Source of the DNA: Melioribacteraceae bacterium | GTDB lineage: Bacteria; Bacteroidota; Ignavibacteria; Ignavibacteriales; Melioribacteraceae | DNA length: 64,000 nucleotides | Reading direction: 5' to 3' | Assembly (NCBI GenBank): GCA_015493615.1 | Contig: WGCV01000048.1 | Coordinates: 1-64,000 of the forward strand | Shown here: piece after piece, positions 1 through 64,000 of the stretch | How the letters are laid out: every line of letters begins with the position of its first letter | Position numbering within the stretch: position 1 is the stretch's first letter | Translations under genes and position numbers: made by a program | The notes under the pieces: generated by a model | Told to the model about the DNA's origin: nothing | Databases searched by the model: none | Seen by the model: the letters and a program-made list of their open reading frames with translations, nothing else

Positions 1-1
1 A

Positions 2-1636
2 AGAGATACTCAATACGGAAATGCAAAATACGTATGGGAAATAAACCGTTTGAATTTTTTGCTTTATTATGCGGTTAAATATTCTATATCGTATGAAAAG
101 AAATACTTAAATAAAATAATTAATATAATTAGTGATTGGAAAGAAAAAAATCCATATTTAAAAGGGGTGAATTGGTCTAGCAATATAGAAATCAATATAA
201 GACTAATAGTTTTTTTATTTGTTTGGGATATTTTAGACGTTGAAAAAATAATTAAGAGAGAGGTAGAGTTTAAAAAATTTGTTTTTGATTTATGGATTCC
301 TCTTATATATCGTCATTGCGAATATAGCTATAAAAATCCTTCCAAATATTCTTCGGCAAACAATCATTTAATTGCGGAAGCCGCCGGTTTGTATTTGGCC
401 TCTTCGTATTGGCATTTTGATAAATCATGGAAATGGAAAAATTATGCTAAAAAAATACTGGAGGAAGAAATAGCAAAGCAGCATTCAGATAATGGTATTA
501 ATAAGGAAGAAGCAGCTGAATATATACAATTTATCACAGATTTCTTTTTGATTTCATATATTGTTGGTAAACGTTTAGGAGATCCTTTTTCAAATGAATA
601 TTCTGATATTTTAAAAAAAATAATAGATTATATATTTAATTTTACGGACTGTAAAACGAATTACCCAAGGTACGGTGATGAGGACGACGGTCACGTTGTA
701 AATTTTGAATTTGAAGATTTAGCAAACTATAATAATTTCTCATCGATTTTATTAAGCGGAAGCATTATATTTAATGAAAAAAAATATTTAAATAAGGTCT
801 TAAAAAAGGATAGAAAAAATTTTATTTTATGGGGAAGCGAGTTAGAAAAAATCAATTTGCAATCGCCACAAAAGCAAAAAAGCGTTTTTTATAAGGAAGA
901 AGGGCATTTCTTTTTTAGGGGTTACGATGATAATAAAGAAATATATATTCATTTCAACGTAGCGCCATTAGGTTATTTGTCAATTGCTGCGCATGGACAT
1001 TCTGATGCGCTTTCATTTAGTATGAATATTGATGGTGAAGAGGTATTAACAGATTCGGGGACATTTACATATCATTCCGACAGAGAATGGAGAGATTATT
1101 TTATCGGAACGTTAGCTCATAATACGGTAAGAATAGATATATTAAATCAAGCGGAACAAGCAGGTCCTTTGCTATGGCGAAATCATTATCAAACGAAAGT
1201 ACTTGAGAGTTATTCCAATAATGAAAAAGATTTTGTTAAAGCTACGCATAATGGATATTTACGAGTTGGGTGTGAGCATATCAGAACTTTTGAATTTGAT
1301 AAAAAAAACTTAAAAATCAAAATTTTGGATGAAATTTTAATTCTTGATAATAAAAAACATTTTATTGAGATTCCTTTTCATTTACATCCGGATTTAAAAG
1401 TCACGCAAATTAATGAAAATAAGTTCTGTGTAGAAAAGAAAAAGTATGGTAAGATATTTCTTACAATGGAAAATGACGTAAAAGGAGAAATAATATATGG
1501 TCAGGAAAATCCGCTTTTAGGTTGGTATTCGAAAAAGTTTTATCATAAACAAGGAACAAATGTAATATTTTTTAGCAAAGAAATTAGCAAAAAGAATATT
1601 TTTAAAACAATAATAAATCTTAAGGATAGCGAATGA
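2..1636 (+). CDS. Heparinase II/III-like polysaccharide lyase, 5'-truncated by window edge
   Basis: The frame is open from base 2, so the gene begins upstream of the window. The residues before the first possible internal start (TTG at 50) already read as family sequence (KYVWEINRLNFL), so a start at 50 would be wrong. The N-terminal part is an alpha-helical toroid-type region with an NNHLIAEA block near base 360. The C-terminal part is a heparinase II/III-like beta domain with an AAHGHSDALSF block near base 986 and a GTLAHNTVRID block near base 1110, which is typical of PF07940 proteins. The family cleaves acidic polysaccharides by beta-elimination, usually in the periplasm or outside the cell. 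The stop overlaps the next start by four bases (ATGA), and the next genes make sugar nucleotides and glycan, so a role in trimming or turnover of the exopolysaccharide made here is likely. The substrate is unknown. Confidence 0.85.
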   Translation, partial: RDTQYGNAKYVWEINRLNFLLYYAVKYSISYEKKYLNKIINIISDWKEKNPYLKGVNWSSNIEINIRLIVFLFVWDILDVEKIIKREVEFKKFVFDLWIPLIYRHCEYSYKNPSKYSSANNHLIAEAAGLYLASSYWHFDKSWKWKNYAKKILEEEIAKQHSDNGINKEEAAEYIQFITDFFLISYIVGKRLGDPFSNEYSDILKKIIDYIFNFTDCKTNYPRYGDEDDGHVVNFEFEDLANYNNFSSILLSGSIIFNEKKYLNKVLKKDRKNFILWGSELEKINLQSPQKQKSVFYKEEGHFFFRGYDDNKEIYIHFNVAPLGYLSIAAHGHSDALSFSMNIDGEEVLTDSGTFTYHSDREWRDYFIGTLAHNTVRIDILNQAEQAGPLLWRNHYQTKVLESYSNNEKDFVKATHNGYLRVGCEHIRTFEFDKKNLKIKILDEILILDNKKHFIEIPFHLHPDLKVTQINENKFCVEKKKYGKIFLTMENDVKGEIIYGQENPLLGWYSKKFYHKQGTNVIFFSKEISKKNIFKTIINLKDSE

Positions 1637-2934
1637 ATATTTCGATCTTCGGTTTAGGATATGTTGGTTGCGTAGGCGTGGGTTGTCTTGCCGAGATGGG
1701 ACATCAAGTTGTCGGTGTTGATGTAGAGCAGACAAAAGTAAACCTTATTAACGAAGGGAAGGCAACAATTGTTGAAAATGGAATCGACGAACTTATATTT
1801 TCCAATAAAAAAAGAAATAGGATTAAAGCAACGACGAATGTGAAAGAGGCGGTAAGTGAATCGGATGTTGCGATAATATGCGTAGGAACACCGAATGATG
1901 CTAACGGGCATTTAAATATGGAATATATTGAAAATGTTGCAAGAGAAATCGGTAGAGAATTGAAAGAAAAAAATGGTTTTTATACAATAGCAATTCGAAG
2001 TACCGTAATGCCTGGAACAAATAAGAAAATCGCGGGAATTATTGCTAATAAAAGCGGAAAAGCATCAAATATGGACTTTGGTGTTGTTTCCAATCCGGAA
2101 TTTTTAAGAGAAGGTAGTGCAGTCAAAGATTTTTTTAATCCGCCATATACTGTTCTGGCTTCGGAATCTGAAAAAGCAATAAAAGTGATGAAGGATGTTT
2201 ATAGTGGAATTAATGGGGATATACAAATCGTTGATGTTGGTACGGCGGAATTAATTAAGTTTGTTAATAATTCTTTTCATGCTCTTAAAGTCGCTTTCGG
2301 TAATGAAATAGGGAGAATTTGTAAAGAATTAAATGTAAATGTATTTTCACTAATGGACTTATTTGTTAAAGATACTATTTTAAACATTTCTCCATATTAT
2401 TTTAGACCTGGCTTTGCTTATGGCGGTTCTTGTTTACCCAAGGATTTAAAAGCCCTAAATACAATTGCACATGATAAATACATTAATGTTCCAATTTTAT
2501 CTTCAATTGATGACAGTAATCGCGTGCATATAGATTATGCCTATAAAATAATAATTTCGAAAGGAATTAGAAATATTGGATTTCTTGGTATTTCATTTAA
2601 GCCAGGAACCGATGATTTAAGATTTAGCCCAATTCTTGAATTAGTTGAAAGATTATTAGGGAAGGGTTATAATGTAAAAGTTTTCGATAGTAACATTAAT
2701 GTTTCCAGACTATTAGGGAAAAACAAAGATTATTTGCTTTCAAAGTTGCGACATATTGACAAAATTCTTGTTACTAACGAAGATGAGTTTATTAAACAAA
2801 GTGAACTTTTTGTAATTTCGCATAATCACAAGAAAATTATATCGAAAATTTTAGATAGTGAAAAATATATTTTTGAATTAAATAAAGTTATTGACAATAT
2901 AAATGATGAACAAGGCGAAGGAATTAGTTGGTAA
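1633..2934 (+). CDS. GDP-mannose/UDP-glucose 6-dehydrogenase, AlgD-like
   Basis: This is an NAD-dependent nucleotide-sugar dehydrogenase that oxidises the hexose C6 to a uronic acid. The 433-residue protein has an N-terminal Rossmann motif (FGLGYVG, residues 6-12), a middle-domain SNPEFLREGSAVKDF block near residue 155, and the catalytic cysteine in GGSCLPKD at residue 267. The length, the NLINEGKATIVE segment and the cysteine position resemble GDP-mannose dehydrogenase AlgD more than UDP-glucose dehydrogenases, but the two cannot be separated with certainty by eye. It overlaps the lyase gene by four bases and is followed three bases later by a glycosyltransferase, so it is clearly part of an operon. 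It probably supplies a uronic-acid building block for the local exopolysaccharide. Confidence 0.88.
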   Translation: MNISIFGLGYVGCVGVGCLAEMGHQVVGVDVEQTKVNLINEGKATIVENGIDELIFSNKKRNRIKATTNVKEAVSESDVAIICVGTPNDANGHLNMEYIENVAREIGRELKEKNGFYTIAIRSTVMPGTNKKIAGIIANKSGKASNMDFGVVSNPEFLREGSAVKDFFNPPYTVLASESEKAIKVMKDVYSGINGDIQIVDVGTAELIKFVNNSFHALKVAFGNEIGRICKELNVNVFSLMDLFVKDTILNISPYYFRPGFAYGGSCLPKDLKALNTIAHDKYINVPILSSIDDSNRVHIDYAYKIIISKGIRNIGFLGISFKPGTDDLRFSPILELVERLLGKGYNVKVFDSNINVSRLLGKNKDYLLSKLRHIDKILVTNEDEFIKQSELFVISHNHKKIISKILDSEKYIFELNKVIDNINDEQGEGISW

Positions 2935-2937
2935 AAA

Positions 2938-4134
2938 ATGAAAAAAAGAGTCTTAATAATTGTTCAAAATTTGCCTGTTCCTTTTGATAGAAGGGTCTGG
3001 ATGGAGGCAACTACTCTCCAAAAAAATGGATATGAGGTAACTGTTGTTTGTCCGCAAAAGTATAATCAAGTAAAATCATACGAAGTTATTGAAAATATTA
3101 ATATATATCGATATCCTTTATTAATTGAAGCTAATATGTCCCCACTTGCTTTTTTACTAGAATTTACTAGTTGTTTTTTGTTTACGAGCTTCCTATCCTT
3201 TAAAGTTCTTTTATCGAAAGGTTTTGATATTATACATATTTGTAATCCACCAGAAACCTATTTCCCATTAGCATTTATTTATAAATTGTTTGGGAAAAAA
3301 ATAATTTTTGATCATCATGATTTATCCCCTGAAATGTTTTTGGCAAAGCAAAAAGAGACAGATAAAAACTCATTTTATTTTAAACTATTACTATGGATGG
3401 AAAAACTCACATTTCGTGTTTCAGATATTGTTATCACAACTAATGAATCTCATAAGAAAGTGGCAATTGAAAGGGGAAAGAAAAAAGCAGAAGATATTTT
3501 TATAGTTAGAAGTGGGCCTGATATAGACCGTTTTAAGGGATATGAATATAAAGAAGAATTTAAAAGAGGCAAGATATATTTAGTGTGTTATTTAGGTGAA
3601 ATGTGCGAACAGGATGGCGTAGGAACATTTTTATTTGAATTAAAAAAATATAACAGCAAGTTTTTCCAACACAATGTGCAATTTGTTTTTATAGGCAAAG
3701 GTCCAGAACAGCCAAATTTAGTTGTTAAAAATAAAGAATTTGGGCTTCAAGAATATGTTTACTTCACAGGAAGAGTCTCAGATTTAGAATTAGCAAATTA
3801 TCTTTACACTGCAGATTTATGTTTTGATACCAGCCCTTATAATTCTTGGACTGATAGATCAACTATGAATAAAATAATAGAGTACATGGCATTTGAAAAT
3901 GCGATAGTTAGTTTTGATTTAACAGAATCGAAATTTTCTGCAAGAGAAGCTGCTCGTTATGTCGAACGTGGGAATTATTATAAATTTTTAAAAAGTATTG
4001 AGGAGTTGCTACATGATGAAGCAAAACGAAAACAAATGGCAAAAACTGGGAATAGAAGATTTAAAAGAGAATTGCAATGGTCTAATTCAATACCTAATTT
4101 AATAGCTGCTTATAAATCAGTAAGTGACAATTAA
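2938..4134 (+). CDS. Glycosyltransferase family 4 (GT-B fold)
   Basis: The 398-residue protein starts with a GT-B nucleotide-sugar transferase pattern (VLIIVQNLPVPFDRRVWMEA), a common beginning of GT4 enzymes in exopolysaccharide clusters. The C-terminal half contains VFIGKGPEQPNL near residue 257 and a DLCFDTSPYN segment near residue 299. The usual EX7E region is replaced by a form around NKIIEYMAFENAIV near residue 310. It transfers a sugar from an activated donor to a lipid-linked glycan at the cytoplasmic face of the inner membrane. It starts three bases after the dehydrogenase stop and ends directly against the next start. Donor and linkage cannot be told from sequence. Confidence 0.87.
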   Translation: MKKRVLIIVQNLPVPFDRRVWMEATTLQKNGYEVTVVCPQKYNQVKSYEVIENINIYRYPLLIEANMSPLAFLLEFTSCFLFTSFLSFKVLLSKGFDIIHICNPPETYFPLAFIYKLFGKKIIFDHHDLSPEMFLAKQKETDKNSFYFKLLLWMEKLTFRVSDIVITTNESHKKVAIERGKKKAEDIFIVRSGPDIDRFKGYEYKEEFKRGKIYLVCYLGEMCEQDGVGTFLFELKKYNSKFFQHNVQFVFIGKGPEQPNLVVKNKEFGLQEYVYFTGRVSDLELANYLYTADLCFDTSPYNSWTDRSTMNKIIEYMAFENAIVSFDLTESKFSAREAARYVERGNYYKFLKSIEELLHDEAKRKQMAKTGNRRFKRELQWSNSIPNLIAAYKSVSDN

Positions 4135-5535
4135 ATGCAAATCCAACGTAATTCAATATATTTTGTTCGGGTTATTTTAGATTTTATACTTCTAAGTATT
4201 ATTTACTTTGCAAGTATTCAAATATCTAAAAGCTATTCTTCATTCGAATATAATATAAACATTGTTTTTATTTATTTGGTTAATCTGTTTATTTGGTTCG
4301 CTGCGGCAAAAAGTTTTGGGCTTTACGATGAATATAGAGGAAGAGATTTAAGTTTTGAAATAATCGCATTACTCAAAACTATTTTTGTTCAATCGGTATC
4401 TGCAATAATAGTTTTGTTTTTTCTAAAAGAAGCTTCTCTTTCTAGAGCATTTGTAATTGCATATTCATTTGGTTTGTTTTTAGTACTTAGTCTTGAAAAG
4501 TTTATCTTAAGAAGACTTCTTTATCAAATAAGAGTACGCGGAAAAAATTTACGTTCATTACTTATTGTAGGCGCTGGAGAAGTAGGGAAGAGTTTTGTCG
4601 ATGCCATTGAAGAAAACCCCCATTTTGGGTATAAAGTAGTAGGTTTTCTTGACGATGAAATTAAAACTTTTCTTAATGGACAATATTTGGGTAATATAGA
4701 AAATTTGGACAGAGTTCTTTCAGAAAAAAGAATTGATAATGTTGTAGTAGCTTTGCCAAATTATGCAACCGAGAAGCTGGAAAATGTAGTCCGAATATGT
4801 AATAAACATACCACAAGGGTTAAAATAATACCTGATTACTTCAAGTTTGTTTCATCTAAATATAACGTTTCAATGTTTGGACCTTTTCCGGTAATTTCAG
4901 TTAGAGAAGACAGAGTCAATGAATTCCATTGGCGTTTACTAAAAAGAGCATTTGATACAACTTTTTCCTTTTTCCTTTTTACTTTTATCTTTTCTTGGTT
5001 TTGGCCAATAATTGCAATAGCTATTAAACTGGATTCTAAAGGCCCGGTATTTTTTAAACAAGAAAGATGGGGTAGGGATAACAAAAAGTTTTTCGCATAT
5101 AAATTCAGGTCAATGGTTGCAACCTCAAAGGATGTTGACGAAAAAGGAAAATATCAGCAAGCTTCAAAGGATGATCCCCGTATAACAAGAATTGGTAAAA
5201 TTTTAAGGAAAACAAATTTAGATGAACTTCCACAATTTTTGAATGTACTCAAAGGTGAAATGTCTATAGTAGGTCCCAGGCCTCATCCTATTCCCCTAAA
5301 CAAAGAATGTATGAATAATATTAATTTGTATATGATTCGTCATTTGGTTAAACCTGGAATTACCGGTTGGGCACAAGTGAACGGATACAGAGGGGAGACT
5401 AAAGAATCGATTCTTATGCAAAAGAGGGTTGATCACGATATTTGGTATATCGAAAATTGGTCATTTTTACTTGATATTCAAATTATTATCAAAACAGTCT
5501 GGAATATGGTAAAAGGCGACCCAAATGCGTATTGA
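4135..5535 (+). CDS. Undecaprenyl-phosphate sugar phosphotransferase (WcaJ/WbaP-type)
   Basis: This enzyme starts glycan assembly by moving a hexose-1-phosphate onto undecaprenyl phosphate. The 466-residue protein has four N-terminal hydrophobic segments (residues about 10-125), a CoA-binding-like Rossmann region with LLIVGAGEVGKSF near residue 142, a further membrane-associated segment near 280-300, and a C-terminal bacterial sugar transferase domain. That domain shows GPVFFKQERWG, YKFRSM, DELPQFLNVL and GEMSIVGPRPHP, all diagnostic. The size and layout fit the exopolysaccharide biosynthesis polyprenyl glycosylphosphotransferase family. The ATG directly follows the TAA of the upstream glycosyltransferase. 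It is the last gene before a repeat-rich gap, so it probably ends the operon. Confidence 0.93.
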   Translation: MQIQRNSIYFVRVILDFILLSIIYFASIQISKSYSSFEYNINIVFIYLVNLFIWFAAAKSFGLYDEYRGRDLSFEIIALLKTIFVQSVSAIIVLFFLKEASLSRAFVIAYSFGLFLVLSLEKFILRRLLYQIRVRGKNLRSLLIVGAGEVGKSFVDAIEENPHFGYKVVGFLDDEIKTFLNGQYLGNIENLDRVLSEKRIDNVVVALPNYATEKLENVVRICNKHTTRVKIIPDYFKFVSSKYNVSMFGPFPVISVREDRVNEFHWRLLKRAFDTTFSFFLFTFIFSWFWPIIAIAIKLDSKGPVFFKQERWGRDNKKFFAYKFRSMVATSKDVDEKGKYQQASKDDPRITRIGKILRKTNLDELPQFLNVLKGEMSIVGPRPHPIPLNKECMNNINLYMIRHLVKPGITGWAQVNGYRGETKESILMQKRVDHDIWYIENWSFLLDIQIIIKTVWNMVKGDPNAY

Positions 5536-5817
5536 AAGCAGTAAATTGTCAATAGTCAATAGTCAATAGTAAGATTAAGAGGCTAAGAGGTTAAAAGGCA
5601 AAAAGGTTACGGTTTAGAGGTTTAGAAAGTTTAGTTCGCCGAGGCGAATTTGAGTTTAGGGGTCCGATGAAAGAATATTCATTTGAAAAATTTGTGTTTA
5701 GTGGTTTTAAAAAGTAATAGTTTCCCAATTAATACAAAAACTAATAAGATTATTGTGGAGATATTTAGCTGCAAAAATCTTTTCTAAAATAGTATATTAC
5801 ACTGGAAAGAATAAGAG

Positions 5818-5940
5818 AAAGCTTTGCGTAAACCCAAAATTTGTCACCCCAACGAAAAGCAGTCGGGGTAAATTCTGATCCTCCGCCAAGGCGGATTGGC
5901 GGACTCAATATGACAATTTTAGGTTTTGCAAAGGTCTCTA
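5818..5940. repeat. MITE-like intergenic element, copy 1
   Basis: The left end (gctttgcgtaaacccaaaa followed by tttgtca) is an imperfect inverted copy of the right end (tgacaattttaggttttgc followed by aaaggtct). The middle holds a ccccaacgaaaagcagtcgggg hairpin-like word and the mini-palindrome TCCGCCAAGGCGGA at 5882-5895. Two more copies lie at 13874-14053 and 29461-29642. No open reading frame is inside. A non-autonomous transposed or REP-like element is the simplest reading. Confidence 0.6.
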
Positions 5941-5987
5941 AGATTGAAAATTAAATTAATGCACTATAGTATTACAATTTAAATTCT

Positions 5988-6018
5988 TCCCGCAAAAAGA
6001 GCGGGATACGTGTTTTTT
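5988..6018 (+). terminator. Probable intrinsic terminator of the exopolysaccharide operon
   Basis: The stem TCCCGC (5988-5993) pairs with GCGGGA (6001-6006) around a seven-base A-rich loop, and six T follow at 6013-6018 after a short spacer. It lies about 450 bases after the last exopolysaccharide gene, so it is either a distal terminator or a fortuitous hairpin in the repeat region. Confidence 0.45.
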
Positions 6019-6301
6019 ATGTTAAGGTTTTAGTAACCGGTTCATTTTCGTAAAAAAATCAAGGTTCAAAGGCACAAAGGTTCATTGGTTTTTACTTCTT
6101 TGCCTTTTAACCTTTTTCGCTACGCTTATTAAAACAATATCTGAACGCTGACGGCTGAACGCTCTTTTGTTCCTAAACCATAAACAATCTAAACTTATAA
6201 ACGCTTTTATCATTCTTAATTAAATTGCGGTTTACCGCGATAGGCACACTTAAGTCCAGTGACGTATCCTTTATTAAATTGCTAATCGCTCTCTTCATCA
6301 T

Positions 6302-6709
6302 CTATATTTTCATCATTTTTCTAACAACAGTTACGTGAATGTTTTTATCCTCCTCCTTTTTATCCATAAAAATCATGGCCGGTTCTTTTCGTAAAAAATC
6401 TTCAAGGCGCATAATAATAAGCATTATTTCTCGTTTGGATAAGTTGTCATAGTCCTTTTTCTTAAAGCTATCCCAAGCTAAATTTAACTCCTCTGCCAAG
6501 CGGTTTAGTCTATCTTCTTGGGTTAACTTGTATTTTTCAAGTATCTGTTCAAATCGAATAGATTGCAGTTCATTAATTTTAGCTTTGTGCTTTTTCCCCC
6601 ACTCGATCAAAGTTGGTTTAGAAACATTCAATAATTCAGAAATTTTATCATACGATTTGTTTTCGGCTCTTAACTCAATAAATTTTTCAACTGTCTCTTG
6701 ATCTTTCAT
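6302..6709 (-). CDS. Small helix-turn-helix protein, function unknown
   Basis: The start is placed at the ATG at 6709 because an AGGGA Shine-Dalgarno sequence lies just upstream (gagggatttt before ATG); a TTG at 6721 in the same frame would place the ribosome site inside the gene. The product has 135 residues. Residues about 10-40 (FIELRAENKSYDKISELLN, then VSKPTLIEWGKKH) look like a transposase/resolvase-type HTH: the pattern of a recognition helix that chooses when to bind DNA. The rest is charged and helical with no recognisable enzyme motif. A TATTTTTG box on the minus strand (6733-6740) could be its -7 element. It stands alone between repeat arrays next to accessory genes, so a regulator or a remnant of a mobile element is possible. 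Confidence 0.6.
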   Translation of the reverse strand: MKDQETVEKFIELRAENKSYDKISELLNVSKPTLIEWGKKHKAKINELQSIRFEQILEKYKLTQEDRLNRLAEELNLAWDSFKKKDYDNLSKREIMLIIMRLEDFLRKEPAMIFMDKKEEDKNIHVTVVRKMMKI

Positions 6710-6721
6710 AAAATCCCTCAA

Positions 6722-7086
6722 AATTTGTTAAACAAAAATACAAGAAATGGTTAACTTTTAGTAAAATTTCAGAAAAGTTTTTTACTGATTCCCAAATGGA
6801 TGAATTTTACTTCGCAGATTATTATGGAAAGTGAGGTAGTTAACAGTGACTTGTAAATAGCGAATAGTTAAAGAGATAAAATGAAAAATTTTAGACCGCA
6901 TAAGAAATTGGATTTATTGCACGAAAGAAACGGTTTAGAGGTTTAGTAGTTTAGGAAGAGAGAGACGCTGGGACTAAGAGACTGGGAGACTAAGAGATTA
7001 AGTGATGAGGAGCTGGTGTAAAAGTGAAGAAAAAATTGGACTGAATAAATTGGAAATTTATTTATCAAAAATATTGATGGCCAAAA
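6722..7086. other. Intergenic region with purine-rich repeat array
   Basis: No gene is seen here. Bases 6930-7010 form a degenerate array of ggtttagaggtttag followed by gactaagagactgggagac type words. It is the left partner of an inverted array found after the next gene (7460-7520). The first part of the gap carries the upstream region of the divergent HTH gene. Confidence 0.55.
6930..7010. repeat. Left degenerate array flanking four-helix-bundle gene 1
   Basis: The array is purine-rich and made of words such as gactaagagactgggagac and taagagattaag. The reverse complement of bases 7460-7520 reads as closely similar words (gagacttagcgacttagag), so the gene at 7087 sits between imperfect inverted arrays. 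Confidence 0.6.
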
Positions 7087-7458
7087 ATGAAACTTAGGTC
7101 GCATAGAGATCTTGATACTTACAAAATGGCATTTGAAGCCTCAATGCAGATTTTTAATCTGACAAAATCATTCCCAAAGGAGGAAAAATATTCACTTACG
7201 GATCAAATAAGAAGATCTTCAAGATCAGTTTGCGCTAATTTGGCAGAAGCGTTTAGAAAACGAAAATATCCCAAGGCTTTTGTTTCAAAATTATCTGATT
7301 CGGAAGCGGAGGCTGCTGAAACGCAAGTATGGTTACAATTTTCATTGAAATGTAATTATATTCAGAATGATATTTATGAAGAATTGTATAAGAAGTATGA
7401 ACAAATTTTGGGCAAATTAGTAAATATGTCAAGAAGCCCAGATAAATGGAAATATTAA
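7087..7458 (+). CDS. Four-helix-bundle protein (S23/IVP family), copy 1
   Basis: The 123-residue protein opens with the family pattern (RDLDTYKMAFEASMQIFNLT, SFPKEEKYSLTDQIRRSSRS, VCANLAEAFRKRKYPKAF) and has a clear four-helix layout. Members are found encoded in intervening sequences of 23S rRNA genes and, as the relative Avd, in diversity-generating retroelements; their molecular role is poorly known and may involve nucleic-acid binding through the basic face. Here the gene is intergenic, with no rRNA and no reverse transcriptase in the window. It is bracketed by inverted degenerate repeat arrays (6930-7010 and 7460-7520), an arrangement that recalls rRNA intervening sequences. A second family member lies at 9505. 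Confidence 0.85.
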   Translation: MKLRSHRDLDTYKMAFEASMQIFNLTKSFPKEEKYSLTDQIRRSSRSVCANLAEAFRKRKYPKAFVSKLSDSEAEAAETQVWLQFSLKCNYIQNDIYEELYKKYEQILGKLVNMSRSPDKWKY

Positions 7459-7459
7459 G

Positions 7460-7520
7460 TCAAATCTCTAAGTCGCTAAGTCTCTCGTTCTCTGAGTCTC
7501 AAAATCTCATCCTCTCCTTC
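7460..7520. repeat. Right degenerate array flanking four-helix-bundle gene 1
   Basis: The array is pyrimidine-rich (aatctctaagtcgctaagtc and following words) and begins immediately after the stop codon of the four-helix-bundle gene. It is an imperfect inverted copy of the array at 6930-7010. Confidence 0.6.
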
Positions 7521-7557
7521 CCAATTATTTCAAAAAAAACAATTCCAAGGTAAACAA

Positions 7558-9447
7558 ATGAAAACTTCATTCTCGACATTCATATTCATCCTAATCCTAT
7601 CATTCAGCACAAATGCTCAATCCACCCCCGAGCCGCTTTACCATGATGTTTATCCTTTTCTTGAGCGAATGGCGCAGAAGGGTGTAATTCAGTTTAATGA
7701 TGAGATCAGACCTTTGCCCAGGAAATATATTTTTGAGAAGCTTATTGAAGTAGAAGAAAAAGTGCGAGAGTTTAGGAGTTTAGGGTTTAGGAAGTTTAGG
7801 ATTACTGAAATGGAGATTGAGGAATTGGAGTTTTTCTTGAGGGATTATAATCTTGAAATTAATTTGGTAAACAGTGAACAGTCCGCCTCAGGCGGAACAG
7901 TAAACAGTGACCAGCTGTCAGTGAACAGTAAACAGCAAGCAGCCTCCGACAATCAGCAATCTGTTCAAACTATCTACTCAATCACCCAATCACCCAATCA
8001 CACATCCGCCTCCGGCGGAATCCATCCGCGTCAGGCGGAATCCGATCCAAGACAGTATAATCAAACTGATTATTCCATTATTCCAATTTCCCATGATTCC
8101 TCCGGTTCCCTTTTCTGGTTAAAAGATGTTCTGGGGCGTTATCGGTTTTTTAGTTATTCCAGCGATTTGTTCAAGGTGAATGTTGATCCGATTTTCGGTT
8201 ATGATGTTGGAAAACAGAATGGGGAAAGTTATTCTCATTTCTGGAATGGCGCGCGGATGTACGGGTATATTTCCAATTGGCTCGGTTTCAGTTTTGACTT
8301 TAGGGATAATTCCGTTGATAGTAAAAACGGCGATATAAACCTCAACTTTACTCCCGAAACGGGATATGTGATTTCGAGAAGAAAACCGAATCATTTTGAA
8401 TATGAGAGGACCAATACTGAGATTTCCGCATCGTGGAGCTGGGGAAGGGTAGCGATTGGGAAAACGCCGATAGTTTGGGGTTACGGCGAAAGCGGGAATT
8501 TAGTTCATTCCACAAAAGCGCCTTCTTATCCGTTAGTGAGGTTGGATTTAACATTGGCTCCATGGCTGCGGTTTAATTATTTTCACGGCTGGCTTTCAAG
8601 CGATGTTATGGACTCGGCAGCGTCATATCCGACATATAGAGAAGGGCAAAACAGAATTGTACTCCGAAATAAATACATTGCTTCGCATTCGATAATTTTA
8701 AATCCGGTTACCGGCGTTTCGGTTTCACTTGGCGAATCGGTAATTTATTCGGATAAATTAGAGCCGTTATTTTTATTTCCGTTAATGTTTTTCAGAGCCG
8801 CTGATCATTATTTGAGTAATGGTTTGGGCGGTAATAACTCGGGGGCAAACTCACAATTCTTCCTCGGTTTAAGCTCGCGCAATAATATTCCGAACACTCA
8901 TCTTTACGGAACATTTTTTATAGATGAAGTTACAATCGGGGATATATTTAATCCCAAAAAGCAGAGAACTCAATACGCTTTTCAACTTGGAGCTTCTGTT
9001 ACGGATTTACCGATTGATAATTTAACTTTTACAACCGAGTTTACTAAGATTTATCCATTTGTTTACAGACATTACATCCCGACTCAGACATACGAAAACC
9101 ACGGGTTTTTGCTGGGCGACTGGATGGGGCATAACTCCGACAGAATTTACGGCGCTTTAAATTACAGATTTATTCGAGGACTTCAAGCAACCATCTGGGG
9201 AGAATATATCAGAAAAGGGGGCGATGGTGTGGTGGATGATCAATACATTGTCCCGCAGCCGCCGTTTCTATTCGGCTTAAGAAAATACTACACACGGTGG
9301 GGAGTTACTGCAAAATATGAAATCATTCACGATTTGTTTGTTCGCTTAAGATACAATAATTTTCTCACGTCAGAAGAACAGACAGACGGAAGTTTTACCG
9401 ACTCCAAAGTAGATGAATTTTACTTTGCGGTTTATTATGGAATGTAG
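7558..9447 (+). CDS. Wzi-like capsule assembly / outer-membrane beta-barrel protein with internal repeat insertion
   Basis: The 629-residue protein has a signal peptide (about residues 1-20, ending TNAQ), a short periplasmic helical region (YHDVYPFLERMAQKGVIQF, residues 27-45), and a long C-terminal region of alternating strands ending in YFAVYYGM, which fits an outer-membrane barrel of the capsule assembly Wzi family. Wzi proteins bind and organise capsular polysaccharide at the cell surface, consistent with the glycan operon upstream. Two stretches look foreign: residues about 70-82 are encoded by gtttaggagtttagggtttagg words, and residues about 104-175 (Gln/Ser/Asn-rich) by cagtgaacagt words and three TCCGCC-n-GGCGGA palindromes, all found elsewhere only in intergenic repeats. 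The frame stays open through both. The Wzi assignment is by layout and moderate resemblance. Confidence 0.72.
   Translation: MKTSFSTFIFILILSFSTNAQSTPEPLYHDVYPFLERMAQKGVIQFNDEIRPLPRKYIFEKLIEVEEKVREFRSLGFRKFRITEMEIEELEFFLRDYNLEINLVNSEQSASGGTVNSDQLSVNSKQQAASDNQQSVQTIYSITQSPNHTSASGGIHPRQAESDPRQYNQTDYSIIPISHDSSGSLFWLKDVLGRYRFFSYSSDLFKVNVDPIFGYDVGKQNGESYSHFWNGARMYGYISNWLGFSFDFRDNSVDSKNGDINLNFTPETGYVISRRKPNHFEYERTNTEISASWSWGRVAIGKTPIVWGYGESGNLVHSTKAPSYPLVRLDLTLAPWLRFNYFHGWLSSDVMDSAASYPTYREGQNRIVLRNKYIASHSIILNPVTGVSVSLGESVIYSDKLEPLFLFPLMFFRAADHYLSNGLGGNNSGANSQFFLGLSSRNNIPNTHLYGTFFIDEVTIGDIFNPKKQRTQYAFQLGASVTDLPIDNLTFTTEFTKIYPFVYRHYIPTQTYENHGFLLGDWMGHNSDRIYGALNYRFIRGLQATIWGEYIRKGGDGVVDDQYIVPQPPFLFGLRKYYTRWGVTAKYEIIHDLFVRLRYNNFLTSEEQTDGSFTDSKVDEFYFAVYYGM
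7863..8045. repeat. Intergenic-type repeat material inside the Wzi-like reading frame
   Basis: This stretch contains repeated gtaaacagtgaacagt words like those at 13764-13810 and three mini-palindromes (7882-7896, 8005-8019, 8025-8039) of the form TCCGCC-n-GGCGGA like those at 5882-5895 and 11179-11192. The encoded residues are low-complexity Gln/Ser/Asn and fall between the periplasmic segment and the barrel. Confidence 0.65.
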
Positions 9448-9450
9448 TTG

Positions 9451-9491
9451 AAAAGGTACAAAGGTACAGAGGTTCAGAGGCGCAAAGGTAA
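9451..9491. repeat. Left inverted array flanking four-helix-bundle gene 2
   Basis: Bases 9455-9476 are an exact 22-base inverted copy of bases 9861-9882, on the other side of the gene at 9505. The array is built of aaaggtac and agaggttc type words. Confidence 0.8.
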
Positions 9492-9504
9492 AAAAGAAAA
9501 TTAA

Positions 9505-9852
9505 ATGAATTTTGATGATTTAATAGTTTGGAACAGAAGTAAAGAACTTGCGATAAATATTATTAAAAGTTTGGAAAAATCAAAGAGATTTGGAATTGTT
9601 GATCAGATTTCGAGAGCCGCGATTTCTATTCCCTCAAACATTGCAGAAGGATATGAAAGGGAAAGCAATAAAGAATTAATCCGTTTTTTATATATTGCCA
9701 AAGGTTCATGCGGAGAATTGCGTACGCAATTAATAATTGCAAGTGAAATTGGAATAATCGATAAGAAAACCTCCGAAAATTTTATTAAAGAATCTTCGGA
9801 AATTTCTTATATGCTCAATTCATTAATAAGGAAACGAAAAACATTTAAATAG
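9505..9852 (+). CDS. Four-helix-bundle protein (S23/IVP family), copy 2
   Basis: The 115-residue protein shows the typical family beginning (FDDLIVWNRSKELAINII) and core (DQISRAAISIPSNIAEGYER, GSCGELRTQL). It belongs to the same broad family as the gene at 7087 but to the more common IAEGYER subgroup, so the two are distant paralogs and not a recent duplication. It lies between arrays that include an exact 22-base inverted repeat (9455-9476 against 9861-9882). The start is the ATG at 9505, in a purine-rich stretch (aaaaaagaaaattaa) without a clear Shine-Dalgarno sequence. The molecular role is unknown; no rRNA or reverse transcriptase is near. Confidence 0.9.
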   Translation: MNFDDLIVWNRSKELAINIIKSLEKSKRFGIVDQISRAAISIPSNIAEGYERESNKELIRFLYIAKGSCGELRTQLIIASEIGIIDKKTSENFIKESSEISYMLNSLIRKRKTFK

Positions 9853-9854
9853 AG

Positions 9855-9926
9855 CCTCCATGAACCTCTGTACCTTTGTACCTCTGAACCTTTCCGCCTT
9901 TGCACCTTCTCACCTCTGAACCTCCC
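9855..9926. repeat. Right inverted array flanking four-helix-bundle gene 2
   Basis: The array is pyrimidine-rich (tgaacctctgtacctttgta and further cctctgaacctttc words), starting right after the stop codon. It contains the exact inverted partner (9861-9882) of the left array and continues with several degenerate units. Confidence 0.8.
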
Positions 9927-10490
9927 GAATAATTATTGAGAAAATTTCCAAGAAATTAACAAATCTGAGAAAATTCCAACTATACCCCGAAACAATTTAA
10001 TTCACAATTCACAGATACCTCTTTACCTATTAGCCTTTGCACCTCTGAACCTTTGCACCTTTTCAATAGAACACGGATAAGATAGGACGCTGATTTGTCA
10101 TGATTGATTATGATTTTTGTTGATTTCAAATAAAAATTCGGGATCCCGAACATTTTACGTTTCAGAATTATTACAAAAAGCGTATTTTTCATAAAAGAGT
10201 TCAAGAGGCAAATCACTCCAACCGTTTTTTACAATGTTGTCAACTTAAGAGTTTTTTATCATTAACCCATTGCTTCAGCAATGGGGTTAGAATGTAAATG
10301 AAATGAATTCCAACCGGTTTACCGGTTTTATTAACTCTATGGCGCATAAACCGGTGAACCGGTTACATGAATTATGGTCTTCCACTGACCCAATGATGAA
10401 TCAGTGGGTTAGTGAAAATAATTATTTTCTTAAGTTGACTGTATTGCAGCTATTGCGACGGGGCGATGCTTTATTAAAATATAAATATTT
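9927..10490. other. Intergenic region with orphan array and REP-like hairpins
   Basis: No gene is supported. A pyrimidine-rich array without a gene (10016-10062; tagcctttgcacctctgaac words) is followed by a 14-base perfect palindrome TTCGGGATCCCGAA (10137-10150) and a cluster of four REP-like hairpins at 10262-10410. Short open frames here have no codon structure or homology that I can recognise. Confidence 0.5.
10262..10410. repeat. REP-like palindrome cluster
   Basis: Four short hairpins follow each other: ACCCATTGC/GCAATGGGGT (10265-10287), AACCGGT-TT-ACCGGTT near 10313-10328, AACCGGT-GA-ACCGGTT near 10349-10363, and CCACTGA/TCAGTGG (10382-10407). All share a TAACC...GGTTA style frame. 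Related hairpins lie at 11157-11240 on the other side of the rubrerythrin gene. Confidence 0.6.
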
Positions 10491-11066
10491 CTAATAATTT
10501 GTTTCCTGAATTTCAAAATAGGACTGCGGATGAAGGCAGGCGGGGCATTTCTTGGGAGCGGATTTTCCTTCATGCAGATAGCCGCAGTTCCTGCATTTCC
10601 AAATAATTTTGTCTTCGGAAACAAAAACTTTCCCCGCTTCGAGATTGCCGTATAATTTTTTGTAGCGTTCTTCATGAGCTTTTTCAACTTTTGCAATCAT
10701 TTCAAAAGCCACGGCAATTTCTGTAAATCCTTCCTCACGAGCCGTTTTGGCAAACTGAGGATAAAGTTCTGTCCATTCCTCGTTTTCTCCTTCGGCTGCG
10801 GCTTTTAAGTTTTCGAGGGTGTCTCCTATTCTTCCCGCCGGATAAGTTGCGGTAATTTCAACCGGACCGCCTTCCAAAAATTTGAAAAATCTTTTCGCGT
10901 GTTCCTTTTCGTTTAATGCGGTTTCGGCAAAAATTGCGGAAATTTGTTCCAACCCTTCTTTCTTCGCCTGTTTTGAAAAATAATCATATCTCATTCTTGC
11001 CTGCGATTCACCTGCAAATGCTTTCAGCAGATTTTTTTCTGTTTCGCTTCCTTTAAGTTCGGGCAT
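10491..11066 (-). CDS. Rubrerythrin
   Basis: The 191-residue protein has a ferritin-like diiron domain with the Glu ligands in [14 protein letters not shown] and [14 protein letters not shown], a second helix pair ([21 protein letters not shown]-like segment near residue 115), and a C-terminal rubredoxin-type iron site (CRNCGY about residue 157, CPAC about 174). Rubrerythrins reduce hydrogen peroxide in the cytoplasm of anaerobes and microaerophiles, which suggests low-oxygen life. The ATG is preceded by a strong ribosome site (aaaggagaaaaatt). It stands alone, with REP-like hairpin clusters on both sides. Confidence 0.95.
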
Positions 11067-11513
11067 AATTTTTCTCCTTTCATAATGTTATTGAAATCAA
11101 TGAGTTTACTAAAGAAAGGTCTAAAAACCCTTGAAACGGTTGCAATGTATAATAAGCATTCTCTTAGCCCACGACTTATCCGCCGTGGCGGACGGGGGCT
11201 TAGCAATAATATAGAGAAATCAGTAACCGCTTCAGCGGTTTATGAATTATTGAATTTGCAAATAATCACCTTTTTTAAGTAGGCTCATTAATTAATTGGG
11301 AATTATATTAAATAAGTTAAATATATCTTTTATTAAATTATAAAAAGTTTTGGCTTATTCAAAGACAATTATTCAAGGAGATTCATTTTTTGTTTTAAAG
11401 TCGTAATGCACGACTGAAATTTTGTCAAGAAATTTCGGATAAGAAAAATTCGATTTGTTAAAAGTCAATTAGTAATATTTTATTTCTTTTCTTATTTTCT
11501 AACTTAAATTTAA
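11067..11513. other. Intergenic region between rubrerythrin and tsaB
   Basis: It holds the divergent upstream regions of both genes. REP-like hairpins occupy 11157-11240. The rest (11241-11513) is AT-rich; I see no gene and no clear TTTG-N20-TAnnTTTG promoter. Confidence 0.4.
11157..11240. repeat. REP-like hairpins upstream of rubrerythrin
   Basis: A longer hairpin with outer arms AGCCC/GGGCT contains the inner mini-palindrome TCCGCCGTGGCGGA (11179-11192). It is followed by the perfect palindrome AACCGCT-TC-AGCGGTT (11225-11240), the same type as the cluster at 10262-10410. Confidence 0.55.
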
Positions 11514-12197
11514 ATGAGTTTAGCTATAGGTCAGATGAACAACAAAGCGCACAATAAACCGGTTCTTGCGATTGAAACCTCCGCCATGGTTTGCGGAGCG
11601 TCTGTTTACTACAGTCGCAGTGAGTTTTCCGATTTTAATTTAAACGTGAAGAATATTCACTCGGAAAAACTTCTTGATTTGGTTGATAAATCGCTCGCCG
11701 CATTTAAATTGGAAGTTAAGGATTTATCCGGAATCGCCGTATCGATGGGACCCGGCTCATTTACCGGATTGAGAATCGGACTTGCCGCCGCAAAAGGTTT
11801 GGCTCTCGGCGCCAATCTCCCTTTAATTCCCGTCCCAACATTTTACGCCGCCGCAAGTTTTGTCTCAGGGTTTCTCACACAGGACGTCGAATTTGTTCTT
11901 CTGAGAAAAGTAAATGTTAAGGAACTTTACGGCGAGATTTATCGTTCAAATGATTCGGGTTTTGAAATTATCAGAGAGATGGAAATTTTAACAAAAGAGG
12001 AAGTTAAAGATTTTGCGGGGAACAGATTGGTTTTTTCCGACGCTAAACACGACTTTGTTTATAAACAGTTTCCTCAGCTTTTCGCTTCTCAAATCGCTTC
12101 CTATGCAGCGTTAAATTTTGAAGAATATAAAATAACAGATTTCGATTATCTTGAACCGAACTATTTTAAAAAATTTATTCCAAGGGTAAACAAATGA
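11514..12197 (+). CDS. tsaB: tRNA threonylcarbamoyladenosine biosynthesis protein TsaB
   Basis: TsaB is the dimerisation partner of TsaD in the complex that puts the t6A modification on tRNAs reading ANN codons. The protein has the ASKHA-fold beginning (VLAIETSAMVCGASVY) and the diagnostic SMGPGSFTGLRIGLAAAKGLA block near residue 78. The encoded length is 227 residues from ATG 11514. An in-frame ATG at 11535 has a better ribosome site (taggtcag) and gives a start closer to other TsaB proteins, so 11535 may be the real start. The stop overlaps the DUF1573 gene by four bases (ATGA), placing it first in a tsaB-DUF1573-accD operon. Confidence 0.93.
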   Translation: MSLAIGQMNNKAHNKPVLAIETSAMVCGASVYYSRSEFSDFNLNVKNIHSEKLLDLVDKSLAAFKLEVKDLSGIAVSMGPGSFTGLRIGLAAAKGLALGANLPLIPVPTFYAAASFVSGFLTQDVEFVLLRKVNVKELYGEIYRSNDSGFEIIREMEILTKEEVKDFAGNRLVFSDAKHDFVYKQFPQLFASQIASYAALNFEEYKITDFDYLEPNYFKKFIPRVNK

Positions 12198-12925
12198 AAA
12201 AGTTAATAGTAATATTATTGTTTTTTGCTGCCGTCTCAATGGCTCAAGCTCCTATGAACAAACCGTTAATTTGGTCTCCTAACAGAACCCACAACTTTGG
12301 AGATTTAAGGGAAGGGCAGATTGTCGCACATAACTTTAAAATTTTTAATCGCGGCGGAGATACGCTCAGGATTACCAAACTCCGTTCCTCTTGCGGCTGT
12401 ACGGTTGCCAATGTCGGGCGTAAGGTTCTCGCGCCGGGGGACTCGACTTTAATCCGAGCCACCTTTAACACACGCAACAAAAAAGGAGTTCAGAGAAAAA
12501 CGATTTTTGTTTTAAGCAACGATCCCTACACGCCGCGGCTGCAATTCACGCTGAACGCAACCGTTTACGGAAAAAACGATAATATCGAAATGATTAAGAA
12601 AGGTCCGAAACTTAAACTGCAAACCTACCAGATTCAGCTCGGCAAAATTGACGAAGGCTCAGTTAAAACAACGCATATTAAATATAAAAATGTCGGGAAA
12701 TATCCGTTGTCGATCCAGCAGCTTAAAACCTCATGCAAGTGTATAAAAGTTATTCCCAATAAACTAAAATTGCAGCCGAATGAAATCGGCGAAGCGGAAA
12801 TCAAAATAGATACGAAGGGTCTGCAAGGTTCGCTCGCGCGTACTGTAATGTTTTACAGCAACGATCCTCTCGATTCTATTCAGATGTTAACAATTTTCTT
12901 CAGTATTAACAAGGATAAAAAATAA
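12194..12925 (+). CDS. Exported DUF1573 protein, two tandem domains
   Basis: The 243-residue protein has a signal peptide ([19 protein letters not shown]) followed by two Ig-like DUF1573 domains (about residues 25-130 and 140-240). Each carries the family's cysteine motif: SSCGCTV near residue 66 and TSCKCIKV near residue 178. The family is common in Bacteroidota and related phyla, is exported, and has no settled function. It overlaps tsaB by four bases and accD by one base (TAATG), so translation is probably coupled. Confidence 0.9.
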
Positions 12926-13770
12926 TGGGCTGGTTTTCCAAATCGAAACAACACATTGATCCTAAGAATAAAAAACTGGAACTCCCCGACGGCAAGTGGA
13001 CAAAGTGTAATGCTTGCGGGGAAATAATTCATGTTAAAACACTTGAGCTTAACGCTTGGGTTTGTCCTAAATGCGACAACCACTTTCGCGTTGGGAGCAA
13101 GGAATACATTGAGATTCTGATTGATAAAAACACATTCAAAGAATACAACAAGAATATGAAGTCGGGAGATCCGCTTGAGTTTTCCGATACAAAAAAATAT
13201 AAAGATAGAATCGAAACTACGATTAAGAAAACGGGCTTGAACGACGCCGTTACAACGGGTGTGGGAAAGATGAACGGAAAGAAGGTAGCGCTTGCTATTA
13301 TGGACTTTAAGTTCATCGGCGGAAGTATGGGCTCGGTTGTGGGCGAGAAAATCGCGAGGATAATCGACGAAGCATACAAGAACAAACTTCCCGTAATCAT
13401 TGTTTCTCAAAGCGGCGGAGCAAGAATGATGGAAGGCGCGTTTTCATTGATGCAGATGGCTAAGACAAGCGCGCGTCTTGCAAAATTAGCCGATGCCGGG
13501 CTTCCCTATATTTCAATTCTTACCGATCCTACTACGGGAGGCACAACCGCAAGCTACGCAATGCTCGGCGACGTTAACATTGCCGAACCTCAAGCTCTGA
13601 TTGGCTTTGCCGGTCCACGCGTGATAAAACAAACTATCGGGAAAGATTTGCCAAAAGGTTTTCAGCGGTCGGAGTTTTTGCAGGAGCACGGATTTGTAGA
13701 TTTAATAGCGGACCGGAGAGAATTGAAGGATAAAGTTTCTCAGCTGTTAAGTTATATGGCTAAACAGTGA
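12925..13770 (+). CDS. accD: Acetyl-CoA carboxylase carboxyltransferase subunit beta
   Basis: This is the beta subunit of the carboxyltransferase that makes malonyl-CoA for fatty acid synthesis; it works with AccA in the cytoplasm. The 281-residue protein has the N-terminal zinc ribbon (cysteines 28, 31, 47, 50) and a crotonase-fold domain with [23 protein letters not shown] and [18 protein letters not shown]. Length and motifs are standard. Its ATG overlaps the TAA of the DUF1573 gene by one base. It is last in its operon, followed by a cagtgaacagt-type array and a MITE-like element. Confidence 0.97.
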
Positions 13771-13810
13771 ACAGTGAATAGTGAACAGTAAGCAGTGAAC
13801 AATGAACAGT
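13764..13810. repeat. Short degenerate direct repeat array after accD
   Basis: About six units of aacagtgaacagt type overlap the accD stop and continue downstream. The same words occur in the coding region of the Wzi-like gene (7863-7940). Confidence 0.65.
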
Positions 13811-13873
13811 TGTGTCTTGTCCTGAACCTTTTTGTTGGGGATGAGCTGAGAAAGTTGCTAATAAACTTATAGA

Positions 13874-14053
13874 TGGCTTTGCATAACACCGAAATTTGTC
13901 ATTCTGAATGAAGCGAAGCGGAATGAAGAATCTCAAAACCGGTAATAGTACCGAATCTATAGATATTTCAGACGCCCCCCACTCCTCCTCCGCCTTAGCG
14001 GATTGGCGGATTGGCGGACTCAATATGACAATTTTAGGTTTTGCAAAGGTCTT
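13874..14053. repeat. MITE-like intergenic element, copy 2
   Basis: The left end (ggctttgcataacaccgaaa followed by tttgtcat) is an imperfect inverted copy of the right end (atgacaattttaggttttgc followed by aaaggtct). The interior contains a tctgaatgaagcgaagcgg word and a ccgccttagcggattggcgg segment. It shares its right end almost exactly with copy 1 and most of its left half with copy 3. It ends 24 bases before the ABC ATPase gene, so it may carry that gene's promoter or ribosome-site surroundings. Confidence 0.65.
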
Positions 14054-14077
14054 TTATAAAATGAAATTAAAGGTCTG

Positions 14078-14854
14078 ATGAGCTTTTTGGAGTTAAAAAA
14101 AGTTTCTTTTAAATATGACGACTCCTTGCCTCTTTTATTGAATGATGTTTCAATAAATTTTGCGCAAGGTGATTTTGACTTCCTTATCGGACTGAACGGC
14201 GCGGGAAAAACAACTCTTTTAAAACTTCTTATCCGGCGGCTTTCTCCTGTGTCCGGTGAAATAATGCTCGAGCGGAAAAACATCTCATCTTTTTCTCCAA
14301 AGGAATTGTCGCGGATAATAGCTTACGTTCCGCAGGATTACGGCTCAATTTTCCCTTTTACAATTTATGATTTTGTAGCCGGTGGGAGAACGCCTTTTAT
14401 GAATTATTTCGGTATCCCAAATGAGAAGGATAAAAGAGTAATTGATAAATATCTCGATATGCTGGGAATTGACGGTCTGAAGAAAAAGGCTTTGACAAAA
14501 GTATCGGGAGGAGAATTGCGGCGGGCAATGCTGGCGCGGGCTTTGGCGCAGCAGCCGAAAATTCTGATTCTCGACGAGCCGAACGCTCATTTGGATATTG
14601 AGCATCAGATTAAAATGTTTGAGCTTTTGGAATTTATGAACAGGGAAGAGGGGCTGACGGTTATAACGGTTTCGCATGATTTGAATTTAACTTCGATGTT
14701 TAGTAAAAACGTGGTTTTGCTGAATCAAGGAAAAGCAATAAAATCAAGGTCTCCGGAGTTTTTCAATAAGGAGAACGTAAAAAAATATTTTAATGTAAAT
14801 TCCGAAATTAACGCGCGTGAGAATTTCACAAGCGTTACGATTTTAAGAAGCTGA
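14078..14854 (+). CDS. ABC transporter ATP-binding protein, FecE/BtuD-like
   Basis: The 258-residue ATPase has Walker A GLNGAGKT (residues 38-45), a Q-loop VPQDYG, the signature VSGGELRRAMLARAL, Walker B ILILDEPNAHLD and the switch histidine in VSHDLNL. The pattern matches the ATPases of iron-siderophore and cobalamin importers. No permease or binding protein is next to it, so the partners must be elsewhere or absent. It overlaps the next gene by one base (TGATG), suggesting coupled expression. The start lies just after a MITE-like repeat. Confidence 0.9.
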   Translation: MSFLELKKVSFKYDDSLPLLLNDVSINFAQGDFDFLIGLNGAGKTTLLKLLIRRLSPVSGEIMLERKNISSFSPKELSRIIAYVPQDYGSIFPFTIYDFVAGGRTPFMNYFGIPNEKDKRVIDKYLDMLGIDGLKKKALTKVSGGELRRAMLARALAQQPKILILDEPNAHLDIEHQIKMFELLEFMNREEGLTVITVSHDLNLTSMFSKNVVLLNQGKAIKSRSPEFFNKENVKKYFNVNSEINARENFTSVTILRS

Positions 14855-15834
14855 TGGCTTACCTCTTAATTTTTATTTTCGTCTCTTACTTGTTTCTGCA
14901 GAAATATTTTCATCTTAATGTCCCTTTGAAAGGGATATCTCAAATAGATTTTATCGGGGTGTTCTATTTCTCGATTCTGATAGTTACCGTACTCCTTTTT
15001 GTTTTTAACGGCTACCATAAGCTGAGGAAAAAGGGGAAACTTCCCAAGTATCTTAAAACATTGGGTATGATTAATATCCTATTGATTTTTCTTGCGGAAC
15101 TTATCAGATTCTTTAATCCCGAAAAACTTCATAAAATATATTTTAACGGCTATCCTGTTGACAAAATTTTGATTGCGGCTGTTTATTCTGTCATATTTTT
15201 TTCCGTAATTTTTCAACTGTTCGTAATATTTTTTACGCTTCTCGGATACAAAGCGAAAGTTTTTCGGGGAGTTGTTTCCGAAGGGATTTTAATCGCGGCG
15301 ATGCTTATCGGCGCGTTTTTTGTTAGTTCAAATTATCATGAAGATTCGTCGGTTTATACGGGCGAGAATCAATATGATTTCGCCGTAATTCTCGGAGCCG
15401 CGGTAGTTAAGAAGAACAAACCGAGCGCAATGCTTAAAGGGAGAATCGCAAAGGGAATTGAGCTTTACAGAAGAGGACTTGTAAATAGAATAATCTGTAC
15501 GGGAGGGAACGCTCCCGGCGAAATTCCCGAAGCGGAAGCCGAGAAGATAATGCTGATTGAACATGAAATTCCGGAACGGGATATTTTGATCGAAGGAAAA
15601 ACCTCTACAACTTTGGAACAGATTCTTTATCTGAAAAACTTAAACGTTCCGCAAAAAAATTTCCTGATTGTTTCTGATGCATTTCATCTTGCGAGAATAA
15701 ACGAGATGTGCAAATTTATCGGTGTGCAAGGTGTGCCGGTTGCCTCCGGATTAAAAATATCATCAGGTAAGTTGTTTTATTACAAATTAAGGGAAAGCGT
15801 TGCGCTGTTGTTGTTCCGGCTTTTCGGTATTTAG
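14854..15834 (+). CDS. YdcF/ElyC-like DUF218 membrane protein
   Basis: The 326-residue protein has about four to five N-terminal membrane segments (residues about 1-165) and a C-terminal DUF218 domain beginning at DFAVILGAAVV, with LKGRIAKGIELYRRG, ICTGGNAPGE, EGKTSTTLEQI and VSDAFHLARI blocks. The membrane-plus-DUF218 layout is like ElyC/SanA/YdcF proteins, which have been linked to envelope and peptidoglycan-lipid homeostasis; the chemistry is unclear. It starts on the last base of the ABC ATPase stop. The functional link between the two is not obvious. Confidence 0.85.
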   Translation: MAYLLIFIFVSYLFLQKYFHLNVPLKGISQIDFIGVFYFSILIVTVLLFVFNGYHKLRKKGKLPKYLKTLGMINILLIFLAELIRFFNPEKLHKIYFNGYPVDKILIAAVYSVIFFSVIFQLFVIFFTLLGYKAKVFRGVVSEGILIAAMLIGAFFVSSNYHEDSSVYTGENQYDFAVILGAAVVKKNKPSAMLKGRIAKGIELYRRGLVNRIICTGGNAPGEIPEAEAEKIMLIEHEIPERDILIEGKTSTTLEQILYLKNLNVPQKNFLIVSDAFHLARINEMCKFIGVQGVPVASGLKISSGKLFYYKLRESVALLLFRLFGI

Positions 15835-16221
15835 ATTTATTCCAAAATTGTCATTAAAAAATTTCACCAACAGAAAACCCGGGGTTATCGTAGCACAGTT
15901 TGCTTAGCGAAGCGGGCAAACTGTATGTTGCTTTTTATGCTTAAGGGACACAAAGGTTTTGTTCACTACTTTTTTGATTTGTATTTTTAAGGAGAACTCG
16001 CGAATAGTACTTACCGGCGTTTTTCACAGATTGACCGTTCACAAGCTCACTAATCAATCTGTGTTACACGATTACATTTACAAGTTTTTTCGGGTTTACG
16101 CTTTATAGATTCCGCATAACTTAATATGTTTGTTCCTCCAACGAAAAGCGGTTGGAACAAGCCTTGAAAGGAGAGCGGCGGAAATAAGGTGAAACCCCAT
16201 TTTTTTAAGGGCGTTGAATGC
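15835..16221. other. Intergenic region with hairpins between convergent genes
   Basis: No gene is seen. It holds a nine-base stem ACAGTTTGC/GCAAACTGT (15895-15903 with 15916-15924), a ten-base stem CACAGATTGA/TCAATCTGTG (16025-16034 with 16054-16063), and a ccaacgaaaagcggttgg word (about 16140-16157) related to the interior of the MITE-like elements. The stems could terminate one or both of the convergent transcripts, although neither has a strong T-run. Confidence 0.45.
15895..15924 (+). terminator. Candidate terminator hairpin after the YdcF-like gene
   Basis: A perfect nine-base stem (ACAGTTTGC with GCAAACTGT) encloses a 12-base loop, 60 bases after the stop. A weak T-run (ctttttat) follows. 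The T-run is too weak to be sure of rho-independent termination. Confidence 0.35.
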
Positions 16222-17880
16222 TTACCGCATTTTTGCAAAAATTTCCTCGGGCGTCTCATAATCTTTCAGATAATAAATTGTAAATCTCGACCGGTGCGTG
16301 TTGAGCCACGATAAAATTATTTTGAAGTATTCCAAATCTCTCTCGTTGATGTCGTCGTCCAAAAAGATTTCACCGTCGTAATATCCGCGGAGGGCGTCGT
16401 CGAAATTTTCTTTAGGATTGGTTTTGTCATTTTTTACAAAAACTTTGCCGCTTCGGAAGAGAATAAAATCGTCGTTTACGCCTCCCTCAATCTTAATCAA
16501 ACATTCCGCTTTGTTTACCGGCTCGGAAAGAACGGAAGTTTTTAATATTTGATTTAAGAGGAGTTGCACGGAATCCCGTATTTCAGCGGCTTTCTCAAAT
16601 TTAAGCTCTTCGGATAACCTCTTCATCTTTTCCAGCAAAATTTGAAGCGCTTCGGAATTGTTTCCCGAAAGGAAGTCGTAAACTTTTTGAAGTTCCCCCT
16701 CGTATTCTTTTTTTACCTCTTTAACGCAAGGCGCAAGGCATCTTTCAATATCGGCGAGGTAGCAGATTTTTTTCTTCTTAAATTCCTTTTCGGTACATTC
16801 CCTTATCTTAAAAGCTTTCGATGCGATTTCAATCATCTTAGCGGCGGTTTCCCTGTTTGAATAAGGGCCGAAGTAATCATCGCTGTTCGGGATAAATTTG
16901 CCCGCGCTCGTAATTTTAGGATAGTAAGAGGATTTTACTATTCTGATAAAATGTGTTTGCGGAAATCTTTTCTGTTGAGAATTTCTTTCGGGAAGATATT
17001 TTTTGATTAAAGTCGTTTCTGTCAGAAGAGCCGTTAATTCCGTATTTGTCTCAATAAAATCAATGTGTTTGGCTTTTCTTACTATTTTTTTAGCTTTGCT
17101 TTCCGCAGTTGACAGGAAGTAGCTTCCAACTCTTTTCTTAAGTGATTTACTTTTCCCGACATATATTACATTTTTGTCCTTATCAAGAAAAAGATAAACT
17201 CCGGGTCTTTCTGGCAGGCGGGTAAAATCTTCAAGGAGAGATTTTTTCATAACCTTTGCCCCGATGCTCTTGGCGGGAAGTTTCTGAAAACGGATAAGTT
17301 TCTGCTCGGATGTTATGCCGAACTCTTCTTCAAGCTGGTCAATCATTCTTAAAAAAATCTTAGCGGTAACAGCGGCGTCGCCCAATGCGCGGTGAACGTT
17401 TTTATGCATTACGCCGTAGTGTTTTCTCAGAGCCGAAAGTGATTTGCTTTTAAGATGGGGAAGGAGACGTTTTGCGATTTTCAGCGTGCAGATTATTTCG
17501 AGGTTGTCAACGTCAAAGCCCGCAAAGTTAAACTCCGATTTTAAAAAGGAATAATCAAACGGAGCGTTGTGAGCGACGAGAGTAGCGTCGCCGATAAATT
17601 CGAGAATCTGATAAGCAATTTCTTCAAATATGGGCGCGTTTATTACGTCGTCCTGAGATATGCCGGTTAACAGAGTAATTTGGTAAGGAACGGGCAGAAT
17701 AGGATTAATCAGGGAGGAATAAGTGTCGGTGATTTTTCCTTTCTCAACTTTCACCATTCCAATTTCGATTACCTTTGAGGTTTTGGGCGAAAGTCCGGTT
17801 GTCTCAAAATCAAGAACCACGAATTTAGATTCTTTGATTAGTCTGTTTTTCTCTTTTTCGCTATTCATATTTCTTTGCAT
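16222..17880 (-). CDS. DnaQ-type 3'-5' exonuclease fused to UvrC-like GIY-YIG nuclease
   Basis: The 552-residue protein begins with a DEDDh exonuclease domain (residues about 18-190): VVLDFETTGL (D24, E26), HNAPFDYSFL, and the HRALGDAAVTA motif with the general-base histidine. A GIY-YIG nuclease domain follows (about 222-300; RPGVYLFLDKDKNVIYVGKS), then the UvrC cysteine-containing segment and a UVR helix pair (SEELKFEKAAEIRDSVQLL). The C-terminal RNase H-like half of UvrC is missing, so only the 3'-side type nuclease is present, as in Cho-like proteins. The fusion is known in Actinobacteria and others and suggests repair-linked incision plus trimming. The start could be ATG 17880 or ATG 17868; neither has a strong ribosome site. 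It is alone on the minus strand. Confidence 0.9.
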   Translation of the reverse strand: MQRNMNSEKEKNRLIKESKFVVLDFETTGLSPKTSKVIEIGMVKVEKGKITDTYSSLINPILPVPYQITLLTGISQDDVINAPIFEEIAYQILEFIGDATLVAHNAPFDYSFLKSEFNFAGFDVDNLEIICTLKIAKRLLPHLKSKSLSALRKHYGVMHKNVHRALGDAAVTAKIFLRMIDQLEEEFGITSEQKLIRFQKLPAKSIGAKVMKKSLLEDFTRLPERPGVYLFLDKDKNVIYVGKSKSLKKRVGSYFLSTAESKAKKIVRKAKHIDFIETNTELTALLTETTLIKKYLPERNSQQKRFPQTHFIRIVKSSYYPKITSAGKFIPNSDDYFGPYSNRETAAKMIEIASKAFKIRECTEKEFKKKKICYLADIERCLAPCVKEVKKEYEGELQKVYDFLSGNNSEALQILLEKMKRLSEELKFEKAAEIRDSVQLLLNQILKTSVLSEPVNKAECLIKIEGGVNDDFILFRSGKVFVKNDKTNPKENFDDALRGYYDGEIFLDDDINERDLEYFKIILSWLNTHRSRFTIYYLKDYETPEEIFAKMR

Positions 17881-18055
17881 ATTAAAGCAAAATATAATTA
17901 AATATTGCGAACATTTGACGGGATAAAATTTTTCTTTAGAACTTAGAATATGGAATTTAGAAGATAGCTGTCAATTTGTAATTTATAATTTTTAATTTAG
18001 AATTATAATTTCCTCTCCTGCGTGATTCACTTACACAATTTCAGTATTTCCCTAA

Positions 18056-18086
18056 TTGACAATTGTCGTATGTTAAAATAACTTTG
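18056..18086 (+). promoter_or_regulatory. Bacteroidota-type promoter for the TAXI-TRAP genes
   Basis: The -33 TTG (18056-18058) is separated by 20 bases from the -7 box TAACTTTG (18079-18086), matching the TTG-N20-TAnnTTTG consensus of the primary sigma factor in Bacteroidota. A GGAG ribosome site (18107-18110) precedes the ATG at 18121. Confidence 0.7.
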
Positions 18087-18120
18087 TGCGGTAATTAACA
18101 AAAAAAGGAGTCAAAATAAA

Positions 18121-19158
18121 ATGGCTAATCTAACCAAAAAACTTTCTCTGATTCTCGTTATGGGAATTCTCTTCTTTTCGTTTACAAATTTACTTTCCGC
18201 AAAGGATACCGGAACAAACGGCGATAACCGTTCTTACGTTATTGCTACGGCTTCTCCGGGCGGAACATACTATCCGGTAGGCGTTGCAATTGCTACGTTG
18301 GTAACAGACAAATTAGGCGCCGACGGAATCTCGATGAGCGCGATTACTTCAGCCGGTTCCGGTGAAAATGTTCAGCTGCTTAAAAATCACGAGACAGATT
18401 TTGCAATTCTTCAGGGACTTTTCGGCTCGATGGCGTGGCAGGGAAAAGGTAAGTACGAAGGAAAACCGGAAAGGGAAATGCGCTCCGTAACCATGTTATG
18501 GGAAAACGTAGAGCATTTCGTAATTTACAAGGAATACGCCCCGACCGGAAACATTATGGATATGAAAAATATCGAAGGGAAACGTTTCTCTATCGGCAAA
18601 AGAGGTTCGGGAACCGAAACTTCGGGAAAAACAATTCTTACGATGCTCGGTTTTAATCCGGAAAAAGATTTCAGCTTGGAACATCTCGGATATTCCGCAA
18701 GCGCAACCGCAATGCAGGACAGACGCGTGGTCGGAATGAATATTCCCGCCGGGCCTCCCGTATCGGCGATTACTCAGGCGTTTGCCACAATAGGCGCTGA
18801 TAAAATTGCTGTTTTGGAATTTACCGACGAACAATTACAAAAGGTTGACACTGAATTTCCGGTTTGGAGCCGCTACGTAATTAAAGCGAATACTTATCCA
18901 GGACAGACAAAAGATATTCACACGATTGCTCAGCCTAACTTTTTAGCCGTTCGCCCCGATTTATCGGACGACGACGTTTACAAAATATTGGAAACAATCT
19001 ACGGCAACTTGGATTTTCTGCACAACATGCACAAAGCGACTTACGCTATTAAATTGCAAAGAGCGGTAAACGGACTTCCGATTCCGCTGCATCCCGGAGC
19101 TGTAAAATTCTATAAAGATCATGGAATCAACGTCCCGGCAAATCTAATCGCAAAATAA
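18121..19158 (+). CDS. TAXI-family TRAP transporter solute-binding protein
   Basis: This is the periplasmic binding protein of a TRAP transporter. The 345-residue protein has a signal peptide (about residues 1-27) and the TAXI-family pattern: IATASPGGTYYPVG near residue 41, SAGSGENVQLLKNHETDFAI near residue 81, and GKRFSIGKRGSGTETSGKTIL near residue 154. It captures an organic acid-type ligand and delivers it to the membrane subunit encoded 21 bases downstream. Known TAXI ligands include glutamate-like and other carboxylates; this one cannot be predicted. A promoter and good ribosome site lie directly upstream. Confidence 0.95.
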   Translation: MANLTKKLSLILVMGILFFSFTNLLSAKDTGTNGDNRSYVIATASPGGTYYPVGVAIATLVTDKLGADGISMSAITSAGSGENVQLLKNHETDFAILQGLFGSMAWQGKGKYEGKPEREMRSVTMLWENVEHFVIYKEYAPTGNIMDMKNIEGKRFSIGKRGSGTETSGKTILTMLGFNPEKDFSLEHLGYSASATAMQDRRVVGMNIPAGPPVSAITQAFATIGADKIAVLEFTDEQLQKVDTEFPVWSRYVIKANTYPGQTKDIHTIAQPNFLAVRPDLSDDDVYKILETIYGNLDFLHNMHKATYAIKLQRAVNGLPIPLHPGAVKFYKDHGINVPANLIAK

Positions 19159-19179
19159 TAATTTAAGGCAGGTACAATA

Positions 19180-21087
19180 ATGGCAGTTGACGCAACCGAA
19201 GTTCTCGAAGAAGCTAAAAGTACCGAAATTGTTTATGACAGACGGCGGGTCGTTTATTGGCTCGCCGTAGTCATAGCGCTTTTTCATATCTGGGTAAATA
19301 CATTCGGCGTATTAAGCGAGTTATGGAGGAACTCTCTACACATGGGTCTTCTCGGAATGCTCGGATATTTCACAATTCCGTTTTTTAAGAAAAAAGGGGA
19401 TCCGAAACCGTTAAAATATTTAAATATTTTTCTCGGTTTTCTCATTTTCGGGACGGCGCTTTACATCATATTTTTTGAAAATGCGCTTCACGACAGGAAC
19501 GAGGTTGTTAATCTTTACGATTTGATAGCCGCGGGAATCGCGGTATTGCTCGTTACCGAAATGACGAGAAGAACGACGGGAATTATTATTCCCTTGATTG
19601 CGGTTTTTTTCGTTTCATATCTTCTTTTTATGGGAAATTGGGTCCCGGGGCAGTTTCATTTCCGCGGAATGAGCGTTTCAAGGTTTCTGTACAGAATGTT
19701 CTTTACCGATGAAGGACTTTTCGGTATTACGGCGTCAATTTCGTCAACATTTGTCTTTATGTTCATTTTATTTGCGGCTTTTCTTCTTAAGTCGGGGGGG
19801 GGAGACTTTATAATTAATATCGCGCAGATTTTAACTAAAAACATTACCGGCGGACCTGCGATTGTGGCGGTTTCATCATCCGCTTTAATGGGAACAATTT
19901 CAGGCAGTGCGATTGCCAATACGGTTTCCACAGGTTCGATTACAATTCCGATGATGAAGAAAGCGGGATTTAAACCTGAGTTTGCAGCCGCAGTAGAAAC
20001 GGCGGCTTCCACCGGCGGCCAAATAATGCCCCCGATTATGGGCGCCGGCGCTTTTATAATGGCGGAATGGACTCAAGTTCCTTATTTAACGATTATTGCC
20101 GTGGCTTTTCTGCCGGCAATAATGTATTTCGCCACAGTAGGTTTTTTTGTTTATCAGACCGCAAAAAAACTTGATTTGAAACCTTCGAAAGAAGAATCTC
20201 AAATGACATTGTGGGAAGTTATCAGGGAAGGACTGCACTTTTTTATTCCGATTATTGTTCTTATCTGGCTGCTTGTTGTCGGGTTCTCGCCTACGTACGC
20301 GGCGGGTTGGTCGATTATCGCGATTGTTCTTTCTTCCTATCTAAGTCGTCATCATAAGATGAAGTTTTGGGATATTCTCGATTCTTTGGCGCTCGGTTCA
20401 AAGAATATGGTAATGACGGGAATTTTGCTTATCGGCGTCGGAATAATAATCGGGAGCATTTCAATAACCGGAATAGCAATTACTTTTTCACAGATCATTG
20501 TGCAAATTTCCGGCGGGAATCTGCTGATTGCGCTAATCCTGATTACGCTTGCTTCGCTTCTGCTCGGCATGGGGCTTCCGGTAACAGCGGCGTATATAAT
20601 GCTTGCCATTATTGCCGTTCCGGCTCTTCACACAATGGGAATTGCGCTTTTGGCGGCGCACATGATTATCTTCTGGGTTTCGCAGGATTCCAATGTTACT
20701 CCCCCGGTTTGTCTTGCGGCGTTCGCCGCGGCGGGAATCGCAGGTTCAAATCCGATGAGAACCGGTTTTGAAGCGTGGAAACTCGCCAAGGGTCTTTATA
20801 TTATGCCTCTTCTTTTCGCTTACACTGATTTGATTACCGGCTCGTTTATCGATAAGCTCGATATTTTTATTTTCGGACTTTTCGGATTGTACGCTTTTGC
20901 CTCATTCTTTACGGGATATTTTTTCGGGAAGTCGGGAATTTTAGTGAGACTGCTTACGGCAATTATCGGCTTTGCATTATTTGTCCCCCACTATTATTCA
21001 TGGATTGGCGGTGTAACGGCGTTTATTTTGCTCGCAGTTTATCAGAAGAAATTTGATAAAAGAAATTTGGGCCTTCAGGAAGCCTGA
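19180..21087 (+). CDS. TRAP transporter fused permease (DctQM-type)
   Basis: The 635-residue protein has many membrane segments and the large-subunit motif region SSALMGTISGSAIANTVSTG and ETAASTGGQIMPPIMGAGAF (residues about 230-295). A second copy of the topology contains LLLGMGLPVTAAYIMLA near residue 460 and DSNVTPPVCLAAFAAAGIAG near residue 505. The N-terminal four-helix small subunit (DctQ-like) is fused to the large subunit (DctM-like), as is normal for TAXI-TRAP systems. These are ion-driven secondary importers in the inner membrane. Its binding protein is the gene just upstream. Confidence 0.95.
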   Translation: MAVDATEVLEEAKSTEIVYDRRRVVYWLAVVIALFHIWVNTFGVLSELWRNSLHMGLLGMLGYFTIPFFKKKGDPKPLKYLNIFLGFLIFGTALYIIFFENALHDRNEVVNLYDLIAAGIAVLLVTEMTRRTTGIIIPLIAVFFVSYLLFMGNWVPGQFHFRGMSVSRFLYRMFFTDEGLFGITASISSTFVFMFILFAAFLLKSGGGDFIINIAQILTKNITGGPAIVAVSSSALMGTISGSAIANTVSTGSITIPMMKKAGFKPEFAAAVETAASTGGQIMPPIMGAGAFIMAEWTQVPYLTIIAVAFLPAIMYFATVGFFVYQTAKKLDLKPSKEESQMTLWEVIREGLHFFIPIIVLIWLLVVGFSPTYAAGWSIIAIVLSSYLSRHHKMKFWDILDSLALGSKNMVMTGILLIGVGIIIGSISITGIAITFSQIIVQISGGNLLIALILITLASLLLGMGLPVTAAYIMLAIIAVPALHTMGIALLAAHMIIFWVSQDSNVTPPVCLAAFAAAGIAGSNPMRTGFEAWKLAKGLYIMPLLFAYTDLITGSFIDKLDIFIFGLFGLYAFASFFTGYFFGKSGILVRLLTAIIGFALFVPHYYSWIGGVTAFILLAVYQKKFDKRNLGLQEA

Positions 21088-21297
21088 GAATTAATTGTTG
21101 TTATACAATTTAATTAATCGGAAAAATTTACTGAACAATCAAAACATGCAGATTTTCCTTTTGTGGACGAATTTAGGTAACTGCCGGAAATTTCTGTTTA
21201 TGAAATTTTCTTACGAGGATTTATCTTTCTTTTATTTGCGGTAAAATTAAAAATCTTCATATTTTACATATTCAAAAAATAAAAGATTAGATGTCAT

Positions 21298-22278
21298 TTG
21301 GCTGATAAAAAATTATCTGAAATAATAAAACCTATCGAAAACGAACTAAAGACCTTTCATTCCAAATTTAGTTTAACCGTTCAATCAGACGTTAAGATTG
21401 TCGATTATGTTACAAAATATATAATCAGGCAGAAAGGTAAGAGAATTCGTCCGATACTTGTCTTGCTTTCCGCAAAAGTTCTGGGCGAAGTAAATGATAA
21501 ATCTTACGTCGGAGCAACGTTAGTAGAGCTTTTGCACACGGCGACCTTAGTTCACGACGACGTAGTTGACGAAGCGTCCAAAAGACGCGGGCTTCCTTCA
21601 ATCAATAATATCTGGAAAAACAAGGTTGGAGTATTAATCGGTGATTATCTGCTTGCCCGCGGATTAACGATTGCCGTGGAAAACGAAACTTTCGATTTTT
21701 TGCGGCAGATAACAAATACGGTTAAGCGAATGTCGGAAGGAGAATTGCTGCAGATTAGTAAAACCAAGCGTCTTAACATTGATGAAAAAACTTACTTCCG
21801 CATTATCGAAGATAAAACCGCTTCGCTTCTTGAAACTTGTACGATTATAGGAGCAAGAAGCGTAACTTCGGATAAAGAGAAAATTTCGGTTCTTCACGAA
21901 TACGGGAAAAATTTGGGAATTGCTTTCCAAATAAAGGATGATATTCTCGATTTTGTAGGTAAATCAAAACTCTTCGGGAAAACAATCGGCGGAGATATTA
22001 AGGAAAAAAAACTTACGCTCCCTCTGATTTACGCTTTGGAAAATGTCGGAAAAAATGAGAAGAAAGAAATTCTTTCGGCTATTCGCAAAGGAAAAGACCC
22101 CGATATGATAAGAAAAGTTGTTTCCTTTGTCGAGGAGAAAGGGGGAATTTCGTACGCGCAGAAAACAGCCGATAAATATGTAGACGAAGCCGTCGCGGCT
22201 TTGAAAAAGCTGCCTGAGAACGAGTCGTCAATTGCGCTTGCGGAATTGGCGCTTTATGTCTCTGGACGGGAAAAGTAA
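21298..22278 (+). CDS. Trans-polyprenyl diphosphate synthase
   Basis: The 326-residue enzyme condenses isopentenyl diphosphate units into a long all-trans prenyl chain for quinone side chains. It shows KGKRIRPIL, the first aspartate-rich motif HDDVVDEA followed by RRGLPSINN, and the second motif FQIKDDILDF near residue 212. The start is a TTG (21298): the frame is closed by a TAA about 16 bases upstream, there is no other start before the conserved N terminus, and an ATG at 21291 is in another frame. Chain length (octa- or hepta-prenyl) cannot be read from sequence. It is probably transcribed alone or with the YwqK-like gene. Confidence 0.93.
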   Translation: MADKKLSEIIKPIENELKTFHSKFSLTVQSDVKIVDYVTKYIIRQKGKRIRPILVLLSAKVLGEVNDKSYVGATLVELLHTATLVHDDVVDEASKRRGLPSINNIWKNKVGVLIGDYLLARGLTIAVENETFDFLRQITNTVKRMSEGELLQISKTKRLNIDEKTYFRIIEDKTASLLETCTIIGARSVTSDKEKISVLHEYGKNLGIAFQIKDDILDFVGKSKLFGKTIGGDIKEKKLTLPLIYALENVGKNEKKEILSAIRKGKDPDMIRKVVSFVEEKGGISYAQKTADKYVDEAVAALKKLPENESSIALAELALYVSGREK

Positions 22279-22349
22279 GGTTTTTTAATTCCTTTTTCAT
22301 ATATTAATTTTTTCTAATCAAATTGATTTTTTATAATCAGCGAGTTTAA

Positions 22350-22727
22350 ATGATTTTTTATTCGGTCGGGAAAAGAGTTAAGGATTTTGTGAAAGTAATT
22401 CTTAATCCTGCGGCGTTGCGCCGAATCGAGTCCGGCCGAAGCGGGGGAAAAACATACGAACGGAAAGTTTTGAAATATCCCGACGGTAAAGTAAAAGGAG
22501 AACTTGTTTATGTTAACGGAAAATTGAACGGAATTTCAACTATGTACTACGAGACGGGAAGAATTAAATCCCGCGAAACATATAAAGAGGGAGCGCTTGA
22601 CGGACCTTCAAAATATTACTTTGAAAACGGGAGATTAATGCGCGAGGAATTTTACCGGAAAGGGAATCTGATATTTAAAAGAATTTTTACGCTTGACGGA
22701 ACGGTAACATCGGAAACGAGATATTAA
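22350..22727 (+). CDS. YwqK-like MORN-variant repeat protein
   Basis: The 125-residue protein has three to four YwqK/MORN-variant units (KYPDGKVKGELVYVNGKLNG, YYETGRIKSRETYKEGALDG, YYFENGRLMREEFYRKGNL). Such proteins are often annotated as antitoxins of the YwqK family, but many are not, and no toxin gene is next to it. There is no clear signal peptide. It ends two bases before prmC and so is probably co-transcribed with it. The function is unknown. Confidence 0.8.
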   Translation: MIFYSVGKRVKDFVKVILNPAALRRIESGRSGGKTYERKVLKYPDGKVKGELVYVNGKLNGISTMYYETGRIKSRETYKEGALDGPSKYYFENGRLMREEFYRKGNLIFKRIFTLDGTVTSETRY

Positions 22728-22729
22728 CT

Positions 22730-23587
22730 ATGTTGACGGTTTTGGACGCGATAAAGCTATCTACCGAATATTTGGAAGAAAAAGGGGTTAAGGAAGCAAG
22801 GCTAAACGCCGAACTTCTTCTTGCGGACGTTCTGAAAATGAAGCGTTTGGAACTTTACCTTTCTTATGAAAAACCGCTGTCGGAAAAAGAAAAAAACGTT
22901 TACCGTGAATTTCTAAAACGAAGAGGCGAGCGCGAGCCGCTGCAGTATGTTCTCGGCTATGCGGAATTTTACGGAGAAAAGTTCGTCGTAAACCGAAGCG
23001 TTTTGATTCCGCGTCCCGAAACGGAATTGCTGGTTGAAAAGATTGTAAGCGAAAATCTTTCTCCAGATTTAATTTCGATTTTGGATATCGGAACCGGAAG
23101 CGGAAATATACCGATTATTTTAAAAAAGGAAATCCCGACGGCTGAAATTACGGCTGTGGATATTTCAGAGGACGCTCTTGAGGTCGCGCGCGAAAATTGC
23201 CGAAAAATATTAAACGACGAAATTATTCATTTTGAAAAAGCGGATATTTTCGATATAAATTTTCCTCGCAAATTTTCTAATTTTGATATTATAATTTCAA
23301 ATCCCCCTTATGTCTCGAAAGATGAATTTTCCGAGCTTGAAGATGAAGTAAAAATATTTGAGCCTGAAATTGCGGTTACGGATAAATCGGACGGGCTTAC
23401 TTTTTATAAAAGGATTGCGGACGCCGCTTCGGAGTCGTTAAAGCCGGGCGGTAAACTTTATCTTGAAATCGGGCATAACGAAGGGGAGGAAGTTAAGCAA
23501 ATCCTTACGGATAAGGGGTTTGGCAAAATTGAAATAACTAAGGACTACGCTGAAATTGATAGAATAATCAGAGCGGAAAAAGAATGA
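22730..23587 (+). CDS. prmC: Release factor glutamine N5-methyltransferase
   Basis: PrmC methylates the glutamine of the GGQ motif in peptide chain release factors, using S-adenosylmethionine. The 285-residue protein has an N-terminal helical domain, the conserved RREPLQYVLGYAEFYG-like segment (here GEREPLQYVLGYAEFYG, about residue 64), LIPRPETELLVE, the cofactor loop ILDIGTGSGNI (about residue 120) and the catalytic NPPY near residue 191. Length and motif order are standard. It overlaps dtd by four bases. Confidence 0.95.
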   Translation: MLTVLDAIKLSTEYLEEKGVKEARLNAELLLADVLKMKRLELYLSYEKPLSEKEKNVYREFLKRRGEREPLQYVLGYAEFYGEKFVVNRSVLIPRPETELLVEKIVSENLSPDLISILDIGTGSGNIPIILKKEIPTAEITAVDISEDALEVARENCRKILNDEIIHFEKADIFDINFPRKFSNFDIIISNPPYVSKDEFSELEDEVKIFEPEIAVTDKSDGLTFYKRIADAASESLKPGGKLYLEIGHNEGEEVKQILTDKGFGKIEITKDYAEIDRIIRAEKE

Positions 23588-24039
23588 GAGCTTTAGTCCA
23601 AAGGGTAAGAAAAGGGAGCGTTTCGGTAAAAAGGAACGGAGAAAATTATTACAAAGAAATCGGGCGGGGAATTGTAATCTTACTTGGAATTACTCATTCC
23701 GACGGAGAAAGCGAGGTTAATTTCGTAGCCGATAAATGCTCCAATCTTAGAATTTTTCCCGACGCGGATGATAAGATGAATCTTTCACTCAAAGATATCG
23801 AAGGGGAAGCGCTTGTGATTTCGCAGTTTACGCTTTACGGAGACGCAAGGAAAGGGAATCGCCCGAATTTTATGAATGCCGCTCCTCCAGATATTGCGGA
23901 AGCTCTTTATGAAAAATTCACAGCAAGAATGAAAATTAATCTCGGAACCGATAAAGTTAAGTGCGGAATTTTCGGCGCGATGATGGATGTTGAAATATTA
24001 AACGAAGGACCGGTAACGATATTAGTAGAATCTAAATAA
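23584..24039 (+). CDS. dtd: D-aminoacyl-tRNA deacylase
   Basis: Dtd removes D-amino acids (and glycine from tRNA-Ala) wrongly attached to tRNAs. The 151-residue protein has the normal full length, the start MRALVQRVRKGSVSV, the catalytic-region SQFTLYGDARKGNRPNF near residue 79 and the C-terminal NEGPVTILVES. It overlaps prmC by four bases, so the two translation-quality genes are probably translated together. Confidence 0.96.
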   Translation: MRALVQRVRKGSVSVKRNGENYYKEIGRGIVILLGITHSDGESEVNFVADKCSNLRIFPDADDKMNLSLKDIEGEALVISQFTLYGDARKGNRPNFMNAAPPDIAEALYEKFTARMKINLGTDKVKCGIFGAMMDVEILNEGPVTILVESK

Positions 24040-24103
24040 TTTTTTTATATTTGTTTTTTTACATGAGGGTGTAAGATGCAGACCAAAACAATCGGTTATC
24101 AAG

Positions 24104-26494
24104 ATGAAGATAAATGAATCCCCGTTGATGAAAGTTGTCGTTCTTTTTTCGGTCGGGATAATTGCGGGAAAGGGGATGTTCTTTTCGCTTCCGGTTATTC
24201 TCTCGCTTGCGCTGTTTGTTTTTATTTTGTCTGTTTGGCTTATTAAAACAGGAAGGGAAGATGCCGCAAATTATTTTATGTCGGTATTTATCTTTTTGCT
24301 CGGACTCGGCTCGATTACCTTCCATTTAAAAAATCTTCCCGAATACAATCTTCCCAAAAGCGAATACCGAAACGCGATGATTTACGGAACCATTAATAAT
24401 ATTGAACTTCCGCGCGACAGAAGCGTCTCGTTTTACTTGAATGCTGATTCATTAATCACGGGGAGAAGAAATTTTAAAATTTCCGATAAAGTTCTCTCTA
24501 AGATTTACTGTAAACCGTATGAGCTGGATAAATTTACCGGAAAATTTTCCGCAGGGAATTATGTAAAAATAAAGTGTAAGTTTTTTCGTCCGCGCGATAA
24601 AAGAAACCCGGGCGAATTTGATTACCGCGAGTATTTGAGGGAAAAAGGAATAACGGCGCAGGCTTCCATTTATAAAGTAAATAATGTTTTTCCTATCAAA
24701 AGCGGCGCAAGCGTTTTCAAAAATGTAACGTTTAAGATACGCGAAAGTATTGCGCGTGAAATCGACTTGATTTACACAGGAGAGAGAAGGCATTTCATAA
24801 AAGCTTTGCTGCTTGGCGAAAGAAAGGACTTGGACAAATCAATCGTCTCGAATTTTATTAACTCCGGAATTGTTCACGTTCTTGCAGTTTCCGGTTTGCA
24901 TGTCGGTTTTATTGCGGCAATTTTTTTCATAATCTTCGGCAGATTTAATCTCTTTTTGAAAGGGGGATTAACGGTTGCGGGAATAATTGTTTTTATGTTT
25001 GTCAGCGGGCTTCATCCTTCGGTAATAAGGGCAAGCGTTATGGCGGTATTGATGATACTGGCTCTCCTTTCGGGCAGGAAATATTCTTCCTTCAATGTTT
25101 TGGCTTTGGCGGCGTTAATTCTGCTTGTGATAAATCCGTCCGAGTTATTTTCGCCGGGATTTCAGCTTTCTTTTGCGGCTGTTTTTTCGATCTTGTTTTT
25201 TTATCCTTCGTTTGAACGCTATTTAAATTCATTTAATGTCAGAAGCAAATTTCTTAAAAGTTTGCTCCAATTATTTCTTCTTACTTTTGCCGCACAGCTC
25301 GGAACTCTGCCGATAACTTTAATCTATTTTAAAAAATTATCTCTTATTTCTTTTTTCATAAATTTAATCGCGGTTCCGCTTATAGGCGTCATTGTTGCGT
25401 TTGCCGTCGCCTCGCTCGCCTTTGCCGTAATTTCAACGTATCTAGGAGCGCTTATCGCGACAACAAACTCACTTCTTATTGAAATAATGTTTTATATGGC
25501 AAAACTTTCCGGCAACATGGAATTTTCCTATCTGCGGATTAGAAATTTTAATCTTTGGGAAGCGCTTTTATACTATGCGCTCCTGATTGTGATTTACATC
25601 TCATTTACAAAATTTAACAGTCTTAAATCGAAAGTGTCGATACTCATTCTATCGATTCTTATTTTCTTTACCTACGACGGAATTATTTCTCCGCCGTTTT
25701 TAGAAAAGAACAAGCTTTATGTTATAGCTGTTGATATCGGTCAGGGCGATTCTTTTCTGCTTAGATTTCCGGATAAGAGAGCCGCGCTAATCGACGCGGG
25801 AAACGCGACAAAACATTTCGATAACGGAAAGTACGTAATTGAGCCGCTCCTTAATTTTCTCGGCGTCGATAAAATCGATTACCTTTTTATTTCACATGTT
25901 GACGCAGACCACTACCGCGGTTCGCTTTCCCTGATTAAAGATGGGTTGGTAAAGCAAATTTATAAACCGGTTATCGATAAACGCTTGGCGAAAGATGTCG
26001 CCTTTGAAAAGTTTGCCGAGTCATTTGACGTCCCGATTGATTATTACTCAAGAAGAAAGTTTTCCATTGGAGGCGCGAGGTTATATTTTTTGAACGATAC
26101 TTCATTAATCAAATACAAAAAGTTTTCGCAGAATAATAAAAGCGGCTTGTTAAAACTCTGCTACGGGAACGAATCCTTTTTGTTTACAGGCGATTTGGAG
26201 AAAACCGGAGAAAATCTCTGGCGCGATTTATACGGGAAATTTCTCCAATCCGAAGTTCTGAAAGTCGGGCATCACGGAAGTAAATCCTCAACAGGCGAAC
26301 GGTTTTTAAAAATGGTAAAACCAAAATATGCATTGATTAGCGCCGGAGAAAATAATAAATTCGGACATCCGAATTTTGAAACTTTGCGGATACTCAATAA
26401 ATTCGGCGTTGAAATAAAAAGAACGGATAAATCCCGAGCGATTGTTCTCAGCGCCGACGGGAATAAGATTAAATTCATCAATTGGAAAAACTGA
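24104..26494 (+). CDS. comEC: ComEC/Rec2 DNA-uptake channel protein
   Basis: The 796-residue inner-membrane protein has an N-terminal OB-like DUF4131 region, a multi-spanning competence domain with VHVLAVSGLHVGFIAAIFF near residue 258 and FSPGFQLSFAAVFSILFF near 350, and a C-terminal metallo-beta-lactamase domain with VDIGQGDSFLLRF, IDAGN, ISHVDADHYRGS and KVGHHGSKSS. The complete domain set suggests it is functional in carrying single-stranded DNA into the cytoplasm, though other competence genes are not in the window. A TATATTTG box at 24046-24053 could be a -7 element but has no good -33 partner. Confidence 0.93.
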   Translation: MKINESPLMKVVVLFSVGIIAGKGMFFSLPVILSLALFVFILSVWLIKTGREDAANYFMSVFIFLLGLGSITFHLKNLPEYNLPKSEYRNAMIYGTINNIELPRDRSVSFYLNADSLITGRRNFKISDKVLSKIYCKPYELDKFTGKFSAGNYVKIKCKFFRPRDKRNPGEFDYREYLREKGITAQASIYKVNNVFPIKSGASVFKNVTFKIRESIAREIDLIYTGERRHFIKALLLGERKDLDKSIVSNFINSGIVHVLAVSGLHVGFIAAIFFIIFGRFNLFLKGGLTVAGIIVFMFVSGLHPSVIRASVMAVLMILALLSGRKYSSFNVLALAALILLVINPSELFSPGFQLSFAAVFSILFFYPSFERYLNSFNVRSKFLKSLLQLFLLTFAAQLGTLPITLIYFKKLSLISFFINLIAVPLIGVIVAFAVASLAFAVISTYLGALIATTNSLLIEIMFYMAKLSGNMEFSYLRIRNFNLWEALLYYALLIVIYISFTKFNSLKSKVSILILSILIFFTYDGIISPPFLEKNKLYVIAVDIGQGDSFLLRFPDKRAALIDAGNATKHFDNGKYVIEPLLNFLGVDKIDYLFISHVDADHYRGSLSLIKDGLVKQIYKPVIDKRLAKDVAFEKFAESFDVPIDYYSRRKFSIGGARLYFLNDTSLIKYKKFSQNNKSGLLKLCYGNESFLFTGDLEKTGENLWRDLYGKFLQSEVLKVGHHGSKSSTGERFLKMVKPKYALISAGENNKFGHPNFETLRILNKFGVEIKRTDKSRAIVLSADGNKIKFINWKN

Positions 26495-26495
26495 T

Positions 26496-27506
26496 TTGAA
26501 AATTACCGAAAACGTTTCGCTTAAACCTTTTAATACATTTGGAGTCGATGTTAAGGCGAAATATTTTATTACGGCATCCTTTCGTAAAGATATCTCCGAA
26601 GCTATTGATTTTTCAAGAGAAAACAGACTTCCGCTTCTTCCAATCGGCAAAGGAAGCAATATTCTTTTTACCAAAAACTACGATGGCGTTGTTCTGAATT
26701 TGGAATTCGCCGATATTAAAATTATTTCCGAAAACGATTCGGATGTTCTGTTGGAAGTAAGCGCGGGAGTTGTTTGGGACGATGCGGTTCGATTTGCGGT
26801 AAAAAATAATTACTGGGGATTGGAGAACCTTTCGTTAATTCCGGGCGCAGCCGGAGCGGCTCCCGTACAAAATATAGGCGCATACGGCGCGGAGTTGAAG
26901 GATGTTCTGGAGAGTCTTGAAGCTATCGATATAGAGAGCAAAGAAGCTGTTGCATTTACTAATGAGGAATGCAAATTCGGCTACCGCGACAGTATTTTCA
27001 AAAATGAGCTGAAGGATAAATTTATTATCACCGGAGTGAAGCTGAAATTGAGTAAAGTGAGTTCGCCTAATATTAATTACCGTCCGCTGAAGAAGAAATT
27101 CGGTTCACGTAGTGAAATTAAAATCGAAGAAATCCGCGACGAAGTAATCAGAATCAGAAAGGAGAAACTTTCCGACCCGAAAGAATTTGGAAATGCCGGA
27201 AGTTTTTTTACTAATCCGATTATCGGCGAGGATGAACTTCAACGACTACGAACCGCTCATCCTTCGATTCCGTTTTATGATTTGGGCGAGCAAAAATATA
27301 AAATTCCCGCAGCGTGGCTGATAGAAAAAGCGGGCTTGAAAGGTTATCGCGAGGCTAACGTCGGAGTAAGTCCCAAGCAGGCTCTGGTTATTCTTAACTA
27401 CGGAGAGGCAAGCGGGAAAGAGGTAATCGAGTTTGCCGAAAAAATAAAAAATTTAATTTTGAAAAAATTTAACATATCTTTGCAAACTGAAGTTAATATT
27501 TTGTGA
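26496..27506 (+). CDS. murB: UDP-N-acetylenolpyruvoylglucosamine reductase
   Basis: MurB makes UDP-N-acetylmuramate with NADPH and FAD, an essential step in peptidoglycan synthesis. I place the start at the TTG at 26496, one base after the comEC stop, because the protein then begins LKITENVSLKPFNTFGVD, as family members do; an earlier in-frame TTG at 26442 would overlap comEC by 53 bases. The 336-residue protein has PIGKGSNILF, the FAD-binding-domain block SLIPGAAGAAPVQNIGAYGAE, the YRDSIFK segment and EFGNAGSFFTNP (catalytic serine). Its size fits a type I/II-like MurB. Confidence 0.94.
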   Translation: MKITENVSLKPFNTFGVDVKAKYFITASFRKDISEAIDFSRENRLPLLPIGKGSNILFTKNYDGVVLNLEFADIKIISENDSDVLLEVSAGVVWDDAVRFAVKNNYWGLENLSLIPGAAGAAPVQNIGAYGAELKDVLESLEAIDIESKEAVAFTNEECKFGYRDSIFKNELKDKFIITGVKLKLSKVSSPNINYRPLKKKFGSRSEIKIEEIRDEVIRIRKEKLSDPKEFGNAGSFFTNPIIGEDELQRLRTAHPSIPFYDLGEQKYKIPAAWLIEKAGLKGYREANVGVSPKQALVILNYGEASGKEVIEFAEKIKNLILKKFNISLQTEVNIL

Positions 27507-27521
27507 TAAAAGGGAGATCTT

Positions 27522-29156
27522 ATGTCTGAGGAAACTACTGAGGTACAAAAGAAAAAAACTCTTGGGGAGGTTATCAGCGACGCCTTCAAAGAACTTAATG
27601 AAACTTTCAGGGCTTTTATTAAAGCGCCTACGGCATTGTGGGGAATTAACGTTCCCTATATTATAGAGGGACTTGTCTATTTCGGGATTTTAACAATCCT
27701 CGGAAAATTCTCATCCGAAAACGTCGGATTAACTGATGCGCAAGCCGGACTGGTTTACAGTTTTGTAACCGGAGGCATTACTTTTGCAATGTTAATTTTC
27801 GGCGGGACGGCGGATAAATTAGGCGTCAGAACGGCGCTTGTTCTTTCCTTTGTGGCGATGTTAATCGGACGGTTCTTCATCGCTTTATCCGGTACGCTTA
27901 ATTTGGGGCACGGACTTTGGTCCCCAATGTTTTTCACTATGATTGGCGGGCTGCTCATAATGGTGCTTGCTTACGGTTTATTTCAGCCTGCGGCTTACTC
28001 CGGTGTTAAACGCTACACAAACAAGAAGACTGCGGCAATGGGCTATGCCGTAATCTACGGATTTATGAATCTCGGCGCGTTTTTGTCGGGATTTATCTCA
28101 TCCTTCACGCGCCATAGTTTTACTTCGGTTTTTCCTCCCAACGGATTGACCGCAGTCTTTTGGGTTTATGTAATTTTAACGGCTCTCTCACTTATTTTAA
28201 CAATTGTTTTAATTACTCGCAAAACCGACAAAGCCGCCATCGACAGAGTTAAAAATGAGAACAACGACATAGACGACGAAGCGGGAGTCGAACGTTCCGA
28301 AGAAAAAGAAGAAGAAGTTAAACCGGACGTTAAAGTAAACAATATCCCGATATTTATTTATTCCGCTTTGGCTGTTCTTTTCTTTTTCCTTTCAGGTTAC
28401 GGAATTGATAACAGTATAAACCGGATTATCGACGCCCGCTTATTCGGTTTGTCGATTCATATCGACATCGCATTCATTTTATTTGTGATAATGATTGTAG
28501 TTGCGACTTACGATTATTTGAAACGCCGTCCGTGGCATCCATTCCGCGATAAACGGTTTACATTTTTTATATTTATACTTGTTCCGGTACAGACATTATT
28601 TGCGCATAACTGGCTTACGCTTCCTTATTATTTGGACAGAGCTTTTCAGGGTACGCTTGTCAGTCAATACTTTGAAGTTTTCTCAAATTTAAATCCGGTT
28701 CTGATTTTCATACTTACGCCGATTATTGCGGGCTTAACAGCAAGCGCCAACGTTTACAAGATGATGATTTACGGAACTGTTGTAATGGCAATTCCTACGT
28801 TTCTTCTCGCCGTCGGACCTAACATTTACCTTTTCCTATTTTATGTTTTGATGATGACAATCGGCGAAGCAATGTGGTCGCCCCGTTTTCTGCAATGGAT
28901 TGCTGAAATTGCGCCTAAAGGAAAGGTTGGGCTTTACATGGGCGTGGGGCAGTTCCCGTGGTTTCTCGATAAAGTTTTCACCGGTTTTTACTCCGGCTAT
29001 TTCCTTGAAAAATATTGCCCGAAAAATACTCCCGTTGCCGATTTGCACACCGGTACAATGTGGTTTATTTACGGACTGATTGCAATTATTACTCCGATAA
29101 GTCTTATCCTTGCAAAAAATTGGATGTTGAAAGGATTCAAAGAAAAAGCTGATTAG
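27522..29156 (+). CDS. Major facilitator superfamily transporter
   Basis: The 544-residue protein has about 12 membrane segments with an MFS loop motif GGTADKLGVRTALVLSF (residues about 87-103), and a highly charged cytoplasmic loop (residues about 235-280, rich in Glu, Asp and Lys) between the two six-helix halves. The second half contains SPRFLQWIAEIAPKGKVGLY near residue 454. The overall look recalls peptide/POT-like members, but the substrate is not determinable. It has a good ribosome site (aaagggagatctt). A TATCTTTG box (27475-27482) lies upstream within murB but lacks a well-spaced -33 element. Confidence 0.85.
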   Translation: MSEETTEVQKKKTLGEVISDAFKELNETFRAFIKAPTALWGINVPYIIEGLVYFGILTILGKFSSENVGLTDAQAGLVYSFVTGGITFAMLIFGGTADKLGVRTALVLSFVAMLIGRFFIALSGTLNLGHGLWSPMFFTMIGGLLIMVLAYGLFQPAAYSGVKRYTNKKTAAMGYAVIYGFMNLGAFLSGFISSFTRHSFTSVFPPNGLTAVFWVYVILTALSLILTIVLITRKTDKAAIDRVKNENNDIDDEAGVERSEEKEEEVKPDVKVNNIPIFIYSALAVLFFFLSGYGIDNSINRIIDARLFGLSIHIDIAFILFVIMIVVATYDYLKRRPWHPFRDKRFTFFIFILVPVQTLFAHNWLTLPYYLDRAFQGTLVSQYFEVFSNLNPVLIFILTPIIAGLTASANVYKMMIYGTVVMAIPTFLLAVGPNIYLFLFYVLMMTIGEAMWSPRFLQWIAEIAPKGKVGLYMGVGQFPWFLDKVFTGFYSGYFLEKYCPKNTPVADLHTGTMWFIYGLIAIITPISLILAKNWMLKGFKEKAD

Positions 29157-29165
29157 TTTGTTTAC

Positions 29166-29193
29166 AAGCGCTCTGATTTTCTTCAGGGCGCTT
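29166..29193 (+). terminator. Terminator-like hairpin after the MFS gene
   Basis: An 11-base stem with one G-T pair (AAGCGCTCTGA with TCAGGGCGCTT) lies ten bases after the MFS stop. The following bases (aaatatt) are not a T-run, so it may act as a transcript end-protecting hairpin or a weak terminator. Confidence 0.5.
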
Positions 29194-29460
29194 AAATATT
29201 GAAAATAATATTTCCCTACAGATAAAAAATGTTTGAAATTTCAAAAATAAATGCTGATATTAACTTATTAAAGATTAAAAAATAATTCACTAAATCACAT
29301 TCTTAATAAACGCCGATTGAAATTACTTATTTAAAATAAACTTAATTCAAATCGATTTATCCGGATGAAAAAACAGGGTAGCGCCCAAAAGATTTCAGTT
29401 GAAATCATCTATTGTTAAATTCTTATTTATTGAAACCTGCATTGAGACTAAAATGTTAGA

Positions 29461-29642
29461 AAACTTTGCAAAATTTAATAATTTGTCATTCTGAATGGAG
29501 TGGAGCGGAATGAAGAATCTCAAAACCGGCATTTACACCGAATTTAGTGATATTTCGGACGGTTTTCTCTTTCACCCCCAAAAAACAGTTGGGGCAAGCT
29601 TGGCGGACTCAATATGACAACCTTGGGTATCGCTAAAGTCTT
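29461..29642. repeat. MITE-like intergenic element, copy 3
   Basis: The left part (actttgcaaaa, then aatttgtcattctgaatgg and gagcggaatgaagaatctca) matches copy 2. The right part (ggcggactcaatatgacaac and following) matches copies 1 and 2 less exactly. The ends form imperfect inverted repeats. The interior includes a cacccccaaaaaacagttgg word. Confidence 0.6.
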
Positions 29643-29719
29643 TGTTAATCAATGTTCTCGGGTAATTTTAAGTGAATATGTTAATTAAAAGATTGTATAA
29701 AAAATAATAGGAACCAATT

Positions 29720-30973
29720 ATGTCAATGGACATTTCTGAATTACAAAAAAAGAAATTGGTTGATTTATACCAAATTGCAAAAGAGCTTAAGTTGGAGCAT
29801 TATCGAGACTTAAGGAAACAAGAACTTATTGTAAAAATATTGGAAGAACAAACCAAAAAGGATGGACTTACATTCTCAAAAGGAGTGTTGGAAGTTATGC
29901 CTGACGGTTACGGATTTTTGAGATCCGTTAATTACAACTATCTTCCTTCCCCCGACGACATCTACGTTTCACCTTCTCAAATAAAAAGATTCTATCTTAA
30001 AACCGGCGACTTTGTCAGCGGTCAGGTTCGTCCTCCCAAAGACAGCGAAAGATTTTTTGCCCTTTTAAGAGTCGAAGCCGTTAACGGCGTAAGTCCCGAT
30101 AAGATACGTCAAAGAACTTTCTTTGATAACCTTACTCCTCTTTATCCGAATAAAAGATTGCATCTCGAAACTTCTCCCGGCGAATATTCGATGCGAATTG
30201 TAGATTTATTGTCGCCAATCGGAAAAGGGCAGAGGGGCTTGATAGTTTCGCCGCCGAAAAGCGGTAAAACGATATTGCTTCAGAAAATGGCAAATTCAAT
30301 TACAAGAAATCATCCCGACGTTAAATTAATGATGCTTCTGATTGACGAACGCCCCGAAGAAGTAACTGATATGAAGCGTTCGGTAAACGCCGAAGTTATT
30401 GCCTCCACATTTGACGAACAGCCCGAGCGTCATGTTCAGGTTGCTAATATGGTAATCGAGAGAGCGAAGAGGTTGGTGGAAGTCGGCAGCGATGTCGTTA
30501 TTCTTCTTGACAGTATTACCAGACTTGCTCGCGCGCACAACACGGTTATTCCTCACAGCGGAAGAATCCTATCCGGCGGCGTTGATTCCAATGCGCTTCA
30601 CAAACCGAAACGGTTTTTCGGCGCGGCGCGAAATATCGACGAAGGCGGAAGTCTTACGATTATTGCCACCGCTTTGGTGGAAACCGGCAGCCGTATGGAC
30701 GAAGTTATTTTCGAGGAATTCAAAGGAACCGGCAATATGGAATTGGTGCTTAACCGTTCTCTCGCCGACAGAAGAATTTTCCCCGCAATAGATTTGAACA
30801 AAACCGGAACGAGAAAAGAAGAACTTCTTTTGAGCGAAGACGAACTGAACAAGATTTGGGTTTTACGAAAATTCTTGAGCGATTATGACCCTGTTGAAGC
30901 AATGGACTTTTTGTTAAGCAGAATGAAGGGTACAAAGAATAATAAAGAATTCCTTATGAGTATGAACAGCTGA
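29720..30973 (+). CDS. rho: Transcription termination factor Rho
   Basis: Rho is the hexameric RNA helicase that ends untranslated transcripts. The 417-residue protein has an N-terminal Rho-N helix bundle, an OB-fold RNA-binding domain ([14 protein letters not shown], about residue 56), Walker A SPPKSGKT (about residue 176), the [13 protein letters not shown] block, Walker [15 protein letters not shown] and the Q/R-loop [20 protein letters not shown]. The length is typical of compact Rho proteins, without the long N-terminal insertion seen in many Bacteroidota. The start is ATG 29720; ATG 29726 is also possible. Confidence 0.97.
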
Positions 30974-30977
30974 TTAA

Positions 30978-32222
30978 TTGAAGCCGAAAAAAAAACTTTG
31001 GTTGATTTTACTCATTCTGTTTTTTGAGACTTTCGGCGTTTTGAACGCCCGGACAGCCGGGAAATTACAGACGTTTGTTCTTCCCGGCGACTCGCTCAAC
31101 CAATGTTTTGCGCTTTATCAAATCAATTACTCCGATATTCTCTTCGAGAAATCAAACGGAAGGTATGAGGCAAAGGTTACGGTTTCGCTTGAAGTTTACG
31201 ATTCGTTAAAAAATCTCTTTCGGGATGAAAAAAGTCGCGCCGTAACTGCAGCCGATTACAGAGCCACAAAAAACAAATCCAAATTTATTTCTTTTCTGTT
31301 TAAGCTGAATCTTCCCGCCGGAGATTTCTTGTTCAAGTCGGCGATTTCTCAAAACGGCAAGCCGGGCGTACGAAATTTGAAGGATAAAAAACTTCACATT
31401 AAGAAAAACACTCAAATAAACGGCTCGCTTCTTTTCGTGTCCGATAATATTAAGGAAAATAAGGGGAGAGTAATTTCTTTCGGAGAGTTTTACCCGTTTG
31501 GCGACATTAAACCGGTAGTGTTTTTTGTAAGTAAAAACAAACTTCAATCGCCTGAAATTTTTGTTACACAGAACGGAGAAGAAGTTTCACATTCCAAAGG
31601 GAAAAAATTCAATTGTAATAATCTTGATATTTCGGTAAGGAATGATTCCCCGTTTGTAAAATTTAATTGCGATAAGGAAAACCGGAGTGAAAACGTTTTT
31701 CTCTATTCATTTGAGGAGAGCGCTGCAAAGTTGATTCCGGGAAGCGCGATTTTAAAACTGAATTCCGAGGGAAAATTTCAATCGTTCAAGATTAGTATTA
31801 TTTGGAAAAACAAACCTAAAATATTAAACGATTGGGAAAAAACAATCGAGGCGCTTAGTTTCATTTTCCCAAAAAAGGAATTAAGAGGACTCTATTCGGC
31901 AAACGAAAATCAAAGGTTAGAGTCTTTATTTGATTTATGGAAGCGGTATGACGACAATCCCGGAACGGCTTTTAATCCTTTGATGAACGAGTTTTTTCGC
32001 CGCGTCGATTATGCCGAAACTCATTTTACGGTAAAAAAAAGAACGGACGGCTACAAAACCGATATGGGAAAAATATATATTCGTTACGGCAAACCGGTTT
32101 CAATTGAAAGAAAGTTCAATACTCTAAATCTTCCAATTGAGATTTGGAATTATGGTAACAGAAATTATATTTTTGTCGATAAAAACCAAAACGGTAAATA
32201 TGAACTGATGGAAATCAAATGA
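30978..32222 (+). CDS. Exported GWxTD-domain protein
   Basis: The 414-residue protein has a signal peptide (about residues 1-25, ending VLNA) and a C-terminal GWxTD domain recognised from RVDYAETHF and DGYKTDMGKIYIRYGKP (residues about 353-378). The name-giving tryptophan is a tyrosine here. The family occurs in Bacteroidota, Chlorobi-group and Acidobacteria proteins and has no known biochemical role. It starts with TTG (30978), two codons after the rho stop region, and overlaps pdxA by four bases, so it is probably part of a rho-GWxTD-pdxA transcript. Confidence 0.8.
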   Translation: MKPKKKLWLILLILFFETFGVLNARTAGKLQTFVLPGDSLNQCFALYQINYSDILFEKSNGRYEAKVTVSLEVYDSLKNLFRDEKSRAVTAADYRATKNKSKFISFLFKLNLPAGDFLFKSAISQNGKPGVRNLKDKKLHIKKNTQINGSLLFVSDNIKENKGRVISFGEFYPFGDIKPVVFFVSKNKLQSPEIFVTQNGEEVSHSKGKKFNCNNLDISVRNDSPFVKFNCDKENRSENVFLYSFEESAAKLIPGSAILKLNSEGKFQSFKISIIWKNKPKILNDWEKTIEALSFIFPKKELRGLYSANENQRLESLFDLWKRYDDNPGTAFNPLMNEFFRRVDYAETHFTVKKRTDGYKTDMGKIYIRYGKPVSIERKFNTLNLPIEIWNYGNRNYIFVDKNQNGKYELMEIK

Positions 32223-33205
32223 AAACGCTGACTGTTTCTTGCGGAGATATAAACGGTATCGGGCCGGAAATTATTTTCAAATCTTTGAATGAAATTTACA
32301 AGGAATGCAATTCGGAGATTATTTTAATCATCCCGGAAAATGTGTTTGAACTGACTTCAAAACTTGTTCGCCCGGAGTTTCCTTTCTCTCGTTTTTCTTC
32401 ATCCGATAAAAGAAGTTCCGGAGTAAAAATATTATTTTTGGAAGACGCGGAAATCGAGATCGGGGAACCTACTGAAACGAGCGGCGCAACCGCTTTCAAG
32501 TCGCTTGACAAAGCGATAAGTTTGATTGAATCGGGTAGAGCCGAAGGACTTGTTACCGCGCCTCTTTCCAAAGAAGCGTTTGCATTGGCGGGAGTTAATT
32601 ACAACGGGCATACTGATTTATTAGCCGAGAGAAGCGGCACGGTGGATTATATGATGACATTCTTATCGAATGATTTTAAAACCGGATTGGCGACTGTGCA
32701 TGTTCCCATTAAGGAAGTTGACAGCTTGCTTACTCCAAGTTTGCTTAAATCAAAATTGGATGTCGCGGTTAAAACTTTACAAAATGACTTTTTAATTAAC
32801 TCGCCTAAAATTGCTGTTCTGGGGTTAAATCCGCACGCGGGAGAAAACGGAAATATTGGAAGGAAAGAGGTTGAGGTGATTTCACCCGTTATTGAAGAAT
32901 TTAAATCGGAAGCGGATTGCTCGATCTCGGGACCTTTTGTTCCCGACGCATTTTTTGCCACAAGAAAATATCTTGAGTTTGATTTCGTCTTGTCGATGTA
33001 TCACGATCAGGCGTTGATTCCCTTTAAAATGATTAATTTTAATTCGGGCGTCAATTTTACAGCAGGGCTTCCTTATGTTCGCACATCTCCCGATCACGGA
33101 ACCGCTTTCGACATTGCGGGAAAAGGCGCGGCTGACGAATCGAGTTTTACCGAAGCGCTTATTTGGGCTGAAAAAATTTTGGCAAATCGCAATGAAAAAA
33201 ATTGA
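32219..33205 (+). CDS. pdxA: 4-hydroxythreonine-4-phosphate dehydrogenase
   Basis: PdxA oxidises 4-phosphohydroxy-L-threonine in the DXP-dependent route to pyridoxal phosphate. The 328-residue protein starts with VSCGDINGIGPEI and has VTAPLSKEAF, YNGHTDLLAER (metal ligand histidine), GLNPHAGENGNIGRKE and SMYHDQALIPFKM, then TSPDHGTAFDIAGKG. All metal and substrate motifs are intact. It overlaps both neighbours, by four bases with the GWxTD gene and 14 with the methyltransferase. Confidence 0.96.
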   Translation: MKTLTVSCGDINGIGPEIIFKSLNEIYKECNSEIILIIPENVFELTSKLVRPEFPFSRFSSSDKRSSGVKILFLEDAEIEIGEPTETSGATAFKSLDKAISLIESGRAEGLVTAPLSKEAFALAGVNYNGHTDLLAERSGTVDYMMTFLSNDFKTGLATVHVPIKEVDSLLTPSLLKSKLDVAVKTLQNDFLINSPKIAVLGLNPHAGENGNIGRKEVEVISPVIEEFKSEADCSISGPFVPDAFFATRKYLEFDFVLSMYHDQALIPFKMINFNSGVNFTAGLPYVRTSPDHGTAFDIAGKGAADESSFTEALIWAEKILANRNEKN

Positions 33206-33917
33206 ACAGTACGAAGCGGTCAGTAAACTTTATTCCCGCCTTATGGCTGACGTAAATTACGAAAGTTGGGCGGAATATCTGCTGGCAATTTACGAAGATT
33301 TTGAATGTACGGGAAACAGATTTCTCGAATTGGCGGGAGGCAACTGCATCCTTGCCGGCGAACTCGTTAAGTCCGGATACGATGTAATCACGTCCGATTT
33401 GTCGCTCCCCATGCTCGGTAGTAAAGAATGCGTCGGAATCAGACGTGTCTGTTGCAACATGACAAAGCTGCCGTTTAGCTCAAAGTTTGATTTTATTTTT
33501 TCGGCTTTCGACAGCGTTAATTATCTGCTTGCCGAATCCGATCTGCGCGGTTTGTTTAATGAGGTAGGAAGAGTTCTTTCCGCCGACGGGATTTTTACTT
33601 TTGACGTTAGTTTGGAGAACAACAGTTTAAATAATTTAGAGCATTTAAACAGAGAAGACAAATTTGAAGATTTAAAGTACAAACAAACAAGCGTTTATTT
33701 AGAAGATGAAAGAATTCACGTTAACGAATTTGAGATTTCGATTGGAGAGGAAATTTTTAAGGAAGTTCACAAGCAGAAAATTTATCCGTTTGAAACATAT
33801 TTTGAAATAGTTGAAGATAGTCCGCTTTATGTTTCGGAATGTTTTGACGCATTCACTTTTGAGGATGGTTCGCCGGAATCATCGAGAGTGCAATTTGTAT
33901 TAAAGAGAAAGGTATAA
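33192..33917 (+). CDS. Class I SAM-dependent methyltransferase
   Basis: I place the start at ATG 33192 (MKKIEQYEAVSKLYSRL), overlapping pdxA by 14 bases; longer in-frame extensions run deep into pdxA and read as its shadow. The 241-residue protein has a cofactor loop FLELAGGNCILAGEL near residue 42, followed by VITSDLSLPML and FDFIFSAFDSVNYLL, and a C-terminal beta region typical of small-molecule methyltransferases with a domain insert. The substrate is unknown. It ends two bases before the ftsE-like gene. Confidence 0.85.
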   Translation: MKKIEQYEAVSKLYSRLMADVNYESWAEYLLAIYEDFECTGNRFLELAGGNCILAGELVKSGYDVITSDLSLPMLGSKECVGIRRVCCNMTKLPFSSKFDFIFSAFDSVNYLLAESDLRGLFNEVGRVLSADGIFTFDVSLENNSLNNLEHLNREDKFEDLKYKQTSVYLEDERIHVNEFEISIGEEIFKEVHKQKIYPFETYFEIVEDSPLYVSECFDAFTFEDGSPESSRVQFVLKRKV

Positions 33918-33919
33918 CG

Positions 33920-34573
33920 ATGTTAAAGTTTGAGAATGTTTATTTCAGTTATGACAAAAACCAAATCCTTAATAATATTAATTTCGAAATGAAGGAAGGA
34001 GAATTTGTTTATTTAACGGGGAAGAGCGGCGTCGGTAAATCAACGATTCTGAGATTGATTAATTTTTCCGAAAAGTGCGATTCCGGTTCCATTACGTTTG
34101 ACGGAATTAATTATGAAGGAATAAAGGAAAAGGATATTCCCAAACTCAGGCGCAAACTCGGAATCGTTTTTCAGGATTTTAAATTTTTGCCGGATTTGAC
34201 TGTTTATCAAAATCTTTCTTACATAATGGAAATACTCGGCTATTCCTCAAGAACAATCAGAAAGAAAATAAAAGAGACGCTTAACGACGTTGGGATTTTC
34301 GACAAAAAAGGGATGCTGCCCGAACAGCTTTCCGGAGGAGAACTTCAAAGAGCGGCTATTGCGAGAGCGCTTCTGAATAATCCTCTTTTAATCTTAGCCG
34401 ATGAACCGACCGGAAATTTGGACCCGGAAACATCGGCTGAGATATTGGAATTATTTATAAAAATAAATAAGCGCGGAACAGCCGTTCTGCTGACTACGCA
34501 CGATTACTCGTTAATCAGAAACGAGCGTAAAATTTTTGAGCTGAACGATAAAACCTTAAAAGAGAAAAAATAA
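33920..34573 (+). CDS. ftsE: FtsE-like ABC ATPase
   Basis: The 217-residue ATPase has Walker A GKSGVGKS (about residue 35), LGIVFQDFKFLPDLTVYQN (a distinctive FtsE-type Q-loop region), signature LSGGELQRAAIARALLNNP and Walker B LILADEPTGNLDPET. FtsE with FtsX controls peptidoglycan hydrolases at division. No ftsX is next to it; the downstream gene is convergent adk. A lipoprotein-exporting LolD-type identity is less likely because of the Q-loop sequence, but cannot be fully excluded. Confidence 0.87.
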   Translation: MLKFENVYFSYDKNQILNNINFEMKEGEFVYLTGKSGVGKSTILRLINFSEKCDSGSITFDGINYEGIKEKDIPKLRRKLGIVFQDFKFLPDLTVYQNLSYIMEILGYSSRTIRKKIKETLNDVGIFDKKGMLPEQLSGGELQRAAIARALLNNPLLILADEPTGNLDPETSAEILELFIKINKRGTAVLLTTHDYSLIRNERKIFELNDKTLKEKK

Positions 34574-34585
34574 TTTCGTTCCGCT

Positions 34586-35239
34586 CTAACATTCTTGCAG
34601 TTTGTTTTCAATCTCGCGAGTAACTTTTTCAACAGGCTGATCTCCGTTAACAGTAAGTATTTTAATATCGCCTGATTTTTGATAATAATTAATTATCGGC
34701 TCGGTGGATTCCCGGTAAACTTTTAACCTGTTCTGAACTACTTCGAGTGTATCGTCCTTCCTCTTAATCAAAGAACCTTTAGCGCCGCAAACAGGACAAG
34801 TATCCTTTTCAACAATTTGATCTTCCGTAATTATAGAATGGCACTTAACACAAAGCATCCGGCTTGTAAGACGCTTGATAATTACATCAAAATCAACTTG
34901 AATTTCCAACAGACAAGTGTGCTGTAGATTTAATTCTTTCCGGATTTGTTCGAATATCTTAACTTGAGGAATTGTTCTCGGATATCCGTCCAGAATAAAT
35001 CCGTTTTTGCAGCGTTCGCTGTGAAGCATATCCTTAACAAGCTCAGCCATTAATTCGTCGTTGACCAATTCGCCTTTTTCCATAATTTCCTTAACTTGTT
35101 TGCCAAGCGGACTACCTTCCTCAACGGCGGCGCGTAAAATATCTCCCGTAGAGATGTGGGGAATATTTAGATCTTGCGATAATACCTTTGCCTGAGTTCC
35201 TTTCCCAACCCCCGGCGCTCCGAAAATAATTATTTCCAT
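34586..35239 (-). CDS. adk: Adenylate kinase
   Basis: Adk balances AMP, ADP and ATP. The 217-residue protein begins MEIIIFGAPGVGKGTQAKVL with the P-loop, has ISTGDILRAA, LDGYPRTIPQ and a zinc-type lid with four cysteines (CVKC near residue 127 and CPVC near 147), and RKDDTLEVVQNRLKVY. The long-lid form with zinc is complete. It is 22 bases downstream of tadA on the same strand, converging with ftsE. Confidence 0.97.
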   Translation of the reverse strand: MEIIIFGAPGVGKGTQAKVLSQDLNIPHISTGDILRAAVEEGSPLGKQVKEIMEKGELVNDELMAELVKDMLHSERCKNGFILDGYPRTIPQVKIFEQIRKELNLQHTCLLEIQVDFDVIIKRLTSRMLCVKCHSIITEDQIVEKDTCPVCGAKGSLIKRKDDTLEVVQNRLKVYRESTEPIINYYQKSGDIKILTVNGDQPVEKVTREIENKLQEC

Positions 35240-35261
35240 TTTATTCTCATTTTATTATGAA

Positions 35262-35750
35262 TTAAGAAAAATCTAAAGTCGTTTTATTTAATTTCCGTTT
35301 CTTGTTAAAAAATTCGGATAGTAAATTTTTGCTTTCATCTTCATATATTCCGGAAAATAAATTTACCTTGTGATTATATTTGTTATCCTCAATAACGTTA
35401 TAAACAGAACCGCAAGCCCCGAATTTCGGCTCTAACGTTCCTATATACAAATTTCTGATTCTCGATAGTTTTATTGCTCCGGCGCACATTAAGCATGGTT
35501 CTACGGTTACATATAAATCGCAGTCGGTTAAAAATTTATCTTTTTCGTGATTCATAGCGGAAGTAAGGGCTAATATTTCGGCGTGAGCGGTAGCGTCGTG
35601 TAGGCGTTCAACCTGATTGAACCCGCGCCCGATAATTTTGCCGTTTTTAACTACAATTGCGCCTATCGGAATTTCTTCTTCGTGGAGGGCTTGCTCGGCA
35701 AGGAGCAAGGCTTGGAACATAAACTTATAATTTTCTTCTGAGAAAATCAT
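35262..35750 (-). CDS. tadA: tRNA-specific adenosine-34 deaminase
   Basis: TadA converts adenosine 34 to inosine in the ACG anticodon of tRNA-Arg. The 162-residue protein has the zinc deaminase motifs HAEILAL (ligand histidine and catalytic Glu, about residue 57) and PCLMCAGAI (about residue 87), followed by RIRNLYIGTLEPKFGACGSVYN, which is characteristic of TadA rather than of cytidine or guanine deaminases. The gene starts 16 bases after the end of a tRNA-Arg(ACG) gene on the same strand, so enzyme and substrate look co-transcribed. Confidence 0.93.
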   Translation of the reverse strand: MIFSEENYKFMFQALLLAEQALHEEEIPIGAIVVKNGKIIGRGFNQVERLHDATAHAEILALTSAMNHEKDKFLTDCDLYVTVEPCLMCAGAIKLSRIRNLYIGTLEPKFGACGSVYNVIEDNKYNHKVNLFSGIYEDESKNLLSEFFNKKRKLNKTTLDFS

Positions 35751-35766
35751 TCCTACTCTCTGTTAG

Positions 35767-35840
35767 TACGCCCGGAAGGATTCGAACCCTCAACCTTCTG
35801 ATCCGTAGTCAGACGCTCTGTCCAGTTGAGCTACGGGCGC
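35767..35840 (-). tRNA. tRNA-Arg, anticodon ACG
   Basis: On the minus strand the sequence GCGCCCGTAGCTCAACTGG begins the acceptor and D arms, the anticodon loop reads CTACGGA (anticodon ACG), the T loop is TTCGAAT, and the 3' arm is CGGGCGT with discriminator A. The first acceptor pair is G-U. CCA is not encoded. ACG is the anticodon edited to ICG by TadA, whose gene is immediately downstream. Confidence 0.95.
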
Positions 35841-35854
35841 ATAAATTTTAAGTC

Positions 35855-35886
35855 CAAAAATAGTATTTTTTTTATAATTCGCCAAA
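35855..35886 (-). promoter_or_regulatory. Promoter of the tRNA-Arg(ACG)-tadA-adk unit
   Basis: On the minus strand TTTG (35886-35883) is followed after 20 bases by TATTTTTG (35862-35855), an exact fit to TTTG-N20-TAnnTTTG. It sits 14 bases before the tRNA 5' end, the right distance for transcription starting just before the tRNA. Confidence 0.72.
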
Positions 35887-35969
35887 TTATAAGTCAATGA
35901 GTAATTAATATTTTATTAATGAAATTATTTTAAAAAAACTATATATTGCAAGGCAATAAATGGTGAGTT

Positions 35970-37544
35970 ATGCGGAGCAGAGAGAAGTCTTTTTTTTGGT
36001 TAAAACCTTTGTTAATACTTATTGCATTAAGTTTTGCAGTATTCGCTGTAAACCGTTCGATTGATGCTATTTTCCATGCACAAATTTCAGAATTTCTTAA
36101 AAACTCAATTTTCAGCGGTGATTTAAACCTCGTTCTCAGTTCTTTCGGAAACATGGGGGAAGTTATGACTTCCATTCTGGGAATTGAGATTACCGCCGTC
36201 GCAATTATTGTCCAGTTGGCTGCCAACAAGTATTCGTCAAAAATTATGGAAATGGTTATTACCGACAAAGTGAATTTTATTGTTGTAGCTTTATTTGTTG
36301 TTTCCGGAGCGAATACTATTTTGTTGGCTAACACAATGACTCCCGCTCACATTCCTTACTTCAGCATTTTGTTCACTCTGTTTTTATTGGTTATCAGTTT
36401 GATAATTGTTATTCCTCATTTCACTTATGTGTTTAATTTTCTTCGTCCGGAACATTTCTTAAAGGAAGTTGAGATTGAATCGAAAAAGTTAATCAGAGAA
36501 ACCCGCTCGGCAAAAGATAAAAATAGCGTTCTTCCGAATAGAGAAAAATTAGCTGACAATATTGATTTTATTGGCGATGTCGCTTTAAATTCAGTTTATC
36601 AGAGCGATCGCGCCGTTTCGCTTTATTGTTTGAACTCCTTGAAAAATATATTGACATTTTACATCCCCTCAAAAAACGAATTTCCCACGGTATGGTTTAA
36701 GCTCAGCGGCAAAGAACATCTTGATCCGGATTTTTCAAACTACAGCGCATATGTTATGAACCGGATAGAAGAACAGCATATCCTTTTGGAAAGGAAGATA
36801 TTCAGATTATACGAAATGATTTTTATCAATTCGAAGGATAATCAGAGGGATATTGCTTCCGGCGTTTTGATTAACAGCAGACTGATTTTTGAAAGCGCGG
36901 TTAATTCTTCGGATAACGGTGTAATCTGGACAATAATGCAATATTTTAATTCATTCCTGAGAGTTTCCATTACATCCCACGATCCTCGATCGGCGTTTAA
37001 CACTTTGGAACATTATCGAATAATGGCTGAAAAAATAATTGATTATGATTTTAATCTTCTTCTAAAATTTTACTTTTTCTTTAAGTATTACGGACAGGAA
37101 GCGAACAAATACCACGTTTATTTTATTTTGGAAACTGCCGCCCATGATTTGTTTCTGATTACCAAATTGGCATTTGAGCATAAAGTAAAGGATTTTCATA
37201 AACTTCTGGAACTCTTTTTAACATTGGATGAACCTATTGAGGATAATGCGGAACAGACAAATTTATCACAAAAGGAGATTTCATTAATCGGAGTTAGAAT
37301 TGCACAAGTTAAACTCGCGGCTTTCTTTCTCAGGCAAAACAGAATTGATTATGCAAAAGAAGTTTTTGACGATATGCTGGTCGAGCCGAAAGAAAGAATC
37401 AAAAAAATTAAAGAAATTGTTTTTAGTACCGATAATGAAGAATTCTGGGAAATTACTCCCCGCGGGATAAATTTCTATTATCTCGATGAAAAGGATAAAG
37501 AAGCTTTAAAAACTTTTTTCGATTGGTTTGACGCAGAGCAATGA
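35970..37544 (+). CDS. DUF2254-like membrane protein
   Basis: The 524-residue protein has four N-terminal membrane segments (about residues 9-28, 52-76, 88-112, 122-145) followed by a long soluble part. The segment SILGIEITAVAIIVQLAANKYSSKI near residues 68-92 resembles DUF2254 membrane proteins, whose function is unknown. The soluble part is helical with no enzyme motif that I recognise. It ends 57 bases before the GldL-like gene, on the same strand, so it may belong to the secretion operon or simply precede it. Its ribosome site is ggtga. Confidence 0.6.
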   Translation: MRSREKSFFWLKPLLILIALSFAVFAVNRSIDAIFHAQISEFLKNSIFSGDLNLVLSSFGNMGEVMTSILGIEITAVAIIVQLAANKYSSKIMEMVITDKVNFIVVALFVVSGANTILLANTMTPAHIPYFSILFTLFLLVISLIIVIPHFTYVFNFLRPEHFLKEVEIESKKLIRETRSAKDKNSVLPNREKLADNIDFIGDVALNSVYQSDRAVSLYCLNSLKNILTFYIPSKNEFPTVWFKLSGKEHLDPDFSNYSAYVMNRIEEQHILLERKIFRLYEMIFINSKDNQRDIASGVLINSRLIFESAVNSSDNGVIWTIMQYFNSFLRVSITSHDPRSAFNTLEHYRIMAEKIIDYDFNLLLKFYFFFKYYGQEANKYHVYFILETAAHDLFLITKLAFEHKVKDFHKLLELFLTLDEPIEDNAEQTNLSQKEISLIGVRIAQVKLAAFFLRQNRIDYAKEVFDDMLVEPKERIKKIKEIVFSTDNEEFWEITPRGINFYYLDEKDKEALKTFFDWFDAEQ

Positions 37545-37601
37545 TTTTTAATTATTTTTTTTTTAACTTAACTTATCAAATCAAAAAAGAGGAGATGTAT
37601 C

Positions 37602-38117
37602 GTGGCTAAAAGAAAAGCAAACGAACCTAAAACCGCATTTGGCCGTTATATGGTTTACACATTTATCCCTTCCTACGCTAATAACGTTGCCGGAGTTGTT
37701 TACATGGGCGCCGCCTTTTTAATTATTATTGTAGGTTTAAGAGGACTTGGCAAGGTTGCCGGTACACTTTCGGTTATTCCCCGTTTTATGTTAACAGAAA
37801 AAGGCACGCTCGACCCGAACTGGGTTGTCGCTGCAATTTTATTGGAGTTTACTCTTTTGATGTTACTTGCAATTGTAACATTTTTCACGCCTGAAGAGGC
37901 TCACGGTCACGGAGCGCCTGCTGCAGAGGAAGCAAAAGCCGCGCCTCGTCCCGATTTCCAGAGAGATATCAGAGATCTAAAAGATTTAACCGACGAAGAA
38001 ATCAAGATGGTTAACGAATATCTTGATAAGTTCGAATCCATTTCGAAACGGATTAACGAGATTCAAATGACTAACGTCAAAGCGTTATCCGAATTGAAAG
38101 AAGTTGTAAAAAGTTAA
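37602..38117 (+). CDS. GldL-like T9SS motor protein
   Basis: The start is GTG 37602, with a clear GGAG site seven bases upstream; the ATG at 37595 is in another frame. The 171-residue protein has two membrane segments (about residues 27-47 and 74-95) and a cytoplasmic tail ending in a coiled-coil-like region. A glutamate (E82) lies inside the second segment, as the essential proton-pathway glutamate does in GldL, the inner-membrane rotor/stator subunit that powers type IX secretion with GldM. It is somewhat shorter than typical GldL and the sequence match is weak, so the call rests on topology, the buried Glu, and the T9SS cargo in the same apparent operon. Confidence 0.6.
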   Translation: MAKRKANEPKTAFGRYMVYTFIPSYANNVAGVVYMGAAFLIIIVGLRGLGKVAGTLSVIPRFMLTEKGTLDPNWVVAAILLEFTLLMLLAIVTFFTPEEAHGHGAPAAEEAKAAPRPDFQRDIRDLKDLTDEEIKMVNEYLDKFESISKRINEIQMTNVKALSELKEVVKS

Positions 38118-38152
38118 ATCGTATATTTTTTAATTAGAAGAGGAAAATTACC

Positions 38153-38764
38153 ATGAAAAAAAACATGGTCTATTTTGTCTTATACATTGTTCTGATATCC
38201 GAGTTGTTGATGGTTATTGTGGAAAGAGATGATTTGCTCGATCAGGAAGAAGCTATCAGGGATAAAATGCTTGCGACGATTGCAGAATCTTATAAGAAAC
38301 CGGTTTTGTTAAACATTCCGGAAGTTAAATCCGATTACAGTATAAAAAGTAAAAACCAAGAACCTAAGAAGGTTGTTATGACTCCTATCGGACTGGTTTC
38401 GGATAAAGAAAAAGCAAACATTCATTACTCCATAGTTGTGGATCCTAAGTCAAAAACTGTACCTCTCGGCTGGCCCAAAACCGGAATAACGGATGAGACA
38501 AAAAATGACAAATATTTCATAGACAAAAACTCGGATGGTTCCGCCGTATTTAATGCGCTGCTGACCAGACCGGGTAAATATACATTCGTTGCACAGTTCC
38601 ATGTTAAACGGGAACTTCCCGATTATCTTCCGGATTTCCTTCGGAAGGAATTAAAAGAGATGGTCGGAGATAATCTCGAAGCCGTCAGTCCGAAAGTGAA
38701 GTTCACAATTAACGCTAAACGTCTCGGCGGCGTTAAGAAGAAAGAAGTTGAGTTTTCTTTCTAA
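38153..38764 (+). CDS. GldM-like protein, N-terminal part (membrane anchor plus first periplasmic domain)
   Basis: The 203-residue protein has one N-terminal membrane segment (residues about 5-23, containing a glutamate at 17) and a periplasmic region with an Ig-like fold pattern ending KVKFTINAKRL. GldM normally is about 500 residues: one membrane helix followed by four periplasmic domains that reach the outer-membrane ring. Here only the helix and roughly one domain are encoded, and the next gene could carry the rest. It lies 35 bases after the GldL-like gene, the expected position for gldM. The assignment is from position and topology. Confidence 0.55.
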   Translation: MKKNMVYFVLYIVLISELLMVIVERDDLLDQEEAIRDKMLATIAESYKKPVLLNIPEVKSDYSIKSKNQEPKKVVMTPIGLVSDKEKANIHYSIVVDPKSKTVPLGWPKTGITDETKNDKYFIDKNSDGSAVFNALLTRPGKYTFVAQFHVKRELPDYLPDFLRKELKEMVGDNLEAVSPKVKFTINAKRLGGVKKKEVEFSF

Positions 38765-38798
38765 ACAAAAATATTATAACAATTGAAATGAGTTTAAT

Positions 38799-39881
38799 AT
38801 GAAAAGAGTAATTTTTTTGTTATTGTTTGTTTTTGCTGCGCTTAGTACGTCAAATGCAAAAGTAACGATTAAGGATACCGTAAACGTAACGACTATGCAG
38901 AAATTTAAGATTCCTCAGAATAAAAATATTGTTATTGCAAACGTTCTGAGGATTAAAGTGGATGCCGAGTTGTTGGATGCTGGAATGAATCCGATAAGAA
39001 AATGCGATGAACTTTGGCAAGACCCGACCAACGCCCAGATTGCTAAGAAAACCAGAGGAGGCAGAGGTACGGATGTACAGTTTTCGGTTTTTGAGACGAT
39101 AAAAAAAGAAGGGACTTATTATATTAAACTCGACATTAAAGTTAAAGGAGAGCGGGGCTCGGGAAGGAAAGTAGTTTATTATCTTGTAAACGTTAAACTG
39201 CCTGAAGTTGCCGCTCCCATTGACCTCAGCCCCAAGGGATATTTCTATTCACAGAAAAAAACATTTAGTTTCGCAACGATTCAATTCAGAGATCCCTCGC
39301 TTTACAGTTACAAAATTTTTGACGGAGGAGGAAGCATTATCGGGCAGAACAAAGGTTCGGTTGTGAAACTCGACAGCGTTCTTTCCGACTTGAAATATGT
39401 CGGCTCCAAGGTTAAGGTTGTCGGTTATTATAACGGAGAGGAATTTGAATACAGAGAGATTGGAAGTCCTGACGTACATAAATCGGAATGGGAAATTAGT
39501 ATTCTTAAACCGGAAATTAACGATTTTACCGACTGGCGCAGAACCGATAACAAATCCGACGCTGAGCCTGTGATTATCAGCGCTTACAACAGGAATGCAA
39601 TGCGTATTTTGTATTCCTACTTCGGCAAAACCGATAACGGATTTGTGGTAATTCAGCCTCAGGTCAAAGGGTTCAGACTAACTTCCGAACCGAAAGGATT
39701 GGTGATTAACGCCCGTCCGACAAGAGCCGGGAGCTGGCTTTATGTGCAGTTTGAATTAAGCAAAGATTATTTGGACGGCATTGAAGAATACGGCGAAATT
39801 GAAACTACGCTCCATGTGCGGTTCAGAACTCAGTTTGGCGAAACAATCGACAGAACTTATGATGCGACAATTTATAAATAA
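38799..39881 (+). CDS. Exported beta-domain protein, possible GldM C-terminal part
   Basis: The 360-residue protein has its own signal peptide (MKRVIFLLLFVFAALSTSNA) and then only beta-type sequence that could form three Ig-like domains, with no membrane helix. It follows the short GldM-like gene by 34 bases. If GldM is split here, this would be the periplasmic arm that contacts the outer-membrane complex, delivered separately. Alternatively it is an unrelated accessory periplasmic protein. I do not recognise a family beyond that. Confidence 0.5.
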   Translation: MKRVIFLLLFVFAALSTSNAKVTIKDTVNVTTMQKFKIPQNKNIVIANVLRIKVDAELLDAGMNPIRKCDELWQDPTNAQIAKKTRGGRGTDVQFSVFETIKKEGTYYIKLDIKVKGERGSGRKVVYYLVNVKLPEVAAPIDLSPKGYFYSQKKTFSFATIQFRDPSLYSYKIFDGGGSIIGQNKGSVVKLDSVLSDLKYVGSKVKVVGYYNGEEFEYREIGSPDVHKSEWEISILKPEINDFTDWRRTDNKSDAEPVIISAYNRNAMRILYSYFGKTDNGFVVIQPQVKGFRLTSEPKGLVINARPTRAGSWLYVQFELSKDYLDGIEEYGEIETTLHVRFRTQFGETIDRTYDATIYK

Positions 39882-39894
39882 TATTTGAGCCATT

Positions 39895-41424
39895 ATGAAA
39901 AAAGTTATTTTACAACTTATAATTTTTCTTATCGCTACTACAACATTTGCTCAGGAAACAAACGACCTGATTAAAATGATTGAAGTTAAGTTGGATAAGG
40001 ATAAAAAATACTTGAATGTATTTTCACTCCCTTTGGAATTGAATAAAAAATCGGATGCCGATTTATTGGCGCTTCCGAGGACGAATCGTAAAAAACCTTT
40101 CCGATTCAAATTCGGGGATCAATATCAATACCGCATTGTAATCCTTAAAGACGGATTGGATCTTGATTCTCTGCAGCTTCTTTATATCGAGCAGATTAAA
40201 TTGAATTCACTTTCATCCGGCGGGTTGTTTGAATCCGTAACTCCTCCGAAAGACGACACGACCAAGGTGATGAAGTTTTCGGATATGTATAATCTGAAAG
40301 TCAATTATCCCGATAAATATAAAAAGTTGTATTACAAAGTTGAAACTTACATAATGGTCAATGAAGATACGCCTCTGGAATCATTGCTTAAAATTACTCC
40401 GGATAAAAAAATCAAGAAGAGTTTCGGTTTTGCTTCAAGGGATATGACCGATTATCTCCGCTTTCAAAAATTTAACGAACCTGCGCACTGGTACCCGAAA
40501 CTTGAAAAAAAGAAAACTTCTTTCGGCAGAAAGAAAGGAAAAACAGAAACTTCTTTTCATGTTGACGTAAGTTTGAATTCTCTAAGTTTCTCTCATCAAT
40601 TCATGAGATTCGGAATCGGCGGAGCAAGTTTGGAGCTTGACACGAAAGAAGATGTTTTGAATCTTCTTCCGATGCAGAATATGCTTTTGGACGCAGGATT
40701 CCGGACGCTTTTTATGCTCGGCGATAAAAAGACACCGCGAAAAAACACTTACATCGACGCGAAGTTTCAGGTTCGCTGGTTTATGTCAAAAGATACTCCG
40801 ATAGACGGATATTGGCAGTTTAATCATAATCCTTTGATTTTTGCCGACGCTCCCCGCTTGAACTTTAACACGGGAGTTCTTGCCGATATTACAATTACGC
40901 GTCCGTTTACCTTACCCGATATGCGGTTGTATTTTTCGGTTTCCGGCAGCGATTTGAGTTCTCCGAACGCTTACTTATCAGGAAACAGAAAAATTAACAA
41001 CGGCGGAACTTACGCTTATTTTTCACTCAATCAAGTTGCTTACTCAATGTCGTTTTACTGGAACGCCGATGAAAAAATGGAAAATATGTTTCGTCTTGAC
41101 GCGGGCTTTGCCTATTATGACATTTGGCGCGCCGAATTCGCCGGCAGAACCTACAAATCGAAAGAGCTTATTCAGAATAAGATGATGCCGAGCGTTAAAT
41201 TCTGGTACACTTTCGCGCCTAAAAATTTGCCTCTGTTATCCACAAGTTTTAAGCTTTTTGATGCACAGCTTACGATTGACAGCTGGATCAGATTGTTCAA
41301 TATGGGAAATCATAATGTCAGGTTCGATGTTGAATATATTACCGCGCCTTTGGGACGAAAACAGAGAGACTGGGAAACATCCGGCGGCTTAGCCCTTAAT
41401 TTGAGGTATAGATATGGACTATAA
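39895..41424 (+). CDS. T9SS-locus exported barrel-type protein A1
   Basis: The 509-residue protein has a signal peptide (about residues 1-19, ending TFAQ), an N-terminal domain with the block LDKDKKYLNVFSLPLEL (residues about 33-49), and a C-terminal region of alternating strands (VLNLLPMQNMLLDAGFRTLF near residue 258) that looks like an outer-membrane barrel. Protein A2 (42820) has the matching blocks LEKDKKYLNIYSIPIEI and VLNLLPWQSMTMSLGLRTFI, so the two are paralogs of almost equal length. It overlaps B1 by 11 bases. I know no characterised family for it; by position it stands where gldN would be. Confidence 0.6.
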   Translation: MKKVILQLIIFLIATTTFAQETNDLIKMIEVKLDKDKKYLNVFSLPLELNKKSDADLLALPRTNRKKPFRFKFGDQYQYRIVILKDGLDLDSLQLLYIEQIKLNSLSSGGLFESVTPPKDDTTKVMKFSDMYNLKVNYPDKYKKLYYKVETYIMVNEDTPLESLLKITPDKKIKKSFGFASRDMTDYLRFQKFNEPAHWYPKLEKKKTSFGRKKGKTETSFHVDVSLNSLSFSHQFMRFGIGGASLELDTKEDVLNLLPMQNMLLDAGFRTLFMLGDKKTPRKNTYIDAKFQVRWFMSKDTPIDGYWQFNHNPLIFADAPRLNFNTGVLADITITRPFTLPDMRLYFSVSGSDLSSPNAYLSGNRKINNGGTYAYFSLNQVAYSMSFYWNADEKMENMFRLDAGFAYYDIWRAEFAGRTYKSKELIQNKMMPSVKFWYTFAPKNLPLLSTSFKLFDAQLTIDSWIRLFNMGNHNVRFDVEYITAPLGRKQRDWETSGGLALNLRYRYGL

Positions 41425-42814
41425 AAAAATTATTACAACCGTGAAATATTTTGCGCTGTTTCTTTTTCTTTTTGCTAATTCTAATTTTGCGCAATCAAAA
41501 ATAGATACTAAACGTCAAGAGGATTTGAAAAAAATCTTTAATAATCTTGAATATAATACAATAGCATATAACGACTTAAAAGTTAAATGGGTAATTAAGG
41601 ACCCGAGTTTTGTCAGAGACGTATTCGGGAGATTTATTGTAAACGACGCTCTCAGGATCAACGGAGAAAAAGTCAGCAGCGCGAAATTAAAGAAGCTTGC
41701 ACAGAATATCTTTGAAGGAAAAGTAGTTCTTGATTTGCGCAAAAGATATTATGACGATGAAATCGAGTTCTTCGCTTTTGTGCCTGAAGGCGAGCTTGAC
41801 AAGAAAAATCCTCATTTTCTGTTCGATCCGATTTATGACGGATTTTATTTAAAGGAAATTGTCGGCAAAAATCTTTATAAGGAATTACAGAAGCGTCAGT
41901 ACTACTTCAGCGACATAACCAAACGTGAGTACGACGTTAAGCCCGGGTATTTTTTCGATATTAATATGGATGCGATTGATCCTTATTTAATGTTTTGGTC
42001 AACGACTTCCGATTATCGCAACAAGTATCTCGCTACGTTCTTCGGTAAGTGGGGAATGGACGAAGTTTATCTCCCGGCGTGGTATTCGTCCGATTATTTT
42101 TTCGGAGCACAAATTACTTACTACAAATATTTAACTGACGACCCTGAGGATTATACTTATAAAGTCGCTTTCGGAACAAGCGCGCCAGCTTCTCAGGTTT
42201 TCAGATCAAGCCAGCCTGCGAGTCCGTTAATGCGTTCGGCAAGTAATATTTATTTCAAAATTAACGGGGACGCGCTCAGATATATTTTCCCTAAGGTTAC
42301 CGGTTACTATCTTGATGTTTCCGGCGCGTTTGCTTATTCCGATTTTACCGATAAGGATTACGGAAATATGGGAATGAAAAGTTTTTATTCCGTACGGGAT
42401 TTTGTTAATATCGGTATCACCAAAAGAAAACTTTTTAATCTCTATGATTTAGGTCAGTTTATGTTCGGGTTTGGTATTTCTTCCCATTCCCTAAAACATC
42501 TGCAATATATTCCGGGTAGAAAAAATCTGGTGGATTTGGATGGAAATGATTTCTTCAACAGTTTTGTACATTTTATTAATGCCAAAGTCGGAGTAGAACA
42601 TTACGGCGGATTAATTCAGCACAGAATTTTGTTTAAGCTCGGCTACAGTACGGAAGGATTCGGGGTCGGAGGCGTGGACGTTAAAGTTATGCTTAGCGAT
42701 ACATTTGGTTTCAGAGTTACTTACAATTCATTTTTCAATCTGGATACAAAAAAATATCCGTACAGAACAGATTCTCAAATGGTATTTTCTCCGATTATTA
42801 GAATTAATTATTAG
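41414..42814 (+). CDS. T9SS-locus exported barrel-type protein B1
   Basis: The 466-residue protein has a signal peptide (about residues 1-27, ending NFAQ), a short N-terminal domain with YNTIAYNDLKVKW and FVRDVFGRFIV blocks (residues about 46-75), and a strand-rich C-terminal part ending VFSPIIRINY with a terminal aromatic residue, as outer-membrane barrels do. Paralog B2 shares YNTIAFNDLK, the RRYYD-type motif and the identical last ten residues. It overlaps A1 by 11 bases, and A2 starts five bases after it. The function is unknown; being always paired with an A protein suggests a joint A-B assembly. Confidence 0.6.
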   Translation: MDYKKIITTVKYFALFLFLFANSNFAQSKIDTKRQEDLKKIFNNLEYNTIAYNDLKVKWVIKDPSFVRDVFGRFIVNDALRINGEKVSSAKLKKLAQNIFEGKVVLDLRKRYYDDEIEFFAFVPEGELDKKNPHFLFDPIYDGFYLKEIVGKNLYKELQKRQYYFSDITKREYDVKPGYFFDINMDAIDPYLMFWSTTSDYRNKYLATFFGKWGMDEVYLPAWYSSDYFFGAQITYYKYLTDDPEDYTYKVAFGTSAPASQVFRSSQPASPLMRSASNIYFKINGDALRYIFPKVTGYYLDVSGAFAYSDFTDKDYGNMGMKSFYSVRDFVNIGITKRKLFNLYDLGQFMFGFGISSHSLKHLQYIPGRKNLVDLDGNDFFNSFVHFINAKVGVEHYGGLIQHRILFKLGYSTEGFGVGGVDVKVMLSDTFGFRVTYNSFFNLDTKKYPYRTDSQMVFSPIIRINY

Positions 42815-42819
42815 TTTCC

Positions 42820-44346
42820 GTGAAAATTCTTTTTAGGAAAATATTCTTAATTATAATGGGGGTTTCTTTCCTCATACCCGCAACTTTGTCATTAGGGCAG
42901 AGTTTGGGAGATATGTACAAATTGGTAGAGAAGAAATTAGAGAAAGATAAAAAATATCTTAATATTTACTCTATTCCGATTGAGATTAAGAAAAAAGATT
43001 TATCCGTTCTTAAGAATGTCCCCAAGTTAAGTTTGAAGCAAAAAACTTTTTCGTTCCGGATAGCCGACGGCGTAAATTACTTTATGGAATTTCTCGGTGA
43101 AACGCTTGACACGGACTCTTTAACAATTTTACGAGTTTTCGAGGAAGTAGATAAATCGGCGCAGGGAACAGGCGGCGGACTTTTTGATCAGATTTCATCC
43201 GGCTCTAATTTTGATACTACTCTCGTTCTTAATTTCGGCGACATTCAGAACCTCTATTTTAATCATAAGAAGATTTATAAAAAACTTTATGTCCTGCTGG
43301 AAAATGCCCTCGAAGAACAAGCGCCTAATTCGCTGCTTGGTATTCCGGTAGATAGTAAACTAATGAAAAGTAAAGGAATCTCGGGGAAAAACAATCAGGA
43401 TTTCCTTAATTACAATTGGGTTAATTCATCCGAGTATTTTCCTCATCCCGCTGTTGTTAAGAAGCGAGTGCGCAGAGGAAGACGAAAAAAGGGCGCGGTT
43501 AATTTTCCGTATCATTTGGAAGCGGATTTCAGCCACATTACCTTTTACGATTCCAAGCATCTTAATTTCGGGTTCAGTTCGATAGGCGCGGAATGGAACA
43601 GCGAGACAAAAGTTCTGAATCTTCTTCCGTGGCAGTCCATGACTATGTCGTTGGGATTGCGGACGTTTATCTCATTCTCGGAAGTTGTACAGAACTTGTA
43701 TGATGATTTTCTTGTGAATGCAAAAATTTTAACGCGATTCAGATTAAATACTTCGTCATTCGCAAATAAACTGCCGTTTGTTTATGCCGACCCGCCTAAG
43801 CTAAACGTTCTATCGGGACTTGTGGTTGATATAAGCACAACGCGAATTTACGGTTTGCCTTTCATGAATTTCTATTTTGCAAACGGTTTCAAAAATTTCA
43901 GTAATCCTTACGTTACATTTGGAAGAAGCGACAGCTCGCATGCATTCTTCAATACAAATTCTTGGGAATACACAATGTCGTTCTACTGGAATAAAAGCGA
44001 GCGGCTTAATATGCGATTCCGTATTGATGTAGGAATGGGAGCTTTTGATGTTTATGAAGTCGTTTACTACAAGGGAGTTAAGGATTATCCTGTGCATTAC
44101 AAAATAAGTCCGGTTATTAATTTCTACTTTACATTTGTTCCGCAGAAAAAAGAACTTTTCGGAATGAAGTTAAGATATTTCGACAGTATGATAAGAGGGA
44201 AATTCTGGCTTAAGATTTTTGAACTTAATAAACTTCATACTTTCAGATTTGCAGTGGAATATATTTCCAAACCTATGTTTCGTAATTTAAGGGAATGGGA
44301 AAATACCGGCGCGGCTGTTCAATTAGTTTACAGATTGGGATTTTAG
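42820..44346 (+). CDS. T9SS-locus exported barrel-type protein A2
   Basis: It starts at GTG 42820, five bases after the B1 stop. The 508-residue protein has a signal peptide (about residues 1-27) and the same two-part structure as A1: the block LEKDKKYLNIYSIPIEI near residue 40, a GGLFDQ segment near residue 123 matching GGLFE in A1, VLNLLPWQSMTMSLGLRTFI near residue 265, and a barrel-like end NLREWENTGAAVQLVYRLGF ending in Phe. It differs from A1 throughout, so the duplication is old. It overlaps B2 by one base. Confidence 0.6.
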   Translation: MKILFRKIFLIIMGVSFLIPATLSLGQSLGDMYKLVEKKLEKDKKYLNIYSIPIEIKKKDLSVLKNVPKLSLKQKTFSFRIADGVNYFMEFLGETLDTDSLTILRVFEEVDKSAQGTGGGLFDQISSGSNFDTTLVLNFGDIQNLYFNHKKIYKKLYVLLENALEEQAPNSLLGIPVDSKLMKSKGISGKNNQDFLNYNWVNSSEYFPHPAVVKKRVRRGRRKKGAVNFPYHLEADFSHITFYDSKHLNFGFSSIGAEWNSETKVLNLLPWQSMTMSLGLRTFISFSEVVQNLYDDFLVNAKILTRFRLNTSSFANKLPFVYADPPKLNVLSGLVVDISTTRIYGLPFMNFYFANGFKNFSNPYVTFGRSDSSHAFFNTNSWEYTMSFYWNKSERLNMRFRIDVGMGAFDVYEVVYYKGVKDYPVHYKISPVINFYFTFVPQKKELFGMKLRYFDSMIRGKFWLKIFELNKLHTFRFAVEYISKPMFRNLREWENTGAAVQLVYRLGF

Positions 44347-45743
44347 TGAAAAAGTTGGTTTTTTACATATCGATCTTATTCTTTTTCTTTTCTTCGGTTT
44401 ACGCCCAGAAGTCCGATTCTCTGAAAATCGACAGAATAAAGAAAATTTATCATAATCTTGAATACAACACGATTGCTTTCAATGATCTAAAAAATATTTG
44501 GGACATCACCGACCCGCTTTTTGTACGCGAAATTTTTAACAGAATGGTTGTGGCAAACGCTTTAAAAGTTGACGGCAAAAAACCGAGCAAAAAATATGTT
44601 GAGCAAAAAGCTAAAGATATTTACGAGGGAAAAGTTTTTGTGGAGCTTCGCAGACGATATTACGACAATGAAATTGAAGTGATGCGATTCTTTACGGAAT
44701 CCAAATTAGACAGCACTAAGAAGGATAGTGTCAGAAACATATATTTCTTTGACCCGATTAAAGATAATATCCAAATACGGGAGATATTGGGCGATAAACT
44801 TTACAACAATCTCAAAAGTCAATTTTACGCTTTTAACGACTTAACCAAAACTTATTACGACAATAAAGACGCTTACGATTTCGACATTAACCTGAATATC
44901 ACGGATCCGGAATTAATGTTCCTATCGTTAACTACAACATATCGGAACAAGTATTTGTTTTCATTTGTCGGAAGATGGGGGAACGATTACATTTTAATCC
45001 CCGGGTGGTATTATCCGAATTATATCGCCGGTGTGAAGTTGACGTATATCGATTACTTAATAAACTCCGAGCCTTACCGCACCTACAGTTTTGAAGCCGG
45101 ATTAGGATTTACGGCGCACCAGCCGGAGTTTGAATTCAGTCCGCTTACCGGCGGAAAACTTTACAGCACCGGCTCGAATCTTTATTTTAAGTTTGAAGGA
45201 AATCCCTTAAACTTGATAATCGATAACGCTAAGAATTACAATTTTGAACTTTATACTTCGTTTGCGGTTACTCAGTATCCTGCGACTTATTTTAAACTCG
45301 GTTACATCTCAAAGTTTTATTCCACAAGAAATTATTTTGCCATTGTCGGGCATTACAACAATATCTTTAACGTAATGGACCTCGGATGGTTTAACGCTTC
45401 GGTCGGGATTACGGGATTTGATATTTACAACTATTTGTATAATCCGAAGTATTCCAATTTAATAGATTTGGACCCGGATAAATCGAAGTTTAAATATAAT
45501 CTTAATCTCGAAGCTTCGTTATCGAATGCGCCCGGGCTTCTGCAGTATAAAGCCGCATTTCAATGGAACATAAATGTTAACGACGGATACACATATTTCG
45601 GCGTAAAAACAAGAATTATGCTTGGAAATACTATCGGATTTGACTTTAAATTTTATTCGGGATTTGCTTTCTCGGGGAATTTACCTTACTACAGACAGAA
45701 AAGTTATCTTGTGTTTTCACCAATTATCAGGATAAATTATTAA
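44346..45743 (+). CDS. T9SS-locus exported barrel-type protein B2
   Basis: I place the start at GTG 44346, overlapping the A2 stop by one base (TAGTG), because the protein then begins with a proper signal peptide (VKKLVFYISILFFFFSSVYAQ-type, residues 1-21) and has 465 residues, one fewer than B1; an earlier in-frame start at 44295 would prepend 17 residues of A2 shadow. The N-terminal YNTIAFNDLKNIW and FVREIFNRMVV blocks and the last ten residues VFSPIIRINY match B1. The B2 protein directly precedes the giant cargo gene. Confidence 0.6.
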   Translation: MKKLVFYISILFFFFSSVYAQKSDSLKIDRIKKIYHNLEYNTIAFNDLKNIWDITDPLFVREIFNRMVVANALKVDGKKPSKKYVEQKAKDIYEGKVFVELRRRYYDNEIEVMRFFTESKLDSTKKDSVRNIYFFDPIKDNIQIREILGDKLYNNLKSQFYAFNDLTKTYYDNKDAYDFDINLNITDPELMFLSLTTTYRNKYLFSFVGRWGNDYILIPGWYYPNYIAGVKLTYIDYLINSEPYRTYSFEAGLGFTAHQPEFEFSPLTGGKLYSTGSNLYFKFEGNPLNLIIDNAKNYNFELYTSFAVTQYPATYFKLGYISKFYSTRNYFAIVGHYNNIFNVMDLGWFNASVGITGFDIYNYLYNPKYSNLIDLDPDKSKFKYNLNLEASLSNAPGLLQYKAAFQWNINVNDGYTYFGVKTRIMLGNTIGFDFKFYSGFAFSGNLPYYRQKSYLVFSPIIRINY

Positions 45744-45796
45744 TTTGATATGACCCGGAGCAAACCAAATTGAGCGGGAAGTTATTAATTTAAACT

Positions 45797-48700
45797 ATGC
45801 TAAAAAAATTATCAAAAATATTGTTGCTGTTGTTTTTGTTCGCTTTCAGTGCGATGTTTGCACAGACGCCGGATGGTACGAAAGCAAAAACTATTTCCGT
45901 TAATTATCCGAACGGAGGCGAACTTTGGCTGATAGGAACTTCCAAGACAATTTTGTGGACAAGCTCTGAAATTGCAAACGTTAATGTTCAGTATTCGATT
46001 GACGGCGGCGTAAACTGGACGACAATCGCTTCGAATGTAGTTGCAAGTTTAGGTAAATATACTTGGAATATCGATTCCACAACTGTTTCTCCATCAAAAG
46101 AAGCAAGAATCAGAGTAATAGATTCGGGCGGAAGCGGAGTGTCGGATGTTTCCAACGCTAATTTTACTTTAAGCGAACTGAGGATTGATTCTCCGGTAAC
46201 AAGCTCGGTTTTTCAAACGGGAAGAGCGACAGCGATAAAGTGGTTTGCAAGCAGTGATATTTCAACTATAGCGATTCAATATTCTTCGGACGGCGGCTCG
46301 AGTTGGAATACTGTTGCAACCGGAGTTAACGCAAATGATAATCAATACTTGTGGAATGTTAATGTTACTTCTACCAATGAAGCAAAAATAAGAATTTACG
46401 ACGAGGCAAATCCCGGAACTGTAATTGCAACTTCTCCGAATTTTATTACGGCGGATTTAAGTTTAACTTCTCCTACGGGCGGCGAGCAATGGCGCGCCGG
46501 AGAAACCGAAGTAATTTCGTGGAACAGTTCGTTCATTACCTATGTGAATTTGGAATACTCCGTTGACGGCGGCGCATGGACTACAATAGCCGATTCAATT
46601 AACGGAGGAGTCGGGACTTATTCATGGCTTATTCCCGATGAACTTTCCGACCAGGCGCTGGTGCGGATTAGTTATTCCGGCGATTCAAATGTTTATGATC
46701 AAAGTTCATCTACATTTACTATTCTAAACTTGCAGATCACTTCACCAAACGGAGGAGAAGGTTGGGAAGTCGGCTCAACAGCCGCTGTAACTTGGACGAC
46801 GAACCTCAGCGGCAACGTTGATATTGATTTATCGACAGACGGAGGAGCGACTTATTCTCAAAATATTGCGAGCGGAATTCCTGCAGGTCAGGCTTCCTAT
46901 ACTTTAACTGTCCCCGATTTACCTACAGGAGAAGCAAGAATTAGGATTTCTTCCTCTTCAAATTCAGATGTTCTTGATGAAAGCGCGGAGAACTTTACAA
47001 TCGGAACGGTAACGATTACGCAACCGGTTGGAGGCGAGAACTGGATGGCGGGGCATTCTTATCAACTTGCTTGGTCGGCAACTTCCGGAGTGCGAGTTAT
47101 TTCAATGGAATATACTGACGACGACGGAGCGACATGGAACGTAATCCGCAGCGCTTATCCGGCTTCCTACAACAGTTATTATTGGTACATTCCGAACGGA
47201 GTTTGGGGCAACAACATTAAGATTAGAATGTATGATGCCGCGACCGGAATTGGAAAAACTCACCTCAGTAATCCAATCAGCATTGCGACGCTTCAAATAC
47301 AAACGCCGTTAAACGGGGCAATATATAAGTGGGGCGATAATGTTGTTATCAACTGGGCTGCGAGTTCTAATGTCGGGAATGTTTCGGTGGAATATTCCAC
47401 TGACGGGGGAAGCACATACACATTAATTCAAGACAATATTGCAGCGAGCGCCAGTACTTATACTTGGACTGTTCCGAACGGACTTTCTTCCGATCAGATG
47501 AAAATTAGAGTTAGGGACGAAAGCAACTCTGATTTTTCCAACACAAATCCGGGCTATTTTACAGTCGGAAATATTTCGGTTTTGATCCCGAACGGCGGTG
47601 AGAAAATTATCGGAGGAATATATTACCCGATTTCTTGGAGCGCAACCAATTCGATTGGCTATGTACGAATTGAATATTCGACAGACGGCGGAGCTACATA
47701 CACTAACATACCGGGGGCGAGTTCCGTCCTTGCATCAAACGGAGTTTATAACTGGTATGTTCCGAATGTAGCGTCAACCCAAGCAAGGATTAGGATAAGC
47801 GATGCTGCTACCGCAAATATTATTGACGCATCGGATAATGATTTTACTATTGGAATTCTGCAAATTACATCTCCCAACGGAGGAGAAGGGTATGCTCCGA
47901 ATCAAAATGTAAATATAAGTTGGAACGCTCAGTACATAAATCAAGTGAAGTTAGAATACTCAACCGACGGAGGCGCCAATTGGACGCAAATCGCTTCCGG
48001 CGTTGACGCAACTTTAGGAACTTATGCGTGGACAGTTCCTACGGATTATACCGATCAGGCTCTCATAAGGATTTCCGATTTCAGTAAATCCGATAATTAC
48101 GACATGTCGGATTCTTATTTTGCAATCGGGAAAGTTACTGTTACTTCCCCGAACGGGAGCGAGGTTTATCAAACGGGAAAAACATATAATGTTACTTATG
48201 ACTACTCGTCAAATATTTCATCCGTTAATATTGAACTTTCAACGGATAACGGCACAAGCTGGTCGCCAATTGCTTCGGGGGTTACGGCAAACGGCTCCTA
48301 TTCCTGGACAATCGGCACAACGCCTTCGTCTAACGCTTTAATCAGGGTTGTTGACGCAACTTTTGCCGATTTAAGCGATGTTTCGGATAATCCTTTTGTA
48401 ATTGAACAACTTGATTTGGTAAGCCCGAACGGCGGAAACTATTTTATGGTTGACAGCGCCGCGACAATTACTTGGAACAGCAGTCAGGTTTCAAACGTTA
48501 AGATTGAATATTCTACCGATGACGGGGCGATATGGCAGACGGTTGTGGCTTCTACGCCCGCGGCTCCGCAATCATACGCGTGGACGGTTCCCAACACTCC
48601 ATCTACCAATACACTTATCCGCTTAAGCGACGCCGATAATTCTTCGTACGATATTGCCGATACATCTGATAATGTATTTACAATTAATCTTCTCTATATG

Positions 48701-51700
48701 GTTTCTCCGAACGGAGGCGAAAATTACATTGTTAACGACAACACAATTATCCGTTGGTTGGCGCATTCTTCGTTAAGTACGGTCAGACTTGAATATTCAA
48801 CTAACGACGGATCTTCGTGGAACCAAATTGCAACAGGCGTTACAGCTTCCGATAAGCAGTACAGCTGGACCATTCCGAATACCCCGACAAATCAAGCGTT
48901 AGTAAGAATCATAGATGAATCAAATTCGTCTGTTTCAGATTTAAGCAACAATACTTTTTCTATCGGTTCAATATTACTTACTTCGCCTAACGGGGGAGAA
49001 AAGTTGCAGGTGGATTCGGTAAAAACGATTACTTGGCAGAATATTGCAACCATCGCTAATGTCGATTTATATTATTCAATTAATGCAGGGACTTCGTGGA
49101 ATTTAATCTCCTCCAATGTTAATGCATCCGGCGAGCGATACGATTGGACGATACCTGACAGTGTTTCGAGTTCTGTTTTAGTCAGAATTGAAAACTCAGC
49201 CGATTCTTCTATGAATGACGAAAGCGATAATACATTTACAATTGCAAAAATTTCAATTACTTCTCCCAACGGCGGGGAAGTTCTTCAAGCCGGGGACGAA
49301 CTGCCGATTCTGTGGAATTCATACAACATAAACAGCGTAACTATTCAATATTCAGTTGATAACGGCGCTACCTGGACTACGATTGATAACAATGTTCAAG
49401 CTTCGCTTGGACAATACAATTGGACAATTCCAGACGCTGTCTCTACAAATACTTTTTTGATTAGAATTTTTGATAACAGTTTTAATTCTGTTCACGATGT
49501 AAGCGACGCCGGAGCAAGTGTTTATTATCTTAATTTAACTTCGCCAAACGGAAACGAAGCTTGGAATAACGGAACAAGCGAAGATATTACATGGAACTCA
49601 TCCGGAGTTTCGTCTGTCGATTTATATTATTCGGCGGATTTAGGCGCAACTTGGACCTCAATCGCAACATCCGTTAACGGCTCCCTCGGAACTTACAGTT
49701 GGGCAATTCCTTCATCATTATCATCGGATTCGATGTTAGTAAGAGTGGTTGATGCAAATCATTCCGGTATAAGGGATTCCAGCGATTCCCGTTTTGCAGT
49801 CGGCAATATTGATATTACATCTCCGGTCTCTTCCACAGTTTGGCAGACCGGAAGCGTACAGCCGATTCGCTGGACTTCCGAAAGCGTTGAAACAATTATG
49901 ATTGAGATTTCTGTTGACGGCGGAACAAATTGGTCAACGATAACGAACAGTTACGGAGCTTCGTCGGGAGTTTATTATTACAATGTTCCCAATAATTCCA
50001 CAGCAAGCGCTCAGATAAGAATAACCGATACCAGAACAGGATCGCATATTTACGAGACATCGCAGACTTTCACAATAAATAATCTGAGCATTACTTATCC
50101 TACCTCCGCTTCATTATGGATGAATGGAAGCAGTTATAATATTACTTGGAACAGTTCCAATATTGCCAATGTTAATTTAAAATATTCTGTAGATGACGGC
50201 GTAACTTGGACGGATATTGTCGCATCAACTCCAGCATCAACCGGAACTTACAATTGGACTGTCCCAAACGGAATTGCAACAAATAAGGCACGGATAAAAA
50301 TTATAGATGTCGATAATAATTCCGCTGTGGATAGCACCGATGATTTTGTTATCGGGAATGTCTCCATTAGCGTTCCCACTACAAGTACGGTCTGGCAATC
50401 GGGTAAAACATACAGAATTAAATGGGCGGCAAGTTCGGGAATATCCGAAGTAAATGTTGATTATTCAACGGATAACGGCGCGAACTGGTCAACAATAGAA
50501 AGCAATGTTACCGCTGCCGATTCTTCATTGTTGTGGACTGTTCCGGCGAATATGTCAACCTCAAGCGCGCGCATCAGGGTTTACGATGTTAATTCCAACA
50601 TAGGAAGTAATGATCAAATTATTGCCGAGAGCGATGCCTTCAAGTTGGTAAATCTTGCGATAAGTTCGCCGACAAGCTCATCAAATTGGCAGGCGCGTTC
50701 AACGCACAATATCACTTGGTCGGGCAGCGCATTGATTAACACTGTAACTTTAAGTTACAGCCGGGACTTGGGAAACAGTTGGGTAACAATTGCGCCTGCG
50801 GTTAATTTTTCAGATGGAAGTTATTCTTGGACCTTGCCCGATTTAACTTCCGACAGTGTGCTTGTCAGAAGTGTAAGCGATGCAAACCCCGGAATTTCCG
50901 ATTCAATGGCGTCACCGTTTAAGATAAGCGATTTGGCGGTTTTAAATATATCAACTTCAACGGAATGGCAGTCGGGAACGGCGCATACAATTTCTTGGAC
51001 AAGTGAAAATATTAATAATATTGACATCCAATACAGTTTGGATAACGGCTCCTCTTGGAATAATATTATATCGGGAATATCAGCATCAAACGGTTCTTAT
51101 CTTTGGAATATTCCTTCCAATATTTCATCGGCTCAGACATTGGTGAGAATCAGTTCTTCCTCCGATCCGACAATCTATTTTGATACTCCGCTCTTCACAA
51201 TAAAATATTTAAGCGTTACATCTCCTAACGGAGGAGAAAATTGGCAGGTTGGAAGCAATGAAACAATTACTTGGAACAGCGGACTTGTTTCCAATGTAAG
51301 GATTGATTTGAGCACGGATAACGGAGCTTCGTGGATAAATATTTCATCTCCCATTGCAGCTTCAAACGGCAGCTACACTTGGAATGTCCCGGATTCCATT
51401 TCTACGGTTTCGGCGCTTATAAGATTGATTGATTTGGACAACACCTCAATCAGAGATTCGAGCGACGCCAACTTCACAATCGGCAGATTAGTTCTGACTT
51501 CGCCGTTGGGCGGAGAAGAGTGGCAAATCGGTTCGACACACAACATCACTTGGAGCAGTATCAATGTAAACAATGTCAGTTTAGAATATTCCCTCGATAA
51601 TGGAACTTCCTGGAGCACAATTATTTCTCCGGTAAACGCCAACGCGGGAAGTTACTCTTGGACTATTCCTACAGCTACTGCCAGTACAAGCGCTTTGGTC

Positions 51701-54700
51701 AGAATAACATCATTGGATGATCCTACGGTAAGCTACACAAGCAATATTTTCACCATCGATGAATTGTCCGTAACTGCTCCAAACGGAGGAGAAGTGCTGC
51801 AATCGGGTTCTCAGACTTATATTAAATGGACTTCGGCGAATATTGCAAATATTAATATTTATTTCTCTTCGGATAACGGAACAACTTGGAACGAGATTGT
51901 TACAAACTTTAACGCATCTGCGGATTCATTGGCGTGGACTCTCCCGAGCAATATAAGCACCGACCTTGCGCTTATCAAAATTACGGATTCCTCCGATTCC
52001 ACACATTATGATGTAACCGATAATGTTTTTTCAATCCACTCATTCCGTCTTACTTCCCCGGTCGGAGGAGAAGTGTGGCAGGTTGGGGGGACATACGATA
52101 TCACATGGAGCGCAAGTTCTAATATTTCAACTGTTTCACTGGAATACTCGATTGATAACGGGACTACTTGGAACAGCGTTGCTCAGAATATTAATGCAAC
52201 TCTCGGTACTTATGCATGGAATATCCCAGCGGGAACGGCTTCCAATCAATGCAAGATAAGATTATTAGACGATAACAGTTCCATTATATTTACCGGTGGA
52301 GTTTTTACAATTGAAGATTTACAAATTACCTCACCTGTCGGCGGAGAATTTTGGACGAGCGGAACCACGGAAAATATCACTTGGAATTCTTCCCAAATCA
52401 CAAACGTTAAAATTGAATATTCCTCGGATAACGGAAGCAGCTGGGAAACTCTTTCTAATTCGGAAAGCGCAGCCGCCGGGACATACGCTTGGAATATTCC
52501 CGTTAATTATTCCACTACATCCGGACTAATTCGAATTAGCGATGCCGATAATACTGGCATTTATTCGACAAGCAGTAATGATTTTACTCTGGGAAAAATA
52601 ACGGTTCTTTATCCGAACGGAGGAGAAGTTTTACAGGCAGGGGAGAATGTTAGAATTCTATGGAACTCGTTAGCTTCCTCTACTTTGTTCAACATCGATT
52701 ATTCAACTGATAACGGAGCTGCCTGGAATTCAATTGCAGTCGGAACGGATTCAAGCTCGTCATACACTTGGCGGATTCCTTCAAATATTTATACGAGTTC
52801 GGCTTTAATCCGAGTTGCCGATGCGCTCTCGTCAGGCGCAATCACAGATCAAAGCGATGCGGTATTTACAATTAATTTGCTCCAAGTTACTTCTCCCAAC
52901 GGCGGAGAGGATTTTAAAGTCGGTTCAACGCAAAATATTACTTGGAACAGCGGAAGTAATATTGCCAATGTTAAATTGGAATATTACACGCCTCAAACCG
53001 GCTGGGAAACTATTGTTGCAAGCGTTCCCGCAAACAGCAGTCCTTATTCATGGACAATTCCAAACATTCCTTCGGACAGCGTTAAAGTGCGCGTTGTTTC
53101 TACCGCCGATAATTCAATCTCCGATGAGAGCGATGCTTACTTCAGAATCGGCGATCTTAATTTAACTTCCCCTGTTGCTTCTACTAAATGGCAGTCCGGC
53201 GATCATGTCAACATCGCTTGGAATAATACTGCTAATGTTAACAAGGTTAATTTATTTTACAAAATCGGGGCAGGCGGAACTTGGACTGAAATTTCAAGGG
53301 ATGTAACAGCCTCAACCGGTCTTTACGATTGGACGATACCTTCGGTTAATACTCAGCAGCTTTATCTGAGAATTGAGGACGCTCAAGCCGTTTCTTCTAT
53401 TTACGATGAAACCGGTTTTACAGTTACGGTCTCAAACCTTTCCATTAGAACTCCAAACATCTCGACTGTCTGGATTGCCGGAGCTACGGAAAATATAATC
53501 TGGAGCGCGTCTTCGGATATTCGTAAAATTAAAATTTTATATTCAATCGATAAAGGTACAACGTGGAACTCGATAACGGATTCCACCGACGCTTCAACCG
53601 GAAAACTCTCTTGGGCGATTCCCAATTCAATAAATTACGACTCTGTTTTGGTGCGGCTTGAGGATGTTGACTACTCCAACGTTGACGATACTTCAGCGTA
53701 TTTTAAAATTTCAAACGCACAGTTGACTTTAACCGCTCCAAACGGCGGAGAATATTGGGAAGCAGGGAATGATTATTCAATTAGTTGGAATATTACTTCG
53801 AATATCAGCTTGATAAACATTTACTATTCCGTTAACGGCGGAACTTCTTGGACGATGTTGCAGAGCAACTATCCGGCATCGAATCAAAATTATGTTTATT
53901 CAATTCCCGCTAATTTTGAAACAGATTCGCTTCGTATAAAAATTGAAGACGCATCAAATACATTTATTGCGGACAGCAGTTCACAAAATACTTATTTAAG
54001 GTGGATTAATTTAATCGCGCCTGTCGGCGGAGAACATCTGCAGGCTAACCGTAATAAAACTGTCTCTTGGTCGGCAAGCTCAAATATGAGCAATGTCAGA
54101 GTTGATTTCTCTGCGGACGGAGTTACATGGAACTCGCTCGGAGTTGTTGAGGCTTCAACCGGAAGTTACGATTGGCTTGTTAATAATATTCCTACGGATT
54201 CAGGCTACATTCGCGTAAGCGATGCCAACAGCAACTTGGCAGTTGCCGAAACGTCGGCGCCTTTTGCAATCAGTATGCTGAATCTAACCGCGCCGATTAA
54301 CGGCGGGGAATTCCAAACCGGAGATTCTCTCAAAATTTCATGGTTAAACAGCAGCGACATAACTTCCGTTCAAATGGAATACACCACCGATATGACAAAC
54401 TGGTATGTAATTAATTCCACTCCTGTTTCCGCAAGCGATTCATCATACACTTGGGTGATTGATAATTCGGTATGTGGAGATTCCGTTTATATTCGTATAA
54501 TTAATTTTGCTTTCCAATCGATTGTAGATACAATCCCGAAACCGATTACCGTTAAAAGTTTGCAACTAACCGAACCGGCTGCCGGAGCAAATTGGCGGGT
54601 AGGGACAACGCATCAGATTAAATGGAACTACTGCGGAATTGATTCGCTCTCGCTTCAATATTCTTTGAATAAAGGAATCAGCTGGGTTGATATTGCAACT

Positions 54701-57700
54701 GTCGCCGCAAGCGGTTTGCAGTACAATTGGGTAATCCCTAATACGACAAGCGATTCTGTAATAGTTCGTATATCCGATAAAACAAACGGCGACGTTAAAT
54801 CGGAATCGGGTTATTTCACGATTTTCCAATCTCTTGCAGATTTAATTTATCCTAACGGAAATGAATTTTTGCGTTCAGGAGACTCGTTGACCGTACGATG
54901 GACAAGTTCGCTCGTCAACTACTTTAATATTGAATTCAGCTCAGATAACGGAGCAAATTGGACTACAATCAGCAATGCAACAGTCGCTTCCGCAGATTCA
55001 TTTGTTTGGGCATTGCCTGATACTTTGGAATCGAATCAATGTTTGGTAAAAATCACAGATTTGGAAAATCCGGCTGTTTCCGATTCGAGCAACAACGTCT
55101 TTACTGTCGCTCGGCTTAAGTTAAGTAATCCGACGGGAGGAGAATATATTTCCGCCGGTTCCACTCTTCCGATAACTTGGGCAGCAAGCTCAACAATAAG
55201 CGGAGTAAAATTATCTTACTCGACTGATAACGGAAGAATATGGAGCGGAATTCAAGGCGCAACCAATGTTACGGCTTCCGCCGATACATTCAGATGGAGC
55301 ATTCCGAATAATCTTTGTTCCGACAGTACTTTGATTAAAATAGCTTCAATTAATCATCCTTCGGTTTATGATATTTCCAAATCATTTGTAACAGGCTGGG
55401 TTAAAGTAACTTCGCCCAATGGGGGAGAAGTTTATCTTTCCGGTAAAAATTTGCCGGTAAGCTGGAGCGGATGCAGTTCGGTTAAGCAGATTCTTATTGA
55501 AGTGATTGACGCGAAAAGTAATCTTACTTTGCATTCCGAAATTGATTCTTCTTCGCTCGGCGGCACTAATATTATACTTCCCAACGGAACCGTAAGCGAT
55601 TCGGTTCTGGTAAGAATTAGCGATGTTCGTTCCAATTATCAGATAATAGATTCGTCCGACGCATTTTTTACAATTACGGAACTTGCTTTTACTTCGCCGA
55701 ACAGTTCAACAAATTGGAACTCAGGCTCTACACAGTTAATCGAATGGAATTCGGGTGATTTTCTCGGGAATCTGAATTTAGAATACTCGCTTAACAACGG
55801 ACAGACTTGGAATACAATTCAAAACAGCGTAACAGCATCAAGGGATTCCTTAACATGGACATTACCCGCAGATGTTAATTCAAACAGCTGTTTGGTTCGC
55901 GGCTACAATCCTAATATCAGCACGGTTGCCGATACATCGGATAAGTTTACAATATTTACTTCGCAGCTTGCTCTTATCGCTCCGAACGGCGGAGAAAAAC
56001 TGCAAGCCGGTTCGCAGTACAATATTAAATGGGGAAGCGCTTTTATTACTAATCTGCAGATTGAAGTTTCGTACGATAACGGAACTTCGTGGGATACTCT
56101 TACTACATCGGCTATCGGAGATGATTCTCTCTGGACGTGGAATGTGCCGCCCGGTTTAAGTACGGAACAAGGTTTAATTCGTTTGCGCAATACTATCGAC
56201 AGCTCTCAATCGGTTACGAGCGCGTCTAATTTCAGCATAGGTTGGATAAATGTTACTTCGCCTTCTCTCGGCTCTCATTGGATTGCAAACCGAACCGATA
56301 CGATTGCCTGGGATGCGAGCGCATCCGTGCACAAAGTTAATCTGCTTTATTCTTTAAGCGGCGATACGGCAGATTCAAGTTTAACTTTAATTGACGCTAA
56401 TGTTAACGCTCAGGATTCCATTTACGTCTGGCGGCTTCCTTCGGTTGAATCGCCGAATGCAAAAATAGTAATACTCGATTCCGAATCGAATAATTTGATT
56501 AAATCTGCGAGCGGCGCAATTAAGATTAGCAAGATGTTGCTTGTCAGTCCGAACGGAAATGAGTTTATTCAAGCCGGCGCTCCTTATACCATTTCTTGGA
56601 ATGTTACCGCCGCAACCATTCCGTATATTAATATTGATTATTCATTGAACGGCGGAATAAATTGGAACAGACTTGCAACGTCCGCTAATTCATCGGACAG
56701 CTCTTATACTTGGAATATCGGAACGGGAATTTCGACTGATTCAGCTTTGGTTAGAATATCGGATGCCGTTAATAGTCAGCTAGCAGATACGAGCGATGGT
56801 TATTTCTCAATCGGAGGTCTGGAACTTACGGTCTTTAACTCTCCGGAAAAAGTTCTTGTTGGAACAAGAAAAAGAGTAACTTGGTCCCGGACAAATAATA
56901 TCGGGAAAATTAATCTTTACTATAAAACTAACGACGGCGTTTGGAAACCGTTTGTGCAGAATTATCCTGCTGACTCAATGTATTACAATTGGACAATCCC
57001 GGATGATGTTTCCGACTCTTGTTTCGTTAAAATAAACGACGTAAACAATCCGCTGCTTTATGATGTTTCAAACGCTCCGTTTATTATCAGCGATTTGAAG
57101 ATAGTGAACTTTAACGGCGGGAATGTTTATCAAACAGGTAAAACTCACGAGATAACTTGGAGCAGTTCTTTTATCAACTTTGTAAATCTTCAGTACTCTA
57201 CAGATTCGCTTAATTGGACAAATATTAACCAATCTCCGGTTGTAGCCGACAGCAATAAGTTCGACTGGGCGATTCCGGATGACATTAATTACGCTTCTCC
57301 AAATTATCTGCTGAGAATTGTCGATGCCGATTACACATATATCGCCGATACTTCAAATTCCACGTTTACCGTAAGTTATATCAAGATGAAAAAACCTAAC
57401 GGCGGTGAAGGGGAACAAATCGGAACATCTTACACAATCGAATGGGCTTCGAGCAATAATACGATTTCCAATGTTAATTTATATGTTGAACTTCAGAGCG
57501 GCTCCGATGTTTGGACGCCGATTGCAAATAATATTGATGCAACTTCCGGTTCGTATTACTGGCTGATTGAAACGCAGGCTACTCCTGCGGCTCGTATGAA
57601 AGTAGAGGATGCAAATAATCATTCAATTTACGATATTAGCGATTCATCATTTGTGATTTCTCATATTCAATTGACTTCCCCAAACGGCGGAAGTTTGCAG

Positions 57701-59737
57701 AAGCTTCAAGTCGGCAACACCTACGAGATTACTTGGGAAAGTCAGTACATAAATAATATCGGAATTTCATATTCCGTTAACGGCGGCAGCACTTGGAACT
57801 TTATCGGTGCGGCTCCGGGAGACAGCGGAAAGTACAGTTGGACAGTTCCCAACGTTCCGACAGACCAAGCGAGAATAAAACTTCAGGATTTTGATTATGC
57901 GAATGTTTACGACATAAGCGATACAAACTTCTCGATTGTTTCAATCAACGTTTTAACTCCGAACAATTATGAAGCGATTAACGCTAATTCAACATACAAT
58001 ATTACTTGGTCAAGTAATTACCTCGACAGCGTCAGGATACTCCTTTCAACCGACGGCGGTACCAGTTATCCGATTTTAGTGGGACTTGCTCCAGGCGCCG
58101 CAGGCTCATATACTTGGACAACGCCAAATATTGCAACCGCAGACGCAAGGATAAAGATTACGGATATTTATCAACTTGACGTTCAAGACGTAAGCGACAC
58201 TACATTCCTGATTGGGCTTTATCCTACAATAACGCCAATCGGTTCTACTCAGTCCGGCGTGATTAAGCTGCTCTACAGTTTGCCTAATGCAAATGAGTCG
58301 GTGGATTTAACTAAATTCTCATTTCGTACAATCGGTGGAAGCGAGAACGACGGATATGCTTATCTGCAGGGAAATTACACTAACTTGGTTGGTCCGTTAG
58401 TAGATACAATCAAATGGGATTCCAGAGGACAGCTGGATAATTTTGAAGGAAAGGTTCTATTTAACGCAACTTTCCACTCTACTTACAGAGTTGATTATCC
58501 CGTTTCTACGGATACAATTCTAATTGATAACAAAGCTCCGCAGTTTGATCAATCATCTTTTAAAATCGAGCAGAACAGTTTTCAATACGGCTGGAGTAAA
58601 GCCGTTGCAAGTTGGAAATCGGCGATAGATTCGAGCAGACCGGTTAAGTACGAACTCTATGTTTCCGATAGCGGAGTGTTCGACTCAATTCCAAATGCCG
58701 AATCGTTCGGAACTCAGGCTCTGCTGCATAATCTTAAGACATCAACAAATTATAATTACCGGATGAAGATTTCCGATTCGTTTGGCAATTCAACCATATT
58801 TAACACTACAAGTAAAACAAATGCTTTGGCGGACTTTAATAACGACGGACAAATAAACGGCGCCGATCTTTCCGCTTATGTTTTCTCGTGGAGCTCGGCT
58901 GATTCCTCAGTAGGAGCGGATATGTATCCTTATACCGGAACGACGCCGATTGTTACGGTTACTCCCGATGATAATTTGAATATAAATGATTTGCTCGTTT
59001 TTCAGGATATGTGGAACTATTACGCACAAAATCGCGGACTGCCGAAATCGGTAAATTATAACTTTGACAATGCCGATTCGAGAGAGACGATTAAATTCAA
59101 AAAAGGTGAAAATAAGTTTGATTTCAAAATTAACATGGAGCAAAAAGATTTGTCGGCGGTTTCCGCTGAAATACATTTCAACCCTTATGTTTTTAAATTT
59201 GACTCGCTTAAATTTACGCCAAAAAATGGGACGACAAATAATATAGTTCTCTCTTATCAAGATACTGCGCGCGGAATAGTCCGGATAGATTTCTCGAATT
59301 TAAGCGGGAAAGTCGGAAATGAGTATTCCATTATTTCCAAAATTAAAGCTAATTTGGATAGGGACAAAAATAAAGATTCACTTTTGATTATTTATAAAGG
59401 TTACGATAAGCATTTTAACCAATCTGTTGCGGGAGCTAAAGTTTATACACTGCAAGAGGTTCCGAACAGGTTTATGCTTTATCAAAATTATCCTAATCCC
59501 TTTAATCCGACTACAACGATTGAGTTTGACGTTGCTTCCAAAAGCAGAGTTTCGCTCAAAATTTATAATATTCTCGGTCAGGAAGTTACTACTTTAATAA
59601 ATAAAGTTTTAGAACCAGGCTCATATAAAACAAAATTCAACGCTGTGGGAATACAGACTTTGGCAAGCGGAGTATATTTCTATAGAATATCAGCAGGAAA
59701 ATATGTTTCAACTAAGAAAATGCTTCTTCTAAAATAG
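45797..59737 (+). CDS. Giant T9SS-exported repeat protein with dockerin-like, cohesin-like and sorting domains
   Basis: One uninterrupted frame encodes 4646 residues. It has a signal peptide (residues 1-23, ending MFAQ) and then 44 related repeats of about 93 residues (about 34-4135). The consensus is SPNGGExWxxGxxxxITW, followed by VxIEYSTDNGxSW, an xYxWxIP turn and an RIxDxxNxxxxDxSxxxF end: an Ig-like unit of the Kre9/KNH type. Next come a distinct beta domain (about 4138-4245), an FN3-like domain (about 4250-4340), a dockerin-like pair (DFNNDGQINGAD at 4346-4357; degenerate DDNLNINDL at 4391-4399), a cohesin-like domain (about 4415-4553) and a T9SS type A sorting domain (about 4557-4646; NYPNPFNPTTTIEF). 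The sorting domain marks it as T9SS cargo; if rod-like, it could reach far from the cell. It probably works as an adhesin or surface fibre. Repeats near 31, 39, 40 and 44 are the most divergent. Confidence 0.88.
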   Translation: MLKKLSKILLLLFLFAFSAMFAQTPDGTKAKTISVNYPNGGELWLIGTSKTILWTSSEIANVNVQYSIDGGVNWTTIASNVVASLGKYTWNIDSTTVSPSKEARIRVIDSGGSGVSDVSNANFTLSELRIDSPVTSSVFQTGRATAIKWFASSDISTIAIQYSSDGGSSWNTVATGVNANDNQYLWNVNVTSTNEAKIRIYDEANPGTVIATSPNFITADLSLTSPTGGEQWRAGETEVISWNSSFITYVNLEYSVDGGAWTTIADSINGGVGTYSWLIPDELSDQALVRISYSGDSNVYDQSSSTFTILNLQITSPNGGEGWEVGSTAAVTWTTNLSGNVDIDLSTDGGATYSQNIASGIPAGQASYTLTVPDLPTGEARIRISSSSNSDVLDESAENFTIGTVTITQPVGGENWMAGHSYQLAWSATSGVRVISMEYTDDDGATWNVIRSAYPASYNSYYWYIPNGVWGNNIKIRMYDAATGIGKTHLSNPISIATLQIQTPLNGAIYKWGDNVVINWAASSNVGNVSVEYSTDGGSTYTLIQDNIAASASTYTWTVPNGLSSDQMKIRVRDESNSDFSNTNPGYFTVGNISVLIPNGGEKIIGGIYYPISWSATNSIGYVRIEYSTDGGATYTNIPGASSVLASNGVYNWYVPNVASTQARIRISDAATANIIDASDNDFTIGILQITSPNGGEGYAPNQNVNISWNAQYINQVKLEYSTDGGANWTQIASGVDATLGTYAWTVPTDYTDQALIRISDFSKSDNYDMSDSYFAIGKVTVTSPNGSEVYQTGKTYNVTYDYSSNISSVNIELSTDNGTSWSPIASGVTANGSYSWTIGTTPSSNALIRVVDATFADLSDVSDNPFVIEQLDLVSPNGGNYFMVDSAATITWNSSQVSNVKIEYSTDDGAIWQTVVASTPAAPQSYAWTVPNTPSTNTLIRLSDADNSSYDIADTSDNVFTINLLYMVSPNGGENYIVNDNTIIRWLAHSSLSTVRLEYSTNDGSSWNQIATGVTASDKQYSWTIPNTPTNQALVRIIDESNSSVSDLSNNTFSIGSILLTSPNGGEKLQVDSVKTITWQNIATIANVDLYYSINAGTSWNLISSNVNASGERYDWTIPDSVSSSVLVRIENSADSSMNDESDNTFTIAKISITSPNGGEVLQAGDELPILWNSYNINSVTIQYSVDNGATWTTIDNNVQASLGQYNWTIPDAVSTNTFLIRIFDNSFNSVHDVSDAGASVYYLNLTSPNGNEAWNNGTSEDITWNSSGVSSVDLYYSADLGATWTSIATSVNGSLGTYSWAIPSSLSSDSMLVRVVDANHSGIRDSSDSRFAVGNIDITSPVSSTVWQTGSVQPIRWTSESVETIMIEISVDGGTNWSTITNSYGASSGVYYYNVPNNSTASAQIRITDTRTGSHIYETSQTFTINNLSITYPTSASLWMNGSSYNITWNSSNIANVNLKYSVDDGVTWTDIVASTPASTGTYNWTVPNGIATNKARIKIIDVDNNSAVDSTDDFVIGNVSISVPTTSTVWQSGKTYRIKWAASSGISEVNVDYSTDNGANWSTIESNVTAADSSLLWTVPANMSTSSARIRVYDVNSNIGSNDQIIAESDAFKLVNLAISSPTSSSNWQARSTHNITWSGSALINTVTLSYSRDLGNSWVTIAPAVNFSDGSYSWTLPDLTSDSVLVRSVSDANPGISDSMASPFKISDLAVLNISTSTEWQSGTAHTISWTSENINNIDIQYSLDNGSSWNNIISGISASNGSYLWNIPSNISSAQTLVRISSSSDPTIYFDTPLFTIKYLSVTSPNGGENWQVGSNETITWNSGLVSNVRIDLSTDNGASWINISSPIAASNGSYTWNVPDSISTVSALIRLIDLDNTSIRDSSDANFTIGRLVLTSPLGGEEWQIGSTHNITWSSINVNNVSLEYSLDNGTSWSTIISPVNANAGSYSWTIPTATASTSALVRITSLDDPTVSYTSNIFTIDELSVTAPNGGEVLQSGSQTYIKWTSANIANINIYFSSDNGTTWNEIVTNFNASADSLAWTLPSNISTDLALIKITDSSDSTHYDVTDNVFSIHSFRLTSPVGGEVWQVGGTYDITWSASSNISTVSLEYSIDNGTTWNSVAQNINATLGTYAWNIPAGTASNQCKIRLLDDNSSIIFTGGVFTIEDLQITSPVGGEFWTSGTTENITWNSSQITNVKIEYSSDNGSSWETLSNSESAAAGTYAWNIPVNYSTTSGLIRISDADNTGIYSTSSNDFTLGKITVLYPNGGEVLQAGENVRILWNSLASSTLFNIDYSTDNGAAWNSIAVGTDSSSSYTWRIPSNIYTSSALIRVADALSSGAITDQSDAVFTINLLQVTSPNGGEDFKVGSTQNITWNSGSNIANVKLEYYTPQTGWETIVASVPANSSPYSWTIPNIPSDSVKVRVVSTADNSISDESDAYFRIGDLNLTSPVASTKWQSGDHVNIAWNNTANVNKVNLFYKIGAGGTWTEISRDVTASTGLYDWTIPSVNTQQLYLRIEDAQAVSSIYDETGFTVTVSNLSIRTPNISTVWIAGATENIIWSASSDIRKIKILYSIDKGTTWNSITDSTDASTGKLSWAIPNSINYDSVLVRLEDVDYSNVDDTSAYFKISNAQLTLTAPNGGEYWEAGNDYSISWNITSNISLINIYYSVNGGTSWTMLQSNYPASNQNYVYSIPANFETDSLRIKIEDASNTFIADSSSQNTYLRWINLIAPVGGEHLQANRNKTVSWSASSNMSNVRVDFSADGVTWNSLGVVEASTGSYDWLVNNIPTDSGYIRVSDANSNLAVAETSAPFAISMLNLTAPINGGEFQTGDSLKISWLNSSDITSVQMEYTTDMTNWYVINSTPVSASDSSYTWVIDNSVCGDSVYIRIINFAFQSIVDTIPKPITVKSLQLTEPAAGANWRVGTTHQIKWNYCGIDSLSLQYSLNKGISWVDIATVAASGLQYNWVIPNTTSDSVIVRISDKTNGDVKSESGYFTIFQSLADLIYPNGNEFLRSGDSLTVRWTSSLVNYFNIEFSSDNGANWTTISNATVASADSFVWALPDTLESNQCLVKITDLENPAVSDSSNNVFTVARLKLSNPTGGEYISAGSTLPITWAASSTISGVKLSYSTDNGRIWSGIQGATNVTASADTFRWSIPNNLCSDSTLIKIASINHPSVYDISKSFVTGWVKVTSPNGGEVYLSGKNLPVSWSGCSSVKQILIEVIDAKSNLTLHSEIDSSSLGGTNIILPNGTVSDSVLVRISDVRSNYQIIDSSDAFFTITELAFTSPNSSTNWNSGSTQLIEWNSGDFLGNLNLEYSLNNGQTWNTIQNSVTASRDSLTWTLPADVNSNSCLVRGYNPNISTVADTSDKFTIFTSQLALIAPNGGEKLQAGSQYNIKWGSAFITNLQIEVSYDNGTSWDTLTTSAIGDDSLWTWNVPPGLSTEQGLIRLRNTIDSSQSVTSASNFSIGWINVTSPSLGSHWIANRTDTIAWDASASVHKVNLLYSLSGDTADSSLTLIDANVNAQDSIYVWRLPSVESPNAKIVILDSESNNLIKSASGAIKISKMLLVSPNGNEFIQAGAPYTISWNVTAATIPYINIDYSLNGGINWNRLATSANSSDSSYTWNIGTGISTDSALVRISDAVNSQLADTSDGYFSIGGLELTVFNSPEKVLVGTRKRVTWSRTNNIGKINLYYKTNDGVWKPFVQNYPADSMYYNWTIPDDVSDSCFVKINDVNNPLLYDVSNAPFIISDLKIVNFNGGNVYQTGKTHEITWSSSFINFVNLQYSTDSLNWTNINQSPVVADSNKFDWAIPDDINYASPNYLLRIVDADYTYIADTSNSTFTVSYIKMKKPNGGEGEQIGTSYTIEWASSNNTISNVNLYVELQSGSDVWTPIANNIDATSGSYYWLIETQATPAARMKVEDANNHSIYDISDSSFVISHIQLTSPNGGSLQKLQVGNTYEITWESQYINNIGISYSVNGGSTWNFIGAAPGDSGKYSWTVPNVPTDQARIKLQDFDYANVYDISDTNFSIVSINVLTPNNYEAINANSTYNITWSSNYLDSVRILLSTDGGTSYPILVGLAPGAAGSYTWTTPNIATADARIKITDIYQLDVQDVSDTTFLIGLYPTITPIGSTQSGVIKLLYSLPNANESVDLTKFSFRTIGGSENDGYAYLQGNYTNLVGPLVDTIKWDSRGQLDNFEGKVLFNATFHSTYRVDYPVSTDTILIDNKAPQFDQSSFKIEQNSFQYGWSKAVASWKSAIDSSRPVKYELYVSDSGVFDSIPNAESFGTQALLHNLKTSTNYNYRMKISDSFGNSTIFNTTSKTNALADFNNDGQINGADLSAYVFSWSSADSSVGADMYPYTGTTPIVTVTPDDNLNINDLLVFQDMWNYYAQNRGLPKSVNYNFDNADSRETIKFKKGENKFDFKINMEQKDLSAVSAEIHFNPYVFKFDSLKFTPKNGTTNNIVLSYQDTARGIVRIDFSNLSGKVGNEYSIISKIKANLDRDKNKDSLLIIYKGYDKHFNQSVAGAKVYTLQEVPNRFMLYQNYPNPFNPTTTIEFDVASKSRVSLKIYNILGQEVTTLINKVLEPGSYKTKFNAVGIQTLASGVYFYRISAGKYVSTKKMLLLK

Positions 59738-59747
59738 GTTATCGGCA

Positions 59748-60614
59748 ATGAAAGATTTCAAACTAAAATATTATTCCATTAGAATTTTGATTTTTGCTCT
59801 TCTTTTGTTTGGAGCCGAAAGTTGTAATGGACCTGCCGTTGTCGATAATCCGCCGCCGTTTCTGCAGATTACCGAAGGTCCCGCCGAAGACGCGGTAATT
59901 GCCGTAAACTATGCTACATTCGGCTGGTCGGGCAGCGATAACGGTTTTGAGTATCGTTACCGTATGCTTGCGCTTGACGAGGACAACTTCCCGACAGTTT
60001 ACCGCGATTGGTCGGAATGGGGAACGGTTACCGAAATTACTTTCAGCAACTTAGATGAAAGCAAGTACCGTTTTGAAGTAAGCGGCAGATTGAAGGATCA
60101 TACCGACCAGGAACTTACTGTTTCCCGTGTCTTTACTGTTGATGCATTCAGCGGTCCCGCTTTAATGTTCTTTAAGACTGAAACCGTAATGACGGTAGGA
60201 CAATCGGATTCCATCAGCGTTTGGGTGGAAGGCGTTGACAGTCTGGTAGCGTTGCATGCCGTTATTGCTTTTGACACAACATATCTTTCCCTGCAGGGAA
60301 TATCGAAGGGAAGTTTTGTGGAAAGAAGCGGTTTTGAACAAATTACCGTCCCTGATTTTTCGGACGCCGGAATTTTATCGCAAGTAAACTCAACCGGTAA
60401 AATAGATATTAACAGCGCCGTGCTTGCAACGCTTTACACTTTGCCGAGGAGAAGTTTGTCCGGCTCGGGTAGTTTTATTACGATGAAGTTTAAGGCTAAA
60501 GCGGTGGGAACTTCAAGACTTTCATACACAATGGTGGAATTCCATACCGAAGACGGAAGAGTATTCAGCGGCAATCCTCCGAAAGATGGAACCGTAAGAA
60601 TTTCCGCAAAATAA
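59748..60614 (+). CDS. Probable lipoprotein with FN3-like and cohesin-like domains
   Basis: The 288-residue protein has a short hydrophobic leader with a relaxed lipobox (LLFGAESC, Cys26), then an FN3-like domain (about 36-130) and a cohesin-like domain (about 138-285; VGQSDSISVWVEGVDSLVAL, AFDTTYLSLQGI, ITMKFKAKAVGTSRLSYTMVEF). It starts ten bases after the stop of the giant gene, so it is the last gene of the operon. Cohesins bind dockerins in cellulosomes; the giant protein next door carries a dockerin-like Ca-binding loop, so this protein could anchor it to the membrane. That pairing is inference. Cohesin-like folds also occur alone in T9SS proteins. Confidence 0.7.
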   Translation: MKDFKLKYYSIRILIFALLLFGAESCNGPAVVDNPPPFLQITEGPAEDAVIAVNYATFGWSGSDNGFEYRYRMLALDEDNFPTVYRDWSEWGTVTEITFSNLDESKYRFEVSGRLKDHTDQELTVSRVFTVDAFSGPALMFFKTETVMTVGQSDSISVWVEGVDSLVALHAVIAFDTTYLSLQGISKGSFVERSGFEQITVPDFSDAGILSQVNSTGKIDINSAVLATLYTLPRRSLSGSGSFITMKFKAKAVGTSRLSYTMVEFHTEDGRVFSGNPPKDGTVRISAK

Positions 60615-60696
60615 TCAAGTTGGTTTTACCGGCTCGGCGTTTCATTTCAGTTGATTTGCAGATGGAGTTCGGTTCCGGTTTCCCAAGTAAATACTA

Positions 60697-60728
60697 TTTG
60701 CTACTATCCTGAAAAATTCTTACTTTTG
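60697..60728 (+). promoter_or_regulatory. Promoter of the rimP-nusA-infB operon
   Basis: TTTG (60697-60700), exactly 20 bases, then TACTTTTG (60721-60728) fit the Bacteroidota consensus. Transcription would begin near 60735, about five bases before a terminator-like hairpin. Confidence 0.72.
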
Positions 60729-60739
60729 TACTTCTTATT

Positions 60740-60761
60740 CGCCCCAAAAGGGGCGTTTTTT
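60740..60761 (+). terminator. Terminator-like hairpin in the rimP leader
   Basis: A six-base perfect stem CGCCCC/GGGGCG with AAAA loop is followed by six T (60756-60761). It lies between the promoter and rimP (60778). It may end the upstream secretion operon, or attenuate rimP-nusA transcription, or both. Confidence 0.75.
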
Positions 60762-60777
60762 GTTGGGATAAATTGAA

Positions 60778-61230
60778 ATGAATGCAATAGAAATAATAGA
60801 GCCGAAAATAAAGGAAATTGTCGAGGATAAAAACTTATTCCTGATTGATATTTTATGGAGAGGAACCGATTCATTCAGGGTGCTCGAAGTTTTTATCGAC
60901 AATGTCGATGGAATTACAACGGAAATTTGTTCCGATGTTTCCCGCAAGATTGAAAAATTTATCGACGAAGGAAGATTGATAAAAGGTAAGTACAGATTGG
61001 ATGTCTCTTCTCCCGGGATAGGGAAATCCTTGAAATTTGCAGGACAATATCCCAAACATATCGGAAGAAACTTCAAAGTTAAACTCGGAGAAGAAAAGGA
61101 AGCAACCGAAAAATTTGAAGGAAAGCTTCTTTCGGTAAACGGCGACGAGCTTACATTTGAAGTTAACGGAAAAGAAAAAACAGTCAATTTTAATAATATA
61201 AAACAAGCAAAAGTACAAATTTCGTTTTGA
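60778..61230 (+). CDS. rimP: Ribosome maturation factor RimP
   Basis: RimP helps assemble the 30S ribosomal subunit. The 150-residue protein has the N-terminal alpha-beta domain (residues about 8-75, with FLIDILWRGTDSFRVLEVFID and CSDVSRKIEKFIDEG blocks), the conserved YRLDVSSPGIGKSLK segment (about 73-87) and a C-terminal SH3-like domain. The gene order rimP-nusA-infB is conserved across bacteria and confirms the call. Nothing is unusual except the hairpin upstream. Confidence 0.93.
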   Translation: MNAIEIIEPKIKEIVEDKNLFLIDILWRGTDSFRVLEVFIDNVDGITTEICSDVSRKIEKFIDEGRLIKGKYRLDVSSPGIGKSLKFAGQYPKHIGRNFKVKLGEEKEATEKFEGKLLSVNGDELTFEVNGKEKTVNFNNIKQAKVQISF

Positions 61231-61247
61231 ACGGAGGAATGAATTAA

Positions 61248-62492
61248 ATGAACAGTGCGATAGTAGAATCGTTCGCGCAAATGGCTCGCGAAAAAAGTTT
61301 GGATAAAGATGTTCTCGGTGGAATTATCGAGGAGATTTTCGGAGTTTTGGTTAAGAAAAAATATGGACAGGATGCAAATTTTGAAGTAATCGTTAATATG
61401 GATAAGGGCGATATTCAGATTTTTCTCGAGAGACTTATTGTTGAAACGGTGGAAGATCCTGAAACGGAAATCAGTTTTGCCGAAGTTGAAGAGAATGGGA
61501 ATGAAGAGGAATTGGAAATCGGCGACTACTACGTGGAAGAGATACCGCTTTCATCATTCGGACGCAGATTGATTAATCTTGCGAGACAGACTCTTAACCA
61601 GAGAATTCGCGAAGTCGAAAAAGAAATTGTATTCAAAGAATACAACGACATGCTCGGGGAAATTATCGTAGGCGATATTTACCAAGTGCGTAAAAATGAT
61701 ATTCTCGTTAACCACAACAAACACGAGCTTCTTCTTCCGCGTTCGGAACAGATTCCGCGCGAACGTTATCGCAAAGGGGATACAATCCGCGCCGTTGTTA
61801 AGGAAGTGCGTAAATCAACTCAAGGTCCCGCAATTATAATTTCAAGAGCGGATAATATGTTTCTCCGAAGATTATTTGAAATTGAAATTCCCGAAATATA
61901 TGACGGAATTATTGATATAAGAGGAATTGCGCGCGAACCGGGCGAAAGAGCAAAAGTTTCCGTTGAATCGCAAGATCAGCGAATTGACGCTGTCGGGGCT
62001 TGCGTTGGCATGAAAGGCGTAAGAATTCACGCGATTGTCCGCGAGCTGAATAATGAAAACATTGACGTAATTAATTATTCCGACGACCCGATTATTTACA
62101 TTCAGCGCGCATTGGCTCCCGCAAAATTAAAAGCAATTGAAATTAACGAAGATGAGAAAAAATGCACAGTTTGGGCTGATTCCGATCAAGTGTCGCTGAT
62201 AGTCGGGAGGAACGGCGTAAATATTCGTTTGGCAATAAAATTAACGGGATACGAAATAGACGTTATCCGCGAAGAAAAAGCTTTCGACGAATATGAAGAC
62301 GATATAGAATTAATTGATTTAAGAGAAGAACTCGGCGAGGAAGTTGTTGATATGTTGATCGAGAACAGATTCGATACCGCCGTTGAAGTGCTTTCCGGCG
62401 GAGTTGAAGAGTTAGCTCAAATAGACGGAATCGATGAAGAAAAAGCTAAAGAAATCATTGAAATTATTAAAGACCAGTTTGAAGAAGAATAA
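61248..62492 (+). CDS. nusA: Transcription termination/antitermination factor NusA
   Basis: NusA binds RNA polymerase and nascent RNA and modulates pausing and termination. The 414-residue protein has the N-terminal polymerase-binding domain, an S1 domain (about 125-200; GEIIVGDIYQVRKNDILV, LLPRSEQIPRERYRKGD), two KH domains (GACVGMKGVRI near 245 and SLIVGRNGVNIRLAIKLTG near 315) and a C-terminal helix-hairpin-helix (about 370-410; ELAQIDGIDEEKAKEI). A strong ribosome site (ggaggaatgaatta) lies upstream. It follows rimP by 17 bases. Confidence 0.96.
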   Translation: MNSAIVESFAQMAREKSLDKDVLGGIIEEIFGVLVKKKYGQDANFEVIVNMDKGDIQIFLERLIVETVEDPETEISFAEVEENGNEEELEIGDYYVEEIPLSSFGRRLINLARQTLNQRIREVEKEIVFKEYNDMLGEIIVGDIYQVRKNDILVNHNKHELLLPRSEQIPRERYRKGDTIRAVVKEVRKSTQGPAIIISRADNMFLRRLFEIEIPEIYDGIIDIRGIAREPGERAKVSVESQDQRIDAVGACVGMKGVRIHAIVRELNNENIDVINYSDDPIIYIQRALAPAKLKAIEINEDEKKCTVWADSDQVSLIVGRNGVNIRLAIKLTGYEIDVIREEKAFDEYEDDIELIDLREELGEEVVDMLIENRFDTAVEVLSGGVEELAQIDGIDEEKAKEIIEIIKDQFEEE

Positions 62493-62507
62493 ATTTAAGG
62501 TTCAAGA

Positions 62508-64000
62508 ATGACCGAAAAGAAAAAGAAAATCAGATTATATAAGTTTGCAGCGGAATACAATTTATCTACGGAAAAATTGGTCGAATTCCTTGTTGAAAAG
62601 GGGTTCAGCATTAAGTCCCACATGGCAATACTTAACGACGACATGTTGGAAGTTATTGAAGACAGATTCAAAAAAGATATTGACGCCGCCCGCAAGCACT
62701 ATCAGAAAATAGATGATTTTCAGAAAAAGTTTTCAACCAAGAAGAAAGAAAAAGAAGCTGAAAAAGAAGCGGCTCCGAAAGTTCCGGAGGAAACGGTAGA
62801 AGAGGAAGAAATAGTTGAGGAAGCTCCGGCTGTCGAAGCGGTTGTTGAAAGTGAAGCCGTTGAAGTCGAAACGCCGGAAGAATCTTCTGATGAAACGGAA
62901 GTTACGCCGGAAGTTGCAGAAGCGCCGGAAACCGCCGAAGCCGTTGAGGAAGCTGCTGTTCAGAAAGAAGCGGCTGAGGAAAAAGGAGAACATGAAACTG
63001 AAGTAAAAGTTGAAGAAGTTCCCGAACCGGAAAAAGAACTACCCGCAGAAAAGATTGAGGAAATTGAGGTAGTTGAATCCGCCGAAAAGCCTCAGGAAGA
63101 AGCAAAACCTGAAGAGCCTAAAAAATTTATGACCGAATCCGAAAAGGAATTGGAAAATAATTCCGGAGGCTTAAAAGTACTCGGAAAAATTGATTTGGAC
63201 GCAGGGAAAAAGAAAAAGAAATCAAATAAAAAAGATAAAAAGAAGAAGTCGGAACAAAAGAAATCCGATGTTTCAAAAGGAGAGAAAACCGAAAAAATTC
63301 CCGATGTGGTTAATCCCGCTGAATTGGTTGAAGGAACTCCCAGTAAGAAAAAGAAGAAAAAGCTTCGCGCGAAAAAGAGAAAAGAACTTGACGCCGCCGG
63401 AAAAGAAGTTGAACGTCCCGCAAAAGGAAAGAAAAAATCTAAAAAGATTAAAGTTGACCAGAAAGAAGTTGAAGCGGCAATCAAAAGGACAATTCTCGGG
63501 GACGATTCAAACTCGCATGTTGACAGAGCGGCTTTAAGGAAGAAAAAAAGAATCGAGAAGAAGGAAATTCAGGATAAGATTGAAGAAGAAAAAGCATTGG
63601 AAAAACAGAAACTCAGCGTTACCGAGTTTATTTCCGTTAACGAGCTTGCTAACTTAATGGACGTTTCGGTTGCCGATGTAATCGGTAAGTGTATGGGACT
63701 CGGACTTATGGTTTCGATAAATCAGCGGCTCGATTTTGAAACGATTACGCTTGTAGCCGATGAGTTCGGATTTGAAGTTGAGCTTCAGGAAGAAGTTATT
63801 GAAAACGCTTTGGAGGATTATGAAGACCCTGAAGATTCTCTGGCGCCGCGTCCTCCGGTCGTTACAATAATGGGGCATGTGGACCACGGTAAAACTTCTC
63901 TCCTCGATTATATTCGCAAGGCGAACGTTGTAGCCGGCGAAGCGGGCGGCATTACGCAGCACATCGGGGCTTACCATGTTAAAATAAATGAGAAACAGTC
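62508..64000 (+). CDS. infB: Translation initiation factor IF-2, 3'-truncated by window edge
   Basis: The gene starts at ATG 62508, 15 bases after the nusA stop, and runs past the window end. The first residues ([22 protein letters not shown]) form the IF2-N domain that bacteria use near the start. A long low-complexity Lys/Glu/Ala/Pro-rich linker follows (about bases 62730-63500). The second IF2-N-like segment ([23 protein letters not shown]) lies before the GTPase domain, whose G1 loop GHVDHGKT is at about 63873-63896 and G2-region threonine in [11 protein letters not shown] near 63950. IF-2 places initiator tRNA on the ribosome. Confidence 0.96.

What the first reader, a model, noticed from the sequence alone, without database searches (positions are those of the whole stretch)
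9451..9926. Four-helix-bundle gene bracketed by an exact 22-base inverted repeat, like an rRNA intervening sequence outside rRNA
Bases 9455-9476 are the exact inverted complement of 9861-9882, on either side of an S23/IVP family gene. In Leptospira, Coxiella and others, IVS elements inside 23S rRNA consist of a stem-forming inverted repeat plus an S23-type gene. Here the same layout is intergenic, far from any rRNA in the window. It might be a mobile or hairpin-forming element whose protein binds the stem.
Basis: partly seen in the sequence, partly recalled or inferred. Interest (0 to 1): 0.75.

Follow-up and report, generated by a model that had tools for sequence, protein, structure and literature searches.

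The report
Mobile IVS-type element outside ribosomal RNA
A small four-helix-bundle gene, known from insertions in bacterial ribosomal RNA, sits here between ordinary genes inside two mirror-image arrays of 8-base repeats; the same layout recurs across many phyla, and in plasmids of cyanobacteria it inserts and moves as a mobile element, which links a poorly understood selfish element to unexplained short repeats of bacterial genomes.

Summary
In detail: an exact 23-nt inverted repeat (9454-9476/9861-9883) flanks a PF05635 (IVP/S23) gene at 9505-9852. The arms are 8-nt tandem arrays; the longest inverted pair is 9448-9492/10022-10066. It is not accidental. At least five of this genome's seven IVP genes have mirror arrays, each with a different unit. 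Of 163 IVP genes from many phyla, 51% have strong inverted arms, against 1-2% of control genes. In 836 kb, 26 of 32 same-unit inverted array pairs enclose an IVP gene, against 3 of 37 direct pairs. Arms match within an element, not between elements; the AG-rich strand points inward (68:7). Elements lie in sense inside operons, often right after a stop codon. In Nostocales plasmids one lineage carries the same arms to several sites; an empty site with nearly identical flanks shows a 423-bp insertion and a 5-bp duplication (GTAAT). Elements are about 99% identical where flanks are 83-94%. Gene-less copies with the same arms exist. The protein has the Avd fold and no known catalytic motif. Coxiella's rRNA IVS also has heptamers before its S23 gene. 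I read this as an IVS-type mobile element outside rRNA; what catalyses movement is unknown.

The parts
9448..9492 (+). left (5') arm: tandem 8-nt array AGGTACAA/AGGTACAG/AGGTTCAG/AGGCGCAA, starting right after the stop codon (TAG 9445-9447) of the upstream gene
9454..9476 (+). exact 23-nt left half of the inverted repeat named in the finding
   Evidence: (I4)
9505..9852 (+). IVP/S23 family gene (PF05635), 115 aa, four-helix bundle, net charge +5
9857..9926 (+). inner right arm: inverted 8-nt array (CCTCTGTA CCTTTGTA CCTCTGAA CCTTTCCG ...), includes the exact 23-nt right half 9861-9883
10022..10066 (+). outer right arm, same inverted unit; with 9448-9492 the longest inverted pair (45 nt, 84%, ends TTGAAAAGG/CCTTTTCAA); probable outer end of the element
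6977..6999 (+). left arm of a second IVP element in the window (unit AGAGACTN); the array spans about 6957-7005
7087..7458 (+). second IVP gene (PF05635, also a weak bAvd match), 123 aa
7463..7485 (+). right arm of the second element (AAGTCTCT); the array continues to about 7513

Best explanation
This is one copy of a small mobile element of the rRNA-IVS type that lives between protein genes. Anatomy (shown): one IVP/S23 gene almost fills the element (about 420 bp in the Nostocales copies; about 480 to 620 bp here, by inner or outer right arm), and both ends are tandem 7-8-nt arrays in inverted orientation with the AG-rich strand pointing inward. The unit differs between elements but is shared by the two arms of one element. 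Life style (shown in relatives): it inserts, with a 5-bp target duplication where measured, usually just behind the stop codon of an upstream gene and in sense with the operon; it moves between plasmids; gene-less copies with the same arms exist. Mechanism (inferred): the IVP ring (homopentamer in XCC0516, Avd fold) binds the arms as repeated units, as paired stem or single strand, and brings the two ends together for insertion by an activity not yet identified (the protein's own or a host enzyme). Read-through transcription from the operon expresses the gene, and the arms fold the transcript into a stem that RNase III could excise, as in the rRNA IVS. The copies in this genome are probably old residents.
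For: Specific association: 51% of 163 IVP genes have strong inverted arms vs 1.2-1.8% of controls; 26/32 inverted same-unit array pairs enclose IVP vs 3/37 direct pairs. Arms matched within the element (4-mer cosine 0.75 vs 0.11 with other elements of the same genome). Polarity 68:7, p 1e-13. Sense insertion 91:11 between co-directional genes; median 4 nt from the upstream stop. RNA stem z -5.7. Empty vs occupied: 423-bp insertion with GTAAT duplication, flanks 209/210 and 293/300 identical; second site with ATTCT duplication. Element 4/420 vs flanks 183/2271 differences (p 9e-10), and 3/489 vs 350/2604 (p 9e-24). One lineage at several sites with the same arms. Gene-less copies, one inside an IVP gene, one at the same site as an IVP element. 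Purifying selection on IVP, dN/dS 0.03-0.14. groES-groEL and gmk-nadD occupied or empty between Flavobacterium species.
Against: No catalytic motif or strand-transfer activity is known for the IVP fold. No empty site was found for the window copy itself; only a 3-base TAG is repeated outside 9448/10066. About half of IVP genes lack strong arms by my score. The 5-bp duplication rests on two sites of one lineage. At site 1 the nearest 100 bp of flank are also conserved, so gene conversion cannot be excluded there. The seven IVPs of this genome differ much from each other, so recent transposition is not seen here.
Confidence: 0.72

Rival explanations
1. Domesticated RNA-level regulator: the arms are a 5'/3' UTR stem bound by the IVP ring (like TRAP on NAG repeats), which controls IVP or the surrounding operon; mobility is incidental.
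For: Strong purifying selection, sense orientation in operons, NAG-like polar arrays next to the start codon, strong RNA stem.
Against: Presence/absence between close relatives and plasmids, target duplication, same arms at several sites, gene-less copies and an element inserted in an IVP gene are mobile-element traits.
Confidence: 0.13
2. Reverse-transcriptase-dependent retro-element: IVP works as Avd does in diversity-generating retroelements, with an RT encoded elsewhere copying the excised stem-loop RNA.
For: Avd fold (Z 14-15 to DGR Avd); homology stated in PMC10053308; sense insertion.
Against: No RVT_1 match in this genome or in 21 of 30 relatives, including genomes with up to 16 IVP genes.
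Confidence: 0.07
3. Target preference: IVP genes insert into pre-existing repeat arrays, so the arrays are host sequence.
For: Solo arrays are common in these genomes: 121 of 202 lie away from IVP genes.
Against: Insertion into an array would leave direct, not inverted, halves. Empty sites have no array, and the same arms travel with one IVP lineage to unrelated sites.
Confidence: 0.03
4. Chance or generic slippage: short arrays gather in any intergenic DNA, and the inverted pair is accidental.
For: Arrays occur elsewhere (0.24 per kb overall).
Against: Fisher 2e-25 against matched controls; inverted pairs are nearly IVP-specific while direct pairs are not.
Confidence: 0.01

Closest known systems
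23S rRNA intervening sequences (IVS) with S23/IVP gene (Leptospira, Coxiella burnetii)
   Same: PF05635 gene nearly filling a loop closed by inverted-repeat arms; about 420-430 nt; sense to the host transcript; sporadic presence; horizontal transfer inferred in Leptospira (Ralph and McClelland 1994, cited in PMC4990558); Coxiella IVS has tandem heptamers (GACAGAT) just before its S23 gene (PMC4990558).
   Different: Here between protein genes, far from rRNA; unit differs per element; in Flavobacterium orthologs the gene is under strong purifying selection whereas Coxiella's is decaying and apparently not translated; target duplication and multiple sites shown in relatives.
Short tandem repeat families: cyanobacterial STRR/LTRR, TAACTGA arrays (PMC4679880), GGGAATC arrays of Xanthomonas (PMC4692102)
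   Same: Intergenic heptamer arrays of the same style; Xanthomonas has 70-75 convergent inverted pairs; STRR-like units (GGGGAGT, TTGGTAA, CAGTTAT) flank cyanobacterial IVP genes (STRR units from general knowledge).
   Different: Those papers describe arrays without naming IVP/S23 genes (searched terms absent).
Avd protein of diversity-generating retroelements
   Same: Same fold (Z 14-15).
   Different: No RT in this genome; sequence identity 12-14%; template and variable repeat not looked for.
REPIN/RAYT and MITE-IS pairs
   Same: Inverted short repeats with a single-gene partner and gene-less copies.
   Different: No Y1/HUH or DDE transposase; ends are tandem heptamer arrays; protein unrelated (family definitions from general knowledge).

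Membership tests
IVP/S23 protein family (PF05635) | profile match over the curated cut-off and the four-helix bundle fold of 2gsc/2rld | tested here: met
   123 bits vs 33.8; AF2 pLDDT 96, 2gsc Z 19.3 and 2rld Z 17.8. Pentamer state not tested.
IVS element | IVP ORF enclosed by inverted-repeat arms that can form a stem | tested here: met
IVS element | located in a helix of 23S (or 16S) rRNA | tested here: not met
   only a tRNA found in the window; 23S rRNA on contig C22, no IVP match there
IVS element | excised from the transcript by RNase III | not testable with these tools
   only the predicted stem
Mobile genetic element | occupied and empty sites with target duplication | tested here: met
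   met for the Nostocales lineage; for the window copy no empty ortholog was found
Diversity-generating retroelement | reverse transcriptase in the genome | tested here: not met
   no RVT_1 match in G000
IS element / REPIN-RAYT | transposase domain (DDE, Y1/HUH) | tested here: not met
   only PF05635 (and a weak bAvd match for the second gene) in the Pfam scan

The most novel reading that the evidence does not exclude
A cross-phylum class of single-gene transposable elements whose only protein is a ~120-aa four-helix ring that itself recognises, and helps to move, ends built of element-specific tandem heptamers; the rRNA IVS are merely its rRNA-resident members, and the long-unexplained heptamer arrays and inverted heptamer pairs of cyanobacteria, Bacteroidota and Xanthomonas are largely its footprints or gene-less passengers.
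Probability: 0.45. Interest if true: 0.9.

Novelty: new variant of a known kind. Interest (0 to 1): 0.8.

Why it matters
IVS elements have been known for over three decades without an accepted origin, function for S23, or means of movement. Placing them in a large intergenic family with measurable ends, target duplications and occupied/empty sites makes their mobility directly testable. It also gives a candidate source for heptamer repeat arrays described in several phyla, and a biological context for many genes annotated only as 'four helix bundle protein'. A mover without a recognised transposase would be a mechanistic novelty.

Tried and rejected
Alignment-based locus search with the 20-sequence profile found no usable pattern; a closer subset worked. 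Empty orthologous site for the window copy: neighbours are not conserved enough in the genus. RT in trans: absent. rRNA or other Rfam RNA near 19 arm-poor IVP loci: none. Phage records: no match. LSU search over relatives failed twice for technical reasons; own genome worked. Unit derived from target sequence: suggested by site 2a, rejected because the same arms occur at unrelated sites. Fold search showed many generic helical bundles at Z about 8-12, not interpreted. Unit-order test gave a modest result (29% of 34 elements at p<=0.05) and is biased by how arms were chosen; not used. The link between protein similarity and unit words may reflect descent.

Full report
OBSERVATION. The inverted repeat is real and one base longer than stated: 9454-9476 and 9861-9883, 23 nt, exact. 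It encloses an ORF of 115 aa (9505-9852) that matches PF05635, 23S_rRNA_IVP, at 123 bits. The arms are tandem 8-nt arrays of the type AGGTACAR. The longest inverted pair is further out: 9448-9492 with 10022-10066 (45 nt, 84%). The left arm starts directly after the stop codon of the upstream gene (Wzi-like, PF14052). A second IVP gene, 7087-7458, has its own mirror arrays with another unit (AGAGACTN).

THE SAME LAYOUT IN THIS GENOME. The genome has seven PF05635 matches. Reading their flanks shows mirror arrays with different units: ATGAGTA, AGGTACAR, AGAGGTA, AGAGACTN, AAGTAAA, and a weaker AAATTAT; the seventh (L007, a partial match) has none that stands out. None lies on the contig with the 23S rRNA.

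STATISTICS. Score = best local alignment of 200-250 nt upstream against the reverse complement of the same length downstream. In forty stretches of up to 20 kb from this order plus the window, 54% of 56 IVP genes reach 30, against 1.5% of 608 other ORFs. In 76 GTDB loci from many phyla: 43% vs 1.8% of 166. With controls that have non-coding DNA on both sides and are not next to an IVP gene: 60/120 vs 2/167, Fisher 2e-25. Overall 83 of 163 non-redundant IVP genes (51%) reach 30. Periods are mostly 7 (or 14) and 8. Of same-unit array pairs within 800 bp in 836 kb, 32 are inverted and 26 of these enclose an IVP gene; 37 are direct and 3 enclose one. So the inverted geometry, not mere array density, is tied to IVP genes.

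ANATOMY RULES. The two arms of one element share words (4-mer cosine 0.75), arms of different elements in the same genome do not (0.11) (arms were chosen by matching, so the contrast is somewhat inflated). In the upstream arm AG exceeds CT in 68 elements and the reverse holds in 7 (8 ties; p 1e-13): AAG 156 vs CTT 8, GGG 69 vs CCC 0. Because the arms are inverted, this means that the AG-rich strand points inward at both ends. Elements between co-directional genes lie in sense 91 times and antisense 11 times. The outer edge of the upstream arm lies a median 4 nt from the upstream stop codon, within 10 nt in 36 of 70.

RNA AND PROTEIN. The window element as RNA folds at -126 kcal/mol against -93 +/- 5.8 for shuffles (z -5.7), with the arms as the basal stem. 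The protein is predicted with pLDDT 96 as a four-helix bundle; best matches are 2gsc (XCC0516, Z 19.3), 2rld (Z 17.8) and Avd of the DGR complex (Z 14-15). XCC0516 is a pentamer according to PMC4990558. In five Flavobacterium orthologs at the gmk-nadD site dN/dS is 0.03-0.14, so that protein is made and matters to the element or the host.

OCCUPIED AND EMPTY SITES. Flavobacterium: an IVP element lies between groES and groEL in three species and is missing in three others; another lies between gmk and nadD in five of six, and the sixth has a gene-less inverted array hairpin of another unit there. In one gmk-nadD ortholog the variable part of the unit differs from that of the others in both arms. 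Nostocales plasmids: at site 2a (between two neighbouring plasmid genes) three plasmids carry the element and five others have a 3-bp gap. Element vs flank differences: 4/420 vs 183/2271 (p 9e-10), and mismatches begin at the element edge. At site 1 the element differs at 3/489, the flanks at 350/2604, but the nearest 100 bp are also well conserved, so exchange by recombination is possible there.

TARGET DUPLICATION. Site 3: empty AAAAAGTAATTAACAAAT (L273), occupied AAAAAGTAAT | AAATCAGAATTC...TTCTTCTTT | GTAATTAACAAAT (L268); flanks 209/210 and 293/300 identical; 423 bp between the two copies of GTAAT. Site 2a: GATTCT | AAATCAGG...CTTCTGA | ATTCTAATTATG (L264), empty AGATTCTAGATTATG (L261): ATTCT duplicated. 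The left terminus AAATCAG is the same at both sites. A gene-less copy (L257 vs L258) shows GTCA.

ONE LINEAGE, SEVERAL SITES; GENE-LESS COPIES. Relatives of the same element with the same arm words (TCAGAATTCAGAAGTCAGGAGTCAG) lie at unrelated places in Aulosira, Trichormus/Scytonema and in Nostoc C052 and TCL26-01, the last two as remnants. The arms therefore travel with the gene and are not made from the target. In L264 the IVP gene is split by a 182-bp gene-less hairpin with the same arm words. In L275 a short gene-less hairpin lies at site 3. In L254 a gene-less hairpin lies at site 1.

HOW IT PROBABLY WORKS. Shown: mobility in relatives, ends, target duplication, sense insertion near stop codons, stem-forming capacity (by prediction), conserved protein. 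Inferred: binding of the IVP ring to arm repeats, pairing of the two ends, the identity of the strand-transfer activity, expression by read-through, RNase III excision. A reverse transcriptase in trans is unlikely, since none is found in this genome or in 21 of 30 relatives.

KNOWN CONTEXT. The Coxiella IVS is 428 nt, is bounded by a 28-bp stem, has three heptamers GACAGAT before its S23 gene, and has been called selfish; transposition and mobile-element origins were proposed for IVS but not shown, apart from inferred horizontal transfer in Leptospira (PMC4990558). Heptamer arrays are described in Beggiatoaceae, cyanobacteria and Bacteroidota (PMC4679880) and as convergent inverted pairs in Xanthomonas (PMC4692102); neither paper contains the terms S23 or four helix. 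Homology of PF05635 and Avd is noted in PMC10053308. I found no paper that links IVP genes outside rRNA to inverted arrays or shows their insertion, but the library holds open-access papers only.

LIMITS. The window copy itself has no empty ortholog, so mobility is shown in relatives of the same family and layout, not for this copy. The 5-bp duplication comes from two sites of one lineage.

Noticed in passing
window 7868-8115 (inside the gene 7558-9447): The Wzi-like gene has about 80 extra residues relative to orthologs in relatives; the DNA there is an in-frame stretch of heptamer-like arrays (CAGTGAA..., CAATCAC...) with TCCGCC..GGCGGA palindromes.
   Followed up: partly
L198:341-715 (G004:C557): An IVP gene is interrupted by a GIY-YIG ORF (89 aa, PF01541) bounded by an exact inverted repeat CCCTGTGTAATA/TATTACACAGGG: possibly another single-gene inverted-repeat element.
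   Followed up: partly
L198, L001, window 7880-8080: TCCGCC..GGCGGA palindromes sit inside heptamer arrays, in L198 in both arms of the same element.
   Followed up: no
window 6721-6828: Remnant of a second Wzi-like gene (C-terminal end only) just upstream of the first IVP element; in G002 and G004 an IVP gene also follows the end of such a gene.
   Followed up: partly
L127:1532-2039: In Flavobacterium sp. LC2016-23 the left arm between groES and the IVP gene has expanded into about six ~81-bp minisatellite copies.
   Followed up: no
L072:12534-15400: A cluster of many same-orientation heptamer arrays (AACTTAA/GAACCTA) without an IVP gene.
   Followed up: no
G004:C15, G026:C46, G026:C163: Clusters of several IVP genes within a few kb; several IVP copies in relatives carry internal stops.
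   Followed up: no
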